Shown here: positions 1 to 55,715 of the stretch, in pieces
Numbering within the stretch: position 1 is the first letter of the stretch
Layout of the letters: the number at the start of each line of letters is the position of its first letter
Made by a program: the position numbers and the translations under genes
Notes under the pieces: model-generated
Told to the model about the DNA's origin: nothing
Seen by the model: only the letters and a program-made list of their open reading frames with translations
Databases searched by the model: none
Origin: a virus
Reading direction: 5' to 3' (one strand)
Virus record (IMG/VR): IMGVR_UViG_3300032288_002071
Span: 1 to 55,715 of that record
Length of the DNA: 55,715 nt

Positions 1-314
1 ACAATTTATGTGAAGGTGGCAAATGTGGTTTCGGTTACTGGAATAGTAGTGGACTTTCTTCACGATTGGGTTCTCAATTGACACAAGAATCAAAAAATAA
101 AATATCAAGAGCAAAAAAAGGAACAACACTATCTGAAGAAACAAAAAGAAAAATATCTAAAAATAACGGAATGAAAAATTCCGATATTGCAAGAAAAAAA
201 GTATCGGCCTCTTTGACAGGAAAGAAAAAAACAGAAGAGCATAAGCGTAAAATAGCAGAAACAATAAAACGCAAACATGAACAAAAACGTGCGGCTATGG
301 TGTTTAACGGTTAG
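1..314 (+). CDS. Homing endonuclease C-terminal part (NUMOD3 motifs), 5' truncated by window
   Basis: The reading frame is open from base 3 and lacks its start. The first visible residues (NLCEGGKCGFGYWN) resemble the region that follows the catalytic domain in phage GIY-YIG and HNH homing endonucleases. They are followed by two or three Lys-rich NUMOD3-type helices (KNKISRAKKG, SEETKRKIS, TEEHKRKIAE), which bind DNA in those enzymes. The catalytic domain lies outside the window, so the nuclease class is unknown. The last eight codons and the stop at 312-314 lie inside the tRNA-Gly gene that begins at 291, so the protein terminus is encoded by tRNA sequence. This suggests the mobile gene settled against the tRNA cluster. 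A second NUMOD3 endonuclease is at 21047-21526. Confidence 0.75.
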   Translation, partial: NLCEGGKCGFGYWNSSGLSSRLGSQLTQESKNKISRAKKGTTLSEETKRKISKNNGMKNSDIARKKVSASLTGKKKTEEHKRKIAETIKRKHEQKRAAMVFNG

Positions 315-367
315 CATATAACCTTGCCAAGGTTGAGGTTCCGATTCGATTTCGGATGGCCGCTCCA
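291..367 (+). tRNA. tRNA-Gly (GCC)
   Basis: Seven-pair acceptor (gcggcta with tggccgc), anticodon loop ttgccaa and encoded CCA. Its first 26 bases match the second tRNA-Gly at 2738 at all but one position. It overlaps the end of the upstream endonuclease frame. Confidence 0.9.
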
Positions 368-372
368 AGGAT

Positions 373-446
373 TACGGTGTAGCGTAGTGGCAGCGCAGCG
401 ATCTCCAAAATCGTTAGTGGGGGTTCGATTCCCTCCACCGTAGCCA
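373..446 (+). tRNA. tRNA-Trp (CCA)
   Basis: Acceptor tacggtg/caccgta, anticodon loop ctccaaa between gcgat and atcgt, T-arm with ttcgatt, discriminator G and encoded CCA. Confidence 0.92.
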
Positions 447-449
447 AAT

Positions 450-544
450 GGTAGACAGCACTGGTGTGCGGCGGAGACTTATAAACTCTGGAGATCGGTC
501 AGATGGGCTGGAACGGCTAGGTTCGAATCCTAGGTCTACTACCA
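450..544 (+). tRNA. tRNA-like gene with long variable region, isotype unresolved
   Basis: The acceptor (ggtagac/gtctact), a perfect T-arm (ctagg-ttcgaat-cctag) and an encoded ACCA end are clear. The 95-base length fits a class II tRNA. The best anticodon arm (473-489) has an A-A mismatch and the loop cttataa, which would place UAU at the anticodon, unexpected for a class II body. The usual U8 is A. It may be a divergent Leu, Tyr or Ser tRNA, or a decaying gene. Confidence 0.6.
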
Positions 545-556
545 GTATTTTTTGGT

Positions 557-630
557 GTGACTATAGTGTAATGGTAGCACTAGACATTGTGACTGTCTCA
601 GTTCGGATTCAAATTCCGATAGTCACCCCA
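557..630 (+). tRNA. tRNA-His (GTG)
   Basis: Acceptor gtgacta/tagtcac, anticodon loop ttgtgac between agaca and tgtct, discriminator C as expected for His, encoded CCA. Confidence 0.92.
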
Positions 631-639
631 AAAAAGATT

Positions 640-715
640 GGTGCTTTAGCTGATGTGGTCATAGCGGCGGTCTGAAGAGCCGTTGAAGTTGGTTCGATTC
701 CAACAGGCACCACCA
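640..715 (+). tRNA. tRNA-Phe (GAA)
   Basis: Acceptor ggtgctt/aggcacc, anticodon loop ctgaaga, T-arm gttgg-ttcgatt-ccaac, encoded ACCA end. Confidence 0.92.
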
Positions 716-717
716 AT

Positions 718-791
718 CCTCTCTTAGCTCAAAGGTAGAGCACCCGCTTGATAAGCGGTAGACGTTGGATCGATACCATCAGAGAGGACCA
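718..791 (+). tRNA. tRNA-Ile (GAT)
   Basis: Acceptor cctctct/agagagg, anticodon loop ttgataa, encoded ACCA end. The outermost anticodon-stem pair is a C-U mismatch. Confidence 0.88.
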
Positions 792-800
792 AGTAATAAC

Positions 801-875
801 GGTAATGTAGCATAATGGTAGTGCACCTCCTTCATACGGAGTAAAGTGTAAGTTCGACTCTTACCATTACCACCA
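801..875 (+). tRNA. tRNA with CAT anticodon (Met, or Ile2 if lysidine-modified)
   Basis: Acceptor ggtaatg/cattacc, anticodon loop ttcatac, encoded ACCA end. The fully paired 1:72 position argues against an initiator tRNA. Elongator Met and Ile2 cannot be told apart from sequence alone. Confidence 0.88.
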
Positions 876-876
876 A

Positions 877-953
877 GCGCCGGTGACGGAACTGGTATAC
901 GTGTATGCCTTAGAAGCATAATTTTAGGAGTTCGACTCTCCTCTGGCGCACCA
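877..953 (+). tRNA. tRNA-Leu (TAG) with a short variable loop
   Basis: Acceptor gcgccgg/ctggcgc and anticodon loop cttagaa. The D-arm reads acggaactggtatacgtg, which closely follows bacterial tRNA-Leu. The T-arm begins only five bases (atttt) after the anticodon stem, so the long variable arm normal for tRNA-Leu is missing. Confidence 0.85.
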
Positions 954-1009
954 AACACTCACCCTTGTATACGGTGTATAATGAGATAAGTAGTATACAA
1001 AAGATTTTT
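954..1009 (+). promoter_or_regulatory. Possible promoter or spacer inside the tRNA cluster
   Basis: The longest gap between tRNA genes holds a perfect TATAAT at 977-982 and two copies of the palindrome GTATAC (967-972 and 993-998), but no good -35 at the right distance. It could be an internal promoter for the Val-Cys-Ser-Ser group or a processing region. Confidence 0.3.
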
Positions 1010-1083
1010 AGCCCGTTAGTTTAATGGTAGAACTCCGTCTTTACACGGCGGTTACGGCAGTTCGATTCTGTCACGGGCTACCA
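1010..1083 (+). tRNA. tRNA-Val (TAC)
   Basis: Acceptor agcccgt/acgggct, anticodon loop tttacac, discriminator A, encoded CCA. Confidence 0.92.
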
Positions 1084-1085
1084 AT

Positions 1086-1163
1086 GGTAAGATGGCTGAG
1101 TGGTCCAAAGCAACAGTCTGCAAAACTGTAAAGCCGTGAGTTCGAATCTCACTCTTACCTCCA
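1086..1163 (+). tRNA. tRNA-Cys (GCA)
   Basis: Acceptor ggtaaga/tcttacc, anticodon loop ctgcaaa between acagt and actgt, T-arm gtgag-ttcgaat-ctcac, discriminator U typical of tRNA-Cys, encoded CCA. Confidence 0.92.
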
Positions 1164-1170
1164 AGTTTAC

Positions 1171-1260
1171 GGAAGTGTGGCAGAGTCCGGTTTATTGCAA
1201 CAGTCTTGAAAACTGTCGTGTCGAAAGGCACCGTGAGTTCGAATCTCACCGCTTCCGCCA
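1171..1260 (+). tRNA. tRNA-Ser (TGA)
   Basis: Acceptor ggaagtg/cgcttcc, anticodon loop cttgaaa, long variable arm (cgtgtcgaaaggcac), discriminator G, encoded CCA. A normal class II tRNA. Confidence 0.93.
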
Positions 1261-1267
1261 TTTTTAT

Positions 1268-1359
1268 GGAGTGTTGGCCGAGTTGGTCGAAGGCACTTTC
1301 CTGCTAAGAAAGCATACCTCAAAAGGGTATCATTGGTTCGAATCCAATACACTCCGCCA
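1268..1359 (+). tRNA. tRNA-Ser (GCT)
   Basis: Acceptor ggagtgt/acactcc, anticodon loop ctgctaa, long variable arm (tacctcaaaagggta), discriminator G, encoded CCA. Last gene of the main tRNA cluster. Confidence 0.93.
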
Positions 1360-1377
1360 TTAACAAGTTGATAACAC

Positions 1378-1406
1378 TTGACAATCTTTTTCATCTGTGC
1401 GATAAT
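1378..1406 (+). promoter_or_regulatory. Sigma70-type promoter, TTGACA-17-GATAAT
   Basis: A perfect -35 box at 1378-1383 and GATAAT at 1401-1406 are separated by 17 bases. The box lies a few bases upstream of the ATG at 1414, so the leader is very short or a later start is used. It is one of several near-consensus promoters before small genes in the window. Confidence 0.75.
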
Positions 1407-1413
1407 GTAACTT

Positions 1414-1602
1414 ATGACTAAATTATACATTGACCCGCCAAGTGGTTGGAAATACGGTTTTCCAAAAGTTTTCAATACTGAAACTGATGGTGATGTTATC
1501 AAATGGCTAATTGCTGAAGGCTATCCGCAAAAAGAAATTGATGCCTGCGGCGATTATTTCTTTACCCGTCAATGGGAGGTTGACGATGAAAACGAAAAAT
1601 GA
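1414..1602 (+). CDS. Small conserved phage protein of unknown function
   Basis: A 62-residue acidic protein beginning MTKLYIDPPSGWKYGFPKVF. I recognise no domain with a known function; short proteins with this kind of Pro/Gly/aromatic N-terminus recur in marine T4-type phages. A strong host-type promoter lies immediately upstream, and the next gene starts inside its end (1586), so the two are translationally linked. No signal peptide or membrane segment is visible. It is probably expressed early because of the promoter; its function is unknown. Confidence 0.7.
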   Translation: MTKLYIDPPSGWKYGFPKVFNTETDGDVIKWLIAEGYPQKEIDACGDYFFTRQWEVDDENEK

Positions 1603-1747
1603 TAAACTAAACAAACCACGAAATTTTGTGGCTAAAGACTTGTTTACACCCAAGTACCGCATGAAAGTGGAACACTCGGCTGTGAATGTTTATAAACGTG
1701 CAGCAGAGAAACAAAACTTTCGAAAGCAATCTAATGTCTATTTCTGA
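1586..1747 (+). CDS. Small basic phage protein of unknown function (RNFVAKDL type)
   Basis: A 53-residue basic protein. I chose the ATG at 1586 because GGGAGG lies at 1575-1580; the frame could extend further upstream without a good ribosome site. The N-terminal segment KPRNFVAKDLFTPKYRMKVE resembles short Lys/Arg-rich phage proteins beginning RNxVAKxL. Its charge suggests nucleic-acid or ribosome contact, but nothing in the sequence shows this. It overlaps the genes on both sides by 14-17 bases, consistent with one small operon from the 1378 promoter. Confidence 0.65.
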   Translation: MKTKNDKLNKPRNFVAKDLFTPKYRMKVEHSAVNVYKRAAEKQNFRKQSNVYF

Positions 1748-2156
1748 CAGACTTAAAACCCATCTAGCTGAAAATGATATGGAAAACTATGATGGGTTTT
1801 ATTTTATTCCATCGTTTGACGATGATGATGAAGAAACTTATAAATTAGCTTTCTTCAATCTTAAAGAAGAAGCAGCAAACGGTACACCAGTAGATTCATC
1901 TGAGATGGGAAACATGTATCATATGTGTTTTTTTAAAACTGCTGACAATGGTGCACCAATATTTGATGACGCCTTTGAAGCAATCCTTGCTGATCCTATT
2001 GTGTATATAAACAATCTTACAGGTTCAGGTTTAGGTGGGTGTATACTAAAGAAAACAGATAAGTCAGAAAAATGGTGGGTAGAATACCTTGATTATATTA
2101 CTGGCGGTGAATTTAAACAAAAAGTGAAAGAAGCATTTGGTTCTATTGGAGAATAA
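1734..2156 (+). CDS. Acidic hypothetical protein
   Basis: A 140-residue acidic protein, starting at the ATG at 1734 (MSISDRLKTHL); the frame is open further upstream but that part is a shadow of the preceding gene. It has Asp/Glu-rich runs (FDDDDEETYK) and a C-terminal aromatic segment (KWWVEYLDYITGG). There is no recognisable domain, signal or membrane segment. The next gene starts two bases after the stop. Function unknown. Confidence 0.65.
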   Translation: MSISDRLKTHLAENDMENYDGFYFIPSFDDDDEETYKLAFFNLKEEAANGTPVDSSEMGNMYHMCFFKTADNGAPIFDDAFEAILADPIVYINNLTGSGLGGCILKKTDKSEKWWVEYLDYITGGEFKQKVKEAFGSIGE

Positions 2157-2158
2157 TT

Positions 2159-2440
2159 ATGACACAAGCATTTGTTGGTGATTCTGAAAATGCAAAAGAA
2201 GCACGTGAATGGTTAGTTGGTGTTTTACAAGAATACCCTATGGAAGTTACTTTTACAAAAAAAGACGGTACTGAGCGTGTAATGCTCTGCACTTTACAAG
2301 AAGAATATCTACCAGAAACAGTTGGTGATGTCCGCAAAAAAAGTGAAGATTCTTTAGCAGTATATGATTTAGAAAATGAAGGTTGGCGTTCATTCCGCTG
2401 GGATTCTATTAAGGCAGTGAAATTTACACTTGGAGATTAA
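2159..2440 (+). CDS. SH3-like beta-barrel (DUF2693-type) phage protein
   Basis: A 93-residue protein. Its middle and C-terminal parts (KKDGTERVMLCTL, then LAVYDLENEGWRSFRWDSI) match the pattern of small SH3-like beta-barrel proteins common in T4-superfamily phages. There, a V-D-x-E-x-x-x-W-R-S-F-R segment follows a strand with R-x-M-x-C-T-L. The family has no established activity. It sits in a tight run of small genes: the upstream stop is two bases away and the following ATG is at 2442. The fold assignment is from pattern recognition only. Confidence 0.7.
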   Translation: MTQAFVGDSENAKEAREWLVGVLQEYPMEVTFTKKDGTERVMLCTLQEEYLPETVGDVRKKSEDSLAVYDLENEGWRSFRWDSIKAVKFTLGD

Positions 2441-2441
2441 T

Positions 2442-2732
2442 ATGCCTAAGTTTATTGTTGAGCAAATCAGTATACATCGTAATGTGTATGTCGTAGAAGC
2501 AGATACAGAAGCAGAAGCACGAAAAGTTGCGTCTGTTGCTGATGACAACTGGCAAGAATGGCTCGGTCATCTTGATGTTGATGTCAATGAATACAGTGAT
2601 GAACGAATCGCATACTTCAAAGACAAAGACTATTTCTGGGCTGGTGTATCATATAAAGATGATGATGGCTATCTAGCATATATACATCCATCTGGTGAAA
2701 AAGTTGAAGCAAAACAAATCCTAGTCAAATAA
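2442..2732 (+). CDS. Hypothetical protein, DpnD/PcfM-like N-terminal pattern
   Basis: A 96-residue acidic protein; the ATG at 2442 is preceded by TTGGAGAT. The N-terminus (MPKFIVEQISIHRNVYVVEADTEAEA) has the alternating beta-strand then helix pattern of small DpnD/PcfM-type proteins, in which a strand pair is followed by an E-A-E-A-R-K helix. The rest is Asp/Tyr-rich. No catalytic motif is seen. It is the last gene of the 1414-2732 run and is followed five bases later by a tRNA-Gly gene. Confidence 0.6.
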   Translation: MPKFIVEQISIHRNVYVVEADTEAEARKVASVADDNWQEWLGHLDVDVNEYSDERIAYFKDKDYFWAGVSYKDDDGYLAYIHPSGEKVEAKQILVK

Positions 2733-2737
2733 TCAAT

Positions 2738-2815
2738 GCGGGTATGGTGTTTAACGGTTAGCACGTGAGCCTTCCAAGCTTGAAGTGATGAGTTCGAATC
2801 TCACTACCCGCTCCA
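2738..2815 (+). tRNA. tRNA-Gly (TCC)
   Basis: Acceptor gcgggta/tacccgc, anticodon loop cttccaa, T-arm tgag-ttcgaat-ctca, discriminator U, encoded CCA. It stands alone 1.4 kb from the main cluster. Its 5' 26 bases match tRNA-Gly(GCC) at 291 except for one base, so the two look like duplicates with diverged anticodon and T-arms. Confidence 0.92.
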
Positions 2816-2826
2816 AATATTAAATT

Positions 2827-2988
2827 ATGAAAACTTGGTCCTTAGAAGTACAAAAACTCGAAGATGGTGATCAATACATTGAGTTTCCCAAAGAACTCAT
2901 GGATGAGGTTGGTTGGCAAGATGGTGACGTTCTTGAATGGACACCAAATGAAGATGGAAGTTGGACATTAACTAAAAAGGAGAAATAA
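2827..2988 (+). CDS. AbrB/MazE-like swapped-hairpin DNA-binding protein
   Basis: A 53-residue protein whose pattern IEFPKELMDEVGWQDGDVLEWTPNEDGSWTLTK matches the AbrB/SpoVT/MazE swapped-hairpin fold: a strand, the P-x-E-L-x-x-x-x-G-W-x-x-G-D-x-L-E-W motif, then a closing strand. Single-domain members occur widely in T4-type phages and are annotated as transcription regulators or antitoxin-like proteins. Its stop overlaps the ATG of the rubrerythrin gene (TAATG at 2986-2990), so the two are co-translated. DNA binding is inferred from family; no operator can be assigned. Confidence 0.75.
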   Translation: MKTWSLEVQKLEDGDQYIEFPKELMDEVGWQDGDVLEWTPNEDGSWTLTKKEK

Positions 2989-3425
2989 TGAGTTCGTTAA
3001 AAGGCACAAAAACTGCCGAGTGTTTGAAAGAAGCATTTGCAGGTGAATCAATGGCAAACCGCCGTTATCTATATTTCGCAAATCAGTGTGATATCTCTGG
3101 TGAGAACGATTTAGCTGCACTGTTCCGCTCAACTGCTGAAGGTGAGACAGGTCACGCACACGGTCACATGGAATATCTAATTGAAGGTGGTGCAGGAGAA
3201 CCTGGTACAGGTATGCCAGCAAAAACTGGTAAAGAAATGCTAGAGGCAGCAATCAGTGGTGAAACACACGAATACTCTGATATGTACCCAGGCATGGCAA
3301 AAATAGCACGTGAAGAAGGTTTTGATGAAGTTGCTGATTGGTTTGAAACACTAGCAAAAGCAGAACGTTCACATGCTAATCGTTATCAGAAAGCATTAGA
3401 CAAACATCTTGCTGATAATGCTTAA
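2988..3425 (+). CDS. Rubrerythrin-type diiron protein
   Basis: A 145-residue four-helix ferritin-like protein. The diiron ligands expected for rubrerythrin are in place: E20, E53 and H56 in GETGH, E92 and E95 in ETHEY, E126 and H129 in AERSH. It has only the diiron domain; the C-terminal rubredoxin domain with its two CxxC pairs is absent, as in short erythrin-type proteins of aerobes. Rubrerythrins reduce hydrogen peroxide, and a cytosolic protective role against oxidative stress during infection is a reasonable inference. It is co-translated with the AbrB-like gene and lies 84 bases upstream of pqqA. It is uncommon phage cargo, so it is a candidate auxiliary metabolic gene. Confidence 0.88.
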
Positions 3426-3440
3426 TGTAGTTTAATGATT

Positions 3441-3485
3441 TTGCTTATGAAACTTGAGTGCTACAATCTCTACATAGAATTGTAG
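3441..3485 (+). promoter_or_regulatory. Leader of the pqqA gene: weak promoter and perfect inverted repeat
   Basis: TTGCTT (3441-3446) and TACAAT (3462-3467) form a weak promoter with a short 15-base spacer. CTACAAT at 3461-3467 and ATTGTAG at 3479-3485 form a perfect 7-base inverted repeat with an 11-base loop. It could be an operator over the -10 box or a hairpin in the leader. A good ribosome site (AGGAGAT, about 3499-3505) follows before the ATG. Confidence 0.45.
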
Positions 3486-3509
3486 TATTCAACATCCTAG
3501 GAGATAACT

Positions 3510-3584
3510 ATGAAATGGGAAACACCTTCAGCACAAGATATGCGTTTTGGTTTTGAAATCACAATGTACATCGCAAATCGTTAA
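3510..3584 (+). CDS. pqqA: PqqA: precursor peptide for pyrroloquinoline quinone
   Basis: A 24-residue peptide that is almost a consensus PqqA. It begins MKWETP and ends GFEITMYIANR, with Glu16 and Tyr20 in the E-x-x-x-Y spacing. In the known pathway PqqE (with PqqD) links the Glu and Tyr side chains of this peptide, and later enzymes process the joined pair to PQQ. Usual length is 22-29 residues, so the gene is full length. It has a strong ribosome site (AGGAGAT), its own short leader with an inverted repeat, and a terminator right after the stop, so it looks like a functional single-gene unit. No pqqB, C, D or E is present in the window, so host enzymes would have to process it. The peptide is short enough to be missed by automatic gene calling. 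I infer that it raises or maintains PQQ supply for host dehydrogenases during infection. Confidence 0.88.
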   Translation: MKWETPSAQDMRFGFEITMYIANR

Positions 3585-3587
3585 AAC

Positions 3588-3614
3588 AAAGCGGCTACCA
3601 AGCCGCTTTTCTTT
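3588..3614. terminator. Bidirectional terminator after pqqA
   Basis: Stem aaagcggct/agccgcttt with loop acca (3588-3609), followed by T-rich sequence on the plus strand and preceded by an A-rich stretch that serves the minus strand. It separates pqqA from the convergent minus-strand gene, whose stop (3595-3597) lies in the stem. Confidence 0.85.
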
Positions 3615-3783
3615 TATCACGCACCGCTTTAACTCTAAACTCAGAATCATTTTTGGTATTTTTCAATGCTGCGTTTGTCTGCATGGCTAACTTGCAATCT
3701 TTGGTAACAAGAATCAACAAATTACCAACATTGGTGTAAACATAGTAGACATCTTCACCATTATCGTTTTCAACGTACATCAT
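3595..3783 (-). CDS. Hypothetical small protein
   Basis: A 62-residue protein on the minus strand. I prefer the ATG at 3783 (MMYVENDNGEDVYYVY) because AGGA lies about nine bases upstream; a longer frame starts at 3810. The sequence is a few beta-strand-like stretches followed by a basic tail (VKAVRDKRKAAW). The start lies inside the end of the upstream membrane-protein gene, giving a 14-base overlap and probable coupling. No domain recognised. Confidence 0.6.
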   Translation of the reverse strand: MMYVENDNGEDVYYVYTNVGNLLILVTKDCKLAMQTNAALKNTKNDSEFRVKAVRDKRKAAW

Positions 3784-4564
3784 TTTTGTATCCTGGTACT
3801 TCACAATCAATCCATATTAGATTATTGTAATGTTCATATGGCCACATACCTTTTGGTACTAAACAACGACCCAATTCAGGTTTCACATCAATACGAACTT
3901 GAACAACTGCCCAGATCAACCAAATAACATATATCGTAAAGATAGTAGTGATGCTGTATTTCCAAGCATTACATTTAATATGATTGATTCTTTTTAATCT
4001 TTTTGCTTTTGCTATTCTTTCTCTTTCGATCTGAACTTCTAATGCGTGAGCTTGTTCCTTTTTCATTTTTTCCATCATCTTCTCTACACGTGTGTAGAGA
4101 TCGCCTAATTCGGAAGGGCAGTTATAAACCATAAGTTCACGAAGTTCAGCTTGCATTGCTGTTAAACGACTTTGCATCAGAACACGTTGAAGAGCACGTT
4201 TACCTAGACTAGATTCACCATGATAAACTTCAGTTTGTGAACGGCGTTCTTCTTCCTCAAAGATAGCAGTACATTTGGCAAAGTTTTCGAAGTAGACGCC
4301 CAGTGATTCGCCTATCTGTGTGTAGATATCGTCGGGTTGCTGATTCTTGAGTTCAATGATGCGGTTTTTTTCCGCAATGTATTGATTCTTTTCAGCGGTG
4401 GTAGGTGTTTTACCTTTGAATTTTTCGTGAAACTGGTCATCAAGGTCTTTAAGTACACCTTGAACGTCGCCAGCAACACTAGAAATTTCTTTGTAGAGTT
4501 CGCAGCCTTTTTTGACTGCTTGAACGGCACCATTTGCCAGGGCAAACAGGGTTAGCGGATCCAT
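3770..4564 (-). CDS. Coiled-coil protein with one membrane segment, unknown function
   Basis: A 264-residue protein. The N-terminal 30 residues (LTLFALANGAVQAVKKGCELYKEISSVAGDV) look like an amphipathic helix. The middle has long charged helices likely to form coiled coils (around 50-190, for example VEKMMEKMKKEQAHALEVQIERERIAKAKR). One clear membrane helix follows near 200-222 (TTIFTIYVIWLIWAVVQV), and the last 40 residues contain two Cys. AAAGGA precedes the ATG at 4564. With its small downstream partner it forms a two-gene minus-strand unit between plus-strand operons. Its role is unknown; a membrane-attached phage factor is the most that can be said. Confidence 0.7.
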   Translation of the reverse strand: MDPLTLFALANGAVQAVKKGCELYKEISSVAGDVQGVLKDLDDQFHEKFKGKTPTTAEKNQYIAEKNRIIELKNQQPDDIYTQIGESLGVYFENFAKCTAIFEEEERRSQTEVYHGESSLGKRALQRVLMQSRLTAMQAELRELMVYNCPSELGDLYTRVEKMMEKMKKEQAHALEVQIERERIAKAKRLKRINHIKCNAWKYSITTIFTIYVIWLIWAVVQVRIDVKPELGRCLVPKGMWPYEHYNNLIWIDCEVPGYKNDVR

Positions 4565-4621
4565 TGTCCTTTATGTAATATTTCCTATGTGAAATCATGG
4601 AACGATTCAAAAAAGACAATC

Positions 4622-4651
4622 TTGACAATCACGGTCTATTTATGCTATAAT
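4622..4651 (+). promoter_or_regulatory. Consensus sigma70-type promoter, TTGACA-18-TATAAT
   Basis: Both hexamers are perfect: -35 at 4622-4627 and -10 at 4646-4651. It precedes the 4685-7018 gene run that includes RNase H, consistent with early expression of replication functions. Confidence 0.85.
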
Positions 4652-4662
4652 GTAAGTTGGTG

Positions 4663-4670
4663 AATAAATA
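4663..4670 (+). promoter_or_regulatory. Putative T4-type late promoter AATAAATA
   Basis: Differs from the T4 late -10 element TATAAATA only at the first base. It lies 15 bases before the ATG at 4685 and 11 bases after the sigma70-type -10, so the same gene could be transcribed early and late. Confidence 0.5.
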
Positions 4671-4684
4671 CACTAGAGGTTATT

Positions 4685-5752
4685 ATGAGTAAAGCAATTG
4701 ACATTAAAGCAATCTTATCAAATAACAAAGAACCCAAGTTTACGGGTGAATTGTCACAAACACAACTGACCCAGGCGCTGAACTGGTACGCTCAGAATAA
4801 AGATAACAAAGACGCAACAAAGTACGCTTCTGACTTTCTAAAAAAGAAACACAAAATAGCGGGCTCTGAGGGGCTAAAAACTGTCCCTAGTACATTTGGA
4901 TTCCTATGTCGCATTGTGAGCAATGGGGGCGTTCTGAGCGGTTCTAATAGTACGTTTTTCAATGAAACCATCGACAAACTCAAACAAGCAACACCAGTTG
5001 TCAAGCAGACAACCACAAATGTCTTATCAATTCAAGATCATATTAAAAGAAAAGCAAGTGATTGTATTGGAGAACTGGAAGGTCAAATTGACGAATTGAT
5101 AACGTCAGAATTCAAAGCAAATGTTTCACCTTTTGCAACAATGACAGGTATGGAAATAAAAGGTGCTCATACCAAATTTGTAATTGACTATTTTAAAACA
5201 CGCCGTCAGGAGTATGATGAAGTTTTGACAACAGATGATGATGATGTCAAAGAAGCATATTCCAACTTTACAAAAACGCAACTGAAAAAACTGGTAGCAT
5301 ATTGCGACCAAGTGATTCTTGACGGCATGAAGCTTGCAGGTGAGTCAATCAAAACACGTAAGCCACGCAAACGCAAAGCAAAGTCGCCAGATCAAGTTGT
5401 GGGCAAACTAAACTACGCAAAAGATTTTGCTGAACTAAAACTTGTATCGATTGATCCTAAAACGATCATCGGTGCTTCATCACTGTGGGTATATAATACC
5501 AAAACACGTAAGCTGGGTGTGTATCAAGCACTTGACGCTGCTGGATTGAACATCAAAGGTTCGACGATACAGAATTTTGCTGAGAGTAAATCAATCAGCA
5601 AAACACTGCGTAAACCAGCGGTGACTATACCTGAAGTTTTAAAAGGCGGCAAAGTTGCTCTGCGTAACGTACTAACAAACATACGTGCCGCTGAAAAAGT
5701 GTTGACAGGTCGTATCAACAATGATACAATTCTTTTGAGAACAGTAAAATGA
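4685..5752 (+). CDS. Conserved phage protein of unknown function, upstream of rnh
   Basis: A 355-residue protein without a domain I recognise. It contains a helical N-terminal half (residues 1-180), a strongly basic patch near 225-240 (KTRKPRKRKAKSP) that could contact nucleic acid, and a more compact C-terminal region. Proteins of this size and charge pattern sit near replication genes in marine T4-type phages. Both a consensus early promoter and a late-type element precede it. Its stop overlaps the start of rnh (ATGA at 5749-5752), so it is translationally coupled to a replication exonuclease. A nucleic-acid-related role is inference from the basic patch and neighbours only. Confidence 0.65.
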   Translation: MSKAIDIKAILSNNKEPKFTGELSQTQLTQALNWYAQNKDNKDATKYASDFLKKKHKIAGSEGLKTVPSTFGFLCRIVSNGGVLSGSNSTFFNETIDKLKQATPVVKQTTTNVLSIQDHIKRKASDCIGELEGQIDELITSEFKANVSPFATMTGMEIKGAHTKFVIDYFKTRRQEYDEVLTTDDDDVKEAYSNFTKTQLKKLVAYCDQVILDGMKLAGESIKTRKPRKRKAKSPDQVVGKLNYAKDFAELKLVSIDPKTIIGASSLWVYNTKTRKLGVYQALDAAGLNIKGSTIQNFAESKSISKTLRKPAVTIPEVLKGGKVALRNVLTNIRAAEKVLTGRINNDTILLRTVK

Positions 5753-6597
5753 TAATCTTTGATTACAATCAAGTAGCCATCTCTTCATTAATGGAACAAA
5801 TCGGTTCATCTAAAAAACCGGTTGAAGAGAATCTAGTTCGCCATATGATATTGAACGTGATTCGTACCTATGTGAAACGATTCAAAGCTACACACGGACC
5901 AGAAGTTGTTATCGCTTGTGATAACCGTAATTACTGGCGCCGTGACTTTTTTCCACAATACAAAGCATCACGCAAGAAAACACGTGATGCTTCTGGGCAT
6001 GATTGGAATTCTATCTTTGACTGTCTACACAAAATCAAAGAAGAACTGAAAGAATATTCACCTTACAAAGTCGTTGATGTTGACACTGCTGAAGCAGATG
6101 ACATCATCGCCACACTAGCTATTCAAAAGTCAGCACATGAAAAGGTGATGATTCTTTCTTCAGATAAAGATTTTGCTCAGTTACAGAAGTACCCAAACGT
6201 TGAACAGTATTCACCAATACTGAAGAAAGCAATCAAAGAACCACTGCCTGCTGTACAACTAAAGCAGATGATTATACGTGGTGACAAAGGTGATGGTATT
6301 CCCAACATTCTGACACAAGATAATGTGTTTATCGATGGTGGTCGTCAAAAGCCAATCACTGAAGCAAAGATTATTAATTGGTTGAATCAAAAGCCCGAAG
6401 AGTTCTGTACAGATGAGATGCTGCGTAATTACAAACGCAATGAACTGCTGATTGACTTGACAAAAGTACCTGAAACTCTACAAGTATCGATCATAGATAC
6501 ATATGAAAGCGCAACTGCTCATTCCAAGCAGGTGTTTATGAATTACATGATTGCAAACAAACTAAAAAATCTCCTTGAGGTAATTGATGAGTTCTGA
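5749..6597 (+). CDS. rnh: RNase H, T4-type 5'-3' exonuclease (FEN1/PIN-like)
   Basis: A 282-residue member of the T4 RNase H family (T4 enzyme about 305 residues), which removes RNA primers and adjacent DNA from lagging-strand fragments. The metal-binding acidic clusters are visible in order: MIIFDYNQ at the N-terminus, IACDNRNYWRRDFFPQYKASRK, DVDTAEADDIIATLA, ILSSDKDFAQL, and the helix-hairpin-helix region IIRGDKGDGIPNI. It overlaps both neighbours by a few bases in a replication operon. In T4 rnh is also close to genes 33, 59 and 32; here that block is split, with 33-59-32 some 15 kb downstream. Confidence 0.92.
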   Translation: MIIFDYNQVAISSLMEQIGSSKKPVEENLVRHMILNVIRTYVKRFKATHGPEVVIACDNRNYWRRDFFPQYKASRKKTRDASGHDWNSIFDCLHKIKEELKEYSPYKVVDVDTAEADDIIATLAIQKSAHEKVMILSSDKDFAQLQKYPNVEQYSPILKKAIKEPLPAVQLKQMIIRGDKGDGIPNILTQDNVFIDGGRQKPITEAKIINWLNQKPEEFCTDEMLRNYKRNELLIDLTKVPETLQVSIIDTYESATAHSKQVFMNYMIANKLKNLLEVIDEF

Positions 6598-7018
6598 GAA
6601 ACTATATTCCGAAATATTTGAGGAATTTGAAAAAGCAACAACCAAACAAGAACGAATAAACATTCTACGCCGTGAGGGTGATGAACGTTTTCGTTTCTTT
6701 CTACAGTTAGTATTCAATCCTGCTATTGAGTTTGATATTCATCTACCTCACATGTATCGACCGGCAAAAGAACCTGCGGGATTGAACTACGCATATCTTG
6801 ATACTGAGATGCCTAAAATGTATAGGTTTATCAAAGGTCATCCTATGCGCCCAGAGAACTTCACCGCAGAAAAGACTACACAACAGATATTGGTTATGTT
6901 AGAATCATTACATCGTGATGAATCTGCGATGATTCTTAAAGTCTTTAAAAAAGAATTCAAGATAAAAAATCTCACAGCAAATTTAGTTAAAGAAGCGTTT
7001 CCTGATCTAGTGATATGA
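6587..7018 (+). CDS. DUF6433-like conserved phage protein
   Basis: A 143-residue protein. I start it at the ATG at 6587, which overlaps the end of rnh and has a TTGAGG-type ribosome site; an in-frame TTG three bases earlier is less likely. The sequence (EIFEEFEKATTKQERINILRREGDERFRFFLQLVFNPAIEFDI) has the helical pattern of a family frequent in T4-type cyanophages and pelagic phages, listed as DUF6433. The N-terminal part resembles the helical N-terminus of phage ATP-dependent DNA ligases, so a link with replication is possible. The catalytic domain of a ligase is absent. Function unknown. Confidence 0.7.
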   Translation: MSSEKLYSEIFEEFEKATTKQERINILRREGDERFRFFLQLVFNPAIEFDIHLPHMYRPAKEPAGLNYAYLDTEMPKMYRFIKGHPMRPENFTAEKTTQQILVMLESLHRDESAMILKVFKKEFKIKNLTANLVKEAFPDLVI

Positions 7019-7524
7019 GAATAATTGTTGTATCTGGTGGCTTTGACCCCATTCATTCAGGTCATCTTGCTATGTTGCGTGAAGCAGCAGGTATGGGTGA
7101 CAAACTCATTGTTGGTGTAAACTCTGACGAATGGCTTACCCGCAAGAAAGGTAAAGCGTTCATGAGCATACATGAACGTAAAGCAATCTTACAAGCAATA
7201 CGTTGGGTCGATGAGGTATGGGAGTTTGATGATACAGACGGAACTGCTTGTGAATTATTAGACCGTGTGTTATCATCGTACAATACACGCATATACGAAA
7301 GCCATGAATTTGTGTTTGCTAATGGTGGCGACCGTAATGAATCAAACAATGCTGAAGCAAAAGTACCAGGTTGGCAATTTGCTTATGGTGTTGGTGGTAG
7401 TGATAAAAGAAATTCATCATCTATATTGTTAAGGAAATGGAATGAAAGTAGCGATAGTGACACCGACCATAGGTACAGACTTTTTGGAGAAGTGCGTAGA
7501 GTCGATCCAGAAACAAACATATGA
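7015..7524 (+). CDS. Cytidylyltransferase-like nucleotidyltransferase
   Basis: A 169-residue protein of the HxGH nucleotidyltransferase superfamily. The nucleotide-binding motif FDPIHSGH occupies residues 10-17 and the second signature NSSSILLRKW lies near 133-142. GCT- and RfaE2-type enzymes activate a phosphorylated sugar or polyol with CTP or ATP. The first start overlaps the upstream stop (ATGA). The frame runs 28 residues past the usual family end and overlaps the next gene by 83 bases, an unusually long overlap. That tail may be an extension of no function. Position before a glycosyltransferase, a 3,5-epimerase and a GalE-like enzyme suggests a shared activated-sugar pathway. The exact substrate cannot be told. 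Confidence 0.82.
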   Translation: MRIIVVSGGFDPIHSGHLAMLREAAGMGDKLIVGVNSDEWLTRKKGKAFMSIHERKAILQAIRWVDEVWEFDDTDGTACELLDRVLSSYNTRIYESHEFVFANGGDRNESNNAEAKVPGWQFAYGVGGSDKRNSSSILLRKWNESSDSDTDHRYRLFGEVRRVDPETNI

Positions 7525-8200
7525 AAATTTAACACATTATATTTTTGTTGATGGTGACGAATATACTGATAAAGTATTAGAAGTCACAAAAAATATTTCC
7601 GATAAAAAAATTAAAGGAGTATTTCTTGAAGAAAATGTTGGTAAAGGTTGGTATGGTCATAGGGTATATGCTGCATGTGGCTATCTTGTCAATGCTGATG
7701 TTATATGTTACCTTGACGAAGATAATTGGTTTGAGCCTAATCACGTTGAGAAACTTTTGGAGAGAATCCAAAAAGGTGCTGATTGGGCATTCTCACTAAG
7801 AAAAATTGTTGACCGTGATGGCAATTATGTTTGTGATGATAACTGTGAATCATTAGGTCAGTGGCCTATCTATTTTAATCCAGATGCTTTTCACATTGAC
7901 ACATCATCATTCATGGTGAAAGCAGACATCGCTCGTAAACTTGGTGCAGCATGGTATGGGCAGTGGGGTGCTGATCGTAATTTCTTCAATGCGTTGAAAC
8001 ATTACTTTCCAAACTTCTCTTGCTCTAAAGAATATTCTTTGAACTACCGTTTAGATGCTAATCCTAATTCTGTGAACGCTGAGTTTTTTGAAAAAGGTAA
8101 TGCAGAGAATGCCAAACGATATCCTAATGGATTTCCATGGCAACAAGTTTATTCTGAAGAATATGTGGTTGGACCTGGTATAACTATTGTGAGTGGATAA
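7442..8200 (+). CDS. Family 2-type glycosyltransferase
   Basis: A 252-residue GT-A fold protein. The N-terminus MKVAIVTPTIGTDFLEKCVESIQKQTY is the typical family 2 start (nucleotide binding), and YLDEDNWFEPNHVE (around residues 95-108) holds the acidic D-x-D-like metal site. Such enzymes transfer a sugar from a nucleotide donor. The ATG at 7442 follows AAGGAAAT. The stop overlaps the start of the next gene (ATAATGA). It may glycosylate a virion protein, phage DNA or host surface polymer; the window does not decide this. Neighbouring sugar enzymes support a dedicated glycosylation pathway. Confidence 0.85.
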   Translation: MKVAIVTPTIGTDFLEKCVESIQKQTYENLTHYIFVDGDEYTDKVLEVTKNISDKKIKGVFLEENVGKGWYGHRVYAACGYLVNADVICYLDEDNWFEPNHVEKLLERIQKGADWAFSLRKIVDRDGNYVCDDNCESLGQWPIYFNPDAFHIDTSSFMVKADIARKLGAAWYGQWGADRNFFNALKHYFPNFSCSKEYSLNYRLDANPNSVNAEFFEKGNAENAKRYPNGFPWQQVYSEEYVVGPGITIVSG

Positions 8201-8697
8201 TGAAAGTACAAGATACTGAAATTGAAGGCTTGAAAATTGTCATGCCTATTGTATATGAAGATTTTCGTGGTACGAACTTTGAGGCGTTCAATAAATTTAC
8301 ATATCATCACGAAGGTATAACACAGTCTTTTTTGGTAGATAGTATTTCTACTTCACGCAAACATGTGTTGCGTGGCATTCATGGTGATGATAAAACAACG
8401 AAACTTGTTTCATGTTTGTATGGTAGCATTTATGTTGTTGTGTTGGACCGTAGACCTGGTTCACAAACATACAATCAGTGGCTATCATTTAATCTATCGG
8501 ACAGAAACAAACATCAATTACTGATACCACCAGGTTGTGGTAATGGTCACCTTGTGATGTCTGATGAGTGTGTATTCAGCTATAAGCTTGACCAATACTA
8601 TGATCGTAAGTCACAGTTTACAATCAAGTGGAACGATCCTACATTTGAGATTTACTGGCCCGTAAAACATCCTATTTTGTCAGAAAGAGATAGATGA
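8200..8697 (+). CDS. RmlC-like dTDP-4-dehydrosugar 3,5-epimerase family protein
   Basis: A 165-residue cupin of the RmlC family. Matching segments are VLRGIHGDDKTTKLVSCLYGSIYVVVLD, which carries the conserved R-G-x-H with the catalytic His, and LLIPPGCGNGHLVMSD. RmlC epimerises C3 and C5 of a 4-keto-6-deoxy sugar nucleotide on the way to rhamnose-type sugars. Related enzymes act only at C3 or C5, so the product here is open. It is slightly shorter than typical RmlC (about 180 residues). It overlaps its neighbours by one to four bases. Confidence 0.85.
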   Translation: MKVQDTEIEGLKIVMPIVYEDFRGTNFEAFNKFTYHHEGITQSFLVDSISTSRKHVLRGIHGDDKTTKLVSCLYGSIYVVVLDRRPGSQTYNQWLSFNLSDRNKHQLLIPPGCGNGHLVMSDECVFSYKLDQYYDRKSQFTIKWNDPTFEIYWPVKHPILSERDR

Positions 8698-9677
8698 GAA
8701 CAGCATTTGTGACAGGTGGTGCAGGTTATCTTGGTTCACACTTAGCAAAAGCATTAAAGCAAGCCGGTTATTACACATTCTGCTTTGATTTAAAAATTCC
8801 AGAAAATAAAAAATACTGGGACAATTATGCATTTGGTGATGTGCGTAATTGGGAAGATTTGCATCAATCTTTTGAAGATTTACGTTTGATCCATAATAAA
8901 AAACCAGACGTTGTATTTCATCTTGCAGGACTAATTGAAGTTGGACTATCAGTAGAAAATCCGATTGACTTTTGGGAAACAAATGTCGGCGGCACTTGCA
9001 ATCTACTCTCCGTAATGAAAGCATTTCATGTTAATAATATTGTTTATTCTTCTACTGCCGGTCTTTATCGTCCTCAGTTTACCACGCTCTCAGAGAAAGC
9101 CGAAGTAGGCAGCAACAATCCGTATGCCAATAGCAAGTATGCTGCTGAATGTGCTATTCGTGATTCAAAACTGAATCATGTAATCTTTCGTTTCTTTAAT
9201 CTTGCTGGTGCTGATCCAGATGGTGAAATGGGCGAATCACATGATCCAGAAACACACTTGATTCCAAGAATGTTTGAAAGTCTAAATAATCAAGAGTTCT
9301 ATATTTACGGAAACGATTATAATACTTCAGATGGCACGTGTATAAGAGATTATGTACATGTGTCCGACATTGCAGATGCACATATACTGGCTGACCAGTA
9401 TCTGCAAACTCCATATGCAAATCAGCCACGAACATTCAACTTAGGAACTGGTAAAGGTCATTCAGTATTAGAAGTGATACAAACTGCCGTGACAGAGTTA
9501 GACATTCCTATTCTTTATTTGTTTAGAGAAAGACGAGATGGTGATCCGTCAAGATTGGTCGCCAACTGTGATTCCGCTAAACGATATCTAAACTTCAAAC
9601 CGAAACATAATTTAAAATCTATTTTGAGAACTGCGTATACTTGGTATGGAAAACAAAGAGACAGAACTACCGTTTGA
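8694..9677 (+). CDS. GalE-like NAD-dependent sugar-nucleotide epimerase (extended SDR)
   Basis: A 327-residue extended short-chain dehydrogenase. The Rossmann motif TGGAGYLGSH is at residues 7-16. The active-site elements are SSTAGLY (Ser/Thr) and YANSK (Tyr-x-x-x-Lys), followed by FRFFNLAGADPDGEMGE and RDYVHVSDIADAH, all typical of UDP-glucose 4-epimerases. It probably converts UDP-glucose to UDP-galactose or a related pair and supplies donor sugar to the glycosyltransferase. It begins inside the stop of the RmlC-like gene and its end overlaps clpP by 32 bases. Confidence 0.88.
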   Translation: MRTAFVTGGAGYLGSHLAKALKQAGYYTFCFDLKIPENKKYWDNYAFGDVRNWEDLHQSFEDLRLIHNKKPDVVFHLAGLIEVGLSVENPIDFWETNVGGTCNLLSVMKAFHVNNIVYSSTAGLYRPQFTTLSEKAEVGSNNPYANSKYAAECAIRDSKLNHVIFRFFNLAGADPDGEMGESHDPETHLIPRMFESLNNQEFYIYGNDYNTSDGTCIRDYVHVSDIADAHILADQYLQTPYANQPRTFNLGTGKGHSVLEVIQTAVTELDIPILYLFRERRDGDPSRLVANCDSAKRYLNFKPKHNLKSILRTAYTWYGKQRDRTTV

Positions 9678-10176
9678 TTCGTATGCTCACTTCATGTCCG
9701 GCACTGTTGACCCGATGACAATTGAGTATGCTGCTAAATGGTTGATGAATGCAAAATTCAACAAGATTGAAAAGCCACTAACTCTTCATATAAACTCTGA
9801 AGGTGGTGATCTGGGTGATGCTATTGGTCTGGTTGATCTGATGCGTGGTGTTCGCCCTGTCCGAACACTTGCATATGGTAATCTGATGAGTGCAGCTTTT
9901 ATGATATTTGCTGCTGGTGAAAAAGGCTATCGTGCTATTGGTAAGAATACAACCATCATGATTCACCAGTTCAGTGACAGTCTGGAAGGCAAGTATCACG
10001 ACATGAGAGCATATGCTAAAGAATGTGACAGATATAACGAACGCATGGCAGAACTTCTTTCCGACTGCTCAAACTTGACAGTTAAAGATGTCAAGCACAA
10101 ACTTCTGAAGCCGACTGATGTATGGTTGACGGCTGATGATTTGATTTATTATGGTATCGCAGATATAATCTTCTAG
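9646..10176 (+). CDS. ClpP-family serine protease
   Basis: A 176-residue ClpP-like protein. The oxyanion region reads LTLHINSEGGD (46-55), the nucleophile is Ser82 in YGNLMSAAFM, the base is His107 in TIMIHQ, and Asp158 in PTDVWLTADDLIYYGIAD is the probable third member. ClpP chambers degrade proteins with an AAA+ partner. No ClpX or ClpA is present in the window, so a host partner, or a separate role such as head maturation, is possible. Divergent ClpP-like proteins are known in marine T4-type phages. The tmRNA at 18158 makes a link with tagged-protein breakdown worth noting, though this is inference. Confidence 0.88.
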   Translation: MENKETELPFDSYAHFMSGTVDPMTIEYAAKWLMNAKFNKIEKPLTLHINSEGGDLGDAIGLVDLMRGVRPVRTLAYGNLMSAAFMIFAAGEKGYRAIGKNTTIMIHQFSDSLEGKYHDMRAYAKECDRYNERMAELLSDCSNLTVKDVKHKLLKPTDVWLTADDLIYYGIADIIF

Positions 10177-10187
10177 GAGCAATAAAT

Positions 10188-10364
10188 ATGTTGTCTGGTG
10201 GCAAAAAGTTTCAAAAGCCTAAGAAAACAAAATTTCACAAACAAAATGAGAGCGATGAGTATCGTAATTTGAAGCAACATAAACATCATGATAAGACGAT
10301 GTATCGCCTGTTAAAACAGGAAAACGATTATGTCTTACAAGGACGAATTAAAGAAACAAATTGA
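10188..10364 (+). CDS. Small Lys/His-rich hypothetical protein
   Basis: A 58-residue very basic protein (MLSGGKKFQKPKKTKFHKQNE, then NLKQHKHHDKTMYRLLKQEN). TAGGAGC precedes the ATG. It overlaps the next gene by 35 bases. The charge suggests nucleic-acid binding, but no fold is recognised. Confidence 0.6.
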   Translation: MLSGGKKFQKPKKTKFHKQNESDEYRNLKQHKHHDKTMYRLLKQENDYVLQGRIKETN

Positions 10365-10491
10365 ACAACTAGAAAATTCAATTGATGTAGATAGAATGAG
10401 GCTAAATGCTCTGCGACAAGAGTTGATGAGCCTAAACATGAAAGAAAAAGCCGAAGCTGCATTCGGTCAGCAACAACTTCTACAAGGTTAA
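10330..10491 (+). CDS. Short coiled-coil hypothetical protein
   Basis: A 53-residue helical protein (MSYKDELKKQIEQLENSIDVD and LRQELMSLNMKEKAEAAFGQQ) with heptad-like spacing, so it is probably a coiled coil. The start lies inside the end of the preceding frame. No ribosome site stands out, and a TACAAGG just after the ATG is not useful. Function unknown. Confidence 0.55.
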   Translation: MSYKDELKKQIEQLENSIDVDRMRLNALRQELMSLNMKEKAEAAFGQQQLLQG

Positions 10492-10508
10492 GGTCAATCT
10501 TCTGTTCG

Positions 10509-10516
10509 TATAAATA
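10509..10516 (+). promoter_or_regulatory. T4-type late promoter TATAAATA
   Basis: A perfect match to the T4 late -10 element, 19 bases before the ATG at 10535. It should drive the first fibre/adhesin pair late in infection. Confidence 0.8.
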
Positions 10517-10534
10517 AGCGAATAGGAGATAAAC

Positions 10535-11014
10535 ATGGCTTTAACGAAAATCAGCACTGGCGGCACTGCTGCCAATCTCACGCTTTCCCTAACTAGAGTC
10601 CTAGAAGGGGCAAACATCAACTCTACTGCTATTGGTGGAAACGTCAACATTGATGTTTCTAATAGCACTGTCTATTTTTTTGAAGCAAATACCATAGCAA
10701 ATCTCACGTTCAATCTACGTGCGAATAGTTCCCATACGTTTGACTCTGCTGCCACTATTGGTGGAACAACGACTGTGGCTATAGCAGTCAAGCATGGCAC
10801 AGATAGACATACAGCAAATCTGTACATTGATGGTGGTTTAATTACAGGCACATTTTCGGGAAGTCCTAACTCTCTCTTTTACGCTGGAAATACTGCACCT
10901 GTTTATCAGGCAATTACTTCCGGTGAACTAAATCTGTTCACATATAGCGTATTCAAAAAAGCGGCAAACTCTTATGTTGTCATTGCCGGTAACACTATTT
11001 TTGGATTGGGTTAA
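10535..11014 (+). CDS. Tail-fibre-associated protein with shared C-terminal domain
   Basis: A 159-residue protein preceded by AGGAGAT and a perfect late promoter. From about residue 40 it consists of a domain (NSTVYFFEANTIANLTFNLRA, then TANLYIDGGLITG and FTYSVFKKAANSYVVIAGNT). The same domain forms the C-terminal part of the larger fibre proteins at 48253 and 51821. In all three cases a glycine-rich adhesin gene follows within a few bases, so this looks like a partner or attachment domain for that adhesin. It is probably a beta-rich trimerising fibre domain on the virion; this is inferred from location and pairing. Confidence 0.75.
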   Translation: MALTKISTGGTAANLTLSLTRVLEGANINSTAIGGNVNIDVSNSTVYFFEANTIANLTFNLRANSSHTFDSAATIGGTTTVAIAVKHGTDRHTANLYIDGGLITGTFSGSPNSLFYAGNTAPVYQAITSGELNLFTYSVFKKAANSYVVIAGNTIFGLG

Positions 11015-11016
11015 AC

Positions 11017-13464
11017 ATGCCACCTATTTTTGCATCTTTAGGTTCTGGAGCAATTGCTTCTTACGGATTGATTAGACGATTTGGTGTCACTGCTCCTGTT
11101 GATTACGCAGTAAGTAGAATATTCACAGAAACCACTACATGGGTAGCACCATCAAGTGTAACACAGGTTGACTATCTTGTTGTTGCTGGTGGCGGCGGTG
11201 GTGGTGGTTATGACCGTGGAGGTGGAGGTGGTGCTGGTGGATTTAGAACAGGAACAAGTTTTAGCGTTACTCCAGGTCAGTCTTACACTGTTACTGTTGG
11301 TGCTGGTGGCGCAGGCGGAGCGTCTTTAGGTGACGGTAGTAATGGCGTAAACTCAACATTCTCCACTATCACATCTAATGGTGGCGGTGGTGGTGGTTGG
11401 TATGGTGGTTCTGCTAAATCTGGTGGTTCTGGCGGCGGTGGAGGACATGCTAATAATGGTGGCGCTGCTGGCACTCCAGGTCAAGGTAATAATGGAGGAG
11501 CAGGTTCAGCCAGTTTAGGTGGAGCATCTGGCGGTGGAGGTGGAGGGGCAAGTGCTGCTGGCGCTGCTGGTAATAATGGAGGCGCCGGCCCTGCGGGTGG
11601 AGGTGCTGGTGGTAATGGGACTGCATCTTCTATTTCAGGTGAATCTCTAACTTATGCCGGAGGTGGCGGTGGTGCTTCTGATCTTACAACAGGTGGAGCT
11701 GGCGGCACAGGCGGTGGTGGTAGAGGAGCACTCAATAATCAAAATGGATTTAGTGGCAATACATCTACTGGTGGAGGAGGTGGTGGTGGCGGCACTGCAC
11801 CTGGTAATTTGGGAGGTGCTGGTGGCTCTGGTGTAATCATTCTTCGTTACACAGAAACATTTCCAGGTGGTAATGGTGTCTATGTTTTTGCAAACACAGG
11901 ACAGTTAAGAATACCACAAGGTGCAACAACGATTGATTATTTAATTGTTGCTGGTGGTGGTGGGGGTGGTGGTGCATACGGTGATGTAAATGGTGGTGGG
12001 GGTGGCGGTGCTGGTGGAGTTCTTCAGGGCACAGGATATCCAGTAGGACCAAATCAACTATACACAATTTCAATTGGTGCTGGTGGAATTGGTGGTTCTT
12101 CTGGAACAGGTACAAATGGAACTAATTCTGTTATTTCTTCTGGAAATACGGCAAATGCCATTCTTTTAACTGCTATAGGTGGTGGTTACGGTGGTGGAAG
12201 AACGGGAAGTGGTCCTTCTTATTATAATGGTGTGTTTGGTGGTTCAGGTGGTGGTTCTCAAGGCTCTGCACCCTCACAAACAGGCGCTCCAGGAACACCA
12301 GGACAAGGTAATGCTGGAGGTTCTGTAACAACTCCATTTTGGGGTGGTGGTGGTGGAGGAGGTGGTGGTGCTGTTGGATTTAATGGAGCGACCAATGGTG
12401 GTAATGGTGGTGTAGGTATTTTTTCAACAATCACTGGTTCAAATACTGCTTATGGTGGTGGGGGTGGTGGTGGAGGTAGATTTAGTCCGGGCACACCAGG
12501 TTATGGTGGTTCTGGTGGTGGTGGAAATTCTGCTCCTATTCCAGCAGGTGATGGTAATTCTGGTTCTTCATATACAGGAGGTGGTGGAGGTGGTGCTGTA
12601 TCTGCTGCTCCTTCTCCAGGTGGTGCTGGACCAGCGACACAAAGAACTGGTGGTTCTGGTGGTTCAGGTTTTGCTGTCATCAAAGTTTCAGCATCACAAA
12701 ACAAGATAGCAGTATTCTCTAACACTGCAACATGGAATGTGCCAACTGGTGTATCGTCAATTGAGTATCTTGTAGTTGCTGGTGGCGGTGGAGGTGGTAC
12801 GGGTGATGGTGCTATCTATGCTGGTGGTGGAGGTGGTGCTGGTGGATTTAGAACAAGTCCTGCTGTATCAGTAACACCCGGTTCATCGTTAACGGTTGTT
12901 GTTGGTTCGGGTGGTTCGGGAACAACCGCCGTTATAGTTCCTGGTGGTAATGGATCAAATTCTGGTATATATGGTTCTGCTCCATTTACTGCTGTTTGGT
13001 CATCTGGTGGTGGTGGTGGTGCCTCTAAAAGTTCTGTTGCATATAATGGTGGGTCTGGTGGTGGAGGAAGTCAAGGTGTTGCTGGTACCGGAAACACAGG
13101 AGGTTATACTCCAGCAGAAGGTACAAATGGTGGCGCTGGTGCACCCGGATGGGTTGGTGGTGGCGGCGGCGGTGCTTTAGTAAGCGGTGGTGTGGCTGGA
13201 GCGAATTCAAATGGACAAGGTGTTGGTGGTGCTGGTGCAACATCATCTATTACAGGCACACCAGTGACATATGCTGGCGGCGGTGCTGGTGGTGGATATA
13301 ACGTAACACCTGGTGGCGCTGGTGGTGGTGGTTCTGGTGGTGGTGGAACAACTGATAATGCTACTCCAGGAGCAGTTGCTTCCGGTGGCGGTGGCGGCGC
13401 TGGTGGGGGTTCTATAGTTGGTAAAGCTGGTGGCTCTGGTGTCATCATTCTCAAATGGACATAA
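11017..13464 (+). CDS. Glycine-rich tail-fibre adhesin, three repeat units
   Basis: An 815-residue, extremely Gly-rich protein. After a short N-terminus it has three units of about 250-290 residues. Each unit starts with a strand (VDYLVVAGGGGGG, IDYLIVAGGGGGG, IEYLVVAGGGGGG), then GGGGAGG, a hydrophobic strand ending in VTVGAGG or a variant, long Gly-rich runs, and a final GSGVIILRYT-like closing strand. Gly-rich segments of this kind form polyglycine-II bundles in phage adhesins such as gp38 of Salmonella phage S16, where loops bind the receptor. It is therefore a strong receptor-binding candidate. It is paired with the preceding gene and has four relatives at 49218, 50474, 52833 and 54256. 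The low-complexity DNA is prone to recombination between copies. Confidence 0.82.
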   Translation: MPPIFASLGSGAIASYGLIRRFGVTAPVDYAVSRIFTETTTWVAPSSVTQVDYLVVAGGGGGGGYDRGGGGGAGGFRTGTSFSVTPGQSYTVTVGAGGAGGASLGDGSNGVNSTFSTITSNGGGGGGWYGGSAKSGGSGGGGGHANNGGAAGTPGQGNNGGAGSASLGGASGGGGGGASAAGAAGNNGGAGPAGGGAGGNGTASSISGESLTYAGGGGGASDLTTGGAGGTGGGGRGALNNQNGFSGNTSTGGGGGGGGTAPGNLGGAGGSGVIILRYTETFPGGNGVYVFANTGQLRIPQGATTIDYLIVAGGGGGGGAYGDVNGGGGGGAGGVLQGTGYPVGPNQLYTISIGAGGIGGSSGTGTNGTNSVISSGNTANAILLTAIGGGYGGGRTGSGPSYYNGVFGGSGGGSQGSAPSQTGAPGTPGQGNAGGSVTTPFWGGGGGGGGGAVGFNGATNGGNGGVGIFSTITGSNTAYGGGGGGGGRFSPGTPGYGGSGGGGNSAPIPAGDGNSGSSYTGGGGGGAVSAAPSPGGAGPATQRTGGSGGSGFAVIKVSASQNKIAVFSNTATWNVPTGVSSIEYLVVAGGGGGGTGDGAIYAGGGGGAGGFRTSPAVSVTPGSSLTVVVGSGGSGTTAVIVPGGNGSNSGIYGSAPFTAVWSSGGGGGASKSSVAYNGGSGGGGSQGVAGTGNTGGYTPAEGTNGGAGAPGWVGGGGGGALVSGGVAGANSNGQGVGGAGATSSITGTPVTYAGGGAGGGYNVTPGGAGGGGSGGGGTTDNATPGAVASGGGGGAGGGSIVGKAGGSGVIILKWT

Positions 13465-13482
13465 TGTTGTAAAAATACAACA
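13465..13482. terminator. Hairpin after the adhesin gene, terminator-like without a T tract
   Basis: TGTTGTA and TACAACA form a 7-pair stem with loop aaaa right after the stop. No U run follows, so termination is uncertain. Confidence 0.4.
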
Positions 13483-13488
13483 GGCTAC

Positions 13489-13517
13489 TTGACATAGTAT
13501 TCATACCGTGTTATACT
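13489..13517 (+). promoter_or_regulatory. Sigma70-type promoter, TTGACA-17-TATACT
   Basis: -35 at 13489-13494 and -10 at 13512-13517, just before the ATG at 13527. The leader can be only a few bases, so the first ATG may be used with little or no Shine-Dalgarno sequence. Confidence 0.8.
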
Positions 13518-13526
13518 GTATATACT

Positions 13527-13883
13527 ATGAAAAGTATGCCTGTTATCGGTTCGACAATTACCGTAAATTGTCAATATTACACTGGTCCCGTTAGCTTTAC
13601 TGGCGTGGTCGTCAATCCCTATCGTTGGTTAGATGCTAACGAATTCTGTTTACAAACCGACAACAAAGCTTTTCCTGTGTCAGTTATCAATCTAGCAAAT
13701 GTTGTTGATCTGAAAATACTTAAAGGATCAGCAACAACTATTCGTAAGTTCAAAGTTTCCGGCACGAAAGGTGACTATATTGTAACATTGTCAAATAAAC
13801 ATCTTTCCTGTAGTTGTATAGGTTACAAGTATCACAGCAAGTGCAAACACATAACAAAAGTGAAAGACAAGCTTGCCGAATAG
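13527..13883 (+). CDS. SWIM zinc-finger protein
   Basis: A 118-residue protein with a C-terminal SWIM-type zinc finger: Cys95, Cys97, Cys106 and His108 in LSCSCIGYKYHSKCKHI fit CxCx8CxH. The segment KGDYIVTLSNKHLSCSC, a strand leading into the finger, is typical of the family. SWIM domains bind DNA or proteins. The N-terminal 70 residues are a small beta-rich region resembling an SH3-like barrel. It is expressed from its own near-consensus promoter and is the first of three consecutive single-gene units (13489-14846), each with the same promoter type, which suggests early takeover genes. Confidence 0.8.
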   Translation: MKSMPVIGSTITVNCQYYTGPVSFTGVVVNPYRWLDANEFCLQTDNKAFPVSVINLANVVDLKILKGSATTIRKFKVSGTKGDYIVTLSNKHLSCSCIGYKYHSKCKHITKVKDKLAE

Positions 13884-13887
13884 CATC

Positions 13888-13916
13888 TTGACAAATGGCT
13901 CAATTTTTGATATACT
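13888..13916 (+). promoter_or_regulatory. Sigma70-type promoter, TTGACA-17-TATACT
   Basis: -35 at 13888-13893 and -10 at 13911-13916, ten bases before the ATG at 13926. Same architecture as the promoters at 13489 and 14331. Confidence 0.8.
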
Positions 13917-13925
13917 GTTTATATT

Positions 13926-14318
13926 ATGATGATTCGTATCTATTCCAAATCAAAAAAGCAGAAGTTGACAAAAAAACAATTGCAAGAACAGCAAGATTTT
14001 ATTTTGTCAATTAATAAAATACCACTGCCGTCTGGTGGTCGTTTTCCTGCTGCTGCGCCCAAAAAAGTAAAAGCAAAGCCTGTGTTCACGTATAATGAAC
14101 CTCGTGACATTAAGCGTGCACCATCTTTACCTGATACACATAAAGGCGCATTGACTAAAACTGGTATCATGAAAGACTATCACAAACTCTCACCCGCCGA
14201 CCGTGAGATTGTGGCAGATGTAGCATCTTGCACAGCACCAATGCACAAGGGTAATTATGTATATGTTACTCCTGGCATCAATCCTGCTGGGCTAGGTCGG
14301 AAAAACGAAGTATTATGA
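13926..14318 (+). CDS. Basic conserved phage protein of unknown function
   Basis: A 130-residue basic protein (a second in-frame ATG at 13929 is equally good). It has a Lys/Gln-rich N-terminus, a Pro-rich linker and a conserved C-terminal part with the pattern S-L-P, a Lys-Thr-Gly-x-M segment, Y-H-K-L-S-P-A-D-R-E-I-V-A-D, and a final GLGRKNEVL. Short proteins with this C-terminal signature occur in many phages as hypothetical proteins. It has its own strong promoter, so early expression is likely. Function unknown. Confidence 0.65.
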   Translation: MMIRIYSKSKKQKLTKKQLQEQQDFILSINKIPLPSGGRFPAAAPKKVKAKPVFTYNEPRDIKRAPSLPDTHKGALTKTGIMKDYHKLSPADREIVADVASCTAPMHKGNYVYVTPGINPAGLGRKNEVL

Positions 14319-14330
14319 TTCTGATAACAT

Positions 14331-14359
14331 TTGACAAAGTGTTAGGATCATGCTATACT
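14331..14359 (+). promoter_or_regulatory. Sigma70-type promoter, TTGACA-17-TATACT
   Basis: -35 at 14331-14336 and -10 at 14354-14359. A 28-base leader to the ATG at 14394 contains GGAGG at 14381-14385. Confidence 0.85.
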
Positions 14360-14393
14360 ATTATTTCTAATGTTGATAATGGAGGTTATCAAA

Positions 14394-14846
14394 ATGGCAC
14401 GTACCAAATCAAATGAACTACAACCGCACGTTAAACTTCTTGTATTCATGCAAGATGGTAATTTCGTTGCAAAAGATGATATCATAAGTAAACTGAGCAC
14501 TGACATTCACACCTATCGACTGTCAACTTACATTTATGACATCAAGAAATACACACCAGGCGTTGTGAAGGTGACTAAAAACGGCAAGTCTGTTCTCGGC
14601 TACCAAATCACAAATCCTGATGAAGTAAAAAAATTCCTTTCTACACAGAACGGTCTTGCGAACTATGTGCCTGGTACAGGCAATCTCAAGCCGTCTACCA
14701 GCAAGTTCGCAAACAAGCCTGTGAAGTCTCTTGCTTCACTGAACGCTAAACCTGCTAAGGCAGCAAAAGCAGCAAAACCAGCAAAGACTAAAGTTGCTGC
14801 TCCTGTTGTAGCAGATGAACTTGAGGTGACTGAAATCACCGATTAA
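14394..14846 (+). CDS. Winged-helix-like protein with Ala/Lys-rich tail
   Basis: A 150-residue protein. I start it at 14394 because GGAGG precedes it at the right distance; the frame opens 24 bases upstream. Residues 8-80 (LQPHVKLLVFMQDGNFVAKDDIISKLSTDIHTYRLSTYIYDIKK, then VVKVTKNGKSVLGYQI) have the helix-helix-strand pattern of a winged helix-turn-helix. The C-terminal third is Ala/Lys/Pro-rich (AKAAKAAKPAKTK), like a histone-type tail, with an acidic end. It may be a DNA-binding regulator expressed early; the fold is a prediction by eye. Confidence 0.65.
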   Translation: MARTKSNELQPHVKLLVFMQDGNFVAKDDIISKLSTDIHTYRLSTYIYDIKKYTPGVVKVTKNGKSVLGYQITNPDEVKKFLSTQNGLANYVPGTGNLKPSTSKFANKPVKSLASLNAKPAKAAKAAKPAKTKVAAPVVADELEVTEITD

Positions 14847-14855
14847 ACAAGTTTC

Positions 14856-14899
14856 GGGTGGCGGACTGTCGGGAGACTAGGCTGCTGCCCACTTTTTTT
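14856..14899 (+). terminator. Rho-independent terminator
   Basis: gggtggcgg (14856-14864) pairs over nine positions with ctgctgccc (14882-14890), with G-U pairs. The 17-base loop contains a gtc/gac mini-stem. Seven T follow (14893-14899). It closes the run of three small genes. Confidence 0.75.
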
Positions 14900-14911
14900 A
14901 TAAGGTGAATT

Positions 14912-15148
14912 ATGTCTAAACTTAAAGAATGGTTTGCGACCAAGTATCTACAAATTGAATCACAAACAATCAAAGCTATTGATACAGCAAATTTCTATGG
15001 TGACCTGTTTACAGAACGTCAGAAGTTTTATATGTTAGCTACATTCATGGCATTGCTTGCTATGACTGGAGCTTATGGTGCTGTTCAATTTATTGGTTTG
15101 ATTTATATTATGTCTAAATTGACTCCTGAGGATAAAGATGAAAGCTAA
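14912..15148 (+). CDS. Small membrane protein, holin-like candidate
   Basis: A 78-residue protein with a hydrophobic region at about 38-68 (FYMLATFMALLAMTGAYGAVQFIGLIYIM), long enough for one helix or two short ones, and a charged C-terminus (KLTPEDKDES). AAGGTG precedes the ATG. The next gene, a lipoprotein, starts inside its end. Small membrane protein plus small lipoprotein is a usual lysis arrangement (holin or inner spanin with outer spanin). The endolysin lies 4.3 kb away, so the assignment as a holin remains a hypothesis. Confidence 0.6.
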   Translation: MSKLKEWFATKYLQIESQTIKAIDTANFYGDLFTERQKFYMLATFMALLAMTGAYGAVQFIGLIYIMSKLTPEDKDES

Positions 15149-15413
15149 ATTTATTTTGCTTGTGCCTTTGCTTGCTTTAGCTGCTTGTGTAACACCACAA
15201 ACAGCACATAAAGATCCTGTTAATAATCCGCAAGGATTGAATCAAGATGATCTGATCAAAGCACAAATCGCACGTATTGAAAAACTTGAACGTGAAATGG
15301 AACGGCGTGAAAACGATCTAAAATTTCAGCACATGAAAGAAATGCATCAGGTTCAAATACAAAGCAAATCACCACATACCGTAAACACAAACTGTAAATT
15401 CTTTTGCTTCTGA
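15138..15413 (+). CDS. Small lipoprotein, possible outer spanin
   Basis: A 91-residue protein with a type II signal peptide: Lys-containing N-terminus, hydrophobic core and lipobox LAAC with Cys17. The mature part is a charged coiled coil (KAQIARIEKLEREMERRENDL) with a short tail ending NCKFFCF. Size and layout fit an outer-membrane-anchored spanin, which would work with an inner-membrane partner, perhaps the overlapping 14912 gene. It could equally be a virion or envelope lipoprotein with another task. The stop overlaps the next ATG (TGATG at 15411-15415). Confidence 0.65.
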   Translation: MKAKFILLVPLLALAACVTPQTAHKDPVNNPQGLNQDDLIKAQIARIEKLEREMERRENDLKFQHMKEMHQVQIQSKSPHTVNTNCKFFCF

Positions 15414-15952
15414 TGAATATTTTTTACTTAGACCATGATGTTACAAAATGTGCAGAAATGCACAACGATAAACACGTGGTCAAAATGATCCTTGAGTATG
15501 CTCAACTTTTGTCTACTGCTCACCGTATTTTGGATGGTGTACCTACTCCTAGTCACACCCCATCTGGGCGTAAAAAGACTTCATATGTGCTTGATGATTC
15601 ACGTGACGGGATTTTGTATTCTGCTACTCATATATCTCATCCTTCTGCTGTTTGGGTGAGACAGTCAGACAAAAACTATGATTGGTTGTTCAGTCTCTTT
15701 CAAGCATGTATGGACGAGTATACATATCGTTATGATAAAGTTCATGCTTGTACTAAACTGGAAGTTGCTTTGAGTAATCTACCCAAGAATATTCCACAAG
15801 CACCATTTACTGAACCAACACCAGCAATGCCAGATGATGTAAAAATACCTGATGATTCAGTTGCGTCTTATCGTAACTACTATATCAAGAACAAAACACA
15901 TTTGGCAAACTGGAAAAAACGACCTGTACCAAATTGGTATGTGACTATATAA
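15413..15952 (+). CDS. Conserved T4-superfamily protein, function uncertain
   Basis: A 179-residue protein starting at the ATG that overlaps the upstream stop. The N-terminus MNIFYLDHDVTKCAEMHNDKHVVKMILEYAQLLSTAHR is strongly conserved in many marine T4-type phages. His/Asp/Lys motifs (HNDKHVVKM) and a later ISHPSAVWVRQSDKNYDWLF complete the pattern. I associate this family with annotations such as pyrimidine-dimer glycosylase-like, but it does not resemble T4 DenV, and I do not rely on that. The conserved His and Cys suggest an enzyme. It probably acts in the cytosol, with no signal peptide. Confidence 0.7.
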   Translation: MNIFYLDHDVTKCAEMHNDKHVVKMILEYAQLLSTAHRILDGVPTPSHTPSGRKKTSYVLDDSRDGILYSATHISHPSAVWVRQSDKNYDWLFSLFQACMDEYTYRYDKVHACTKLEVALSNLPKNIPQAPFTEPTPAMPDDVKIPDDSVASYRNYYIKNKTHLANWKKRPVPNWYVTI

Positions 15953-15957
15953 TATTG

Positions 15958-16263
15958 ATGCCTACATACGATTTTTTAAATACTGAAACTGGTGAAACAT
16001 TTGAGAAACTCATGAGTCTTTCAGCACGTGAGGAATATCTCAAAGAGAATCCACACATCCAACAAGTTCATCTTGGCGCCATGTCTATAGTCAGTGGCGT
16101 ATCAATTACTGGTAAAATACCAGACGGCTTTAAAGAAGTTCTAGCAAAAGTTTCCGAGAATCACAAACAATCTTCTGTGGCAAATAAGCATGGTAAAAAG
16201 TCCATCAAAGAAGCACAGACACAGAGGATCGTCGATAAGCATTTAGGTAAATTTGGGCAGTAA
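15958..16263 (+). CDS. FmdB-like zinc-ribbon-derived phage protein without Cys
   Basis: A 101-residue protein. The start at 15958 gives MPTYDFLNTETGETFEKLMSLSAREEYLKENP, the pattern of FmdB-type regulatory zinc ribbons (P-x-Y-x-F, strand, then helix). The CxxC pairs of true zinc ribbons are absent, as in many phage relatives. The C-terminal half (IPDGFKEVLAKVSENHKQS, then a Lys-rich tail) is conserved in T4-type phages. Its role is unknown. It ends just before the next small gene, with no terminator between. Confidence 0.65.
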   Translation: MPTYDFLNTETGETFEKLMSLSAREEYLKENPHIQQVHLGAMSIVSGVSITGKIPDGFKEVLAKVSENHKQSSVANKHGKKSIKEAQTQRIVDKHLGKFGQ

Positions 16264-16297
16264 TTTTGTTATGCTAACTTGTCTTAAAGGAGCAGGT

Positions 16298-16480
16298 ATG
16301 GCAAAACGTTCGTTGCAGAAAAAAGTAGCACTGTTGAATGAATATCTTACACAAGAGCTTGAAAAAGAAATCAAAACTGAAATAACACAAATTGAAAAAG
16401 ATAATATCGCTGCAAAGAACGAAAAAAAGTTTATAAGACAAAATTACCCACACTATAGTCGAAATCATTACGTCACATGA
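16298..16480 (+). CDS. Small charged helical protein
   Basis: A 60-residue protein; the ATG at 16298 follows AAAGGAGC, which decides the start over an upstream in-frame alternative. It is one long charged helix (QKKVALLNEYLTQELEKEIK, then TQIEKDNIAAKNEKKF), probably a coiled coil, with a basic aromatic tail. The stop overlaps the start of the nuclease gene at 16477. Function unknown. Confidence 0.6.
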   Translation: MAKRSLQKKVALLNEYLTQELEKEIKTEITQIEKDNIAAKNEKKFIRQNYPHYSRNHYVT

Positions 16481-17142
16481 AAATATTTGAACATGTAAAA
16501 CTCCCACAACTACAATTTGATCTTGAAGCTGAGACTACCGATAGTGGTAGATTTTATACGACACCGGAAGGTAACAAGTATAAATCTATCACTACGGTTC
16601 TTTCACATTATGGCAAACAAGCAATTTATGAATGGCGACAAGCTGTTGGTGAAGAACGAGCTAATGAAATTTCACGTAAAGCATCAAATCGTGGAACAAA
16701 GGTACATAAGATATGTGAAGATTATCTGAACAATGAAATAAGTGAATTCAAGTTACAGACCATGATGCCTGACTTGAAGGAACTGTTCTTCAAAATCAAA
16801 CCTGACATTGATGAAAGCGTTGGTAAAGTCTACGCACAGGAACAAGCACTATACTCTGACAAGTACAGAATCGCTGGTAGGGTTGACTTGATTGCTGAGT
16901 GGAATGGCAAACTATCTGTTATCGACTTCAAAACTTCCACAAAACAAAAAGACGAAGAATATATTCAGAACTACTTTATGCAGTGTACAGCATATGCTCT
17001 GATGTTTCATGAGCGTACTGGAATATGGATTGATGATATTGTGGTGCTGATAGCTACTGAAGAAGGACCTGCTCAGGTATTTGAGAAACAGATACATGAC
17101 TATCGGCAACCCCTAGTTGAGTATATTGATAAATATGCTTGA
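16477..17142 (+). CDS. PD-(D/E)XK family nuclease (Cas4/RecB/MGME1-like)
   Basis: A 221-residue nuclease. The motif GRVDLIAEWNGKLSVIDFKTS (about residues 134-154) holds the catalytic Asp of GxxD and the D-x-K core. An upstream helix with GTKVHKICEDYL provides the RecB-type His, and QNYFMQCTAYALM is the usual following Q-x3-Y helix. This matches exonucleases of the RecB/Cas4/MGME1 type found in T4-superfamily phages, which act on single-stranded or free DNA ends. It may serve recombination or host DNA breakdown. A late promoter element sits in its 3' end for the next gene. Confidence 0.85.
   Translation: MKIFEHVKLPQLQFDLEAETTDSGRFYTTPEGNKYKSITTVLSHYGKQAIYEWRQAVGEERANEISRKASNRGTKVHKICEDYLNNEISEFKLQTMMPDLKELFFKIKPDIDESVGKVYAQEQALYSDKYRIAGRVDLIAEWNGKLSVIDFKTSTKQKDEEYIQNYFMQCTAYALMFHERTGIWIDDIVVLIATEEGPAQVFEKQIHDYRQPLVEYIDKYA
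17128..17135 (+). promoter_or_regulatory. Putative T4-type late promoter GATAAATA
   Basis: One mismatch from TATAAATA, inside the 3' end of the nuclease gene and 23 bases before the ATG at 17158. Confidence 0.5.
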
Positions 17143-17157
17143 CATTTTGGAGGCATC

Positions 17158-17688
17158 ATGCTATCATTCAAACAACACCAACAATTAGATGAAGGTAATC
17201 CACTGGCAAGACTTCATAAACATGCTCAAGAGGGTAGGCATTATGCTGTTATTTCCTCACAGCGTCCGCATGATGAAGTATCGCCGGAAGAGAATAAAAA
17301 GCGTCATGAGGAACTTAAAAAGAAACTGACTGCTCAAGGCTATTCCCACAAAGAAGTTGAAGGACATTGGGAGGGTGGCAAAGAGAAGTCTATTATGGTA
17401 CATGCAAAAGGTAAAGGTGATGAACACGGCAAACAGTTGCTCCATGATATCAAGAAACATGGAGAACATTATAATCAAGACTCAATCTTACATCATGATG
17501 GAAAAACTGCAACCCTACATGGGACAAACAAAACAGGATTTCCAGGACACGGTAAGACAGAACCAGTAGGTAAGATGGCTTATAACAAAGCACATTCGCC
17601 GTTTCAAACAGAAACAAAACCTAAATCTGACAAACCGTTGAAGCCTGGAAGAACAAGTAAAGGTTCGGCTAGATTTACAACGGAGTAA
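17158..17688 (+). CDS. DUF3293-like phage protein
   Basis: A 176-residue His/Lys-rich protein preceded by TTGGAGG. The region HYAVISSQRPHDEVSPEENKKRHEELKKKLTAQGYSHKEVEGHW, followed by NQDSILHHDG and TLHGTN, matches the DUF3293 pattern: a strand, an N-x-x-R-H-x-x-L helix, an x-G-x-W turn and a Q-D-S-x-x strand. The N-terminus MLSFKQHQQLDEGN is like those of several T4-type late proteins. The C-terminus is a basic disordered tail. The family has no established function. A late promoter element 23 bases upstream suggests late expression. Confidence 0.7.
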   Translation: MLSFKQHQQLDEGNPLARLHKHAQEGRHYAVISSQRPHDEVSPEENKKRHEELKKKLTAQGYSHKEVEGHWEGGKEKSIMVHAKGKGDEHGKQLLHDIKKHGEHYNQDSILHHDGKTATLHGTNKTGFPGHGKTEPVGKMAYNKAHSPFQTETKPKSDKPLKPGRTSKGSARFTTE

Positions 17689-17690
17689 TT

Positions 17691-17867
17691 ATGGTAATTA
17701 GTGAAAAAGAATACTACGAAAGACTTGAAAATTATTTGAAAGAATGTGGATCAAATCCAGGAACTACATTCTTCGGTGCGTGGGGTTGGTATGCGTCCCG
17801 TCGTAATGAATTTAACGCAATGCTTAGAGATGATGGGATATCGGTGAAATATGACGGAAACGCATAA
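17691..17867 (+). CDS. Hypothetical small protein
   Basis: A 58-residue protein (MVISEKEYYERLENYLKECG, then TTFFGAWGWYASRRNEFNAML). The ATG follows the preceding stop by two bases with GGAG in the right place. It overlaps the DUF2061 gene by 17 bases. The conserved-looking FFGAWGWYASRRNEF segment is not one I can assign. Confidence 0.6.
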   Translation: MVISEKEYYERLENYLKECGSNPGTTFFGAWGWYASRRNEFNAMLRDDGISVKYDGNA

Positions 17868-18027
17868 ACGAACAATAGTCAGAGCAATTAGTTGGCGTAT
17901 AGTAGCAACATTAGTAACAGCAGCATTTACTGGTTTGTCTGGTGCTATTGTCATTAATATTTTTATGACTATTGCCCACTACATTCATGAACGAGTATGG
18001 CTTAAAGTGAATTGGGGTAAAGAGTGA
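17851..18027 (+). CDS. DUF2061 small membrane protein
   Basis: A 58-residue protein whose N-terminus KRTIVRAISWRIVATLVTA is the signature of DUF2061, a family of small membrane proteins found in bacteria and marine phages. The hydrophobic stretch spans about residues 14-45 (IVATLVTAAFTGLSGAIVINIFMTI), followed by the typical HYIHERVW. The function is unknown; the position near an envelope gene set is only suggestive. It overlaps the next gene by four bases (GTGA). Confidence 0.8.
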   Translation: MTETHKRTIVRAISWRIVATLVTAAFTGLSGAIVINIFMTIAHYIHERVWLKVNWGKE

Positions 18028-18176
18028 TTGTTTGTGTTTGTAGAAACATTAAAGAATCAGATTTTGAAACACAAGAAGAACTGGTCGAACGCATAATGCA
18101 ATGCGATCATAATTGTGGACAGTGCCAAGAGTATTGTACACAGTTGAAAGAATTGTTGTATATCCCTTCAAAGTGA
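18024..18176 (+). CDS. BFD-like [2Fe-2S] ferredoxin
   Basis: A 50-residue protein starting at a GTG that overlaps the upstream stop (GTGA). The Cys pattern C4-x-C6 and C31-x-x-C34 (VCVCRNIKESDF and CGQC) matches the bacterioferritin-associated ferredoxin domain, with a shorter gap between the Cys pairs than in E. coli Bfd. Bfd-type domains carry a [2Fe-2S] cluster and help release iron from bacterioferritin; the same domain occurs in redox enzymes. A fourth downstream Cys (C38) is extra. The 3' end runs into the region that should form the acceptor half of the tmRNA, so the two genes probably overlap. Confidence 0.8.
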   Translation: MIVCVCRNIKESDFETQEELVERIMQCDHNCGQCQEYCTQLKELLYIPSK

Positions 18177-18480
18177 AGGCATTCTGGACGTGGGTTCGAC
18201 TCCCACCATCTCCACCAAAAGCATATTGTAGAAACACATGAGCAGGTTTCTCACTACCGCTGGTTACGTATAGAATCGTAAGTGAGTGTAGGCAGTATGC
18301 TTCTGATGGGGATGACAAGGTTTCGACAGGGTGAGATAGTGGAGAAGGCAACACGAAAGGCGACGGACGTAATCCGAGCAAATTAGTAAATGCAAATGAT
18401 GCATTTTATGGAGAAGAACGCCTAGCAGCGTAATCTCTTGGGGTTTACGAGAGTGTACCTTATTACCCAAACACTCTCAC
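18158..18480 (+). ncRNA. ssrA: Circularly permuted (two-piece type) tmRNA
   Basis: The acceptor half comes first: GGACGTGGGTTCGACTCCC (T-arm) and then catctcc-A-CCA ending at 18217. After a 90-base intervening segment the coding half starts at 18308 with ggggatg, which pairs over seven positions with catctcc, followed by the typical caaggtttcgacaggg. The tag frame starts at GCA 18392 and reads ANDAFYGEERLAA, stop TAA 18431-18433. It is followed by a pseudoknot-like hairpin (GAGAGTGT 18449-18456 with ACACTCTC 18471-18478; GGGT 18441-18444 can pair with ACCC 18465-18468). tmRNA rescues stalled ribosomes and tags the nascent protein for proteases such as ClpXP. This order is the permuted form that is cut into two RNAs. 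The 5' limit of the acceptor piece is not resolved and probably overlaps the ferredoxin gene. Confidence 0.9.
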
Positions 18481-18496
18481 CAATTTCTTTTATATT

Positions 18497-19099
18497 ATGC
18501 GTGTATACATCAGCAACTATCGGCATCACTGGATTTCTCCATACACAATGTTGGAGAAAATCTTCTTCTGGCGTGAGATTGATTATAATGAACCACTGAT
18601 TGAAAAATGGTCTGACCGTCTAGAGCCAATATCAAAAAGCATTCAATGGTTTCTTGACTTTGTTCGCCCACGTGTAGTTGATGTGAAGATTGATTATTGG
18701 GACACATGGAGCATGGACGCAACATTGACTCCTATTATTCTTCCAATGCTCAAACAACTCCGTGACACCAAACATGGATCGGGTTGGATTGATCCTAAAG
18801 ATGTTCCAGAATATATGAGAACGTCCGACAAGAATGATACTGATTATGGTCAACAAATGTTTGACTTTTATAATGAAGAAAGTATTCATGAATTAAAATA
18901 TGATATACATGATCGTTATGAATGGGCACTCAATGAAATGATTTTTGCGTTTGAATGTCTGTATGATGAAAACTGGGACGAACAATTTTGGGACAAAGAC
19001 AATAGAAAATGTGATTGGGATGCCCGCCAAAAGATACAAGACCGCATAGATAATGGGCTGCGCTTATTTGGTAAATACTACCAGACACTCTGGGATTAA
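18497..19099 (+). CDS. Conserved phage protein with IDYWDTWSMD motif, unknown function
   Basis: A 200-residue acidic, aromatic-rich protein. The conserved core (KIDYWDTWSMDATLTPIILPMLKQLRDTKHGSGWI) recurs in T4-type and other large phages as a hypothetical protein. The C-terminal half is helical (WALNEMIFAFECLYDE, then RKIQDRIDNGLRLFGKYYQ-like). No catalytic motif is known to me. It starts 19 bases after the tmRNA pseudoknot with no obvious ribosome site, so it may be read from the same transcript. Function unknown. Confidence 0.7.
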   Translation: MRVYISNYRHHWISPYTMLEKIFFWREIDYNEPLIEKWSDRLEPISKSIQWFLDFVRPRVVDVKIDYWDTWSMDATLTPIILPMLKQLRDTKHGSGWIDPKDVPEYMRTSDKNDTDYGQQMFDFYNEESIHELKYDIHDRYEWALNEMIFAFECLYDENWDEQFWDKDNRKCDWDARQKIQDRIDNGLRLFGKYYQTLWD

Positions 19100-19166
19100 A
19101 ATCTACTAAATAAAGATACTGGCACTACACACACAATCGCCAGTAAAACACACACAGGAGAAACAC

Positions 19167-19439
19167 ATGAGCAATCTGACACCGTTCGAGATTCGTCTTG
19201 AACTTCTAAAAATGGCGAAAGACCTTTTATTGGAAGATTATAATTCCAATAAAGAACGCCTAATCAATGAATGGCAAGTGAAGGTAGAGTCCGCTAAACT
19301 AAACGGACAAGCAATACCTGAACATCCAGCCTTTCCATCATATCCCACAGAAAACGAAATTATTGCCAAGGCACAGTCCTTGAACGGATTCGTATCTAAC
19401 ATTACAGCAGAAAAAACACAGAGCAAAAAGTCTGCCTGA
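19167..19439 (+). CDS. Small conserved phage protein of unknown function
   Basis: A 90-residue protein preceded by AGGAGA. The sequence is two helices (LTPFEIRLELLKMAKDLLLEDY, then ENEIIAKAQSLNGFVSN) with a Pro-rich turn and a basic tail (KTQSKKSA). This N-terminal pattern, F-E-I-R-L-E-L-L-K-M-A, is common among small T4-type marine phage proteins. No function known. A UUCG-capped hairpin follows its stop before the endolysin gene. Confidence 0.7.
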   Translation: MSNLTPFEIRLELLKMAKDLLLEDYNSNKERLINEWQVKVESAKLNGQAIPEHPAFPSYPTENEIIAKAQSLNGFVSNITAEKTQSKKSA

Positions 19440-19445
19440 TGGGAA

Positions 19446-19467
19446 CGAGTGTGCTTCGGCACACTCC
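19446..19467 (+). terminator. Intercistronic UUCG hairpin
   Basis: gagtgtgc/gcacactc with loop ttcg. No T tract follows, so it may act in RNA stability or partial termination rather than full termination. Confidence 0.5.
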
Positions 19468-19486
19468 TAACTTATAGGAGAAAGTA

Positions 19487-20041
19487 ATGCGTTACATCAC
19501 ACTTTTAGTTTGTAGTATCTTTGCAGCATTTGTATTATACGTAGGGCAAGCAGCAGCAAACATTCGTATACCTATTACACCGCACGTTCAACTAGAAGAT
19601 TTATCACCACATGCTCGGGCTGAAGTAGAGTGCCTAGCACAGAACATGTATTTCGAAGCAGGTCGTGAACCAAAACTTGGTCAGCTTGCTGTCGCATTTG
19701 TTACTCACAATCGAGTACAATCAGGATTATTTCCCGACACATATTGTGGTGTCGTGAAACAAAAAGAAGGTGGGGTCTGTCAGTTTTCTTGGTTCTGTGA
19801 CAAAAGAGCTAAGGCTATGATTGATCGTAATGTATTGACAATTGAAAGCAATTCAGTGTATAATGGTTTAACTGACCTAGCATTACAATTTTATCTTTAT
19901 ACCGAAACTTTTAAGGACCCAACAAAAGGCGCAATGTTTTTTCACGCTGATTATGTAAAGCCTATGTGGAGTAATATCAAACACACTGTGCAAATAGGCA
20001 GGCACATTTTTTATAACAAGGTAAGCAAGAAACAGGTATGA
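19487..20041 (+). CDS. SleB-type cell-wall hydrolase, probable endolysin
   Basis: A 184-residue protein. Residues 1-24 (ITLLVCSIFAAFVLYVGQAAA) form a signal peptide or signal anchor. The catalytic domain matches SleB/Hydrolase_2: MYFEAGREPKLGQLAVAFVTHNRV with catalytic Glu57, then FPDTYCGVVKQ and CQFSWFCD. SleB-type enzymes cleave the glycan of peptidoglycan. The N-terminal export signal suggests a signal-arrest or Sec-exported endolysin, which could act without a classical holin. TAGGAGAA precedes the ATG. The end overlaps a small membrane-protein frame, so the pair may form the lysis unit. It is distinct from the muralytic-looking domain in the tape-measure-like protein at 23674. Confidence 0.85.
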   Translation: MRYITLLVCSIFAAFVLYVGQAAANIRIPITPHVQLEDLSPHARAEVECLAQNMYFEAGREPKLGQLAVAFVTHNRVQSGLFPDTYCGVVKQKEGGVCQFSWFCDKRAKAMIDRNVLTIESNSVYNGLTDLALQFYLYTETFKDPTKGAMFFHADYVKPMWSNIKHTVQIGRHIFYNKVSKKQV

Positions 20042-20070
20042 GTATTTTAAATAAAAAGGAGAAGGTGATT

Positions 20071-20289
20071 ATGGAAAAAGGATTGAGTAGTGTAACTGCT
20101 ATTTCAATCACTGTGGTTCTACTTTCAATCGTTACTTCCATTTGTTGGTATGGTCTTAATGACCGAAAACTTATGGCAGCAAACATTGAAACGGCAATTA
20201 CAAAAGGCATTGATCCACTTACAGTTAGGTGTTCATATGCCAAAAGTGATGACATAGTTTGTATCGCCCACGCATCAAATCGTAAATAA
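20071..20289 (+). CDS. Small single-pass membrane protein next to the endolysin
   Basis: A 72-residue protein. I start it at 20071, where AAGGAGAAGG is well placed; a start at 20038 overlapping the endolysin stop would add 11 residues. One membrane helix at about residues 5-27 (SVTAISITVVLLSIVTSICWYGL), then a soluble part with two Cys (VRCSYAKSDDIVCIAHA). Position directly after the endolysin makes a lysis role possible (holin, antiholin or spanin-like). Proteins with the ITKGIDPLxVRCxxA pattern are common in T4-type marine phages without known function. Confidence 0.65.
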   Translation: MEKGLSSVTAISITVVLLSIVTSICWYGLNDRKLMAANIETAITKGIDPLTVRCSYAKSDDIVCIAHASNRK

Positions 20290-20304
20290 ACAGGAGACTA
20301 TATT

Positions 20305-20832
20305 ATGAGAGAACGTTACGGAGAAGCAGAAGATAAACGTCATTTTAGGTTTTACTATGATGACAATCAAGGTAAAAGTATAACTATGAATGTATCAACA
20401 TCTGATGGTGCTTTTGGTATTGTGAAAGAGTTTGAAAAGTTTTTGAAGGCATGTGGTTATATTCATGACGGGCAGCTTACTATTCAGCGACAAAATCTTG
20501 CACCAAGAGAAGGCGTTATAGCACAAGCAGCAAAAGAAGAACGTGTTGCTAAATCAAATTTTGACTTCAGCAATATTCCCAATAACAACTGGCTCTTCGG
20601 CAGTCAACCAATTCCTGCTATCACTACAGCAGATTTGGCTACAATCAAACCTATTGATTTGTCTGGTATTACTGTAACAGATTTGACTACAGGTGAAACT
20701 AGACCTTTGATGGATGCATATAAAGTAAATGTAAATGAGTATCCAACTATGGCACCTTTGACTACTGAACAACTTCAGTCATGGACAACTGAAATGCCTG
20801 GCACACTTGGTTCTGCAAAGATAAAGTTCTAA
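20305..20832 (+). CDS. Hypothetical protein, possibly virion-related
   Basis: A 175-residue protein. The N-terminal 60 residues (HFRFYYDDNQGKSITMNVSTSDGAFGIVKEFEKFLKACGY) form a strand-strand-helix unit. The remainder is Thr/Pro-rich and low in charge (AITTADLATIKPIDLSG, then DLTTGETRP), like linker regions of structural proteins. CAGGAGAC precedes the ATG. It lies one base before the gp33-like gene. No function recognised. Confidence 0.6.
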   Translation: MRERYGEAEDKRHFRFYYDDNQGKSITMNVSTSDGAFGIVKEFEKFLKACGYIHDGQLTIQRQNLAPREGVIAQAAKEERVAKSNFDFSNIPNNNWLFGSQPIPAITTADLATIKPIDLSGITVTDLTTGETRPLMDAYKVNVNEYPTMAPLTTEQLQSWTTEMPGTLGSAKIKF

Positions 20833-20833
20833 G

Positions 20834-21058
20834 ATGCCAACTAAAGATGAGATGCTAAAGTTCTCTTTGAACATTGAACAGTTGGTAGCCAATACAGATT
20901 ATACATATCTTGAGGCTATCACTGAACACTGTAAAGGAACTGGTTTGGAGATTGAAGTTGCTGCCACTTTGATTACACCAAACCTTAAAGCAAAGATACA
21001 AGAACAAGCAGAGAGTTTGAACATGTTGAAAGATAAAGGTAATCGTTTACCGATTTAG
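20834..21058 (+). CDS. gp33-like late-transcription coactivator
   Basis: A 74-residue helical protein ending in a conserved LNMLKDKGNRLPI segment, with YLEAITEHCKGTGLEIEVAATLITPNLKAKI in the middle. This pattern (Y-x-x-A-I-x-x-x-C, then P-x-L-K-x-K-I, L-N-x-L, and L-P-I at the end) is that of the small late-transcription coactivator proteins of T4-type marine phages. T4 gp33 bridges the late sigma gp55, the sliding clamp and RNA polymerase. The many late promoter elements in the window fit such a protein. It lies next to gene 59, as 33 does in T4, with an endonuclease gene between. The homology is by pattern and position only. Confidence 0.65.
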   Translation: MPTKDEMLKFSLNIEQLVANTDYTYLEAITEHCKGTGLEIEVAATLITPNLKAKIQEQAESLNMLKDKGNRLPI

Positions 21059-21526
21059 TTGCTGCCTTTTGAATTGTGACTCCGACATTTTTTTACGAGT
21101 TTCTTCAGATAGTTTTACACCTTTTCTGTTAGAAACTCTACCTTTCATTGTTGCGGATAATTTGGCCTTAGTTTGTTCAGAAAGAGGTTTACCTTTATAA
21201 CTTGAGGTTCTTTTGTCTATATGTTCTTTTGATTGTTTATATCCTTTCATTCCATCACCCCCGATTGTCAAATTATATTTCGGTTTTAGTGATTGAATAT
21301 AAAAGATTTCTCTTTCATTTAGAACATTTTCTGATATAATATTATCCTCAACTATCGAAAAAGTGAAATTGTCGATGCCATACTTTCTCATTGCTTTATG
21401 AATATAAGAACCTTTATTCCTATTAGCAATAGATTTGTGGGAGTTGATTCTTTTGTTGAACTGACGGGTGGTTTTACCGATATAAAACTCACCGGTAATA
21501 TTGTTAGTTATTTGATAAATAATCAT
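21047..21526 (-). CDS. GIY-YIG homing endonuclease with NUMOD3 motifs (SegG-like)
   Basis: A 159-residue free-standing endonuclease. The N-terminal GIY-YIG domain has IYQITN and FYIGKT (residues 3-8 and 14-19), a following RINSH helix, the catalytic-type Glu in NEREIFYIQ, and the closing YNLTIGGDG. Two NUMOD3-type DNA-binding helices follow (SEQTKAKLSATMKGR and SEETRKKMSES). It is antisense to its neighbours, sits between the gp33-like gene and gene 59, and overlaps the end of the former by 12 bases. T4 segG, also GIY-YIG, sits near the same genes (32-59). A minus-strand late promoter and a hairpin over its ribosome site suggest restriction of expression to late infection. Confidence 0.9.
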   Translation of the reverse strand: MIIYQITNNITGEFYIGKTTRQFNKRINSHKSIANRNKGSYIHKAMRKYGIDNFTFSIVEDNIISENVLNEREIFYIQSLKPKYNLTIGGDGMKGYKQSKEHIDKRTSSYKGKPLSEQTKAKLSATMKGRVSNRKGVKLSEETRKKMSESQFKRQQLNR

Positions 21527-21530
21527 GCTG

Positions 21531-21547
21531 ATACGGTCCTTTCGTAT
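21531..21547 (-). promoter_or_regulatory. Hairpin presenting or hiding the ribosome site of the endonuclease
   Basis: On the minus strand ATACG-AAAGGAC-CGTAT forms a five-pair stem with the Shine-Dalgarno sequence AAAGGA in the loop, ending five bases before the ATG at 21526. T4 homing endonuclease genes are known to use hairpins that sequester the ribosome site. Confidence 0.6.
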
Positions 21548-21551
21548 TAGA

Positions 21552-21582
21552 GTAGGTGCGGAGTTCCAGTCCGGCGACCTAC
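21552..21582. repeat. Nested inverted repeat next to the late promoter
   Basis: gtaggt (21552-21557) and acctac (21577-21582) enclose cgga/tccg (21559-21562 and 21570-21573). A minus-strand late transcript starting about six bases after the TATAAATA at 21586-21593 would begin inside this repeat and lose part of the outer stem. A longer read-through RNA would keep it. Confidence 0.55.
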
Positions 21583-21585
21583 ACC

Positions 21586-21593
21586 TATTTATA
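21586..21593 (-). promoter_or_regulatory. T4-type late promoter TATAAATA on the minus strand
   Basis: Perfect match on the minus strand (tatttata on the plus strand), 60 bases upstream of the endonuclease ATG and just before the gene 59 start on the other strand. Confidence 0.7.
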
Positions 21594-21600
21594 AAAAATT

Positions 21601-22212
21601 ATGTCTGGATATGAAGCCTACTGTTTATACAATTCTCTCAAACTTCACTTCAATTCCGATACTTACGATTACTTTCGATATGGTGGTAAGATTAGTACGA
21701 GCATAGAAGCGTTCGAGAATCGTAAAGACAAATATCATTTTTACAAACTGAGTCGTAGGTTCACCAATGCTGAACAAGGTCGTGATTTTATTGTTGCTAA
21801 TCTTGTGTATGATTCTAATGTTTGGATTGGGCATTTACTAACTGAAGAATCCGATATTCAGTATCGTAAACGTCAAAAGGTAATACAGTCTTTGACTTAT
21901 ACTTTTACGAATGAGATTGAATCGTTAATGAATCATGATAATCCAAATGACTTATTGATGGTTCGGGATAGTGAGTATCCCATTCTACTCACAAAGCTGT
22001 TACATGGTGATGTTTCAATAGAGACTTTGTGCATCATGAATTCAATCATGAACTTCACACCAATGTGGGATAAAAAAATTGCAGATACAATTCATTATCC
22101 AAAGGTAAGCAAGACAATAAGAAAATATACACCGTTCATACAGTTTAACACAACTAATATGAAAATTATTTTGAAGAAAGCATATGATGCGAATACAGAA
22201 AATATACCTTGA
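21601..22212 (+). CDS. 59: gp59-like loader of the replicative helicase
   Basis: A 203-residue protein related to T4 gp59 (217 residues), which loads the gp41 helicase onto gp32-covered DNA at forks and recombination intermediates. The N-terminal part matches well in pattern: YEAYCLYNSLKLHF (T4 has SVYKLYLMIKQHM at this place), YDYFRYGGK, FENRKDKYHFYKLSRRF, and FIVANLVYDSNVWIGHL. The C-terminal domain is helical, as in gp59. The ATG has no good Shine-Dalgarno sequence. It overlaps the HAD-phosphatase gene and lies upstream of gp32, as expected for the 59-32 replication block. Confidence 0.85.
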   Translation: MSGYEAYCLYNSLKLHFNSDTYDYFRYGGKISTSIEAFENRKDKYHFYKLSRRFTNAEQGRDFIVANLVYDSNVWIGHLLTEESDIQYRKRQKVIQSLTYTFTNEIESLMNHDNPNDLLMVRDSEYPILLTKLLHGDVSIETLCIMNSIMNFTPMWDKKIADTIHYPKVSKTIRKYTPFIQFNTTNMKIILKKAYDANTENIP

Positions 22213-22729
22213 TATGGATGGAGTTCTTAGTGACTTCTACAAACGATACAATGAAATATTCAAGGTTGAATTAGAGCACAAACGCTCACATGGAGAAAAG
22301 GTAACACTAGAATGGGACAAGTTTGTTGAAGGTAAAAACTTTGAAACGCTTGACTGGCATCCTGGTGGTGTGGAACTGTTGAAGTATATTATTTCGTTGG
22401 ACATTCCAGTGGAAATTCTTTCTTCATCAGGTGGTAATCGACATCATGAAGAAGTAAAACGACAAAAAAAGGTTTGGTTAAAACGTCATCACATTGACTT
22501 TACAGCCAATATCGTACCTGGGCGACATCTTAAAGCAAACTATGCTAAGCCTGATATTATTCTCATTGATGATACTGAGGACGTAATTGACGATTTCAAT
22601 ATAGCTGGAGGCATAGGCATACTTCACAAAGATGCGGCGAAAACGATAGCAATAGTGCAATCTGTACTTGACGACACATATATACATGTATATAATGAAT
22701 CATGTGGACACGATGCACATACAATTTAA
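22184..22729 (+). CDS. HAD-family phosphatase, 5'-nucleotidase-like
   Basis: A 181-residue HAD protein. Motif I is IYLDMDGVLSDF with nucleophile Asp10 and acid/base Asp12, motif II is ILSSSGG, and motif IV is IILIDDTEDVIDDF. This is the pattern of NT5C-type 5'(3')-nucleotidases, which dephosphorylate nucleoside monophosphates; polynucleotide or small-molecule phosphatase activity is also possible. Two adjacent ATGs (22184 and 22187) are equivalent. Its place between the helicase loader and gp32 suggests a link with nucleotide metabolism or replication. The gp32 promoter lies in its 3' end. Confidence 0.82.
   Translation: MMRIQKIYLDMDGVLSDFYKRYNEIFKVELEHKRSHGEKVTLEWDKFVEGKNFETLDWHPGGVELLKYIISLDIPVEILSSSGGNRHHEEVKRQKKVWLKRHHIDFTANIVPGRHLKANYAKPDIILIDDTEDVIDDFNIAGGIGILHKDAAKTIAIVQSVLDDTYIHVYNESCGHDAHTI
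22668..22696 (+). promoter_or_regulatory. Sigma70-type promoter for gene 32, TTGACG-17-TATAAT
   Basis: -35 at 22668-22673 and a perfect -10 at 22691-22696, inside the 3' end of the HAD gene. It gives a leader of about 50 bases with CGAGG before the ATG at 22754, which could host autoregulation of the kind known for T4 gp32. Confidence 0.75.
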
Positions 22730-22753
22730 TACATTTTTATACGAGGCAAATAT

Positions 22754-23623
22754 ATGGTAGATTTTTCTAAACTCAAAAACAACCGCAACTCATTCGAGAA
22801 GCTCACCAAAGCGGTTGAAACAATCAATACCCCCGCAGAAGGTTCTAAAAATGATGAACGTTTTTGGCAACCAGAAGTAGACAAAGCAGGTAATGGAATG
22901 GCGATTATTCGTTTTCTTCCAGCACCAGCAGTAGATGGAGATGAAGGACTTCCTTGGGTACGTTTATTTGATCATGGTTTTCAAGGTCCTGGTGGATGGT
23001 ATATTGAGAACTCACTCACAACTTTAAATCAGAAAGACCCAGTATCAGAATATAACTCTGTGCTGTGGAACTCTGGTATTGAAGCGAACAAAGAAATCGC
23101 ACGTAAGCAAAAGCGTCGCCTTTATTACATTGCGAATGTTTATATTGTTTCTGACCCAAAGAATCCAGACAATGAAGGACAAATTCGTCTGTACAAGTTT
23201 GGTAAGAAAATCTTTGACAAGATTACAGAAGCAATGAATCCTGCGTTTGAAGATGAGAAGCCAATCAATCCATTTGACTTCTGGGATGGTGCTAATTTCA
23301 AAATCAAGATTCGTCAAGTCGAAGGCTATCGTAACTATGACAAGTCTGAGTTTGATTCACCTTCTGCGTTACTTGGAGGTGATGATGCTAAACTTGAAGC
23401 ACTATGGAAGAAACAATATTCACTGAAAGAGTTTCTTGATCCTAAACACTTCAAGTCTTATGATGAACTGAAAGCAAAGCTTGACAAGGTTCTTGGTCTT
23501 GATGGTGCTCCACCAGTATCAAAGGTCAAAGCAGAAAACATTACACCTGCTATGACTACAATGTCTCCTGATCTGGAAAGTGATGAAGAACTAGACTACT
23601 TTAAGTCTTTAGCAGAAGATTAA
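22754..23623 (+). CDS. 32: gp32-like single-stranded DNA-binding protein
   Basis: A 289-residue protein (T4 gp32 301 residues). The basic N-terminus (FSKLKNNRNSFEKLTKAVE) corresponds to the self-association segment. The core includes NGMAIIRFLPAP, VRLFDHGFQGPGGWYIENSLTT and KQKRRLYYIANVYIVSDP (the OB-fold strands). The acidic C-terminus (SPDLESDEELDYFKSLAED) is the protein-interaction tail. The protein has no Cys, so the His-Cys3 zinc site of T4 gp32 is missing, as is common in marine relatives. It has its own promoter and a strong terminator directly after it, so it is a single-gene unit suited to high expression. Confidence 0.93.
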   Translation: MVDFSKLKNNRNSFEKLTKAVETINTPAEGSKNDERFWQPEVDKAGNGMAIIRFLPAPAVDGDEGLPWVRLFDHGFQGPGGWYIENSLTTLNQKDPVSEYNSVLWNSGIEANKEIARKQKRRLYYIANVYIVSDPKNPDNEGQIRLYKFGKKIFDKITEAMNPAFEDEKPINPFDFWDGANFKIKIRQVEGYRNYDKSEFDSPSALLGGDDAKLEALWKKQYSLKEFLDPKHFKSYDELKAKLDKVLGLDGAPPVSKVKAENITPAMTTMSPDLESDEELDYFKSLAED

Positions 23624-23650
23624 ATCCTCCTTTATCTTAATCAACTGCGG

Positions 23651-23675
23651 CGCCACCTTCGGGTGGCGTTTTTTT
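23651..23675. terminator. Strong Rho-independent terminator after gene 32
   Basis: cgccacc-ttcg-ggtggcg with seven T (23669-23675). The stop of the convergent minus-strand gene overlaps the T run, so it may serve both directions. Confidence 0.92.
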
Positions 23676-25719
23676 ATGATACTGATGGTTGTGTATAACC
23701 GTTCATCTTCATAATGGCGTTCAAGAGATTTTCATCACGAACTGCCGGTGAACCTTGAGCAGTTACCATTTCACTTCCACCTTTGTTCACGCTAGTTGAA
23801 TTATCTACAAACGTAGGACCAGAAGCAATCTCTTTTTCAATCATCTTCCATGCAGCGGTAAGTTCAGCAGAATCTAATCCTAATTTTCCACCTATCATTT
23901 TGTCAAAATTAACTAACATTTTGATTAGTGGATTTTCTTCTTCTTGTGATGCTTTTACTTGTTCTTGTGACATCGCTGCGCTAGGAGTTGGAGATGGTGA
24001 AACTGTTGCGACAGGAGTTGGCTCTTCAATCTTACCTCCAGCTAATAAAGTTGCAAATTGATTTGTTGCTAACCTGTTTGCTTTATTTGGTCCACCAAGT
24101 GAAGTTTCTCCAGCGGTATTTCCAACAGCACCCCAAATTTTTGATACATCATTTTGAAATTCTGTTGGTGACTTTTTCCCTGCTTTAAATTGTGATAATC
24201 CAGCATCTTCTAATAATGCTTTACCCAACTTATCTTGTGTAGCAGCATCAAACTTATCACCTCTATTAACTACACCCGCATTTACCAATTTTTTTAATGT
24301 TTCTGGAACAATTTGATACTTACCAGCGGCAAAAATAAGACCTTCTTTTTTTCTCTTTTCGGGGCTTGCTGAAGGTGGCGCTCCTCTCATCATAACTTCA
24401 CCAACAGTCATGTCGGTTAAATTTTTACCAATAATTTTCATTGAATTACCAGAACCATATATTCCTTTTTCTTTGGTTCCACCTTGATTCATTGCGTTGT
24501 AATCACCTCCAGATTCACCTTTTGCGATCACATTTAATAAAGACATATCAAAATCATCTGGTGCTGTTTTTGTATATGCTCTTGTTACTTTTCCTTCTAC
24601 AGTTCGTTTATCTTTTGGTGTTGGTGTTGGTGATGTTGATGCATCCATAATAGCTGAACCTATCATAGATTCGTCCATTTGACCTAATAACATTGAAGTA
24701 TGTTCTGCTGATTTTTTCTCGGCAGCTTCATCACCTCCTTCAGCACGTGCTTTTTCAACTTCGTAATCCATAAGTTCCATGGCACTACCAATTACAAAAG
24801 TTGATGCTCCTAACCCTGCTAAAAAGCCTGGTAATTTTACACGAGGTTTTGGAGGAGTTTTAGTATATCGTCCAGTTTTAGGATCACGATATGGACCTTT
24901 TTTACCTTTACCTTTATCGGGAACATCAACATCACCACCTCCACCACCAACACCAAATAAAGATTTTGCTGCTGAATCTGCGGCTGCTTTGAGTAACCAA
25001 ACGGCTCCTTTAAGTGCTCCAAAGGCTATCACTACCGCACCAACCACCGCCCCAAGAGAAACTTTTTCACCGTTGATATCAATTTCTGTCGAAAGTATTT
25101 TTTTAATTGCTGAAAAAATTGTTTGAATTACTTCCCAAACACCTTCCCACACTCTAGGATCCGATAAAACATCTGCTGCTTTTTTGATACCTGTTACCAA
25201 TAAATCTTTGATTGCTATAAGTGTGCTTATTATTGTTTCTTTTATTTCTGGCCAGTTTTCTCTCATCATATCGTTCAACATTGTGGCGCCTTTTTGTATT
25301 ACATTCAGAACACCAAGAAATAAATTTTTTAGAAATGACTTTATATTTTCTCTGATCGTATCATTTTCTAATAACTTGGCAATACCCATTGTACCTAAAC
25401 TTACAAGAGCACCTTTAATCAACACATTAGCAATGTTTTTGATAAAGTCAAGAACAGAAGTACCAGGACCAAAACCTAAACCTTTGCTTGAACGGCTACC
25501 ACCACCGCTGCTTGATTTTGTTGGTGTTGGGGACTTTCCATACTTTGCTTCATATGCTGATTCTTTACTTTGTTGACCAGCAAAGAATTGTTCTGCTTTT
25601 GTTCTTGGTGTTCCAGTTTGAACAGCAACAAGCTTCATGATGCCCATCTTCATGACACCAATATCTTTTGCCATTGCTGGTAATGCTTTTTCTAAAGCAG
25701 ATTTTTTTTCTGTTGCCAT
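23674..25719 (-). CDS. Tape-measure-like tail protein with a peptidoglycan-hydrolase-like domain
   Basis: A 681-residue protein. Residues 1-65 are charged and helical. Three hydrophobic stretches follow (FIKNIANVLIKGALVSLGTMGIA, GAVVGAVVIAFGALKGAVWLL, and FLAGLGASTFVIGSAMEL), separated by Gly/Ser/Lys-rich linkers. The C-terminal part (DFDMSLLNVIAKGESGGDYNAMN, then GKYQIVPETLKKLVNAGVVNRGDKFD) has the lysozyme or lytic-transglycosylase pattern of a Glu in E-S-G-G and a G-x-Y-Q-I segment. Hydrophobic helices plus a muralytic domain, directly after two small chaperone-like frames (gp26 and gp51-like), is the usual tape-measure setting, and T4 gp29 has the matching position. A baseplate hub lysozyme is the alternative. 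Confidence 0.65.
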   Translation of the reverse strand: MATEKKSALEKALPAMAKDIGVMKMGIMKLVAVQTGTPRTKAEQFFAGQQSKESAYEAKYGKSPTPTKSSSGGGSRSSKGLGFGPGTSVLDFIKNIANVLIKGALVSLGTMGIAKLLENDTIRENIKSFLKNLFLGVLNVIQKGATMLNDMMRENWPEIKETIISTLIAIKDLLVTGIKKAADVLSDPRVWEGVWEVIQTIFSAIKKILSTEIDINGEKVSLGAVVGAVVIAFGALKGAVWLLKAAADSAAKSLFGVGGGGGDVDVPDKGKGKKGPYRDPKTGRYTKTPPKPRVKLPGFLAGLGASTFVIGSAMELMDYEVEKARAEGGDEAAEKKSAEHTSMLLGQMDESMIGSAIMDASTSPTPTPKDKRTVEGKVTRAYTKTAPDDFDMSLLNVIAKGESGGDYNAMNQGGTKEKGIYGSGNSMKIIGKNLTDMTVGEVMMRGAPPSASPEKRKKEGLIFAAGKYQIVPETLKKLVNAGVVNRGDKFDAATQDKLGKALLEDAGLSQFKAGKKSPTEFQNDVSKIWGAVGNTAGETSLGGPNKANRLATNQFATLLAGGKIEEPTPVATVSPSPTPSAAMSQEQVKASQEEENPLIKMLVNFDKMIGGKLGLDSAELTAAWKMIEKEIASGPTFVDNSTSVNKGGSEMVTAQGSPAVRDENLLNAIMKMNGYTQPSVS

Positions 25720-25923
25720 TTAGTTTCTGTTCCTGTTGTATTCTCTTACTCTCTCGTTTTCTTCATCAATGTGTTTCATCAATAAATCCAAATAGACTTG
25801 TCTCTCCCAGGGAATCATATTATCCAATTCAGTCAAACTGTACTTATGATGTTGTAGCAAAGCAAAGTTAGTTTGAAAGTAATTCCCTAAATTATCATAA
25901 TTTATAATTAGACGAAAAAATTT
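25720..25923 (-). CDS. gp51-like tail chaperone segment, probably made only by -1 frameshift
   Basis: A frame of about 65 codons after the shift. It has a clearly conserved-looking sequence (HHKYSLTELDNMIPWERQVY, followed by a Leu-rich helix and DEEN) of the kind found downstream of gene 26 in marine T4-type phages. It has no ATG, GTG or TTG in a sensible place before this conserved region: the only ATG lies inside it and a TTG has no ribosome site. The upstream gene ends in a frame one base ahead at a slippery AAATTTT. The likely product is a gp26-gp51 fusion of about 306 residues. The stop overlaps closely with the ATG of the tape-measure-like gene (TAAATGG), so it is tightly coupled. Confidence 0.7.
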   Translation of the reverse strand, partial: KFFRLIINYDNLGNYFQTNFALLQHHKYSLTELDNMIPWERQVYLDLLMKHIDEENERVREYNRNRN

Positions 25924-26639
25924 TGTATACCTTCTACAACGATATCTTCTTCGTATCCACATTTACCACATTTGAAATGTAAGTCTTTTTTAAACTTAGG
26001 TAGTGTATCAAAAAACTTTTGTATTTTTTCTAAATCAGTTTGTGTTAAGTTTTCAATAAAATCAATAAGCTCTTCTTTGGGAGAATCTTTAGCGTAATAT
26101 ATTTTCTCATCATCGTAAATAAAATCAATACATCCAATTATGACTTCCAAAATTTGTTGCATGTCATTTGAATTAACATCCAATTTATCTACAGTTTTGA
26201 ATGTAGGATATTTCATAACGATTCCCATTTTCTCATTAATAGGAATTTTGCTATTGTGCTCTGGATTTTTTTGTGGTTGAATTTCCAGTACATTCAAATC
26301 AAATTGAACTTTACCACCACAGATTTTTTCACCATTATCATCTTTGACTTTGTTATTACAATTATAGTTTAGAGTAACAATTTCTCCTACCGATCTTGCT
26401 CTTAACTGAATAAACAAATGTTCGATATCAAATGTTGCCATATTCTCAACATCAATATCATCTAAAACGCAATTCGAAATTACTTGTTTAATCGCATTGA
26501 TCGTATCTTGTACTTCCTCAGATTCAGCTGCCATTAAAAACAACTTCTGTTCTTTTACAAGAAACGGGCGATAACGAATTATCTTTCCACTAGAAATTAA
26601 TTTAGTTTCATAAATTGGTACATCTATTTTTGGTAACAT
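25908..26639 (-). CDS. 26: gp26-like baseplate hub / tail assembly protein
   Basis: A 243-residue protein starting MLPKIDVPIYETKLISSGKIIRYRPFLVKEQKLFLMAAES, the typical start of gp26 proteins of T4-type phages. Two pairs of Cys (in NCNNK and KICGG, and CGKCG near the C-terminus) suggest zinc-ribbon-like binding. In T4, gp26 is needed for assembly of the baseplate hub. Location immediately before a small helical frame and a tape-measure-like gene makes it the positional equivalent of the lambda G/GT tail chaperone pair. The end contains a -1 slippery site. Transcription is from the minus strand with genes 54 and 4 upstream. Confidence 0.85.
   Translation of the reverse strand: MLPKIDVPIYETKLISSGKIIRYRPFLVKEQKLFLMAAESEEVQDTINAIKQVISNCVLDDIDVENMATFDIEHLFIQLRARSVGEIVTLNYNCNNKVKDDNGEKICGGKVQFDLNVLEIQPQKNPEHNSKIPINEKMGIVMKYPTFKTVDKLDVNSNDMQQILEVIIGCIDFIYDDEKIYYAKDSPKEELIDFIENLTQTDLEKIQKFFDTLPKFKKDLHFKCGKCGYEEDIVVEGIQNFFV
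25917..25923 (-). promoter_or_regulatory. Slippery heptamer A-AAT-TTT for -1 frameshifting
   Basis: Read on the minus strand in the gp26 frame the bases are cA-AAT-TTT-ttc-gtc-taa, an exact X-XXY-YYZ heptamer three codons before the stop at 25908. A short AT-rich hairpin (aattat/ataatt) can form downstream. Slipping by -1 enters the gp51-like frame. Confidence 0.65.
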
Positions 26640-26656
26640 AATATCCTCACTATAAT

Positions 26657-27388
26657 TTAAACTCTAAGTAATGCTCTTGCTCCAGCTGTAACACCAGAAG
26701 TAACAATGTCTCCAATGTTATATTTGCTATCTGGTATAACTTCGTATCTGCGATATGCGAACTGAATACTTAAACGATGAAAACCTTCTTCTGACCAATT
26801 TAATGGTTGTGCTGCTATGCCAATTGGAAACGCTTCAATAAGTTTTGTACCAAAAATTTGCTTTACGTCATCGTTATATTGTTTGATTGTAATCTCAGTC
26901 ATGTACTGAGAATTTTGCCCCATTGGGTATCGCAAGTTGTTTGTATCTGTTGGCATAATTGCTTCAATCCAACGTTCAAATAACTTACGCTCATAGAAAT
27001 CGTTTGTACAGATGAATGTTAAAGTGGTGTCACCATATTGTGTTTGATAAGGAATCTTAAACGTTGGACCGTAGATTTTAACATCATCTGTTTGTAAAGT
27101 TTTACCTGGCAGTTCAGCACTTTCACATTGTAACGCAAGATAACGAGTCATACCTGGGTTAGCAGATTTCATAGCGTTGTTTGAATCTGACCCGATAGCT
27201 GAATTAATAGCATCTGAAATATCAGACATGATTGAATTTGGTAAGTTCAAAATTCTTTCTATTAAAGAGTTCTGAACAAACTGGCTAATATAAGGTGGTA
27301 TTGGAAGTATGACCTCAAATCTCGAAGGACGTGCTAGACCTTCTTTTGCATTAATGTTTGAAATGAATTCGTTGGGTGAAAATGCCAT
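26657..27388 (-). CDS. 54: gp54-like baseplate tail-tube initiator
   Basis: A 243-residue protein of the tail-tube fold. The segment LALQCESAELPGKTLQTDDVKIYGPTFKIPYQTQYGDTTLTFICTNDFYERKLFERWIEAI follows the tube-protein pattern shared by T4 gp19, gp48 and gp54: P-G-x-x-x-x-T, then a G-P-x-x-x-I-P strand and x-F-x-x-x-D-x-x-x-R-x-x-F-E-x-W. Since gp48 is recognised at 28449, this one is most likely gp54, which starts tube polymerisation on the baseplate. It overlaps the upstream gene stop by one base (TAATG-type junction). Confidence 0.75.
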   Translation of the reverse strand: MAFSPNEFISNINAKEGLARPSRFEVILPIPPYISQFVQNSLIERILNLPNSIMSDISDAINSAIGSDSNNAMKSANPGMTRYLALQCESAELPGKTLQTDDVKIYGPTFKIPYQTQYGDTTLTFICTNDFYERKLFERWIEAIMPTDTNNLRYPMGQNSQYMTEITIKQYNDDVKQIFGTKLIEAFPIGIAAQPLNWSEEGFHRLSIQFAYRRYEVIPDSKYNIGDIVTSGVTAGARALLRV

Positions 27389-27972
27389 TAAAATTTATCC
27401 TCTGATTCTGACCAGACTTTACTTGTGCTTGCTTTAGCAAATGATTCCACAGGAAGCATGACGGCAATGTCCCATTCATCTGCTGTAATTTCCAAGAAAC
27501 GAGATTGTATATGACTAAACAAATATCGTTTGATACAAGGTTTAGCTTGAGAGAAAACTTTCGTTGCTCTTGCTAGAAAATCATAACTGATTCTTAGCTT
27601 TGTAGTCTCGTCATAATCACGATTATTTAATATGATGCTAAGTTTATCTAATAGGACTATGCGCTGCTTTGGGTGTATGTAATGCAAATTTAACCCTAGA
27701 AAACCGTCTGAGTATCGTTCTATTGGAATTACCAATGGGAACCTGTCGTAATATGGCAGCGTGTCCTTTGTCTTAGGATCATAATAGTAAAAATACATTC
27801 GACCGATAAAAGACTTGTCACGTAGTCTCTGACGGTCACGCATCAGGTCAGCTTTGGTAGGTCTGAGTTTTGGTATCTTTGTTCTCAGCCATTTACGTGC
27901 TTCACGGGTGCGTGGCTCATAGCCAGATTTAGCTAACGATTCTTTAACTCGGTCTAATAGTGTTTTCGCCAT
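27388..27972 (-). CDS. Conserved T4-superfamily neck/baseplate-region protein
   Basis: A 194-residue basic protein. The core FIGRMYFYYYDPKTKDTLPYYDRFPLVIPIERYSDGFLGLNLHYI is a strongly conserved-looking segment found next to gene 4 in marine T4-type phages. I cannot name it safely. A DNA-end-protector (gp2-like) or another virion-completion role is possible given the adjacent gp4, but I see no decisive motif. It lies between genes 4 and 54 on the minus strand with a one-base junction to gene 54 and a late-type element just upstream. Confidence 0.65.
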   Translation of the reverse strand: MAKTLLDRVKESLAKSGYEPRTREARKWLRTKIPKLRPTKADLMRDRQRLRDKSFIGRMYFYYYDPKTKDTLPYYDRFPLVIPIERYSDGFLGLNLHYIHPKQRIVLLDKLSIILNNRDYDETTKLRISYDFLARATKVFSQAKPCIKRYLFSHIQSRFLEITADEWDIAVMLPVESFAKASTSKVWSESEDKF

Positions 27973-27976
27973 CTAG

Positions 27977-27984
27977 TATTTATC
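27977..27984 (-). promoter_or_regulatory. Possible late promoter GATAAATA on the minus strand
   Basis: One mismatch from TATAAATA, but only four bases before the ATG at 27972, so the RNA would be leaderless for that gene. It may serve the genes farther downstream or be chance. Confidence 0.3.
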
Positions 27985-28416
27985 TCAGATGCCTAGATGC
28001 TTTTCTGTTAGTATCAGAAATTCCCAGCCATGGTCCTTACAGAATTCTTCTGCTGCTATCCACTTAGCTTTATTGATTTCATATGTTATGGCTTCATGAA
28101 TAAAAGTCTTTGTCTTTCGTTTCTGTGTTGGTGGTCGTGTTTGTTTTTCTGGTTTAACTTCGATCACATATGTCATAAGCTTACCGTCTGACTTACGCAT
28201 TTGAGCAATGAAGTCTGGAAAATAACGATGCTTCTTTTTATCCACTGGGCTGTAGTATGGTATAGGAAGCTCCTCTGATGCCCACCAAATGACGTTTGGG
28301 TTGGTGTCCAAGTACCCCATAACCTTGATTTCCCAAGTGGAACGATAGATTATGTTGTTTGGATTACCCTTGTATTTTTCTGGGTTGCGTGGTTTAAACT
28401 TACCTTTATTTGACAT
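27985..28416 (-). CDS. 4: gp4-like head completion protein (TnsA-type nuclease fold)
   Basis: A 143-residue protein closely matching T4 gp4 (also called gp50/65, 150 residues): KGKFKPRNPEKYKGNPNNIIYRSTWEIKVMGYLDTNP, then VIWWASEELPIPYYSPVDKKKHRYFPDF and VIEVKPEKQTRPP. The Glu in the STWE helix, Asp in FPDF and the E-x-K in IEVKP form the PD-(D/E)XK-type site shared with TnsA N-terminal domains. In T4 it is required to complete DNA-filled heads. It is the first gene of the minus-strand unit, divergent from gene 48. Confidence 0.9.
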   Translation of the reverse strand: MSNKGKFKPRNPEKYKGNPNNIIYRSTWEIKVMGYLDTNPNVIWWASEELPIPYYSPVDKKKHRYFPDFIAQMRKSDGKLMTYVIEVKPEKQTRPPTQKRKTKTFIHEAITYEINKAKWIAAEEFCKDHGWEFLILTEKHLGI

Positions 28417-28421
28417 AAATA
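28414..28421 (+). promoter_or_regulatory. Putative late promoter CATAAATA before gene 48
   Basis: One mismatch from TATAAATA, 27 bases before the ATG at 28449; TATAGGAA in the leader provides a weak ribosome site. It would start the long plus-strand baseplate run. Confidence 0.6.
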
Positions 28422-28448
28422 CTATCTAGTCAACCTATAGGAACTTTC

Positions 28449-29759
28449 ATGGCATTTTTTGGTCTTTCAGATATCAGATTTAACGACATAGAACCTAGAA
28501 AATTTGGTGCAAGCGGCCTTGCTGCTTTAGAAGGTTCCGAATTCGAAAAAGATACTCTCAAATATCCTCTTGATATTGGTAAAGCTGACAGAGGACATTA
28601 CATGGTATTTTTCGTGCGTGAGCAAAAGAATACTACATTCAAAGCAAAAGATAGAGGATCACAGTCATGGGACGCTGAACAAGAAATTGGTATACAAAAA
28701 CAGCTAAGTGAAGGAAGAACAGTTGGTGGTGGTGGAGGTATAATTAAAACAAATCCATCGTTTGCTGACAACATTAACAATAAACTTTCAAGCTATATCA
28801 ATAAAGGCACAGCTTCAATCAAACAAAAATTTGGAACTGGTGGGCGTCTTGGCTCTGTTGCTGGAGCAATTGAAGGTTTTGTTGCTGGTCCACAACAACC
28901 AGCAAGAGAAGAAAAAGTTGATACTGCTATCGAACGATCAGTAAAGTCAATCATTGATAAATCACCTTTTGAGTTTTTAAACAGAACTAGATTGACTAGT
29001 GATGCCATCGCTCTATACATGCCAGATACAATCAACTTTGATTCAAGACAAGATTACTCAGAACTTCGACCTGGTGAAGAAATGTTAGGGCAACTAGCAG
29101 TAGCAGCACCAGAAATACTTTCTATCATGAGAAATGGTGGAGCAAATAAAAAAGATGCTTTGGTTGCTGCTGCTAAAAAATCTGGTTTAGCACAAAAATT
29201 TGGTGAAAATGTTCTAGGTGCTTTGGGTAGCCCAGCTGTGACTAAATTAGGTCTTTTTGCTGCTACTGGTCGTGTTACCAATCCAATGCTTGAGTTGATC
29301 TATTCTTCTCCTTCACTCAGAGATTTTCAATTTGAATTTTTCTTTTATCCAAAAAGCGAACGTGAAGCTTATGAAGTACAAAAAATTATTGAAAGGTTCA
29401 GATTTCATCAAGCACCAGAGTTAGAAAGATATCCAAACTCAAAAACACAATCTGGTTTATTAATACCACCTTCAGAGTTTGACATCAAATTTTATTATGC
29501 TGGTAAACAAAATCCAAACATTCCACCAATTGCGACTTGTGTTTTACAAACTGTACAAGTTAATTATGCACCAAGAGGTTGGACTGCTTATGAATCTATT
29601 GGTGATAATGATCCAGCTTTAGGGCGAACAGGTATGCCAGTTGCTATTCAAATGTCTTTAGGATTTAAAGAAACAACTTATATTACCAAAGAAGATTTTA
29701 ATATTGGTTCACCAAAAGTTGAAGGTAAGACTGCTTCGGATTATTCTTGGAGTAAGTAA
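28449..29759 (+). CDS. 48: gp48-like baseplate tail-tube cap protein
   Basis: A 436-residue protein (T4 gp48 364 residues). The N-terminal signature EKDTLKYPLDIGKADRGHYMVFFVREQ is that of gp48 family members. The C-terminal half (LELIYSSPSLRDFQFEFFFYPKSEREAYEVQKIIERFRFHQAPEL and beyond) has the tail-tube-like fold pattern with V-Q-x-I-I-x-x-F-R-F-H. A Gly-rich linker lies near residues 92-110. gp48 joins the baseplate and the first tube ring with gp54. Its stop overlaps the gene 53 start (TAATGG), and the whole 48-10 run is nearly gapless. Confidence 0.88.
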   Translation: MAFFGLSDIRFNDIEPRKFGASGLAALEGSEFEKDTLKYPLDIGKADRGHYMVFFVREQKNTTFKAKDRGSQSWDAEQEIGIQKQLSEGRTVGGGGGIIKTNPSFADNINNKLSSYINKGTASIKQKFGTGGRLGSVAGAIEGFVAGPQQPAREEKVDTAIERSVKSIIDKSPFEFLNRTRLTSDAIALYMPDTINFDSRQDYSELRPGEEMLGQLAVAAPEILSIMRNGGANKKDALVAAAKKSGLAQKFGENVLGALGSPAVTKLGLFAATGRVTNPMLELIYSSPSLRDFQFEFFFYPKSEREAYEVQKIIERFRFHQAPELERYPNSKTQSGLLIPPSEFDIKFYYAGKQNPNIPPIATCVLQTVQVNYAPRGWTAYESIGDNDPALGRTGMPVAIQMSLGFKETTYITKEDFNIGSPKVEGKTASDYSWSK

Positions 29760-30421
29760 TGGCAAGTTTTTTTAATTACTATCCACTAACATACTATACC
29801 GTTGATGCGAACACAACAAGCTTAGACACGGTAACAAATATAATCGCTCGTTTTGCTTTTGAGAATTCACTGAAAGAAAACTCTTCTGCTTTTTACAAGT
29901 ACGATATAAAAGATAGTGATACACCAGAATCAATCGCTTCAAAGTATTACAACAACCCAGAACGTCATTGGATTGTTTTGATGTTTAATGATATTATTGA
30001 TCCCCAATATGATTGGCCGTTGAAGTATGAAAATTTTATTGAATATGTTGACGCAAAATATTCAGCTAATGGTGCTGCTAACACTACAGTTCAATCTGGT
30101 TTAGTGTGGGCACAAAGCATCAACAACGTTCATTCTTATTATCAAGTAAATACAAGAACAACAACTTCAACAACTGCGGATAGTAAAACGATTGAAGAAA
30201 AAATACAAATAACAGCTAACGCTTACGCTAATGTAATTACGGGAACTAGCACATATACTCTTGATAATGGAACAGTTGTTAGAGAAGTCGTTACAAAAGA
30301 AAAGTTGACTTATTATGATTACGAAATGGAAGTCAACGAAGCTAAAAGAAAAATCAAATTATTAAAGCCAGAATTTGCTGGTTCGGTTGTTCAAGAATTT
30401 AAACAGATTATTAATCCATGA
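29759..30421 (+). CDS. 53: gp53-like baseplate wedge protein
   Basis: A 220-residue protein (T4 gp53 196 residues). The N-terminus FFNYYPLTYYTVD leads into NIIARFAFENSLK. It is followed by a LysM-like unit DTPESIASKYYNNPERHWIVLMFNDIIDPQYDWPL, the family hallmark with P-E-x-x-A-x-K-Y-Y-x-x-P-x-x-x-W and D-P-x-x-x-W-P. gp53 joins wedges around the hub. It is slightly longer than in T4 because of a Thr-rich insert (around 125-160). It overlaps gene 27 by four bases (ATGA). Confidence 0.9.
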   Translation: MASFFNYYPLTYYTVDANTTSLDTVTNIIARFAFENSLKENSSAFYKYDIKDSDTPESIASKYYNNPERHWIVLMFNDIIDPQYDWPLKYENFIEYVDAKYSANGAANTTVQSGLVWAQSINNVHSYYQVNTRTTTSTTADSKTIEEKIQITANAYANVITGTSTYTLDNGTVVREVVTKEKLTYYDYEMEVNEAKRKIKLLKPEFAGSVVQEFKQIINP

Positions 30422-31746
30422 ACGTAATTGAATCTACACAGTTTAGAGTAACTGAGGTTGTGGTGGTAACTAAAGGTGGACCCATTGATGTTACTGACAT
30501 GTTTGAAGAAATTAATCTATACGATTCTTTGTTCTTACCCGTTCTCTCTGGTAATATAGTAATCACCGATGCTGTTGGGCTATCAAAAAAACTTACATTT
30601 GATGGCTCTGAAGTGTTAGCAATTAATATCAAGAAAGATGAAAATTCTGAGAATTTGGCATATAAAAAAGCATTCAGAATATACAGTCAGACAGATAGAA
30701 GTAATATTAATCAGACAAGCGAAACATATGTGCTCAACTTTGTTGCTGACGAATTAATTTTCTCAAAGCAGAAAAGAGTTAATCAAAGTTATGAAACAAC
30801 TTATTCCAAAGTTGTTGAAAAGATTATGACTAACTATCTGAAGATACCACAAAAAAATCTTGCTATACTTGAAGATACCTATGGTGTTAGAAAGATAGTT
30901 GTACCAAACTTGTCACCAATTGATGCTATTAATTGGTGTGCTAAAAGAGCGGTAGGAATTAAAAACGCTCCTGATTATATTTTCTTTTCTAATGTTGTTG
31001 GTTATAACTTTTGTTCTTTGTCAAAACTTCTGACAAAAGAAGCAATATTAGATATTAATTTCTCACCAAAAAATGTAGAAGATAACGCTGATTTTTTAGA
31101 ACTAACGAGTGCTAGAAGCTATGAAGTCTTAACTCAAAATGATGTGCTAGAAAAAATTAACTCTGGTGTTAATGCTGGGCAGTTTATTGGATTTGATCCG
31201 ATGACAAGAACTATGGGTTCTACTCCATTGACTTTTGACTCACATTATTCTACCGTAGAGCATGGCAATAAAAACTCTACCGCTGGTGAAGTTCATAATC
31301 GTGATAGGACATCTAATTTTACAAATTACGATTCCAGAAAGGTTGTGAGCATTTTTGGTGCGGCAAGAAAGAATAGCAACTACATTAAAAAGTATGACCC
31401 AACTTCAATATCAAAAGTAGAGACACAAGAACTTAGTGTCTTTCAAAGAAAAGCTATATTCAATAATCTGATCACAAAAAGATTGAAGATTGTAATGCCA
31501 GGAAACTTTAGTTTATCTTCTGGTTTTAACGTAAACTTCAAAACACAAGGTTTTGGTTTTAAAACAAAAGGTGAAAATGAAACTGAAGATTTAACAGTCA
31601 GTGGTAAGTATATTATAACAGGTACAAGACACATCATTAGTTTAACTAGACATGTCACAATAATTGAAGTCGCATCCGACTCTACAAATGATATGAATCA
31701 ATATGTGAGCAACCCACTTTCAAATCAAACATTGGAGAAATACTAA
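30418..31746 (+). CDS. 27: gp27-like baseplate hub protein
   Basis: A 442-residue protein, somewhat longer than T4 gp27 (391 residues). The N-terminal beta domain (VTEVVVVTKGGPIDVTDMFEEINLYDSLFLPVLSGNIVITDAVGL) and SYETTYSKVVEKIMTNYLKI, followed by VVPNLSPIDAINWCAKRA, match hub proteins of T4-type marine phages; the P-x-x-A-I-x-W-x-x-x-R-A helix is typical of gp27/gpD hubs. The trimer forms the hub ring that holds the gp5 spike, encoded next. The stop joins the gene 5 start (TAATGATG). Confidence 0.88.
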   Translation: MNVIESTQFRVTEVVVVTKGGPIDVTDMFEEINLYDSLFLPVLSGNIVITDAVGLSKKLTFDGSEVLAINIKKDENSENLAYKKAFRIYSQTDRSNINQTSETYVLNFVADELIFSKQKRVNQSYETTYSKVVEKIMTNYLKIPQKNLAILEDTYGVRKIVVPNLSPIDAINWCAKRAVGIKNAPDYIFFSNVVGYNFCSLSKLLTKEAILDINFSPKNVEDNADFLELTSARSYEVLTQNDVLEKINSGVNAGQFIGFDPMTRTMGSTPLTFDSHYSTVEHGNKNSTAGEVHNRDRTSNFTNYDSRKVVSIFGAARKNSNYIKKYDPTSISKVETQELSVFQRKAIFNNLITKRLKIVMPGNFSLSSGFNVNFKTQGFGFKTKGENETEDLTVSGKYIITGTRHIISLTRHVTIIEVASDSTNDMNQYVSNPLSNQTLEKY

Positions 31747-32564
31747 TGATGATGGATTCTCAGCCAGGAGATTTTACTGGTAAAAATGGATTCGTTTGGT
31801 GGGTTGGTGTGGTTGAAGATCGTCAAGACCCAATTAAACTTGGGCGATGTCGTGTTCGTTGTATCGGTTGGCATTCAGCAAACAAAATGGAATTGCCTAC
31901 AAACATGTTACCTTGGGCAACACCAAGTATACCAGTAAATATGTCCAATGTCTATACACCCAAAGAAGGTGATATGGTATTTGGTTTTTTTATTGATGGA
32001 AATAACGCACAGGAACCAGTTATACTTGGTGTATTACCAGGCATACCATTAAAAGCTGCTAATAGACAGCAAGGTTTTTCTGACCCAAGAGAAGGTTCAC
32101 AACTTGCTGCTGCTCCAGTTAAACCATATGAGTCAGCAACAAACTATCCACGAAAGTTGGATGAACCAACAACATCTAGATTAGCAAGAAATGATTCTGA
32201 TTATCCGTCAGAGATCGTAGCAGCAAAGAAAAGTAAACGAGCAAGTAAAGTTGAACCTGCGTCATACTATAATGCCAAATATCCATATAATAATGTATAT
32301 GAATCTGAATCTGGTCACGCATTAGAATTTGATGATACGAAAGGCGCAGAACGAGTTCATGTATACCATCGCTCAGGTTCATATACTGAATGGGGTCCTG
32401 AAGGTGATCGTGCTGAAAGAATACAGAGAAACAAATATACTGTAGTTGCTGGTGATGAAGCTGTTTATATTAAGGGTGATGTACAGATTTATGTTGATGG
32501 CAATTATAGATTGAACGTGACAGGAGATATTATTATCAACGGTAAAACAATTAACCTAAACTAA
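31746..32564 (+). CDS. 5: gp5-like central spike protein without a lysozyme domain
   Basis: A 272-residue protein. The N-terminal OB-fold carries the hub-spike pattern FVWWVGVVEDRQDPIKLGRCRVRCIGWHSANK, then MLPWATPSIPVNMS and PKEGDMVFGFFIDGNNAQEPVILGVLPG. The C-terminal part (SGSYTEWGPEGDRAERIQRNKYTVV, then GDVQIYVDGNYRLNVTGDIIING) is the repeating V-x-G-D-x-x-x-x-V pattern of a triple-stranded spike helix. T4 gp5 has a lysozyme domain between these parts (575 residues in total), which is absent here. Wall-degrading activity may instead be in the 23674 protein. The PAAR tip gene follows two bases later. Confidence 0.9.
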   Translation: MMMDSQPGDFTGKNGFVWWVGVVEDRQDPIKLGRCRVRCIGWHSANKMELPTNMLPWATPSIPVNMSNVYTPKEGDMVFGFFIDGNNAQEPVILGVLPGIPLKAANRQQGFSDPREGSQLAAAPVKPYESATNYPRKLDEPTTSRLARNDSDYPSEIVAAKKSKRASKVEPASYYNAKYPYNNVYESESGHALEFDDTKGAERVHVYHRSGSYTEWGPEGDRAERIQRNKYTVVAGDEAVYIKGDVQIYVDGNYRLNVTGDIIINGKTINLN

Positions 32565-32565
32565 T

Positions 32566-32871
32566 ATGCCAGCAGTATCTAGAAAATCAGGAACAGATTC
32601 TATAGCTACAAATCACGGGTGTGATGCTACAACTGTTACTGACCAAGGATCATCTGATGTTTTTGTAAATGGAATTGGTGCCGTTCGTGCTGGAGATTTG
32701 TGTCAAGTACATTTGATACTTTCTGGAGAATCTTGTGTACCACATACTGTTTCTTTGACATCCTTTTCAAGTACAGTGTTTGTAAATGGTAAAGGTGTAG
32801 GAAGAAAAGGTGATGAATACTCTGGGCATACTTTGACTTCTGGTTCTGGTAATGTTTTCGCTGGAGGCTGA
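32566..32871 (+). CDS. PAAR-domain spike tip protein
   Basis: A 101-residue PAAR protein: PAVSRKSGTDSIATNHGCDATTVTDQGSSDVFVNGIGAVRAGD and GKGVGRKGDEYSGHTLTSGSGNVFAGG. The repeating x-G-s-x-x-V-F-V-N-G pattern and metal-ligand His/Cys (HGC, QVH, CVPH and GH) fit the cone-shaped, metal-stabilised tip that caps the gp5 needle (T4 gp5.4). Position after gene 5 supports this. A late promoter element follows before gene 25. Confidence 0.92.
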   Translation: MPAVSRKSGTDSIATNHGCDATTVTDQGSSDVFVNGIGAVRAGDLCQVHLILSGESCVPHTVSLTSFSSTVFVNGKGVGRKGDEYSGHTLTSGSGNVFAGG

Positions 32872-32878
32872 ATAAATA
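32871..32878 (+). promoter_or_regulatory. Putative late promoter AATAAATA before gene 25
   Basis: One mismatch from TATAAATA, immediately after the PAAR stop and only five bases before the gene 25 ATG. It probably serves genes 25-6-7 with a very short or downstream start. Confidence 0.45.
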
Positions 32879-32882
32879 CCAA

Positions 32883-33305
32883 ATGGCAACTACAATAACA
32901 TCTCAGAATCCTAGAATCCAGTCCGAACGAACTTATCGTGATTTGGATTTGAACTTTAACAGACATCCAGTTAAAAAAGATGTGACAAAGCATCTTGATG
33001 AGTATGCTGTCATCAATTCAGTAAAGAATTTAGTATCAACTAATTTTTATGAACGTCCATTTAGACCCGAGTTAGGTAGTGGTGTTCGTTCGCTATTGTT
33101 CGAAAACGTTGATCCTATTATTGCTGCTCAGATTGAAAGAGCAATTGCTGAGGTAATTAACAATTACGAACCCAGAGTTAGAATTTTGGATTTGAATGCC
33201 ACAGCATATCCAGATGACAATCAATATAGTATGAAGATGACTTTTTTAATTGTGAACAATCCTAATCCAATTACAATTGATTTCTTCTTAGAGAGAATTA
33301 GATAA
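32883..33305 (+). CDS. 25: gp25-like baseplate wedge protein
   Basis: A 140-residue protein (T4 gp25 132 residues). Family signatures are YRDLDLNFNRHPVKKDV at the N-terminus, NLVSTNFYERPFRPELGSGVRSLLFEN in the middle, and the E-P-R motif in NNYEPRVRILDL. gp25-like proteins connect the sheath to the wedge and form the core bundle with gp6 and gp53; they also occur in type VI secretion systems. Two bases separate it from gene 6. Confidence 0.93.
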   Translation: MATTITSQNPRIQSERTYRDLDLNFNRHPVKKDVTKHLDEYAVINSVKNLVSTNFYERPFRPELGSGVRSLLFENVDPIIAAQIERAIAEVINNYEPRVRILDLNATAYPDDNQYSMKMTFLIVNNPNPITIDFFLERIR

Positions 33306-33307
33306 AA

Positions 33308-35365
33308 ATGGTAGATCGTTTAAGAGTAACCGAACTTGATTTCGATACAATCAAGCAAAATTTAAAGACGTTTTTAAATCAACAATCTGAGTTTACCGAC
33401 TATGATTTTGAAGGATCAGGTCTGTCTGTTCTCTTGGATATTCTTGCTTACAACACCCATTATCAAGCATACTACCTAAACATGGTAGCTAATGAAGCTT
33501 TTATGGACACAGCATTACTTCGTGACTCTGTGGTTTCTCACGCTAAGACTTTAGGATATGTTCCATATTCACGTAAAGCACCACGTGCGACTATTAATTT
33601 TGTAGCTAATACAAATTCAAATACAGCAGCATCACTTACAATACCTAAAGGCTTTCGTTTTCTATCAAACGACATTGATGGTGTAAGTTATGGTTTTGTT
33701 ACTCTGTCAGATACAACTGTAACTAAATCAAATACAAATTATACGTTTTTAAATTTACCAATTTACGAAGGTCAACTGGTAACATATTCTTATAGTTACG
33801 ATCAGTCTACAAATCCAAAACAAGTTTTTGAATTGCCAGATAACAGCGTTGACACGACAACTTTGTATGTTACTGTTCAATCATCGGTAACTAACACTGA
33901 CATTTCTGTTTATACATTAGCTGCAGACGCAAGCAACACAACAACTCAGTCAGAAGTTTTTTATCTTCAAGAAGGTAAGGCACAAAGATACCAAATCTAT
34001 TTTGGTGATAATGTAATTGGTAAAAAACTCTCAGATGGCGCAATCATTAATATAACTTATCTTGTTACAAATGGTGATGCTGCGAACAAAGCAAACAATT
34101 TTGTTGCTACTGGTACGCTTGCTGATACTTTAAGTACCAATCTTACAGACTTTGACATTACACCGGTTAGTGAAGCTGCTGGCGGCGCAGAACGTGAGTC
34201 TGTGGACAATATTAAGTTTGCCGCACCACTTCAATATACAACTCAAAATCGTTTAGTCACATTTAGTGATTACGAAGCATACATTACAAAGAATTATCCT
34301 TCTGTAGATTCTGTATCTGTTTGGGGTGGTGAAGAAGAAACACCTCCATCATTTGGTATTGTATATGTTGCTTTGAAACCAAAAGAAAACTACTATCTGT
34401 CTGACGCAGAAAAACAAAGAATCATTGATGAAATTATTAAACCAAAAGCTGTTGTAGCAGTACAGACAGTAATTCGTGACCCAGAATATCTGTATTTGGT
34501 TATTTCACCTACTGTCACATACAATCCAAATAAAACGACACTTACTGATACACAGTTAAAGAACGCAATTAGAAACTCTATTCTTCTTTATAAATCAACG
34601 TTCTTAGATAAATTTGACTCTCAATTTATTCTTTCCAAGATGCAAGATCAAATCGATTCTGTAGATACCAATTCAATTGTTGGTTCTAGCGTTTCTGTTC
34701 GTGTACAGAAAAGATTTATGCCGTCGTTGAATTCATCTAAAGCGTACACGGTAAACTTTAATGTACCACTTCGTCGTGGTACAATTGGTAATAAACTTAC
34801 TTCAACATTCTTTACTGTTACTGATTCACAAGGTGTTGATCGTGAAGTTCAATTTGATGAAATTCCACAATCATTCTCTGGTATTTCATCAATCAGCGTT
34901 ACAAATCCTGGGCAAAGTTTTGTTACTGAGCCTACAGTGACGATTGATGGAGATGGTACTGGTGCTTCAGCACGTGCGATTATCGTCAACCAAAGAATTC
35001 AAAGTATTGAAATTGTAAATCGTGGCATTGATTATACACGTGCTACTGTTACCATTTCTGGTGGTGGTGGTTTTGGTGCTACAGCATCAGCGGTGATTGA
35101 TGGTCGCATTGGCACAATTCGCACGGTTTACTATGATTCATTAGCTCAACGTCAAGTTGTTGATGAGAATGCTGGTGAGATTGACTATGATGCCGGTATT
35201 GTTACAATCACAAATATCGCAATCAAAGGTGTTCAATCTGTAGATGGCGACATTCGTTTATCTATTGAGTCTGAAAAAGGCATTATAAGTACAACTAAAA
35301 ATACCATCGTCACAATTGACGAAAACGACCCAACAGCAATAAGCACAACACTAGAAACTGTATAA
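33308..35365 (+). CDS. 6: gp6-like baseplate wedge protein with embedded GxGY repeats
   Basis: A 685-residue protein (T4 gp6 660 residues). The start (LDFDTIKQNLKTFLNQQSEFTDYDFEGSGLSVLLDILAYNTHYQAYYLNMVANEAFMDTA) is a strong match to the gp6/GpJ family that forms the iris dimer ring of the baseplate. Near residues 530-605 (about 34900-35110) two copies of a beta repeat are inserted: VTNPGQSFVTEPTVTIDGDGTGASARAII and IVNRGIDYTRATVTISGGGGFGATASAVI. Similar repeats are in the gp7-, gp8- and gp10-like proteins downstream. It joins gene 7 by a one-base overlap. Confidence 0.92.
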   Translation: MVDRLRVTELDFDTIKQNLKTFLNQQSEFTDYDFEGSGLSVLLDILAYNTHYQAYYLNMVANEAFMDTALLRDSVVSHAKTLGYVPYSRKAPRATINFVANTNSNTAASLTIPKGFRFLSNDIDGVSYGFVTLSDTTVTKSNTNYTFLNLPIYEGQLVTYSYSYDQSTNPKQVFELPDNSVDTTTLYVTVQSSVTNTDISVYTLAADASNTTTQSEVFYLQEGKAQRYQIYFGDNVIGKKLSDGAIINITYLVTNGDAANKANNFVATGTLADTLSTNLTDFDITPVSEAAGGAERESVDNIKFAAPLQYTTQNRLVTFSDYEAYITKNYPSVDSVSVWGGEEETPPSFGIVYVALKPKENYYLSDAEKQRIIDEIIKPKAVVAVQTVIRDPEYLYLVISPTVTYNPNKTTLTDTQLKNAIRNSILLYKSTFLDKFDSQFILSKMQDQIDSVDTNSIVGSSVSVRVQKRFMPSLNSSKAYTVNFNVPLRRGTIGNKLTSTFFTVTDSQGVDREVQFDEIPQSFSGISSISVTNPGQSFVTEPTVTIDGDGTGASARAIIVNQRIQSIEIVNRGIDYTRATVTISGGGGFGATASAVIDGRIGTIRTVYYDSLAQRQVVDENAGEIDYDAGIVTITNIAIKGVQSVDGDIRLSIESEKGIISTTKNTIVTIDENDPTAISTTLETV

Positions 35366-38300
35366 TGTCATTCGAAGATTTAAAAACATCTATACTTGTC
35401 AATAGACAGTTACCAGAATTTATTCGTGATGAATATCCAAAGTTCATCACGTTTCTGGAAGCATACTATGAGTTCTTAGAAGCACAAGCTAATACAGCAG
35501 TAACATCAAACAATCTTGTAACGACTGCTAAATCGTTACGTTATATCAGTGACGTTGATGAGTCTATTGATGATTTTGAAAAGAACTTTTATAATACATA
35601 CGCTGCGATTGTTCCGTTAGATGTTCAAGCTAACAAAGCACTTTTATTTAAACAGTTATTACCACTTTACAGAACAAAAGGTAGTGAGAACTCATTCAAG
35701 TTATTATTTCAATTAGTTTTTGGTGAGGACATCGACGTTATTCTACCGAAGAATAATGTTCTAAGAGCATCAGCAAGTAATTGGCAAGTTGATAATAAGC
35801 TTAGAATTAACCCTGATATTTCGAGTAATTATATCGGAAACGGGACAACAAAAACATTTTATCTGGCACAACAAGTTGGCACAGATGAAGTAAGTATATT
35901 TGTAAATGGAGTTTTAAAGTCTGCTGGCATAGATTATTTTATTAATAAAGAGTATCGTCAACTAAACTTTGTTTCTGCTCCAGCAAACGGAGCAACAATA
36001 CAAGCGACTTATGATAACTTCAACATCGCTTTGTTGAACAATCGTAAAGTTACAGGTATCACATCAAAAGCATCTGCTATCATTGAATCAGCAAGTCGAA
36101 GAATTATTTCTGACACGTTAAATCTTGGTTTACCAGTTGAACTTCTTATTAATGAAGAGTCTCTTAATGGTTCTTTTTTGAATGGTGAAACTGTAACGAT
36201 ACCAATTAACGATGAAATTAACAATATTAGTATTGATGTTCGTGCGTCAACGTTCTCAATTGTTCGTCGTTTAAATGTTGTAAATGCCGGTAACAACTAT
36301 AGTATTGGTGATATCGTTTCTGTGTTTGGTGGTAATGCTTCAACAAACGCATTTGGTACGGTTGAAAGAGTTGTTACTGGTGAAATTGATACTGTAGATG
36401 TTAGTCATGGTGGTGCGTTATTTACTGTTTCTTCTCCTATAGGTGTTAGTGGAAACAATCCATTTTCTACCATGACGGTTGTTGTGGATGCGATTGATAC
36501 TTCTGGAGCAAACGCTGCTAATTCATTTACGGTATCACCAGATGTTATTTCCAACTTAAATACTGAAATAGCCATTACAAATTCAAATTGGGGATCAGCA
36601 TTTTCCAAAGCAAACATAAGCGCATCAAATACAATTGCTGACGCATTAAATTATATCACAATTCAAGCGGGACCAATTAGTAATGTTAAAGTTCTTTCAT
36701 CTACAGTCCCATTAACAGAAAAAAGCATCACTATCTTAGATGCTGCGGGTGCTCAGTATGGTTCAAATACACCTTATCGTTTTTCTAAAAGCTTACGTTC
36801 TGTAGGTCGTTATAGAATTAATTCTGGTGGAACAAACTATAAAATTGGTGATGAAATTGTTTTTGGAACAAATCCACCTGGTACCTATGGGCAACATGCG
36901 GCTGCAACGGTAACTTCTGTAGCAGCGAATGGATATATTTTAAGAATCGATTCGGCTAATTCACGTATTCGTGGTGTTGGAACTGTCACAGCCGCATGTA
37001 ACGAGATCAGTGGCACGGACACATTCTTCACACAAGATTTGAAAATTGGCGATAAAGTTGATATTAATAATGAGTCTAGAACTGTACAAACAATTACAAA
37101 TGATTTGACCGTTGTTGTATCTTCAGTATTTACATACTCAGCATCAAATAAAAAAATTGGGGTATATAATCGTTGGCCATTAGGTGGTTATGGGTATACA
37201 CAAAACAACTTTCCTACAATTAGCGTTTCTTCGTCTACTGGCTCTAATGCAAACGTACAAATTGATTCGTTAATTGGTGATGGTGAATTATTAAGTGCTA
37301 CTGGTTTTGGTGCTAATGGTCAGATTGTTTCCATTAAGGTTGTAAATCCTGGTTCTGGTTACGAATTCAATCCTATCGTAAGTGTGTCGGGTGGTGATGG
37401 TACAGCAACAGCAAATGCTGAAATTGAACGTTCATATGTTTCAGCACCAGGTCGTTGGACAACATCAGATTCCATTATCTCATCTACAGAAAGAAAATTA
37501 CAAGGTGAAGATTATTATGTAGATTATTCATATATTATTTCTTCACAGACAGAGTTCAGTAAATACAAACAGATGTTGAAGCAGCTTTTACATCCTGTTG
37601 GTATGGTAAACTACGCTTTTTTCAACACAGAAAAAGTTGTTGAACTTACAGACGTTGCGATTCAAGATGTAAAAACAAATACTATTTCAGGCACAGTTAA
37701 TGTTGGTAATGGTAGAATTGTTGTTACCGGTTCAAATACAAAATACAATATTGCCAATACACGTGGAATACTTTCATTGGGTTCAACTATTGCTGTAAAT
37801 GGTGAATTGCGTACAATCAATACGATTATAAGCAACACTACATTACTAACAAGCTCTAACATTACAAGTCTAACGATTGCTAATTCTGGTTCTGGTTACT
37901 CAAACGGTTATCTGGTGTTTGCTGATGGTGGTGGTCAAGTAACTCAACTTACAATTACCGCAGCGGGTTCTGGCTATGAAAATGGTTTTGTGACATTCTC
38001 TGGAACAGACGAAGCAATCGCTGCTGTAGCTAATGTAGAAGTCTATGCTTCAAATGGAGCTGTTCGTACATTAACGCTTGTATCTGGTGGTTTGTATTCT
38101 GGTACACCTGTTGCTCTCCCAGATAGTAATCCTCATCGTGTAGTTTATGCGAATACAATTTCTATTATTAATGAAGGTGAAGGATATGCTAATGGTTGGT
38201 TAGTGTTCTCTGGTGGCTCACCATTACGTGATGCGAATGCTGCTGTTGAGGTGTTCCCAAGCAACGGTGCGATTCGTACAATTACTGTTTATGATTCTGG

Positions 38301-39396
38301 TTTGTATCAGTCTAATCCAACAGTCACACCAAATACAAGTCCAAATGTTGTTGTATCTGCTGTTACTGTTGCTAACGTGGGCAATGGACATTCAAACGGT
38401 GTATTAACATTCTCTGGTGGTAATCCAAGTCGTGCTGCTGTTGTGCGTGTGGAAGTTTATCCAGCAAATGGTTCAATTCGTCGTGTGACGATTGTTGATC
38501 CTGGTTTATATTCATCAGCACCAACTGCGGTATTGAATACAACACCATTGTCAATCTCTTCAATCGCAGCTAATACGGCAACTTACAATGGTCGTTTTAT
38601 TGCGAATGGTTATCTAGCATTTTCTGGTGGTAATCCAGTTCGTGATGCGAATGTTTCTTATGAAGTTGGTGCAGCAAACGGTTCAATCGTTAAGTTTACA
38701 ATTAATGATGTTGGTTTGTATCGTTCAGCACCAACAGCTGCACCTAACGTGACTCCGGTATCTGTAACTGAGGCATATCCATCACAACCAGGTTCTGGTT
38801 ATGTCGCTGGATATCTTGTGTTCTCAACAAACCAAGGAACAGCAAATGCTGTAGCAAATGCTTCGGTCACTGTAAATGCTGGTGGTGCTATTTCAGGAAC
38901 CACTATAAATAATGTAGGATTATATGCAAATGGTGCTGATATTATTGTTGTTGGAGTATTGAATCCAGCTACAGGAGCTTTACAGACACCAACTTCAGCA
39001 GCATCCTTCAGAATTGGTTATACAGCAAACACTCTAAATGTTGCGAACCTTGTTGTTACTACGACCGCAAACGGGCAGCAAACTGCCAATGTAACAATTA
39101 CTGCGAATAGTAATACCTACACAAATGCGACATTCTCAGTCGTTGCTGTGTCTAACGTTGAAACTAACGCAGTTATCACTGTAGGATTTACAGGTAGAAA
39201 CACTGCCGCAAATGCGTCTGTTGAAGTATATTCTGGTAATGGAGCGATTCGTAAAGTGACAATTAATAATGGAGGCAGTTATTATTACACTCCAAATGTC
39301 ACTCCTGATTCTGTTGGTTCTGGCGCAATAATTGTTCCAAATCAAACATCATGGTATCAGACAGCAAACGCACAAACAGCAATTATATTCAATTAA
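35365..39396 (+). CDS. 7: gp7-like baseplate wedge protein with a long C-terminal repeat array
   Basis: A 1343-residue protein (T4 gp7 1032 residues). The N-terminus FEDLKTSILVNRQLPEFIRDEYPKFITFLEAYYEFLEAQAN, followed by PLYRTKGSENSFKLLFQLVFGEDIDVILP, is the typical start of the gp7 family in marine T4-type phages. Repeats of the GxGY type begin within the middle (VVNAGNNYSIGDIVSVFGG, VVNPGSGYEFNPIVSVSGGDG). From about residue 830 to the end there is an array of units of about 68-70 residues with the consensus G-x-G-Y-x-N-G, F-S-G-G-N-P-x-R, V-E-V-Y-x-x-N-G-x-I-R, and G-L-Y-x-S-x-P-T. gp7 links wedge components at the baseplate; the array probably forms a beta-rich arm pointing outward. Confidence 0.85.
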   Translation: MSFEDLKTSILVNRQLPEFIRDEYPKFITFLEAYYEFLEAQANTAVTSNNLVTTAKSLRYISDVDESIDDFEKNFYNTYAAIVPLDVQANKALLFKQLLPLYRTKGSENSFKLLFQLVFGEDIDVILPKNNVLRASASNWQVDNKLRINPDISSNYIGNGTTKTFYLAQQVGTDEVSIFVNGVLKSAGIDYFINKEYRQLNFVSAPANGATIQATYDNFNIALLNNRKVTGITSKASAIIESASRRIISDTLNLGLPVELLINEESLNGSFLNGETVTIPINDEINNISIDVRASTFSIVRRLNVVNAGNNYSIGDIVSVFGGNASTNAFGTVERVVTGEIDTVDVSHGGALFTVSSPIGVSGNNPFSTMTVVVDAIDTSGANAANSFTVSPDVISNLNTEIAITNSNWGSAFSKANISASNTIADALNYITIQAGPISNVKVLSSTVPLTEKSITILDAAGAQYGSNTPYRFSKSLRSVGRYRINSGGTNYKIGDEIVFGTNPPGTYGQHAAATVTSVAANGYILRIDSANSRIRGVGTVTAACNEISGTDTFFTQDLKIGDKVDINNESRTVQTITNDLTVVVSSVFTYSASNKKIGVYNRWPLGGYGYTQNNFPTISVSSSTGSNANVQIDSLIGDGELLSATGFGANGQIVSIKVVNPGSGYEFNPIVSVSGGDGTATANAEIERSYVSAPGRWTTSDSIISSTERKLQGEDYYVDYSYIISSQTEFSKYKQMLKQLLHPVGMVNYAFFNTEKVVELTDVAIQDVKTNTISGTVNVGNGRIVVTGSNTKYNIANTRGILSLGSTIAVNGELRTINTIISNTTLLTSSNITSLTIANSGSGYSNGYLVFADGGGQVTQLTITAAGSGYENGFVTFSGTDEAIAAVANVEVYASNGAVRTLTLVSGGLYSGTPVALPDSNPHRVVYANTISIINEGEGYANGWLVFSGGSPLRDANAAVEVFPSNGAIRTITVYDSGLYQSNPTVTPNTSPNVVVSAVTVANVGNGHSNGVLTFSGGNPSRAAVVRVEVYPANGSIRRVTIVDPGLYSSAPTAVLNTTPLSISSIAANTATYNGRFIANGYLAFSGGNPVRDANVSYEVGAANGSIVKFTINDVGLYRSAPTAAPNVTPVSVTEAYPSQPGSGYVAGYLVFSTNQGTANAVANASVTVNAGGAISGTTINNVGLYANGADIIVVGVLNPATGALQTPTSAASFRIGYTANTLNVANLVVTTTANGQQTANVTITANSNTYTNATFSVVAVSNVETNAVITVGFTGRNTAANASVEVYSGNGAIRKVTINNGGSYYYTPNVTPDSVGSGAIIVPNQTSWYQTANAQTAIIFN
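37860..39330 (+). repeat. Tandem coding repeats in gene 7, period about 205-212 bases
   Basis: Aligned landmark phrases recur at about 37998, 38210, 38414 and 38624 (ttctctgg..., tctggtggctcaccattacg, tctggtggtaatccaagtcg, tctggtggtaatccagttcg), each followed by gcaaatggttcaat-like and ggtttgtat-like phrases. Partial or divergent units flank them, including one at about 39180-39330. Confidence 0.8.
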
Positions 39397-39398
39397 GC

Positions 39399-39406
39399 GA
39401 TAAATA
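39399..39406 (+). promoter_or_regulatory. Putative late promoter GATAAATA before gene 8
   Basis: One mismatch from TATAAATA, right after the gene 7 stop and seven bases before the ATG at 39413. Confidence 0.45.
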
Positions 39407-39412
39407 TAACTT

Positions 39413-40984
39413 ATGACTTCGGTTACATCTAAAAAGATAGCATATACTTCAGCGGTTCAGTTCAAAGAATCTTTCTATGAGCCAAGCCCTGAAGTTGGCT
39501 ACGTCTATATTGGGAATCATTTACCATACGCAAATGAAAGCAGCCCTAGCTCAATTGTAGATTCTGTCAATGATGAAAAGTTGACTTGGGATAATATGAT
39601 AGCTGCTAAAAAGATTACTGGTAATGATGTTGAACTTGTGATACCAAAAATCATATGGACAGCAAATACAAAGTATAAACAGTATGATGACTTGGTTGCC
39701 TTAGACACATTACTTACTGGCAATACTTCACTTAATGTGAAGCCAATGTATGTTTATACATCACAACGTAACGTTTATAAGTGTTTATCTAATAACGCAT
39801 CAGCTAACTCTACTGTAGAACCAACTGGTGATTACACATCTTCAAATGGTAATATCGCAACTTCTGATGGTTACATCTGGAAGTATATGTTTAATGTTAA
39901 ACCATCTAATCGTTTCTTGTCGGACGATTGGATTCCAGTTCCAACAAGCACAAATCAGTTAGATTATAGCGTAGATGATATTGGTGTTGTTGATGGAGAA
40001 TTAACAACGATTGTTGTTACAAATACAGGTTCTGGTTTTTATGAGAATAATGTCGCAGTTGTTCCTATCTTCAGCTCTGGTTGTACAGTTCTTTCATTAG
40101 CAAATACAACGAATGTTGCTGCTAATATGTCTGTGTCTGGCACGGGTATTTCACCAGGTACATTTATTAGCCGTGTCGATGTACCAAACAATAATATCTT
40201 CTTATCAACAGCAACATCAGCATCAGGTGGTGGAAATACAACAGCAAATCAAATTGCTTTAACGACTAGAGTTTATATTGATGGTGATGGCACTGGAGCA
40301 GTCGCAGCAGCAACAATTAATGCTACTGGTTTTCTGACTAAAGTAACAGTCACAACAATTGGTACAGGTTATAGTAGAGCAAATGCTTTTGTATATGGAA
40401 CTGGTTCTAACTCATCTGTTCGAGTAATTCGTGATATGAAATATGGACATGGTTATAATCCAGCACGTGAACTTGGTGCGAATAGTGTTATGGTAACGTC
40501 ACGCATTGGTGAAATTGATTCTACTGAAAATGGAAAAGTGCCTGCCAACACTACGTTCAGACAATATGGTATCTTCGTGAACCCTCATAAATATGGCGAT
40601 GCTAATGTTGTTAGCGCAGCAAATGCTAATTCTGTGGTATCACAAGCAACCGTATTAACATTGATTACTGGTGCATCTTATTCTATAGATGAATTTGCGT
40701 ATCAAGGTTTACCCAACGATACAACTGCCGCAAATACAACAGCACGTGGATTTGTGCTAGATCAAACTTCAAGTCAAGTTAGATTGACGAATGTGATAGG
40801 AACATTTAGAACTGGTATTCCTCTTAGAGGCGCAAGTTCAGGTGTTGATGACCGTCTAATTGTATCTGTACAGAATCCAGAGTTTGAATCGTATAGCGGT
40901 GATATTCTTTACACTGAAAACGCAATAAAAACAACAAGAGCAGAAGGTCAGGCTGAGAACATCAAACTTATTGTTAGATTTTAA
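39413..40984 (+). CDS. 8: gp8-like baseplate wedge protein
   Basis: A 523-residue protein, longer than T4 gp8 (334 residues). Family features are the N-terminal SVTSKKIAYTSAVQFKESFYEPSPEVGYVYIGNHLPYANE, and NVYKCLSNNASANSTVEPTGDYTSSNGNIATSDGYIWKYMFNV, plus VRVIRDMKYGHGYNPARELGANSVMV near the C-terminus. The extra length contains two GxGY-type repeats (VTNTGSGFYENNVAVV and VTTIGTGYSRANAFVYG). gp8 dimers bind gp7 and gp10 in the wedge. It is followed closely by the gp10-like gene. Confidence 0.88.
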   Translation: MTSVTSKKIAYTSAVQFKESFYEPSPEVGYVYIGNHLPYANESSPSSIVDSVNDEKLTWDNMIAAKKITGNDVELVIPKIIWTANTKYKQYDDLVALDTLLTGNTSLNVKPMYVYTSQRNVYKCLSNNASANSTVEPTGDYTSSNGNIATSDGYIWKYMFNVKPSNRFLSDDWIPVPTSTNQLDYSVDDIGVVDGELTTIVVTNTGSGFYENNVAVVPIFSSGCTVLSLANTTNVAANMSVSGTGISPGTFISRVDVPNNNIFLSTATSASGGGNTTANQIALTTRVYIDGDGTGAVAAATINATGFLTKVTVTTIGTGYSRANAFVYGTGSNSSVRVIRDMKYGHGYNPARELGANSVMVTSRIGEIDSTENGKVPANTTFRQYGIFVNPHKYGDANVVSAANANSVVSQATVLTLITGASYSIDEFAYQGLPNDTTAANTTARGFVLDQTSSQVRLTNVIGTFRTGIPLRGASSGVDDRLIVSVQNPEFESYSGDILYTENAIKTTRAEGQAENIKLIVRF

Positions 40985-40994
40985 AGGTTAATAA

Positions 40995-43900
40995 ATGGCA
41001 ATAACTACAAATTTAAATGTTGATCCGTACTACGACGATTTTAATGAAGATAAGAATTTTTATCGTATTCTGTATAAGCCAGGCTTTGCGGTTCAATCAC
41101 GTGAATTAACTCAGTCACAGTCTATTCTACAAGACCAAATTAAGAAGTTTGGTGACCACGTATTTAAAACAGGCTCTATTGTTTCTGGTGGGCAAATCTT
41201 TGTTCAAAATACCACATATATTAATGTGGCTACAGCATATGGAACATCCGATGTTGATTATGCCGTCTTTGATGGTGAATACATTACCAATGTGGCAGGT
41301 ACAAAGAAGGCATACGTTCTAAAATCATACGCTGCTGACTCAACTGCTGGTCAACCAATCACATTTATTGTTAATCAGCTATATGGTTCCGCTTTTGGTG
41401 TCAACGAAACTATTGTCACTGCTAATACACAAACTGGTGCAGTAAATTATTTTGCTAATGTAGCAGCATCCAATCCTACTGGTAATTCTAAAACATTCTC
41501 TATTAATGATGGTGTTTTTTACTATGAAGGTTTCTTTGTACGCAATGATGCTCAATCTATTGCTTTGTCAAAATATGATCGTAATTCAAATGTAATCGTT
41601 GGTTTTCAAGTAACTGAAGAAATTATTGATTATACCGAAGATACATCGTTACTTGACCCAGCACAGGACGCTTCAAACTTCCAAGCACCTGGTGCAGATC
41701 GTTTTAAGATTTCATTAACTCTAACTACACGTGCTTTAAATAGCACAGACCTATCACAGTTTATTGAGTTAAGTCAATTTGAAGGTGGTATTCAACAAAA
41801 AGTAATTCAAACACCAATTTACTCAACACTAGGTGATGAACTTGCTCGTCGTACATTTGATGAGTCTGGTGATTATCTTGTTCGCCCATTTGATATTGCA
41901 GTAACAGATGCGGCTAATACAGCACGTGCTAACGTTACATTAGGTGCTGGTAAAGCATATGTTCGTGGATATGAATTCCAAACAATTGCACCTACTGTTA
42001 TTTCTTTAGACAAACCAAGAACTACCGACAATGTAAACAATCGTCGTGTAACTGCCGACTTGGGTTACTATGTTTACGCTAATACTATTTACGGTACGTT
42101 CCCAACAAATCAAATTGCCAACGTTGAACTCTATGCAGTTGATGCTGGTTCGCTGGTAAGTATTCAAGCAAACACAGTCAACTTAACAAATGTAAGAGTT
42201 GGTTCAGCTAAAATTAAGATGATTTCTTTTGATTCATCTTCAAATACACAAGATTCAAATACTTACATTTATAAAGCATATCTGACAGATATCAATGTCA
42301 GCACCTTACTTAATACAGCAACAGGTAATGGTTACAATGCTACTGGTGGTAACACAACAACTGTAACATTACCATCTGGCTTTGCTGCAAATAATGGTGT
42401 ATACGTCGGCTCAAAGATTAGAATTGTAGCTGGACCAGGAACAGTTGATGGTTCAAGAACTGTGAAGTTCTATGATGGTTCAACACGTAATTTAACAGTT
42501 GATATTCCATATTCAACAGCAATTACATCAGCATCACAGTTTGCTATTGATTTTGATTTCGGTCAAACAGACTCAATTGCTGTTATGACTGGAGCAGCAG
42601 CAACACGTTCTGTATCAGCAAACGTTCACCCATATTCAAAGAAAGTGATTTATGCTCCAGTCGAGCATGAGGTATCATTTGTATCTGATACTGGTAACGA
42701 ACCTCTTCTGATTAAGATTGGTCAAGACAACGTAGCAGATAATACGATCTCTGATTTTAGTTATTCATATCGTCGTCTATATCAATCTGTTCCATTTACT
42801 TCTGATGTTTCATCACCATTATCTCTTGGCACTGGTGAATCATTATTATCAGCATCTTCTACTGCTACAAAACAACAATATTATACATTGGTTGTAACGT
42901 CAAAAGGGACTGGTGTTTATGATGTTGGAACAATTGTACCAGCAAGCGTAATCTCAGTAGACACTGCCGCACGTACAATTTCGGTAACTGCCGGTGGTTC
43001 AATGACGGCTAATATCTACGCTGGTATTAGTGTGTCTAATCCAACATCAAAAACAAAAACATTTATTCGTGCTAATACAAAACTTGCTGCTAATGGAACT
43101 GGTGTAACAACATCAAATAATGTATTTGGTAATGGTGCGATTATTGTTTCATCACCAGATGGTCAGACAATCATTAATGCAAACACAATTTTGGTAAGAA
43201 CACCTGGTGTTGACCAGTCATTGTTTGTTTCTGATGTTCATTCTATTAATGCTATTTTTGATTTTAATGGGACACCAATTACAACTACATCATACGATGC
43301 TGGTTCATATTCAAACGTAACATCATATTATACTCTAGTGACTGGTCAGAAAGACTCTTACTATGATTGGGGTGCAATTCGTCTGAAGCCTGGTTATCCA
43401 GCGCCAAAAGGTCCTCTGCTTGTTCGTTACAACAGATTCATTTCATCGGGCACTGGTTACTTTGATGTTGATTCATATACACGTTTAGGACCAGGTAACC
43501 TTGACTATGCTGAGATTCCTAGTTTTGTAACACAAGACGGTTCTGCGTCACCATTAAGTGATTACTTAGATTTCCGTCCGGTTCGTCTGGATGCAACCTC
43601 AACTATAACTGCTAACGGTTATTATTTTGATGTTGAAGAACGTGGCGCTGGTCCAAAAATTGTTGAAACAGGTACAGATTTAATTCTTGATTACAGCTAT
43701 TATCTACCACGTATTGATCGTGTTGTTCTAAACAAGAATGGATCGTTTGAAGTTATTGAAGGCATTCCGTCACTGACACCAAGTGAACCAAATGAGCCAG
43801 CAGATGCTATGACGCTGTACATTTTAGATTATCCAGCATATCTTGGTTTTGCATCCGAAACAAATATCAAAACGTTTAAGAACAAACGTTACACAATGAA

Positions 43901-46900
43901 AGATATTGGTGCATTAGAGAAGCGTATTCAAAATCTAGAATACTACACATCTCTGTCACTGATGGAACAAGCAACAATCAATAAGCAAGACTTGTCTATT
44001 CTTGATACTACAGGTTTACCACGATTTAAGAATGGTATTATGGTTGATCCATTTACCGACAAGACTGTAGCTAATTTTAACGCTTCAGACTTCTCTGCTG
44101 CGATTGACATTGTTGGTAATCTTGCTCGTAACAGTTACAATCTAGCGTCCGTAAGAATCTTCTCAAATAATTCAACATCTGACTCTGGTGTTGATTTTAA
44201 TGGACCATTGCTAACACTGACTGGTACAGATGAAAACTTCTTAACACAAAATCTTGCGTCAAAATCTGTAAACATTAATCCGTTCAACATCGTAAATTAT
44301 GTTGGCTCTGTTAAACTTGATCCTACATCTGATGTTTGGACTTCAGATACCCGTGTTGAAACACAAAATATTGATTTAACTGGTGGTGAAGCAGCACGTG
44401 ATGCTTGGTCATCAATTCAAAGTACATCGTGGGGTTCGTGGCAAACAACATGGACAGGAGTTACTCAGCAAGCACAGGGTGGTTTAAAAACAACCGATGA
44501 GAGAAGAGCAAGAACAGTTAATGCTAGGGGACAAACTACACGTGTTGGTACATGGCGTACAGTTACACAAGATGTTTTGGAAACACGCACAACAAGAGAA
44601 ACACGCACTGGCATTCTTTCACAGATTGTACCACAACAATTAACACGTTCACTTGGTGATCGTTTGATTGACGTTACTGTTGTTCAATTTATGAGAGCAA
44701 CAAACATTCTTGCGATTGGTACAAACTTCAAACCATCAACAACTCTTTACACTTATTTTGATAATCAGAGAGTAGACAATTACGTTTATCGTGCGAACCT
44801 GTTGAAATTTGTCAACAACAATCTTCAGTATGAGACAACTATTGGTGATCCTGAGTTTGTTGATTTCTACGACAACACAAACGGTCAATTAATGGGTGAA
44901 GGTGTTGTTGTTCTAACAGCAAACAATCACGCATTTATTACCAATATTGTTCCTGATGCTTCTTATGGAACTTGGGCAAATGCGTCAATTGGTATTCGTG
45001 TAATTGGAGCAACAACAGGTGCCAATAATACAACAACTAACTGGCAACATTATTCTGGCACTGTTCGCTCCGCAACTGTATCTACAGTTCAGCTTGACTT
45101 CCATGCTGGTGGTGCAGCCAATACTTCTGATTATGTTGGACAGACAATCCGTATTATTGGTGGTTTGGGTAACGGACAAACAGCAACAATCAATGCTTAT
45201 AACACAAGCACACGCACTGCTAATATTTCTACAAACTGGACAACGACTCCAGATACAACATCATCATATTCAATTGGTACATTAACAACAACGATTGAAG
45301 GCGCAACTGCTGGTATCTTTGCGGCACCTACAGATACATTCCGTGTGGGTGAGAAGATGTTCCGTCTGATTGATGACCCAAATGGTTCATTGGAGAGTTC
45401 GACAACAAATGGTGAAACATCATTCTTCTCACAAGGTCTGATTCAGACTAAACAAGAAACAACTGTTTCAGTATTTGTTCCAACGGTAACACGTTCAACT
45501 GTAACAGAAAGTCGTGTAAACCAAACATCGTCTGTTCGCACTGCCGTTGTTCGTCAGGGTTGGGTTGATCCACTAGCGCAGACATTCTTGGTAAACCCAG
45601 ATACATACCCACAAGGTATTATGTTGTCAAGTGTGCGTGTGTGCTTTAGAACAAAAGACGCACAAGCACCAGTAACACTACAGATTCGCACAGTAGTGAA
45701 CGGGTATCCATCAACTGTTGTTTATCCTTATGCTGATGTTTCATTAACACCAGATAAAGTTAAGACTAGTGTATTACCAAGTCTGACAGATACTAACAAG
45801 TATACCGAATTTACATTTGATGTACCAGTTTATCTGTTACCTGGTGAACACTCAATTGTTCTTCTGTCTAACTCTGTTGGATATGAAGCATATGTTGGTG
45901 AAATTGGTCAAGTTAATCTTGCGAACTCTGTGAAGATTTCTGAGCAGCCATACACTGGCACACTATTCTTATCACAGAACGGTTCCACATGGACTGCTGA
46001 CCAAACTTCTGACCTGATGTTTAGTTTGTTCAAGAAAGCATACTCAACAACAACACCTGGTTATGCTTACTTCGAAGTCGATATGTCACAACAAACAGCT
46101 AACGCATTGTTTGATGTAATGCAGGTTATGTCTACTGATGTTGTTCTTGCGAACACCACACTAGATTATCAGTTTATTGCTGAGAATACTACAGGAACAA
46201 CACATCCATATATTTCATTTACACCAAATCTTGATTATAAGATGGTAGATGGTTATGGTCGTCGTTCACTGAATACCGCAACGGGCAACACAACATTTTC
46301 ATTACGTACAGTTCTATCAACAACAAATCGTGATATTAGCCCGATGCTTGATAAGACAAGATTGAATCTTCTTGCTATTGAAAACCGCATCAACAATCTA
46401 CAACTAAAGAACACAGATTTTGTAATTACTGCTCCTGGTTCTAGTTACACAACTGCGACTGTAGCAATTACTGGTGGTGGTGGCACAGGTGCTACCGCTT
46501 CTGCTACCGTTGCTGGTGGTCAAGTAACAGGAGTCACACTGACAAACGCTGGTTCTGGTTACACATCCTCACCAACAATTACAATCACTGGTGATGGTTC
46601 AGGTGCGACTGTTGCATATAACGGTGAAGATAAGAGATCAGGTGGTAACGCAGATGTTCGTTATATCACACGTAAAGTACAACTGGCATCTGGTTTTGAT
46701 TCTGGTGACCTTCGTGTATATCTGTTAGGTTATATGCCACCACAAGGTAACATTTATGTGTATGCTAAGTATCTGGCTTCTGGTGATCCACAGAAGTTTG
46801 AGGATAAGAATTGGTCATTATTGACACAGATTGGTGGTGGTAATTTTGTTTCTGCTGATGATAGTGATTATCGTGAGATGACATTTGCTCCGGGTGCAAA

Positions 46901-47057
46901 TGGTGTTGAAACAAACAACATCAACTACACTTCTGGTTCAGTCACATACACAACGTTTGCAACTTTTGCAGTTAAAGTTGTAATGACAAGCACTGATCCT
47001 ACTGATGTACCAAAAATCAGAGACTTACGAATTATCGCTTTACCTGAGTCATTATAA
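40995..47057 (+). CDS. DUF4815 / gp10-like giant baseplate structural protein
   Basis: A 2020-residue protein, the largest in the window. The N-terminal domain ([59 protein letters not shown]) is DUF4815, found in wedge or fibre-connector proteins of T4-type cyanophages. The middle is a long series of beta domains with a coiled-coil-like stretch near 975-1000 ([22 protein letters not shown]). Near residues 1810-1875 (about 46430-46620) a pair of GxGY repeats occurs ([20 protein letters not shown] and [20 protein letters not shown]). The C-terminal domain has [15 protein letters not shown] and EFTFDVP, like carbohydrate-binding or receptor domains. It likely combines gp10-type and fibre-attachment functions. 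Confidence 0.78.
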
Positions 47058-47278
47058 TGCTAGTACAAATTAAAGATGATCCTAAATTGGTTCGTGATGT
47101 TACGAATCGTGCGATATTAAATACTGATCGTGAAGGTCTTGAGCGTTATAAAACACAGAGATTACTTGCTAAAAAACGATTGGATGAACAAGAAGAAATG
47201 AAAAACAAAGTAAATAAACTAGAGCAGGATGTGTCTGAGATTAAAGACCTCCTGCGTCAACTTGTAACGAGAACATAA
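47057..47278 (+). CDS. Small coiled-coil virion-region protein
   Basis: A 73-residue charged protein with a C-terminal heptad pattern (MKNKVNKLEQDVSEIKDLLRQLV), a likely trimeric or dimeric coiled coil. Its start overlaps the stop of the giant baseplate gene, and the next fibre gene starts two bases after it. Small proteins with this design occur at the same place in T4-type marine phages and may connect fibre parts. Function not known. Confidence 0.7.
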   Translation: MLVQIKDDPKLVRDVTNRAILNTDREGLERYKTQRLLAKKRLDEQEEMKNKVNKLEQDVSEIKDLLRQLVTRT

Positions 47279-47279
47279 G

Positions 47280-47891
47280 ATGGCAATAGACCAGATTTCC
47301 ACAGCAAATACTTTTGAAGAGTGGTTAACTACCACTTCAACATTGGTTGCAGTAGCGAACAATTTAACCAACAATACTGGTGGTGGTTTTATCATGAACT
47401 CTTCAATCTTTATTGAAGGTTCAGCGGCATCTTTAAATGTTCGAACACAAGCCAACATCAATACACTGACAGCAAACACTGCTAATATTGCTAATGTTCT
47501 TTTATCTTCTAGCAATGTTTCAATACCTTTAGATTTGACTATTGGAAGGAATGCAAATCTTGTAGGTAATGTGGCGTCCGTGAATGTAACTAACAAATTA
47601 TTTGTTGGTGGCGATGCTTTCGTTTATGGTAACTTAACAATATCTGGTAACGTTACTTTAGATTCAGTTGGTTTTGATGATTTAGATGTAAAAGGTTCTG
47701 CAAACATTGCAAACAATTTATATGTAACTGGTGTTTCAGAATTTAATGGAAATATTTCTGCTGGCAATTTGTCTATGACTGGAACATTATCTGGTGCGAC
47801 AATAATTACTGGTCCAGCAAACAATGCAATTTACAGCACTATCACAGCAGCAATTGACTCATCAATTGCATTTGCGATTGCTTTAGGTTAA
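47280..47891 (+). CDS. Beta-helical fibre-type structural protein
   Basis: A 203-residue protein rich in Asn, Thr, Ser, Val and Gly. It has a repeating short-strand pattern (ASLNVRTQANINTLTANTAN, then VTNKLFVGGDAFVYGNLTISGNVTLDSV, DVKGSANIANNLYVTGVSEFNGNISAG) typical of beta-helical fibre shafts. The N-terminal 25 residues (ISTANTFEEWLTTTSTLVAVANNLT) look like the attachment part. The end is helical. It is probably a proximal fibre protein assembled on the baseplate. A late promoter element overlaps its stop and serves the next gene. Confidence 0.75.
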   Translation: MAIDQISTANTFEEWLTTTSTLVAVANNLTNNTGGGFIMNSSIFIEGSAASLNVRTQANINTLTANTANIANVLLSSSNVSIPLDLTIGRNANLVGNVASVNVTNKLFVGGDAFVYGNLTISGNVTLDSVGFDDLDVKGSANIANNLYVTGVSEFNGNISAGNLSMTGTLSGATIITGPANNAIYSTITAAIDSSIAFAIALG

Positions 47892-47898
47892 ATAAATA
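47891..47898 (+). promoter_or_regulatory. Putative late promoter AATAAATA
   Basis: One mismatch from TATAAATA, 22 bases before the ATG at 47921; AGAGGATTT lies between as a ribosome site. Confidence 0.55.
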
Positions 47899-47920
47899 CT
47901 GACGAAAAACAGAGGATTTA

Positions 47921-48253
47921 ATGGCTAACAATTTTAGAAACTATACACTTAAAGCCGCTGGAACTACAGCGCAAAATGCGTATGCTGTTGGTGCTGGTGT
48001 TCAAGCAACTGTCATTGGTATGACAATTGCAAACATTACCCCATCACCTATTTCGGCAAATGTTATTTTAAATGGTGGAAATATTACGGGTAATGTTTAC
48101 CTAGTAAAAGATGCCACGATTGCTCCTGGCGGCGCATTGGTGCCTGTTGGTGGTGATCAAAAACTTGTGCTAGAGGCAGGAGATTATTTACAAGTAAATA
48201 CTTCTGTTGCATCTTCGGGTGATGTTATTGTTTCTGTTTTGGAGATTAGCTAA
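47921..48253 (+). CDS. Small beta-rich virion protein, fibre module partner
   Basis: A 110-residue protein with the pattern of a single jelly-roll or Ig-like domain (VQATVIGMTIANITPSPISANVILNGG, then APGGALVPVGGDQKLVLEAGDYLQVNTSVASSGDVIVSVLEIS). Two related small proteins lie at 50136 and 53860, each just before a glycine-rich adhesin. All share the layout of an N-terminal lead, an I-x-x-I-x-I-A-N strand, x-V-P-A-G-x-x, and a D-x-I-x-V-x-A strand. They probably decorate or cap fibres. Its stop overlaps the next start. Confidence 0.7.
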   Translation: MANNFRNYTLKAAGTTAQNAYAVGAGVQATVIGMTIANITPSPISANVILNGGNITGNVYLVKDATIAPGGALVPVGGDQKLVLEAGDYLQVNTSVASSGDVIVSVLEIS

Positions 48254-49215
48254 TGTCATACATTGGTAATAGCCCAGATGTAAATGCTTTTACGATAGGC
48301 GTTGAAAGATTTAACGGCACTGGAGCTTGTACACAATTTACATTGACACGTGATATCGACGATTCAAAAGCAATCGAAATCGTCGTCAATGGTGTTCAAC
48401 AAGACCCAGATAATTCTTATACAGTAACAAATGGTATAATTACTTTTAGTGAAGCGCCACCAACTGGTGCGAATAATATCACTGTAACATATCGTTCCCC
48501 AATTGTTATAACTTTTAATCAAGTTACTGAATCACAACTTCAAGCAAATTCAGTTAAAGAAGGAGCAATTGCTGAGAATGCAATAACTACAAGTAAGATT
48601 TCTCCACTTTCAGTTACGGGTAATAAATTAGGATTATATTCTGTATCTGGCAATAATATTGGTACTGGTGCTATTAGCGCAAATAACTTTGCTGGTGGTG
48701 GTATCACATCAAATGTTTTATCATCAAATTTACAGTTGTCCGTTTCACAAATAACCGAAAAAATAAACATCAGTGGTTCTAGCAGTTTTTATGGTGGAGT
48801 TGCTCAAGGTTCTGTTTCTGGTATTTTAAATATTGATATTATGAATGCAACTGTGCATTCGTTTGAAGCAAATACCACAGGAAATGTAACATTTAATCTT
48901 CGTGGAAACTCAATAAACACTTTTGATTCTTGTATTGCTGTTGGTAATAGTGTTTCATTAATGATTGCATTAAAACATAATGCAGCAGGTGGAAGAGCAC
49001 AAACCAACGTACATATTGATGGTGGTTTAATTCAATCTGGTGGTGGTGGATGGGCTGGTAATTTAATGCTTTATAATTCAAATACAGCTCCAAGTTTTTC
49101 ACCTATTACTAAAGACGAATATAATTTTTATTCATTAACAGTTTTTAAACGTGCATCAAATACATATTCGGTATTTTTAGCAAATACAACTTACGGTAGA
49201 GGATCGGGTTTTTAA
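48253..49215 (+). CDS. Tail-fibre protein with shared C-terminal domain
   Basis: A 320-residue protein. The N-terminal domain (MSYIGNSPDVNAFTIGVERFNGTGACTQFTLT, then IVVNGVQQDPDNSYTVTNGIITFSEAPPTGANNITVTY) is a known attachment pattern of marine phage fibres. Next is a short repeat region (NSVKEGAIAENAITTSKISP, then VSGNNIGTGAISANNFAGGGITSN), probably a shaft. The C-terminal domain (NATVHSFEANTTGNVTFNLRG and VHIDGGLIQSG) is shared with 10535 and 51821. It precedes a glycine-rich adhesin by two bases. It is closely paralogous to the 51821 protein. Confidence 0.8.
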   Translation: MSYIGNSPDVNAFTIGVERFNGTGACTQFTLTRDIDDSKAIEIVVNGVQQDPDNSYTVTNGIITFSEAPPTGANNITVTYRSPIVITFNQVTESQLQANSVKEGAIAENAITTSKISPLSVTGNKLGLYSVSGNNIGTGAISANNFAGGGITSNVLSSNLQLSVSQITEKINISGSSSFYGGVAQGSVSGILNIDIMNATVHSFEANTTGNVTFNLRGNSINTFDSCIAVGNSVSLMIALKHNAAGGRAQTNVHIDGGLIQSGGGGWAGNLMLYNSNTAPSFSPITKDEYNFYSLTVFKRASNTYSVFLANTTYGRGSGF

Positions 49216-49217
49216 AT

Positions 49218-50117
49218 ATGCCTAGACTTGCTGGTTTAAGTAATGGTGGGTTAACGGGTTATGGTATTGGTATTGCTGGTAAAAAGGCATTTATTAATGT
49301 TCACTCATTTAATGTAACTTCAAGTTGGAATCCACCACCAGGACTAGAGTATATTGAATTACTTGTTGTTGCTGGTGGTGGTGGTGGTGGTGGTAATTAT
49401 GGTGGTGGAGGTGGTGCTGGTGGAGTTAGAGTTTCCAATTCATATCAAATAGATTCCACAAAAACATATACGATTGTTGTTGGTGCTGGTGGTGCTGGTG
49501 GTCTAGATGTAGACAATAAAGGTGCATCTGGAACATCATCTAGTATAACTGCTCCTGGATTATCAACTTTTTCTACAACTGGTGGTGGGGGTGGTGGAAG
49601 TAGAGGATTTAATGCTGCAACTGCTCCAGGAAATCCTGGAGGATCTGGTGGCGGCGGCGGCGGATATAATGATTTAGCAAATCTTGGTGGTAGTGGAAAC
49701 GCTGGTGGTTATAATCCCGTTGAAGGATATGGTGGCGGAAAATCTGGTGGATACTATTTTGGTGCGTGTGGTGGAGGTGGTGGTGGAGCTGGTGCAGCAG
49801 GACAAGACGTTCCAGCAGCAGGTAATGGTGCTGGTGGAGATTATAAAGGTGGGCGTGGTGGTATAGGTATTGATTGGAATGGATTTAAAGTTGGGGGTGG
49901 TGGTGGAGGTGGCAATTGGAGTAGTAATCCAGTAGCTCCTGGAGATGCTGATGGTTATGGAACAGGAAAAGGTGGTATATCAACAACAGGCCCCGCTGCG
50001 ACTAGTGGTGGAACAAATCAAGGTGGTGGTGGTGGAGGTGGTGGTACATCAAATGTGCCACAAGGTGGTTCAGGTGGTTCCGGTATAGTGATTGTTCGTT
50101 ATTCACAGTTTTATTAA
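49218..50117 (+). CDS. Glycine-rich tail-fibre adhesin, one repeat unit
   Basis: A 299-residue protein with one adhesin unit. The N-terminal lead is PRLAGLSNGGLTGYGIGIAGKK, then the opening strand IELLVVAGGGGGGG, GGGGAGGVRVS, the strand TYTIVVGAGGAGG, long Gly-rich runs, and the closing strand GSGIVIVRYSQFY. Same design as the three-unit adhesin at 11017. It follows a fibre protein with the partner domain. Probably a distal receptor-binding tip. Confidence 0.8.
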   Translation: MPRLAGLSNGGLTGYGIGIAGKKAFINVHSFNVTSSWNPPPGLEYIELLVVAGGGGGGGNYGGGGGAGGVRVSNSYQIDSTKTYTIVVGAGGAGGLDVDNKGASGTSSSITAPGLSTFSTTGGGGGGSRGFNAATAPGNPGGSGGGGGGYNDLANLGGSGNAGGYNPVEGYGGGKSGGYYFGACGGGGGGAGAAGQDVPAAGNGAGGDYKGGRGGIGIDWNGFKVGGGGGGGNWSSNPVAPGDADGYGTGKGGISTTGPAATSGGTNQGGGGGGGGTSNVPQGGSGGSGIVIVRYSQFY

Positions 50118-50135
50118 TTTTTAAAAAGAAAAAAA

Positions 50136-50474
50136 ATGGCAAGAGCATATAAAATATTAGGACAAAATAATCCAGGTTCGGGTGTTTTAACAACACTCTA
50201 TACTGTTCCCGCTGGTAACTCAGCAATTATATCTTCAATTACAATCGCTAATTTGAATGAAGATGCAAATTCTGGTGCTTCATTTAGAATTGCGGCAAAC
50301 TCATCTGGTGCTGTAGTTTCTAATGCAAACTATCTTGCATATAGCGTTAATGTTCCTGGTCGTGATGCAATTACATTGACTCTTGGTATTACTTTGAATG
50401 CGGGTTCACAATTATCTGTTCACGCTAATTCCACTTTACTTTCATTTGCAGCATTTGGAACTGAAATCTACTAA
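50136..50474 (+). CDS. Small beta-rich virion protein, fibre module partner
   Basis: A 112-residue protein (ARAYKILGQNNPGSGVLTTLYTVPAGNSAIISSITIANLNED, then VPGRDAITLTLGITLNAGSQLSVHANS). It belongs with the small proteins at 47921 and 53860 by layout. It is translationally coupled to the following adhesin gene (TAATGG overlap at 50472-50476). A Shine-Dalgarno-like AAAAAGAAAA is weak. A capping or linking role in a fibre is inferred. Confidence 0.7.
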   Translation: MARAYKILGQNNPGSGVLTTLYTVPAGNSAIISSITIANLNEDANSGASFRIAANSSGAVVSNANYLAYSVNVPGRDAITLTLGITLNAGSQLSVHANSTLLSFAAFGTEIY

Positions 50475-51352
50475 TGGCACTGAATAGAGTCGTTCTTAAT
50501 AAGGTATCAATAAAACGCATGTCTGTTCCTGGAACGGGCGGATCATCTGCTGCACCTGCCGCTTCTACTAAAACTCCTACAGTTGAATATTTAATTGTTG
50601 GTGGTGGTGGTGGAGGAGGTGGTGATGGTGGTGGTGGTGGTGGTGCTGGAGGATTTAGAATAAATCCTTCTTATCCCGTTACATCTGGTACAACATATAC
50701 GATTACAGTTGGTGGTGCAGGTTCTGCTCCTGCTGGTGGACAAGGTGGTTCTGGTTCAAATTCTGGATTTCATCGTGCTGCACCATTTTCTTCGGTGTGG
50801 GCAACTGGTGGTGGGGGTGGTGGTAGAGGGGGTGGATCATCAGCAGCAGGTAGTAATGGTGGCTCCGGTGGTGGTGGCGGTGGTTTTTTTGGTGGTGTTT
50901 CACGAGCAGGTGGTAGTGGTAATGCTGGTGGTTATTCCCCTTCTGAAGGTAATAACGGTGGTATATCTGATGGGGGTGGACCACAATATGGTGGAGGTGG
51001 TGGAGGTGGAGCTGGAGGTGTCGGTGGTGCAGGCACACCAAGTACCAGTGGACCCGGTGGACCTGGTACTGCAAGCACAATCACAGGTGCTTCTGTAACT
51101 TATGCAGCGGGCGCTTCTGGTGGGGGTACTTCTGGACCATCGACTGCTGGAACACCAAATACCGGAAATGGTGGAGGTGGAAGTAGTAATGGTCCTACTG
51201 TTGCTGGTGGTCAAGGTGGTTCTGGTGTAGTTGTCATTCGTTATCTAACTACTTATGACAATGTATCAGCGATTAGTGGAGCAACCTACTCTGAAAGTAG
51301 TGGATATAGAATCTTTAGATATACTGGTGCCGGATCTATAACTTTTTCATAA
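50474..51352 (+). CDS. Glycine-rich tail-fibre adhesin with extra C-terminal strand
   Basis: A 292-residue glycine-rich adhesin: N-terminus RVVLNKVSIKRMSVPGTGGSSAAPAAST, opening strand VEYLIVGGGGGGGG, GGGGAGGFRINPSYPV, strand TYTITVGGAGSAP, Gly-rich runs, and closing strand GSGVVVIRYLTTYD. Unlike its relatives it continues about 30 residues after the closing strand (ISGATYSESSGYRIFRYTGAGSITFS), which may be a further small domain. A late promoter follows. Confidence 0.8.
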   Translation: MALNRVVLNKVSIKRMSVPGTGGSSAAPAASTKTPTVEYLIVGGGGGGGGDGGGGGGAGGFRINPSYPVTSGTTYTITVGGAGSAPAGGQGGSGSNSGFHRAAPFSSVWATGGGGGGRGGGSSAAGSNGGSGGGGGGFFGGVSRAGGSGNAGGYSPSEGNNGGISDGGGPQYGGGGGGGAGGVGGAGTPSTSGPGGPGTASTITGASVTYAAGASGGGTSGPSTAGTPNTGNGGGGSSNGPTVAGGQGGSGVVVIRYLTTYDNVSAISGATYSESSGYRIFRYTGAGSITFS

Positions 51353-51361
51353 AAAACACAG

Positions 51362-51369
51362 TATAAATA
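51362..51369 (+). promoter_or_regulatory. T4-type late promoter TATAAATA
   Basis: Perfect match, 21 bases before the ATG at 51390, with TTGAGGTGA as ribosome site. Confidence 0.8.
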
Positions 51370-51389
51370 TTTTTATTTGAGGTGATTGA

Positions 51390-51809
51390 ATGAATAACAA
51401 AGACATTGAATATGCACAATATTTAATTGGCAATAACAACAAATTAGTTTGTGGTATTGATACTGCAATCAAAACATTACGACCAACTGCTCGTTATGAT
51501 ATGTCTGCTTCGGGTGGACATTTTGAGTTTACACGTTGGGAAGATGAAGCTGGTACTAAACCACCAACTAAAGATGAAATTATGAAGGAACTAGAATATC
51601 AAAATAAGTTTATTGCATATTGGCAGCATTTCGTTGATCGTGCAGCAAACTATCCTGATATTGTAGTTATTATCAATAGTTTATGGGAAGCAATTGATAC
51701 TGGTGTTATTCCAGGTAAAGGAACAAAGTTCTATGAATCTATCAAAGAAATTAACGATAAGTTTCCTAAACCTGATGGTGAACCACCAGTAAGACCAACA
51801 TACGAATAA
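51390..51809 (+). CDS. Tail fibre assembly chaperone-like protein
   Basis: A 139-residue acidic protein. The segment FTRWEDEAGTKPPTKDEIMKELEYQNKFIAYWQHFVDRAANYPDIVVIINSLWEAIDTG matches the pattern of tail-fibre assembly or XkdW-type proteins: W-x-D-x-x-x-x-x-P-T-x-x-E-I, a long helix, and R-x-x-x-Y-P-x-x-x-x-x-x-x-x-L-W. These are non-structural helpers that fold fibre trimers. It lies between fibre/adhesin modules and has its own perfect late promoter, in keeping with a chaperone for them. Confidence 0.65.
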   Translation: MNNKDIEYAQYLIGNNNKLVCGIDTAIKTLRPTARYDMSASGGHFEFTRWEDEAGTKPPTKDEIMKELEYQNKFIAYWQHFVDRAANYPDIVVIINSLWEAIDTGVIPGKGTKFYESIKEINDKFPKPDGEPPVRPTYE

Positions 51810-51820
51810 TAGGAAATTAA

Positions 51821-52831
51821 ATGTCATATATTGGCAATCAAGTTACGTCAGTACCTCATGTAGTTGATATTTTTACTGGCGACAATACGACAGTTACCTT
51901 TGGACCACTGACACGTGCTCCTGCTGGTACTGCTGCTATTGCTGTGTTTGTAAACGGTGTTTATAAAATTCCTGGCGTTGATTACACACTAAATGGTAAT
52001 TTAATTGTTTTCACTTCTGCTCCAGCTTCAAGTGCTAGTGTTATCATACATCATTTAGGTAATGGTACAACAACACAAGTTCCATCCGATGGTTCAGTTA
52101 CAGGAAATAAATTAGCAATAAATTCTGTTCGTGGTAACAATATTGTTGCTGGAGAAATTACAGGTAACTTGATTGCTGCTACATCTGTTGCGACTAATAA
52201 TATTGTTGTTGGTGCAATTACAGGTAACTTGATTGCTTTGAATTCAATATCCGGTAATCAAATTGGTGTCTATGCAGTTTCCGGCAATCAAATCGGTACT
52301 GGTGCTATCAGTGCAAATAACTTTGCCGGTGGTGGTATTACATCAAATGTTTTATCACCAAACTTAACATTAACTATAACAAGAACAAACGAAACTACTA
52401 ATTTATTTTCTACTGCTCCAGCAGGAAATATAAACATTGATGTTGCAAACACCACTCTTTATTATTTCACATCGAATACTACAGCAAATGTGACATTTAA
52501 TCTTCGTGCAAATAATATAAACACGTTTGATTCTGTTGTTAGAATAGGTGAGACTGTTACTGTAACTATTATGCTTCGTCATTCAACAACATCTGGTGGT
52601 CGCCATACTGCAAATGTTTATATTGATGGTGGATTGATTACTACGAATAGAACAAACCCAGACCAAGCCGGTGCAAATAATTTATTTTACGTTGCTAACA
52701 TCGTTCCATTATACGCAACTACTATTGCTGGAACTGGTTTTGAAATGAATATGTACAACATCAGTGTATTCAAACGAGATGCAAATACGTACACAGTATT
52801 CATGTCTAATACAAATGCTCAAATAGGTTAA
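51821..52831 (+). CDS. Tail-fibre protein, paralogue of 48253
   Basis: A 336-residue protein. The N-terminal attachment domain (MSYIGNQVTSVPHVVDIFTGDNTTVTFG, then IAVFVNGVYKIPGVDYTLNGNLIVFTSAPAS) resembles that of 48253. The shaft has short repeats ending VSGNQIGTGAISANNFAGGGITSNVLSPNL, nearly identical to 48253 (VSGNNIGTGAISANNFAGGGITSNVLSSNL). The C-terminal partner domain reads NTTLYYFTSNTTANVTFNLRA, TANVYIDGGLITTN and MYNISVFKRDANTYTVFMSNT. A glycine-rich adhesin follows one base after the stop. An internal duplication followed by divergence is likely. Confidence 0.82.
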   Translation: MSYIGNQVTSVPHVVDIFTGDNTTVTFGPLTRAPAGTAAIAVFVNGVYKIPGVDYTLNGNLIVFTSAPASSASVIIHHLGNGTTTQVPSDGSVTGNKLAINSVRGNNIVAGEITGNLIAATSVATNNIVVGAITGNLIALNSISGNQIGVYAVSGNQIGTGAISANNFAGGGITSNVLSPNLTLTITRTNETTNLFSTAPAGNINIDVANTTLYYFTSNTTANVTFNLRANNINTFDSVVRIGETVTVTIMLRHSTTSGGRHTANVYIDGGLITTNRTNPDQAGANNLFYVANIVPLYATTIAGTGFEMNMYNISVFKRDANTYTVFMSNTNAQIG

Positions 52832-52832
52832 C

Positions 52833-53840
52833 ATGAGTAGATTAGCATCATTAACATCATTAGGAATAATTGGCACATTAAAAAAAACTAGAGTTCCTGT
52901 ATCACTTGTTTATACTGGTCAGGGAACATTCACGGTTCCACCGGCGCTTACTGCAATTGATGTTTTTGTTGTTGCCGGTGGGGGTGGTGGAGGTGGTGCT
53001 GTAAATGGTGGTGCTGGTGGTGGTGGTGCCGGTGGTGTTAGATTTATTACCGGTAAAACTGTTCGTCCAAATATCACCCTCAATATTCAAGTGGGCAGCG
53101 GCGGCGCAGGTGGTTATGACGCTTATGGTTCAAATGGTGGCAATTCGGGTATTTGGACTACAGATTATTTGATTCCACCACTTATTCCGGTTGGTGATGT
53201 GTGGTCAACAGGAGGTGGTGGCGGTGCTGGAGCAGTGGCTCCCTCTGGAAGTCCTGGAAGGGGTGGTGGTTCTGGTGGTGGAGGTGGTGGCAACTCATCC
53301 CCTTCAACTAGAGGTGGTGGCGCTGGTAATTTAGGTGGATATAATCCATCCGAAGGAAATACTGGTGGTGGGGGTGGTTTTTCTGGTGGTGGTGGAGGTG
53401 GTGGTGCTGGCAATGTTGGTGAAACAAAATCTTATGGTGGTGGTAACGGTGGCATAGGTATATTTTCTACGATGTCTGGAACTAACACTGCATATGGTGG
53501 AGGAGGTGGAGCATTTGGAATATTTTTCACTCCAGGACCACTTGCTCCTATGTTGGGTACGGGTGGTGGTGGTTCGGTGCCCGGACCTCTTGGAACAAAT
53601 AGTATTAATAAGTATGGTTCACCGAGTTCTTTAGTATCTCCATACGGTGCATTTGTTGGAACACCGTTTGGTGGTGGTGCTGCAAGCACTTATCAACCGC
53701 CGTATGCTGGTAGACCAGGAAGAGGTGAAGCTGGTGTTGCGTTTACGGGTGGTGGTGGTGGAGCATCGGATGATGGTGGTGGTAATGGAGAAGGATGGGG
53801 TGGTAATGGTGGTTCGGGTATTGTTATTATCAGATACTAA
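52833..53840 (+). CDS. Glycine-rich tail-fibre adhesin
   Basis: A 335-residue adhesin: N-terminus SRLASLTSLGIIGTLKKTRVPVS, opening strand IDVFVVAGGGGGGG, GGGGAGGVRFITG, strand TLNIQVGSGGAGG, Gly-rich runs with loops (WSTGGGGGAGAVAPSGSPG, NPSEGNTGGGGG), and the closing strand GSGIVIIRY. It ends exactly at the closing strand. It is paired with the fibre protein at 51821. Receptor binding is inferred from the polyglycine-II adhesin type. Confidence 0.8.
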   Translation: MSRLASLTSLGIIGTLKKTRVPVSLVYTGQGTFTVPPALTAIDVFVVAGGGGGGGAVNGGAGGGGAGGVRFITGKTVRPNITLNIQVGSGGAGGYDAYGSNGGNSGIWTTDYLIPPLIPVGDVWSTGGGGGAGAVAPSGSPGRGGGSGGGGGGNSSPSTRGGGAGNLGGYNPSEGNTGGGGGFSGGGGGGGAGNVGETKSYGGGNGGIGIFSTMSGTNTAYGGGGGAFGIFFTPGPLAPMLGTGGGGSVPGPLGTNSINKYGSPSSLVSPYGAFVGTPFGGGAASTYQPPYAGRPGRGEAGVAFTGGGGGASDDGGGNGEGWGGNGGSGIVIIRY

Positions 53841-53859
53841 TAAGCTAAGGAAAAAATAA

Positions 53860-54255
53860 ATGGCAGCACCTAACATTGTCAGTGTAGCAAACATTTTGGG
53901 AAAAAGTAACGTAGCTAACGTTACTACTGTCACTTCAAATGTTGTTTCGAACGTTTATGGTTCGAACAAAGTATTTAAAATAAACACGATTATTATATCA
54001 AATGTTGATGGTGCAAACAATGGTATTGTTACAGTTGGACTATACAAAGGCGGAAACTCAGGTTCTCAAAGAACAGCAGATGGTACAGTCTACAATACAG
54101 TTTTTTCAATTGCCAATACTATCACCGTTCCTGCAAAGTCATCTCTAGACATTCTTGCTAAAAATTTATATCTTGAGGAAGGAGATGTCATTACAGTGAG
54201 AGCCGATGCGAACAATCGCTTGCACATGATTACTTCTTTTGAAGAGATTAGTTAA
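53860..54255 (+). CDS. Small beta-rich virion protein, fibre module partner
   Basis: A 131-residue protein (VANILGKSNVANVTTVTSNVVSNVYGSNKVFKINTIIISNVDG, then ITVPAKSSLDILAKNLYLEEGDVITVRADANN). The E-E-G-D-x-I-x-V-x-A-D end motif is common in small virion proteins of marine myoviruses. It is the third of the small partner proteins and sits directly before a glycine-rich adhesin that starts at the next base. AAGGAAAAA precedes the ATG. Confidence 0.7.
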   Translation: MAAPNIVSVANILGKSNVANVTTVTSNVVSNVYGSNKVFKINTIIISNVDGANNGIVTVGLYKGGNSGSQRTADGTVYNTVFSIANTITVPAKSSLDILAKNLYLEEGDVITVRADANNRLHMITSFEEIS

Positions 54256-55715
54256 ATGCCTTTTGGTTACAATGGCGGCGTTCTTGGTTTTGTAAATCTA
54301 GCAAAAGGTTTAAATGGAATCACTAATGGCATCTGGTCACTAGATGAAGTATTCATTAATCGTGATTTGGGTTATTGGCCCAACACGACACGCAGTGAAT
54401 ATGCAAATCAAATATTCACATCTTCAGGTACTTTCACTACCACACCTCTTGTTTCATCGTATGTAGAATATCTTGTTGTTGCCGGTGGCGGCGGTGGTGG
54501 AGGTCAAGCTGGCGGTGGCGGTGGAGGTGGTGGTTTTCGTTCGGGACAAATTGCCGTAGATGCTGGAAAAACTTACACCGTAACTGTTGGTGGTGGTGGT
54601 GCCGTAGGCACTATAGGATCTAATAGCGGATTTTTTGAAAATTCTTCAGGACAACCTAGTTTTTGGTCAACTGGTGGTGGTAGAGGTGGTGTAAATTCTT
54701 CAGGGCAACAAGGCGGTGGTGATGGTGGTTCTGGTGGAGGAGGAGGATCAACTGGATATGGAGGTGGTCCTCATCCGGGTGGACAAGGAAATGCAGGAAA
54801 TTATATTCCATTAGAAGGTTATGGTGGTGGCTCTGGTTTATTTTTTCTATCTGTACCTTCTCCCGGCGGTGGTGGAGGTGGTGGCGCTGGTGCTAATGGC
54901 TTAAGTGCTGTGAATGGTCAAGGTGGTAATGGTGGTATAGGAATCTTCTCTTCTGTATCTGGTGCAAATATAGGATATTCTGGTGGTGGTGGAGGATGTA
55001 TTGATTCGTCAACTCCTAATAATTATGGAGTTGGTGCACTAAGTTTTGGTGGAGCAAATGGCGCATATCTTTTTTCTGGAACAGCGGGCAATGGCACAAC
55101 AAATCGTGGTGGCGGTGGCGGCGGAGGAGGTCCTGCCGTAGGACCAACTAACACAGGAGGTCTTGGTGGCTCAGGTTTCGTATACATAAGACAGTTTACA
55201 CTTTCAACTACATCAGTATTTGTATTTGCTAATACAACTCAATTTACAGTTCCCGATGGTGTCACATCAATTGATTATTTGATTGTTGGTGGTGGTGGTG
55301 GAGGAGGCTCTTTTGGTGGTGGTGGAGGTGCGGGTGGCTTACTTCAAGGCACAGGATATCCTGTAGGACCGGGACAGCTATACACTATTCAAGTTGGTTC
55401 TGGTGGTTCGGGTGCAACTACATCAGACACGGGGATAAATGGAAGCAATGGAACAAATACAATATTTTCAGCAGGTAACACAGTAAATGCCGCTATTTTT
55501 ACTGCTAGAGGAGGTGGAGGTGGAGGAACAAGAAACGGTGCACCGGGTTATGGTGGACCTGCTGCATTCTCTGGCGGTTCGGGTGGTGGTGGTGCCAACT
55601 CAGATTCAGGACCAGGAGGTCCTGCTGGTTTAGGAACACCAGGACAAGGAAACAATGGAGGTAATGGTGGAACTGGTGTTGTTGGAACACCTGATTATGG
55701 ACATGGTGGTGGAGG
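54256..55715 (+). CDS. Glycine-rich tail-fibre adhesin, 3' end cut by window
   Basis: The frame is open from the ATG at 54256 to the window end (486 codons visible). The N-terminus (MPFGYNGGVLGFVNLAKGLN) is followed by a first unit with opening strand VEYLVVAGGGGGGG and closing strand GSGFVYIRQFT, then a second unit opening with IDYLIVGGGGGGG. The second unit resembles unit 2 of the 11017 adhesin closely (LLQGTGYPVGPGQLYTIQVGSGG against VLQGTGYPVGPNQLYTISIGAGG), and the DNA is also very similar there. At least two units are present. It is coupled to the 53860 gene with no gap. Confidence 0.8.
   Translation, partial: MPFGYNGGVLGFVNLAKGLNGITNGIWSLDEVFINRDLGYWPNTTRSEYANQIFTSSGTFTTTPLVSSYVEYLVVAGGGGGGGQAGGGGGGGGFRSGQIAVDAGKTYTVTVGGGGAVGTIGSNSGFFENSSGQPSFWSTGGGRGGVNSSGQQGGGDGGSGGGGGSTGYGGGPHPGGQGNAGNYIPLEGYGGGSGLFFLSVPSPGGGGGGGAGANGLSAVNGQGGNGGIGIFSSVSGANIGYSGGGGGCIDSSTPNNYGVGALSFGGANGAYLFSGTAGNGTTNRGGGGGGGGPAVGPTNTGGLGGSGFVYIRQFTLSTTSVFVFANTTQFTVPDGVTSIDYLIVGGGGGGGSFGGGGGAGGLLQGTGYPVGPGQLYTIQVGSGGSGATTSDTGINGSNGTNTIFSAGNTVNAAIFTARGGGGGGTRNGAPGYGGPAAFSGGSGGGGANSDSGPGGPAGLGTPGQGNNGGNGGTGVVGTPDYGHGGG

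Follow-up and report, generated by a model that had tools for sequence, protein, structure and literature searches.

The window, meaning the whole stretch of DNA that was analysed, is a 55,715-base virus record of T4-like character, with genes for gp32, RNase H, a helicase loader, a baseplate wedge and a tail tube cap. Twelve tRNA genes lie at 291-1359 and 2738-2815, eleven of them forming a single array close to the left end, and a gene resembling NAD-dependent epimerases and GDP-mannose dehydratases occupies 8694-9677. The locus studied here comprises the following features:

2827..2988, + strand: MazE/AbrB-like small protein (PF04014, 22.3 bits, just below cut-off), preceding the rubrerythrin gene in the syntenic clade
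2988..3425, + strand: rubrerythrin-like protein of 145 aa (Pfam PF02915, E=1.7e-25), upstream partner in a putative transcription unit
about 3454..3492, + strand: leader hairpin (predicted fold) in the 84-bp gap between the rubrerythrin gene and pqqA, absent from the syntenic relatives read
3499..3503, + strand: Shine-Dalgarno sequence AGGAG, 6 nt before the pqqA ATG by direct reading
3510..3584, + strand: pqqA, encoding the 24-aa PQQ precursor peptide MKWETPSAQDMRFGFEITMYIANR with Glu16 and Tyr20, which syntenic relatives keep in the corresponding position
3588..3609, + strand: rho-independent terminator, AAAGCGGCTACCAAGCCGCTTT followed by a T-run, of the rubrerythrin-pqqA unit (fold z -5.4)

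An earlier note on this DNA had described the peptide as a near-consensus PqqA with a Glu16-x3-Tyr20 pair and had staked that reading on similarity to PqqA in a profile search. Such similarity was found with two curated models, Pfam PF08042 (E=8.8e-10, 38.8 bits, cut-off 21.1) and NCBIfam TIGR02107 (E=7e-10, 38.5 bits, cut-off 20), and direct reading places Glu16 and Tyr20 with three residues between them, the Glu-Tyr pair being what PqqE joins in PqqA (PMC10906245). A chance match is excluded even when the several thousand segments of a six-frame translation of 55 kb are corrected for, also because syntenic relatives keep a PqqA peptide, and the ORF is, judging from its sequence, a genuine PqqA gene. 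Debris is likewise ruled out by the curated models, synteny and selection combined: the view of a working gene holds, with syntenic relatives keeping pqqA at the same spot under a pN/pS of about 0.2.

The ribosome site is present as had been claimed, whereas the supposedly perfect inverted repeat of the leader pairs at 12 of its 14 positions as DNA, the other two forming G.U pairs in RNA. The leader (84-90 nt) folds strongly in RNA (z -2.3), has no second copy of its hairpin within the window and is particular to this phage among the syntenic relatives read. The stretch immediately upstream of pqqA yielded no sigma-70-like site, and a T4 late promoter was rejected, TATAAATA occurring four times in the window, which is a chance number, and nowhere near pqqA. 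A perfect sigma-70 consensus (TTGACA-18-TATAAT with extended TG) is present at 4622-4651, before the gene at 4685.

Relatives of the locus were gathered from IMG/VR with the rubrerythrin protein and the protein encoded at 4685-5752 as queries, not with PqqA itself. Their gene order is AbrB-like gene, rubrerythrin gene, pqqA and terminator. The rubrerythrin-like protein of the window scores below the cut-off of the NCBIfam rubrerythrin model. pqqA starts a few bases past the rubrerythrin stop in most of them, and in several the stop codon merges into the ribosome site (TAAGGAG). Three relatives (L441, L442 and L443) have the same neighbours without pqqA, with the same kind of terminator right after the rubrerythrin stop. 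pqqA is thus a cassette of ~75 bp that is cleanly gained or lost between the rubrerythrin gene and its terminator. The terminator that had been assigned to pqqA does exist as a hairpin with a T-run, but because it is also present in these three relatives it belongs to the rubrerythrin-pqqA unit as a whole, and the idea of pqqA as its own transcription unit was rejected.

That these close relatives live without pqqA shows that the gene is not essential; where present, selection maintains it intact, as substitution pattern and expression signals show. Across 24 distinct copies found via neighbour genes only, pN/pS is 0.195, and it is 0.21 for six isolates. The value of 0.26 over 221 viral copies among the matches listed is biased downwards, this set having been picked partly by peptide pattern. 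When the codons for Glu and Tyr were left unconstrained in a scan, every match listed still had these two residues; both are kept in all 235 full-length distinct viral copies among those matches, and the stretch around them is the best-conserved part of viral PqqA. The expression signals are similarly retained among the matches listed: a Shine-Dalgarno core of at least 4 nt precedes 234 of 234 scorable viral copies (25% in shuffles), one of at least 5 nt precedes 95% (5% in shuffles), and a terminator-like hairpin lies no more than 75 nt away in 47% (1% in shuffles).

The gene is not peculiar to this virus. The search for PqqA frames proposed in the earlier note was fruitful: tblastn of 50,697 phage records revealed pqqA in Melnitz (four isolates), Venkman, P19250A, MEP301, MEP401, MEP402 and the uncultured phage ctXG6705. 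Of the ten GenBank phage records so obtained, nine belong to phages that infect Methylophilales/Methylophilaceae and one to the uncultured phage, and in IMG/VR at least 236 distinct gene-plus-flank contexts were fetched as viral loci, including contigs of 148-365 kb. The latter collection was scanned by three DNA-pattern scans with at least 120 matches each, so that all counts are lower bounds. The sole other matches in the phage collection were two records of "Acinetobacter phage MD-2021a", left out as host contamination; one of them (CAKLQF020000010.1) encodes polyphosphate kinase as well as a pqqABCDE operon of bacterial type. For MEP431-434, HIM624-A and EXVC038S, which may be absent from the collection, there was no match, and the nine isolates are not to be taken as all isolates.

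The terminases of the pqqA phages are unrelated or only distantly related, except those of Venkman and ctXG6705 (MEP401 being near-identical to MEP402), and at least five lineages therefore hold the gene. No pqqA match came from the SAR11 phages that are related to them in capsid or terminase (Mosig, HTVC008M, Hodr and many HTVC phages), and in the same collection pqqA shows no comparable spread among phages infecting other PQQ-producing bacteria, Pseudomonas for example. The gene had been thought too short for usual gene callers, in agreement with its being annotated in none of the ten GenBank records; antisense hypothetical coding sequences are annotated over it in Melnitz (L001:3967-4062) and ctXG6705 (L006:2067-2195), and no PHROG matches PqqA.

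Viral pqqA travels without the enzymes of its pathway. Among the matches listed, PqqB, PqqC, PqqD or PqqE was found at 0 of 144 viral pqqA loci, versus 39 of 119 bacterial ones; the pqqBCDE neighbourhood missing at the viral loci is usual for one host copy but does not define PqqA. In the 49 long pqqA-bearing viral contigs listed, no protein passed the PqqE cut-off (best 37.6 bits against 381); radical SAM matches, all far below that cut-off, occurred in 12 of them, with several generic ones in some large contigs. A PQQ methanol dehydrogenase was encoded by one of the 49 long contigs among the matches listed. This Melnitz-like contig (IMGVR_UViG_3300025120_009955, 28000-47900; L585) carries pqqA together with methanol dehydrogenase and formate dehydrogenase genes, the metabolic genes and pqqA sitting between Melnitz-like curli genes and a phage-family adenylate cyclase:

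L585:5990-7864: PQQ methanol dehydrogenase
L585:7944-10784: molybdenum formate dehydrogenase alpha
L585:14071-14790: SoxYZ fusion (SoxYZ-type protein)

The host of the virus in the window is a separate question from that of the isolates. Its PqqA is nearest to those of Comamonadaceae and Thauera (21-22 of 24 residues identical); its identity with the best Methylophilaceae PqqA is no more than 61-67%. A two-piece tmRNA of betaproteobacterial type lies at 18072-18492 (RF01850 137 bits, RF04321 149 bits; tag ANDAFYGEERLAA). Compared with host genomes it has no clear nearest group, and phage tmRNAs are only distant; the cut-off of the betaproteobacterial model is passed by 1 of 25 Methylophilaceae and by 0 of 41 genomes of the family of the Comamonadaceae genome. 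The tmRNA of Melnitz, unlike that of the window, was described in its publication as alphaproteobacterial. Because of the peptide's closeness to Comamonadaceae and Thauera PqqA and the two-piece betaproteobacterial tmRNA, the host is probably a PQQ-making betaproteobacterium, and methanol oxidation may not be the pathway that benefits there.

In the hosts of the isolates, precursor genes are plentiful. We found pqqA in 149 of 150 Methylophilaceae genomes, mostly in several copies, and 3-12 copies have been reported beside one pqqBCDE set (PMC4109929), some host copies being free-standing (PMC9851590). Given several pqqA copies with a single pqqBCDE set, hosts also raise precursor dosage alone, and these copies, together with xoxF being the top transcript in an OM43 strain (PMC5120137), are consistent with a need for precursor dosage.

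PqqA is consumed at one molecule per PQQ, whereas the enzymes PqqB-E turn over. We propose, with a probability of roughly 0.7, that the phage would provide the one consumable of PQQ synthesis, borrow host PqqB-E and so keep PQQ dehydrogenases running. The infecting phage would transcribe pqqA together with the rubrerythrin gene; host PqqD would bind the peptide and host PqqE cross-link Glu16 and Tyr20, after which a host protease, PqqB and PqqC would complete PQQ for loading into host PQQ dehydrogenases, in methylotrophs the methanol dehydrogenase. Once host gene expression is halted by the phage, the short precursor would be exhausted first while the catalytic PqqB-E persist, which may explain why only pqqA is carried: alone it would be the least costly means of sustaining the PQQ supply of methanol or other PQQ dehydrogenases. 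The earlier proposal of a candidate auxiliary metabolic gene limited to the precursor is strengthened by the curated models, the purifying selection and the enzyme-free loci, as well as by the presence of pqqA in phages of cultured PQQ-dependent methylotrophs and by the contig with methanol and formate dehydrogenases. A point against precursor supply is that the precursor may not limit PQQ in uninfected cells, overexpression of pqq genes having given modest gains (PMC9851590).

Other readings of the locus account for part of these data. A host pqqA, often free-standing, could have been captured and carried passively without benefit, and both the many copies in Methylophilaceae, which would make capture easy, and a cassette that comes and goes among close relatives are in keeping with this; purifying selection, a conserved Shine-Dalgarno sequence, a frequent terminator and recurrence in at least five unrelated lineages, with no such spread in Pseudomonas phages, for instance, make it unlikely. 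It is quite unlikely that the peptide was recruited from PqqA to give a non-PQQ product, or works in its unmodified form, perhaps as a regulator. Phage and host PqqA overlap residue for residue, some being identical (one 23-residue peptide among them), and although the generic radical SAM proteins of some large contigs and a clade partner that is rubrerythrin instead of a PQQ gene would suit such a role, the former score well under the PqqE cut-off and were seen in a minority (12 of 49) of the long contigs listed.

The peptide might also serve as a decoy that occupies host PqqD and PqqE and lowers PQQ synthesis, thereby diverting the host from respiration that depends on PQQ or keeping superinfecting phages out. 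Since PqqA is bound by both proteins (PMC10906245), an excess could in principle compete with the host peptide, but the reactive pair, whose Glu and Tyr are invariant in the viral copies listed and lie in the most conserved stretch, would be superfluous in a decoy, and in one phage pqqA is accompanied by a phage-borne methanol dehydrogenase gene; we consider this very unlikely. Misclassified bacterial DNA, of which the full pqq operon in Acinetobacter phage MD-2021a is a real case, can be dismissed almost entirely. For the window it is refuted by genes of T4 type (baseplate, gp32 and helicase loader) and for the isolates by the presence of pqqA in their own genomes, and 98 of 138 IMG/VR loci (two scans, among the matches listed) share at least two proteins with isolates, other known phages or the window. 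A host-type metabolic gene thus resides within genuine phage genomes.

Precursor supply to host PQQ synthesis remains the preferred reading, and the occurrence of pqqA in hundreds of viral sequences from the environment, as well as in Methylophilales phage isolates, suggests that viruses may feed the methanol oxidation of their hosts during infection. We also lean, with somewhat less assurance, towards the broader view that methylotroph phages have repeatedly and independently taken up a precursor-only RiPP gene of 23-24 codons, missed by nearly all annotations on account of that length, and borrow the enzymes, PqqA supply being what would limit energy metabolism in the infected cell. Auxiliary metabolic genes usually encode enzymes or photosystem proteins; if the supply reading is true, a phage controls a cofactor via the substrate peptide only, spending some 75 bp on it. 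The gene would link viruses to methanol oxidation in water, and cultured test pairs exist (OM43 with Melnitz, Venkman, MEP301 and MEP401/402; LD28 with P19250A). Gene callers and viral protein families, which include no PHROG for PqqA, systematically miss such short genes.

Phage-borne pqqA as such is known, while its breadth, repeated acquisition, precursor-only form and rubrerythrin cassette are undescribed in the literature searched; in the publications describing Melnitz, MEP301 and MEP401/402, term searches turned up nothing about PQQ genes in these phages. Coutinho et al. reported PqqA and methanol dehydrogenase in viral contigs from Lake Baikal (PMC7678222). Their VP_266, a T4-like virus with a predicted Methylophilaceae host, likewise bears pqqA, but is a single population in which the gene was read together with methanol dehydrogenase, whereas here pqqA stands alone in nearly all listed contigs and spans at least five lineages, cultured phages included. 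That paper also reads radical SAM proteins as PQQ biosynthesis, in contrast to the long contigs listed here, where nothing exceeds the PqqE cut-off. Virus-encoded pqqA, pqqD and pqqE have been named as phosphate-solubilisation genes in reservoir sediments (PMC13188868), a report that shares pqqA with ours and, in the part available to us, is framed around phosphorus cycling without sequence analysis. Compared with the bacterial members of its family (PF08042; TIGR02107), the window peptide is alike in sequence, length, Glu-x3-Tyr spacing and above-cut-off scores, and differs in being phage-borne, without pqqB-E and in a unit with rubrerythrin. The closest parallel in strategy is the multi-copy pqqA of Methylophilaceae (PMC4109929), which similarly provides more precursor without more enzymes, but from the host chromosome.

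Follow-up and report, generated by a model that had tools for sequence, protein, structure and literature searches.

The window, a 55,715-base IMG/VR record, is a fragment of a T4-like phage and carries a permuted tmRNA gene on its plus strand. We predict, with a probability of about 0.8, that this gene makes a working phage tmRNA, which uses the SmpB and alanyl-tRNA synthetase of the host and adds a phage-specific degradation tag. At the level of sequence, the support comes from the anatomy of the RNA, covariation, conservation of the tag as coding sequence, restriction of the tag to viruses, exchange of tags and spacers, and the presence of ClpP. Expression, processing, charging, rescue, and a coupling between the tag and the phage ClpP are what we infer from these features.

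The Rfam model for permuted tmRNA, RF04321, matches positions 18154-18433 (+) over its full length (1-213) with 149.3 bits (E 1.3e-29); its gathering score is 47 bits. The betaproteobacterial model RF01850 (beta_tmRNA) matches 18072-18492 with 137.4 bits (E 7e-42) and was the best of the alpha, beta, and cyano models for this gene (beta was kept as clan best). ARAGORN calls a permuted gene (tmRNA*) and reads the tag as ANDAFYGEERLAA. A first-pass annotation had described a permuted tmRNA with the acceptor half first and a tag with an AND start and an LAA-type end, and had named a covariance-model search as the check. That search has now been run; both models match, and the description stands.

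The elements follow one another in the order acceptor piece, spacer, coding piece, tag, and 3' pseudoknot, all on the plus strand. The acceptor piece (18154-18217) was delimited by the RF04321 alignment, the sequence, and the acceptor pairing. It includes the P2-side strand, the T-arm (18190-18206), the acceptor 3' strand CATCTCC (18207-18213), and the ACCA end (18214-18217). Next is an intervening spacer of 90 nt (18218-18307), presumably excised, which is recognized by its fold and by identical spacers that recur in genes with other tags. The 5' part of the coding piece (18308-18391), placed by the RF04321 and RF01850 alignments, starts with the acceptor 5' strand GGGGATG (18308-18314) and contains GGTTTCGAC, the core pseudoknot region, and the resume signal TAAAT. 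The tag frame (18392-18433) runs from GCA to GCG and ends with the stop codon TAA; it is identified by ARAGORN, by its codon-position variation, and by its virus-only distribution. An H-type pseudoknot (18438-18478) lies 3' of the tag, with the stems TTGGG (18438-18442)/CCCAA (18466-18470) and GAGAGTGT (18449-18456)/ACACTCTC (18471-18478); the long stem covaries strongly among relatives. The plus-strand gene had been located nearly correctly before, and the limits of the tag (18392-18433) and of the 3' pseudoknot (to about 18478) are small corrections.

The first seven bases of the coding half were proposed to pair with the acceptor strand, and all seven pairs of GGGGATG with CATCTCC are indeed formed, G3.U70 among them. 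G3.U70 is the alanine identity pair. The stretch from the acceptor strand through the coding start folds as one continuous hairpin of −39.2 kcal/mol (z −4.4), and no shuffle was as low. The spacer alone folds at −25.8 kcal/mol (z −2.4). In the predicted precursor, the ends of the spacer make a long helix that prolongs the acceptor stem. A promoter and terminator scan gave no signal exceeding shuffles, and no riboswitch (glnA or other) was matched beside the window tmRNA. A small cysteine-rich ORF of 50 aa at 18024-18176 (+), which resembles a ferredoxin by eye, runs into the acceptor piece, so that its TGA falls within the tmRNA; in related contigs, the upstream ORF that stops at this TGA is a different one.

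The structure varies among viruses in the manner of a paired RNA. Of 18 distinct acceptor stems from viruses, 16 are paired at all seven positions, with base pairs differing at positions 4 to 6, and 17 retain G3.U70. The stem 3' of the tag covaries widely among viral relatives (GAGAGTGT/ACACTCTC, GGTAGCTG/CAGCTACC, and GCCGACTG/CAGTCGGC). Of 97 distinct spacers, 89 form a terminal helix. The median spacer length is 71 in viruses and about 30-32 in the sampled bacterial genes. A comparison of 32 distinct 13-codon tags from viruses shows variation at 3 first, 4 second, and 13 third codon positions, so that every third position varies. The search pattern fixed residues 1-7 of most tag rows, a bias that affects neither residues 8-13 nor the third positions; residues 10-13 (R-L-A-A), which lie outside the fixed part, are almost invariant. 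Since the third positions vary and the peptide is kept, the tag is not a chance reading, and we rule that possibility out. The RNA match, the acceptor pairing, the hairpin, and the covariation are far beyond chance. That the gene is a non-functional remnant is highly improbable in view of the covarying stems, the conservation at the codon level, and an Rfam score well over the gathering score.

The phage tmRNA might act mainly as a decoy or regulator, titrating SmpB or flooding the ribosome and altering host tagging. A TLD-only molecule is reported to inhibit tmRNA (PMC4131195, PMC11915505), and a role of this sort has been proposed for the TLD-only tmRNA that mycobacteriophage DS6A carries. 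We found no SmpB gene in the window, itself a genome fragment, or in 12 related records, so the SmpB used would have to be that of the host, and this dependence is in keeping with a decoy. A decoy would not need the tag frame, which is intact and kept as a peptide, and the resume signal and stop codon are retained as well. We consider a decoy unlikely.

The tag family ANDAF[YF]G[ED]xRLAA looks new, in that it occurs in viruses only and is kept as a peptide. With a DNA pattern combining the resume signal and ANDAF[YF]G, matches were found in at least 76 viral contigs, and a search of 84,980 genomes (species) of bacteria and archaea gave no match. When the resume signal was left out, the looser pattern had 46 cellular matches, none of them within a tmRNA gene. 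This shows that the scan works and that the tag is absent from the cells searched. The alphaproteobacterial tags sampled are of the ANDN type with a single ANDD exception, and the betaproteobacterial permuted tags are nearly all of the ANDE type. Tags with no cellular match could stem from unsequenced hosts.

Other viral tags depart from this family. There is a second class of viral permuted tmRNA whose tags are very long, at about 24-31 aa, for example ANADTFDFSAMSFTGNTVRGAANESRFALAA and ANASTFKFFEVPASVATAANAERFELAA, in which an extra stretch is followed by a normal-looking tag end (L005, L041, L047, L051, L024, L066, L007, L062, and L118; several of these contigs exceed 200 kb). ARAGORN also reports viral tags that end in SFAV rather than LAA (AKASTGEVTVSGKGVKFSARTVKAESFAV; L086 and L100), which are possibly misread frames.

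In a tree of the RNA, the window gene falls into a virus-only group of 98 (the window and about 97 viral genes) with modest support, where virus-only refers to the cellular genes sampled. Its closest cellular genes are betaproteobacterial (tree distance 0.74, against 1.93 to alpha), and, with the same modest support, it is not placed among the sampled bacterial beta genes. The permuted-model cut-off is passed by 19 of 349 sampled Burkholderiales and by 304 of 337 Alphaproteobacteria. These results bear on the suggestion in the first-pass annotation of capture from a host, taken here as a recent capture of the host's own tmRNA that would add dosage of the same activity. Such a capture would account for the other phages of the clade that bear tags typical of, and identical to, those of Burkholderiales (ANDERYALAA, ANDESYALAA, and ANDERFALAA, for example). 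It is nevertheless unlikely for the window, because none of the 84,980 cellular species yielded a tmRNA with its tag, its RNA body belongs to the virus-only clade at a clear distance from the nearest beta genes, and few of the sampled Burkholderiales have the permuted form.

The permuted form was also thought to point to the host lineage. Permuted tmRNA genes were found in T4-like phages of Stenotrophomonas, which we take to be a one-piece tmRNA host, and of Synechococcus elongatus. We assume that the sole control genome above the permuted cut-off is that of Caulobacter, in which case S. elongatus stays below it. The occurrence of permuted genes in phages of hosts that have, or are expected to have, the one-piece form and their rarity in Burkholderiales mean that the host cannot be read from the shape of the gene; with the virus-only clade, they led us to reject this inference. 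Reading a host lineage from a permuted tmRNA in a phage contig is therefore unsafe.

Comparison of related contigs provides evidence that the tag and the excised spacer act as exchangeable cassettes, which appear to have been swapped repeatedly. In one pair (L039 and L046), the flanks are 86-88% identical and the RNA cores 97-98%, and the tags (ANDAFYGEERLAA and ANDERYALAA) are 57% and the spacers 38% identical. In another (L089 and L065), the spacer is 100% identical, the upstream flanks are 57-60% identical, and the tags differ. A single clade of ANDAF RNA bodies has an AU p value of 0.047 with long branches and of 0.00025 after their removal, and was rejected on the latter value. With long branches removed, the tag class changes 14 times on the RNA-body tree; the alignment is short (154 columns), which makes the number of exchanges rough, and we give no count.

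The T4-type phage named in the first-pass annotation agrees with the T4-like baseplate, gp32, and helicase-loader genes in the window. The cultured phages with the closest gp6 protein (about 41% identity) are Mosig, the Melnitz isolates, and HTVC008M. No cultured phage was matched by megablast over 25 kb of the window, and none had a tmRNA match that extended over the tag region. The genomic position of the tmRNA is conserved across dozens of contigs. Upstream are a PD-(D/E)XK exonuclease gene (phrog_298; 16477-17142, +), kept near the tmRNA in related contigs, and a conserved gene for an S-adenosylmethionine lyase-family protein (17158-17688, +; PF23780, E 1.3e-13), which is possibly an anti-restriction gene. 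Downstream is phrog_11543 (18497-19099, +), of unknown function and also conserved in related contigs. Twelve tRNA genes, eleven of them clustered, precede the tmRNA at 291-1359 and 2738-2815 (+).

The window also encodes a ClpP-family serine protease of 176 aa (9646-10176, +; PF00574, 94.9 bits; matches to ClpP in the PDB). Its triad (Ser82, His107, and Asp158) is intact and does not vary across 16 phage ClpPs. The protein scores below the NCBIfam cut-offs for cellular ClpP. Alignment with cellular ClpP begins roughly 30 residues along the chain and, on the phage side, at residue 16; the N-terminus of the phage protein is short and unaligned. In ClpP, the N-terminus is the contact with the unfoldase, and its axial loops dock ClpX or ClpA. 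The neighbors of the gene are sugar-nucleotide and tail-fiber genes, and glycosyltransferase-like, dTDP-4-dehydrorhamnose 3,5-epimerase, and nucleotide-sugar epimerase genes are seen beside it at 7442-9677 (+).

ClpP is present in 22 of the 39 tmRNA-bearing phage records examined, and its strand is that of the tmRNA in every locus examined. A permuted tmRNA lies within 10 kb of 27 of the best 80 ClpP loci, all on the same strand. The kind of ClpP found in the window is present in only 6 of 50,697 phage records; one of these is BUCT-ZZ01, which has ClpP and a permuted tmRNA together. From this co-occurrence, the phage ClpP may take part in destroying tagged products, with shared descent as a possible cause of the association. 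The two genes would then travel together as old accessory genes of one lineage, and ClpP would have its job elsewhere, in takeover or structural processing. We regard this as quite possible, at somewhat less than even odds. The synteny is common to T4-like members, and several tmRNA phages have no ClpP: it is absent from the complete genomes of Melnitz and Menderavirus and from several contigs, so ClpP is not required. A weak score of the phage ClpP with the head-maturation ClpP model also fits a job elsewhere. The position of ClpP relative to the tmRNA, on the other hand, varies between groups (8-9 kb upstream, 2-3 kb upstream, or 1.4-3.4 kb downstream; about 0.4 kb downstream in G693), which argues against shared descent. 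So does the prohead protease gp21 (PF03420), which 15 of 19 records encode separately, though the window fragment itself does not. Since gp21 is separate in most phages, ClpP is not needed for the prohead role; with ClpP outside the head cluster as well, a replacement of gp21 by ClpP is disfavored.

A further point against shared descent comes from four jumbo-phage records, which combine a tmRNA with ClpP and a ClpA-like unfoldase of about 750 aa (L417 (G705), L418 (G711), G699, and G709, with two ClpPs in G705 and G709). A full ClpX of 409 aa (513 bits; cut-off 359) is encoded at 537-1766 (-) of L416, a 159-kb IMG/VR record that lacks ClpP and has the tag ANDAFFGEVRLAA. No PHROG match was obtained for six proteins near the tmRNA of this record, so its viral nature is less sure. 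SspB was found in none of 25 records (the window and related ones).

A working phage tmRNA, the reading we prefer, would act as follows. A single precursor would fold into the continuous hairpin of acceptor stem and spacer helix. The spacer would be cut out by tRNA-processing enzymes of the host, presumably RNase P together with 3'-end nucleases, and the host alanyl-tRNA synthetase would charge the RNA via G3.U70. With SmpB and EF-Tu of the host, it would then reach ribosomes that stall on broken mRNAs during infection. Translation would switch to the phage-encoded frame and append A-ANDAFYGEERLAA, the LAA end of which would route the product to Clp proteases. As the tag was not found in cells and the phage supplies a ClpP subunit, the phage probably adjusts the way in which tagged proteins are degraded or the protease that degrades them. 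Of the two functions suggested earlier, ribosome rescue appears plausible from the sequence, and redirected tagging, a candidate role, is more plausible given the virus-only tag and the phage ClpP.

The tags of tmRNA are usually regarded as fixed, host-specific degradation codes. Large phages might carry their own trans-translation and proteolysis module, made up of a cassette-exchanged two-piece tmRNA, a virus-specific tag, ClpP, and sometimes a ClpA- or ClpX-like protein. It would replace the host tag code and route products to a phage-modified Clp protease. We put this forward tentatively, as it could well be wrong. If true, phages rewrite quality-control tagging during infection, with a virus-only tag that is kept as a peptide, swaps between RNA bodies, and is often accompanied by ClpP.

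That a T4-like phage has a permuted tmRNA is not in itself new. Buchholz and colleagues described a two-piece tmRNA in the Methylophilales phage Melnitz and classed as probable two-piece genes 53 of the 133 unique tmRNA structures that came from 402 tmRNA phages, nearly all of them aquatic (PMC9004378). The tmRNA database paper holds 79 phage tmRNA sequences (PMC11915505). Huge phages with a tmRNA and, in some cases, SmpB have been reported (PMC7162821); like the window, they carry parts of trans-translation on the phage, and the main text of that paper describes neither a link to a Clp protease nor tag families.

Melnitz and the Pelagibacter phages Mosig and HTVC008M are similar to the window phage in being T4-like aquatic phages with a permuted ssrA and no SmpB. 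The tag of Melnitz is ANDNYVPVDYALAA, which groups with the alpha type, and a glutamine riboswitch accompanies its tmRNA. The window RNA differs in its beta type, the lack of a riboswitch match, and its virus-only tag, and the window has a ClpP gene besides. Menderavirus, a Stenotrophomonas phage, and the Synechococcus phage BUCT-ZZ01 are also T4-like with permuted tmRNA, and BUCT-ZZ01 shares ClpP. They differ in their tags (VAANDDSYTVRIAA and ANDETFSMALAA) and in having hosts with a one-piece tmRNA, known or expected. The betaproteobacterial tmRNA of RF01850, the best older model (137 bits), shares the TLD, G3.U70, the resume signal, and the PK1 region with the window RNA. The window RNA differs from it in having the 13-aa tag ANDAFYGEERLAA in place of ANDExx[FY]AxAA and a structured spacer of 90 nt, compared with the bacterial median of about 30-32.
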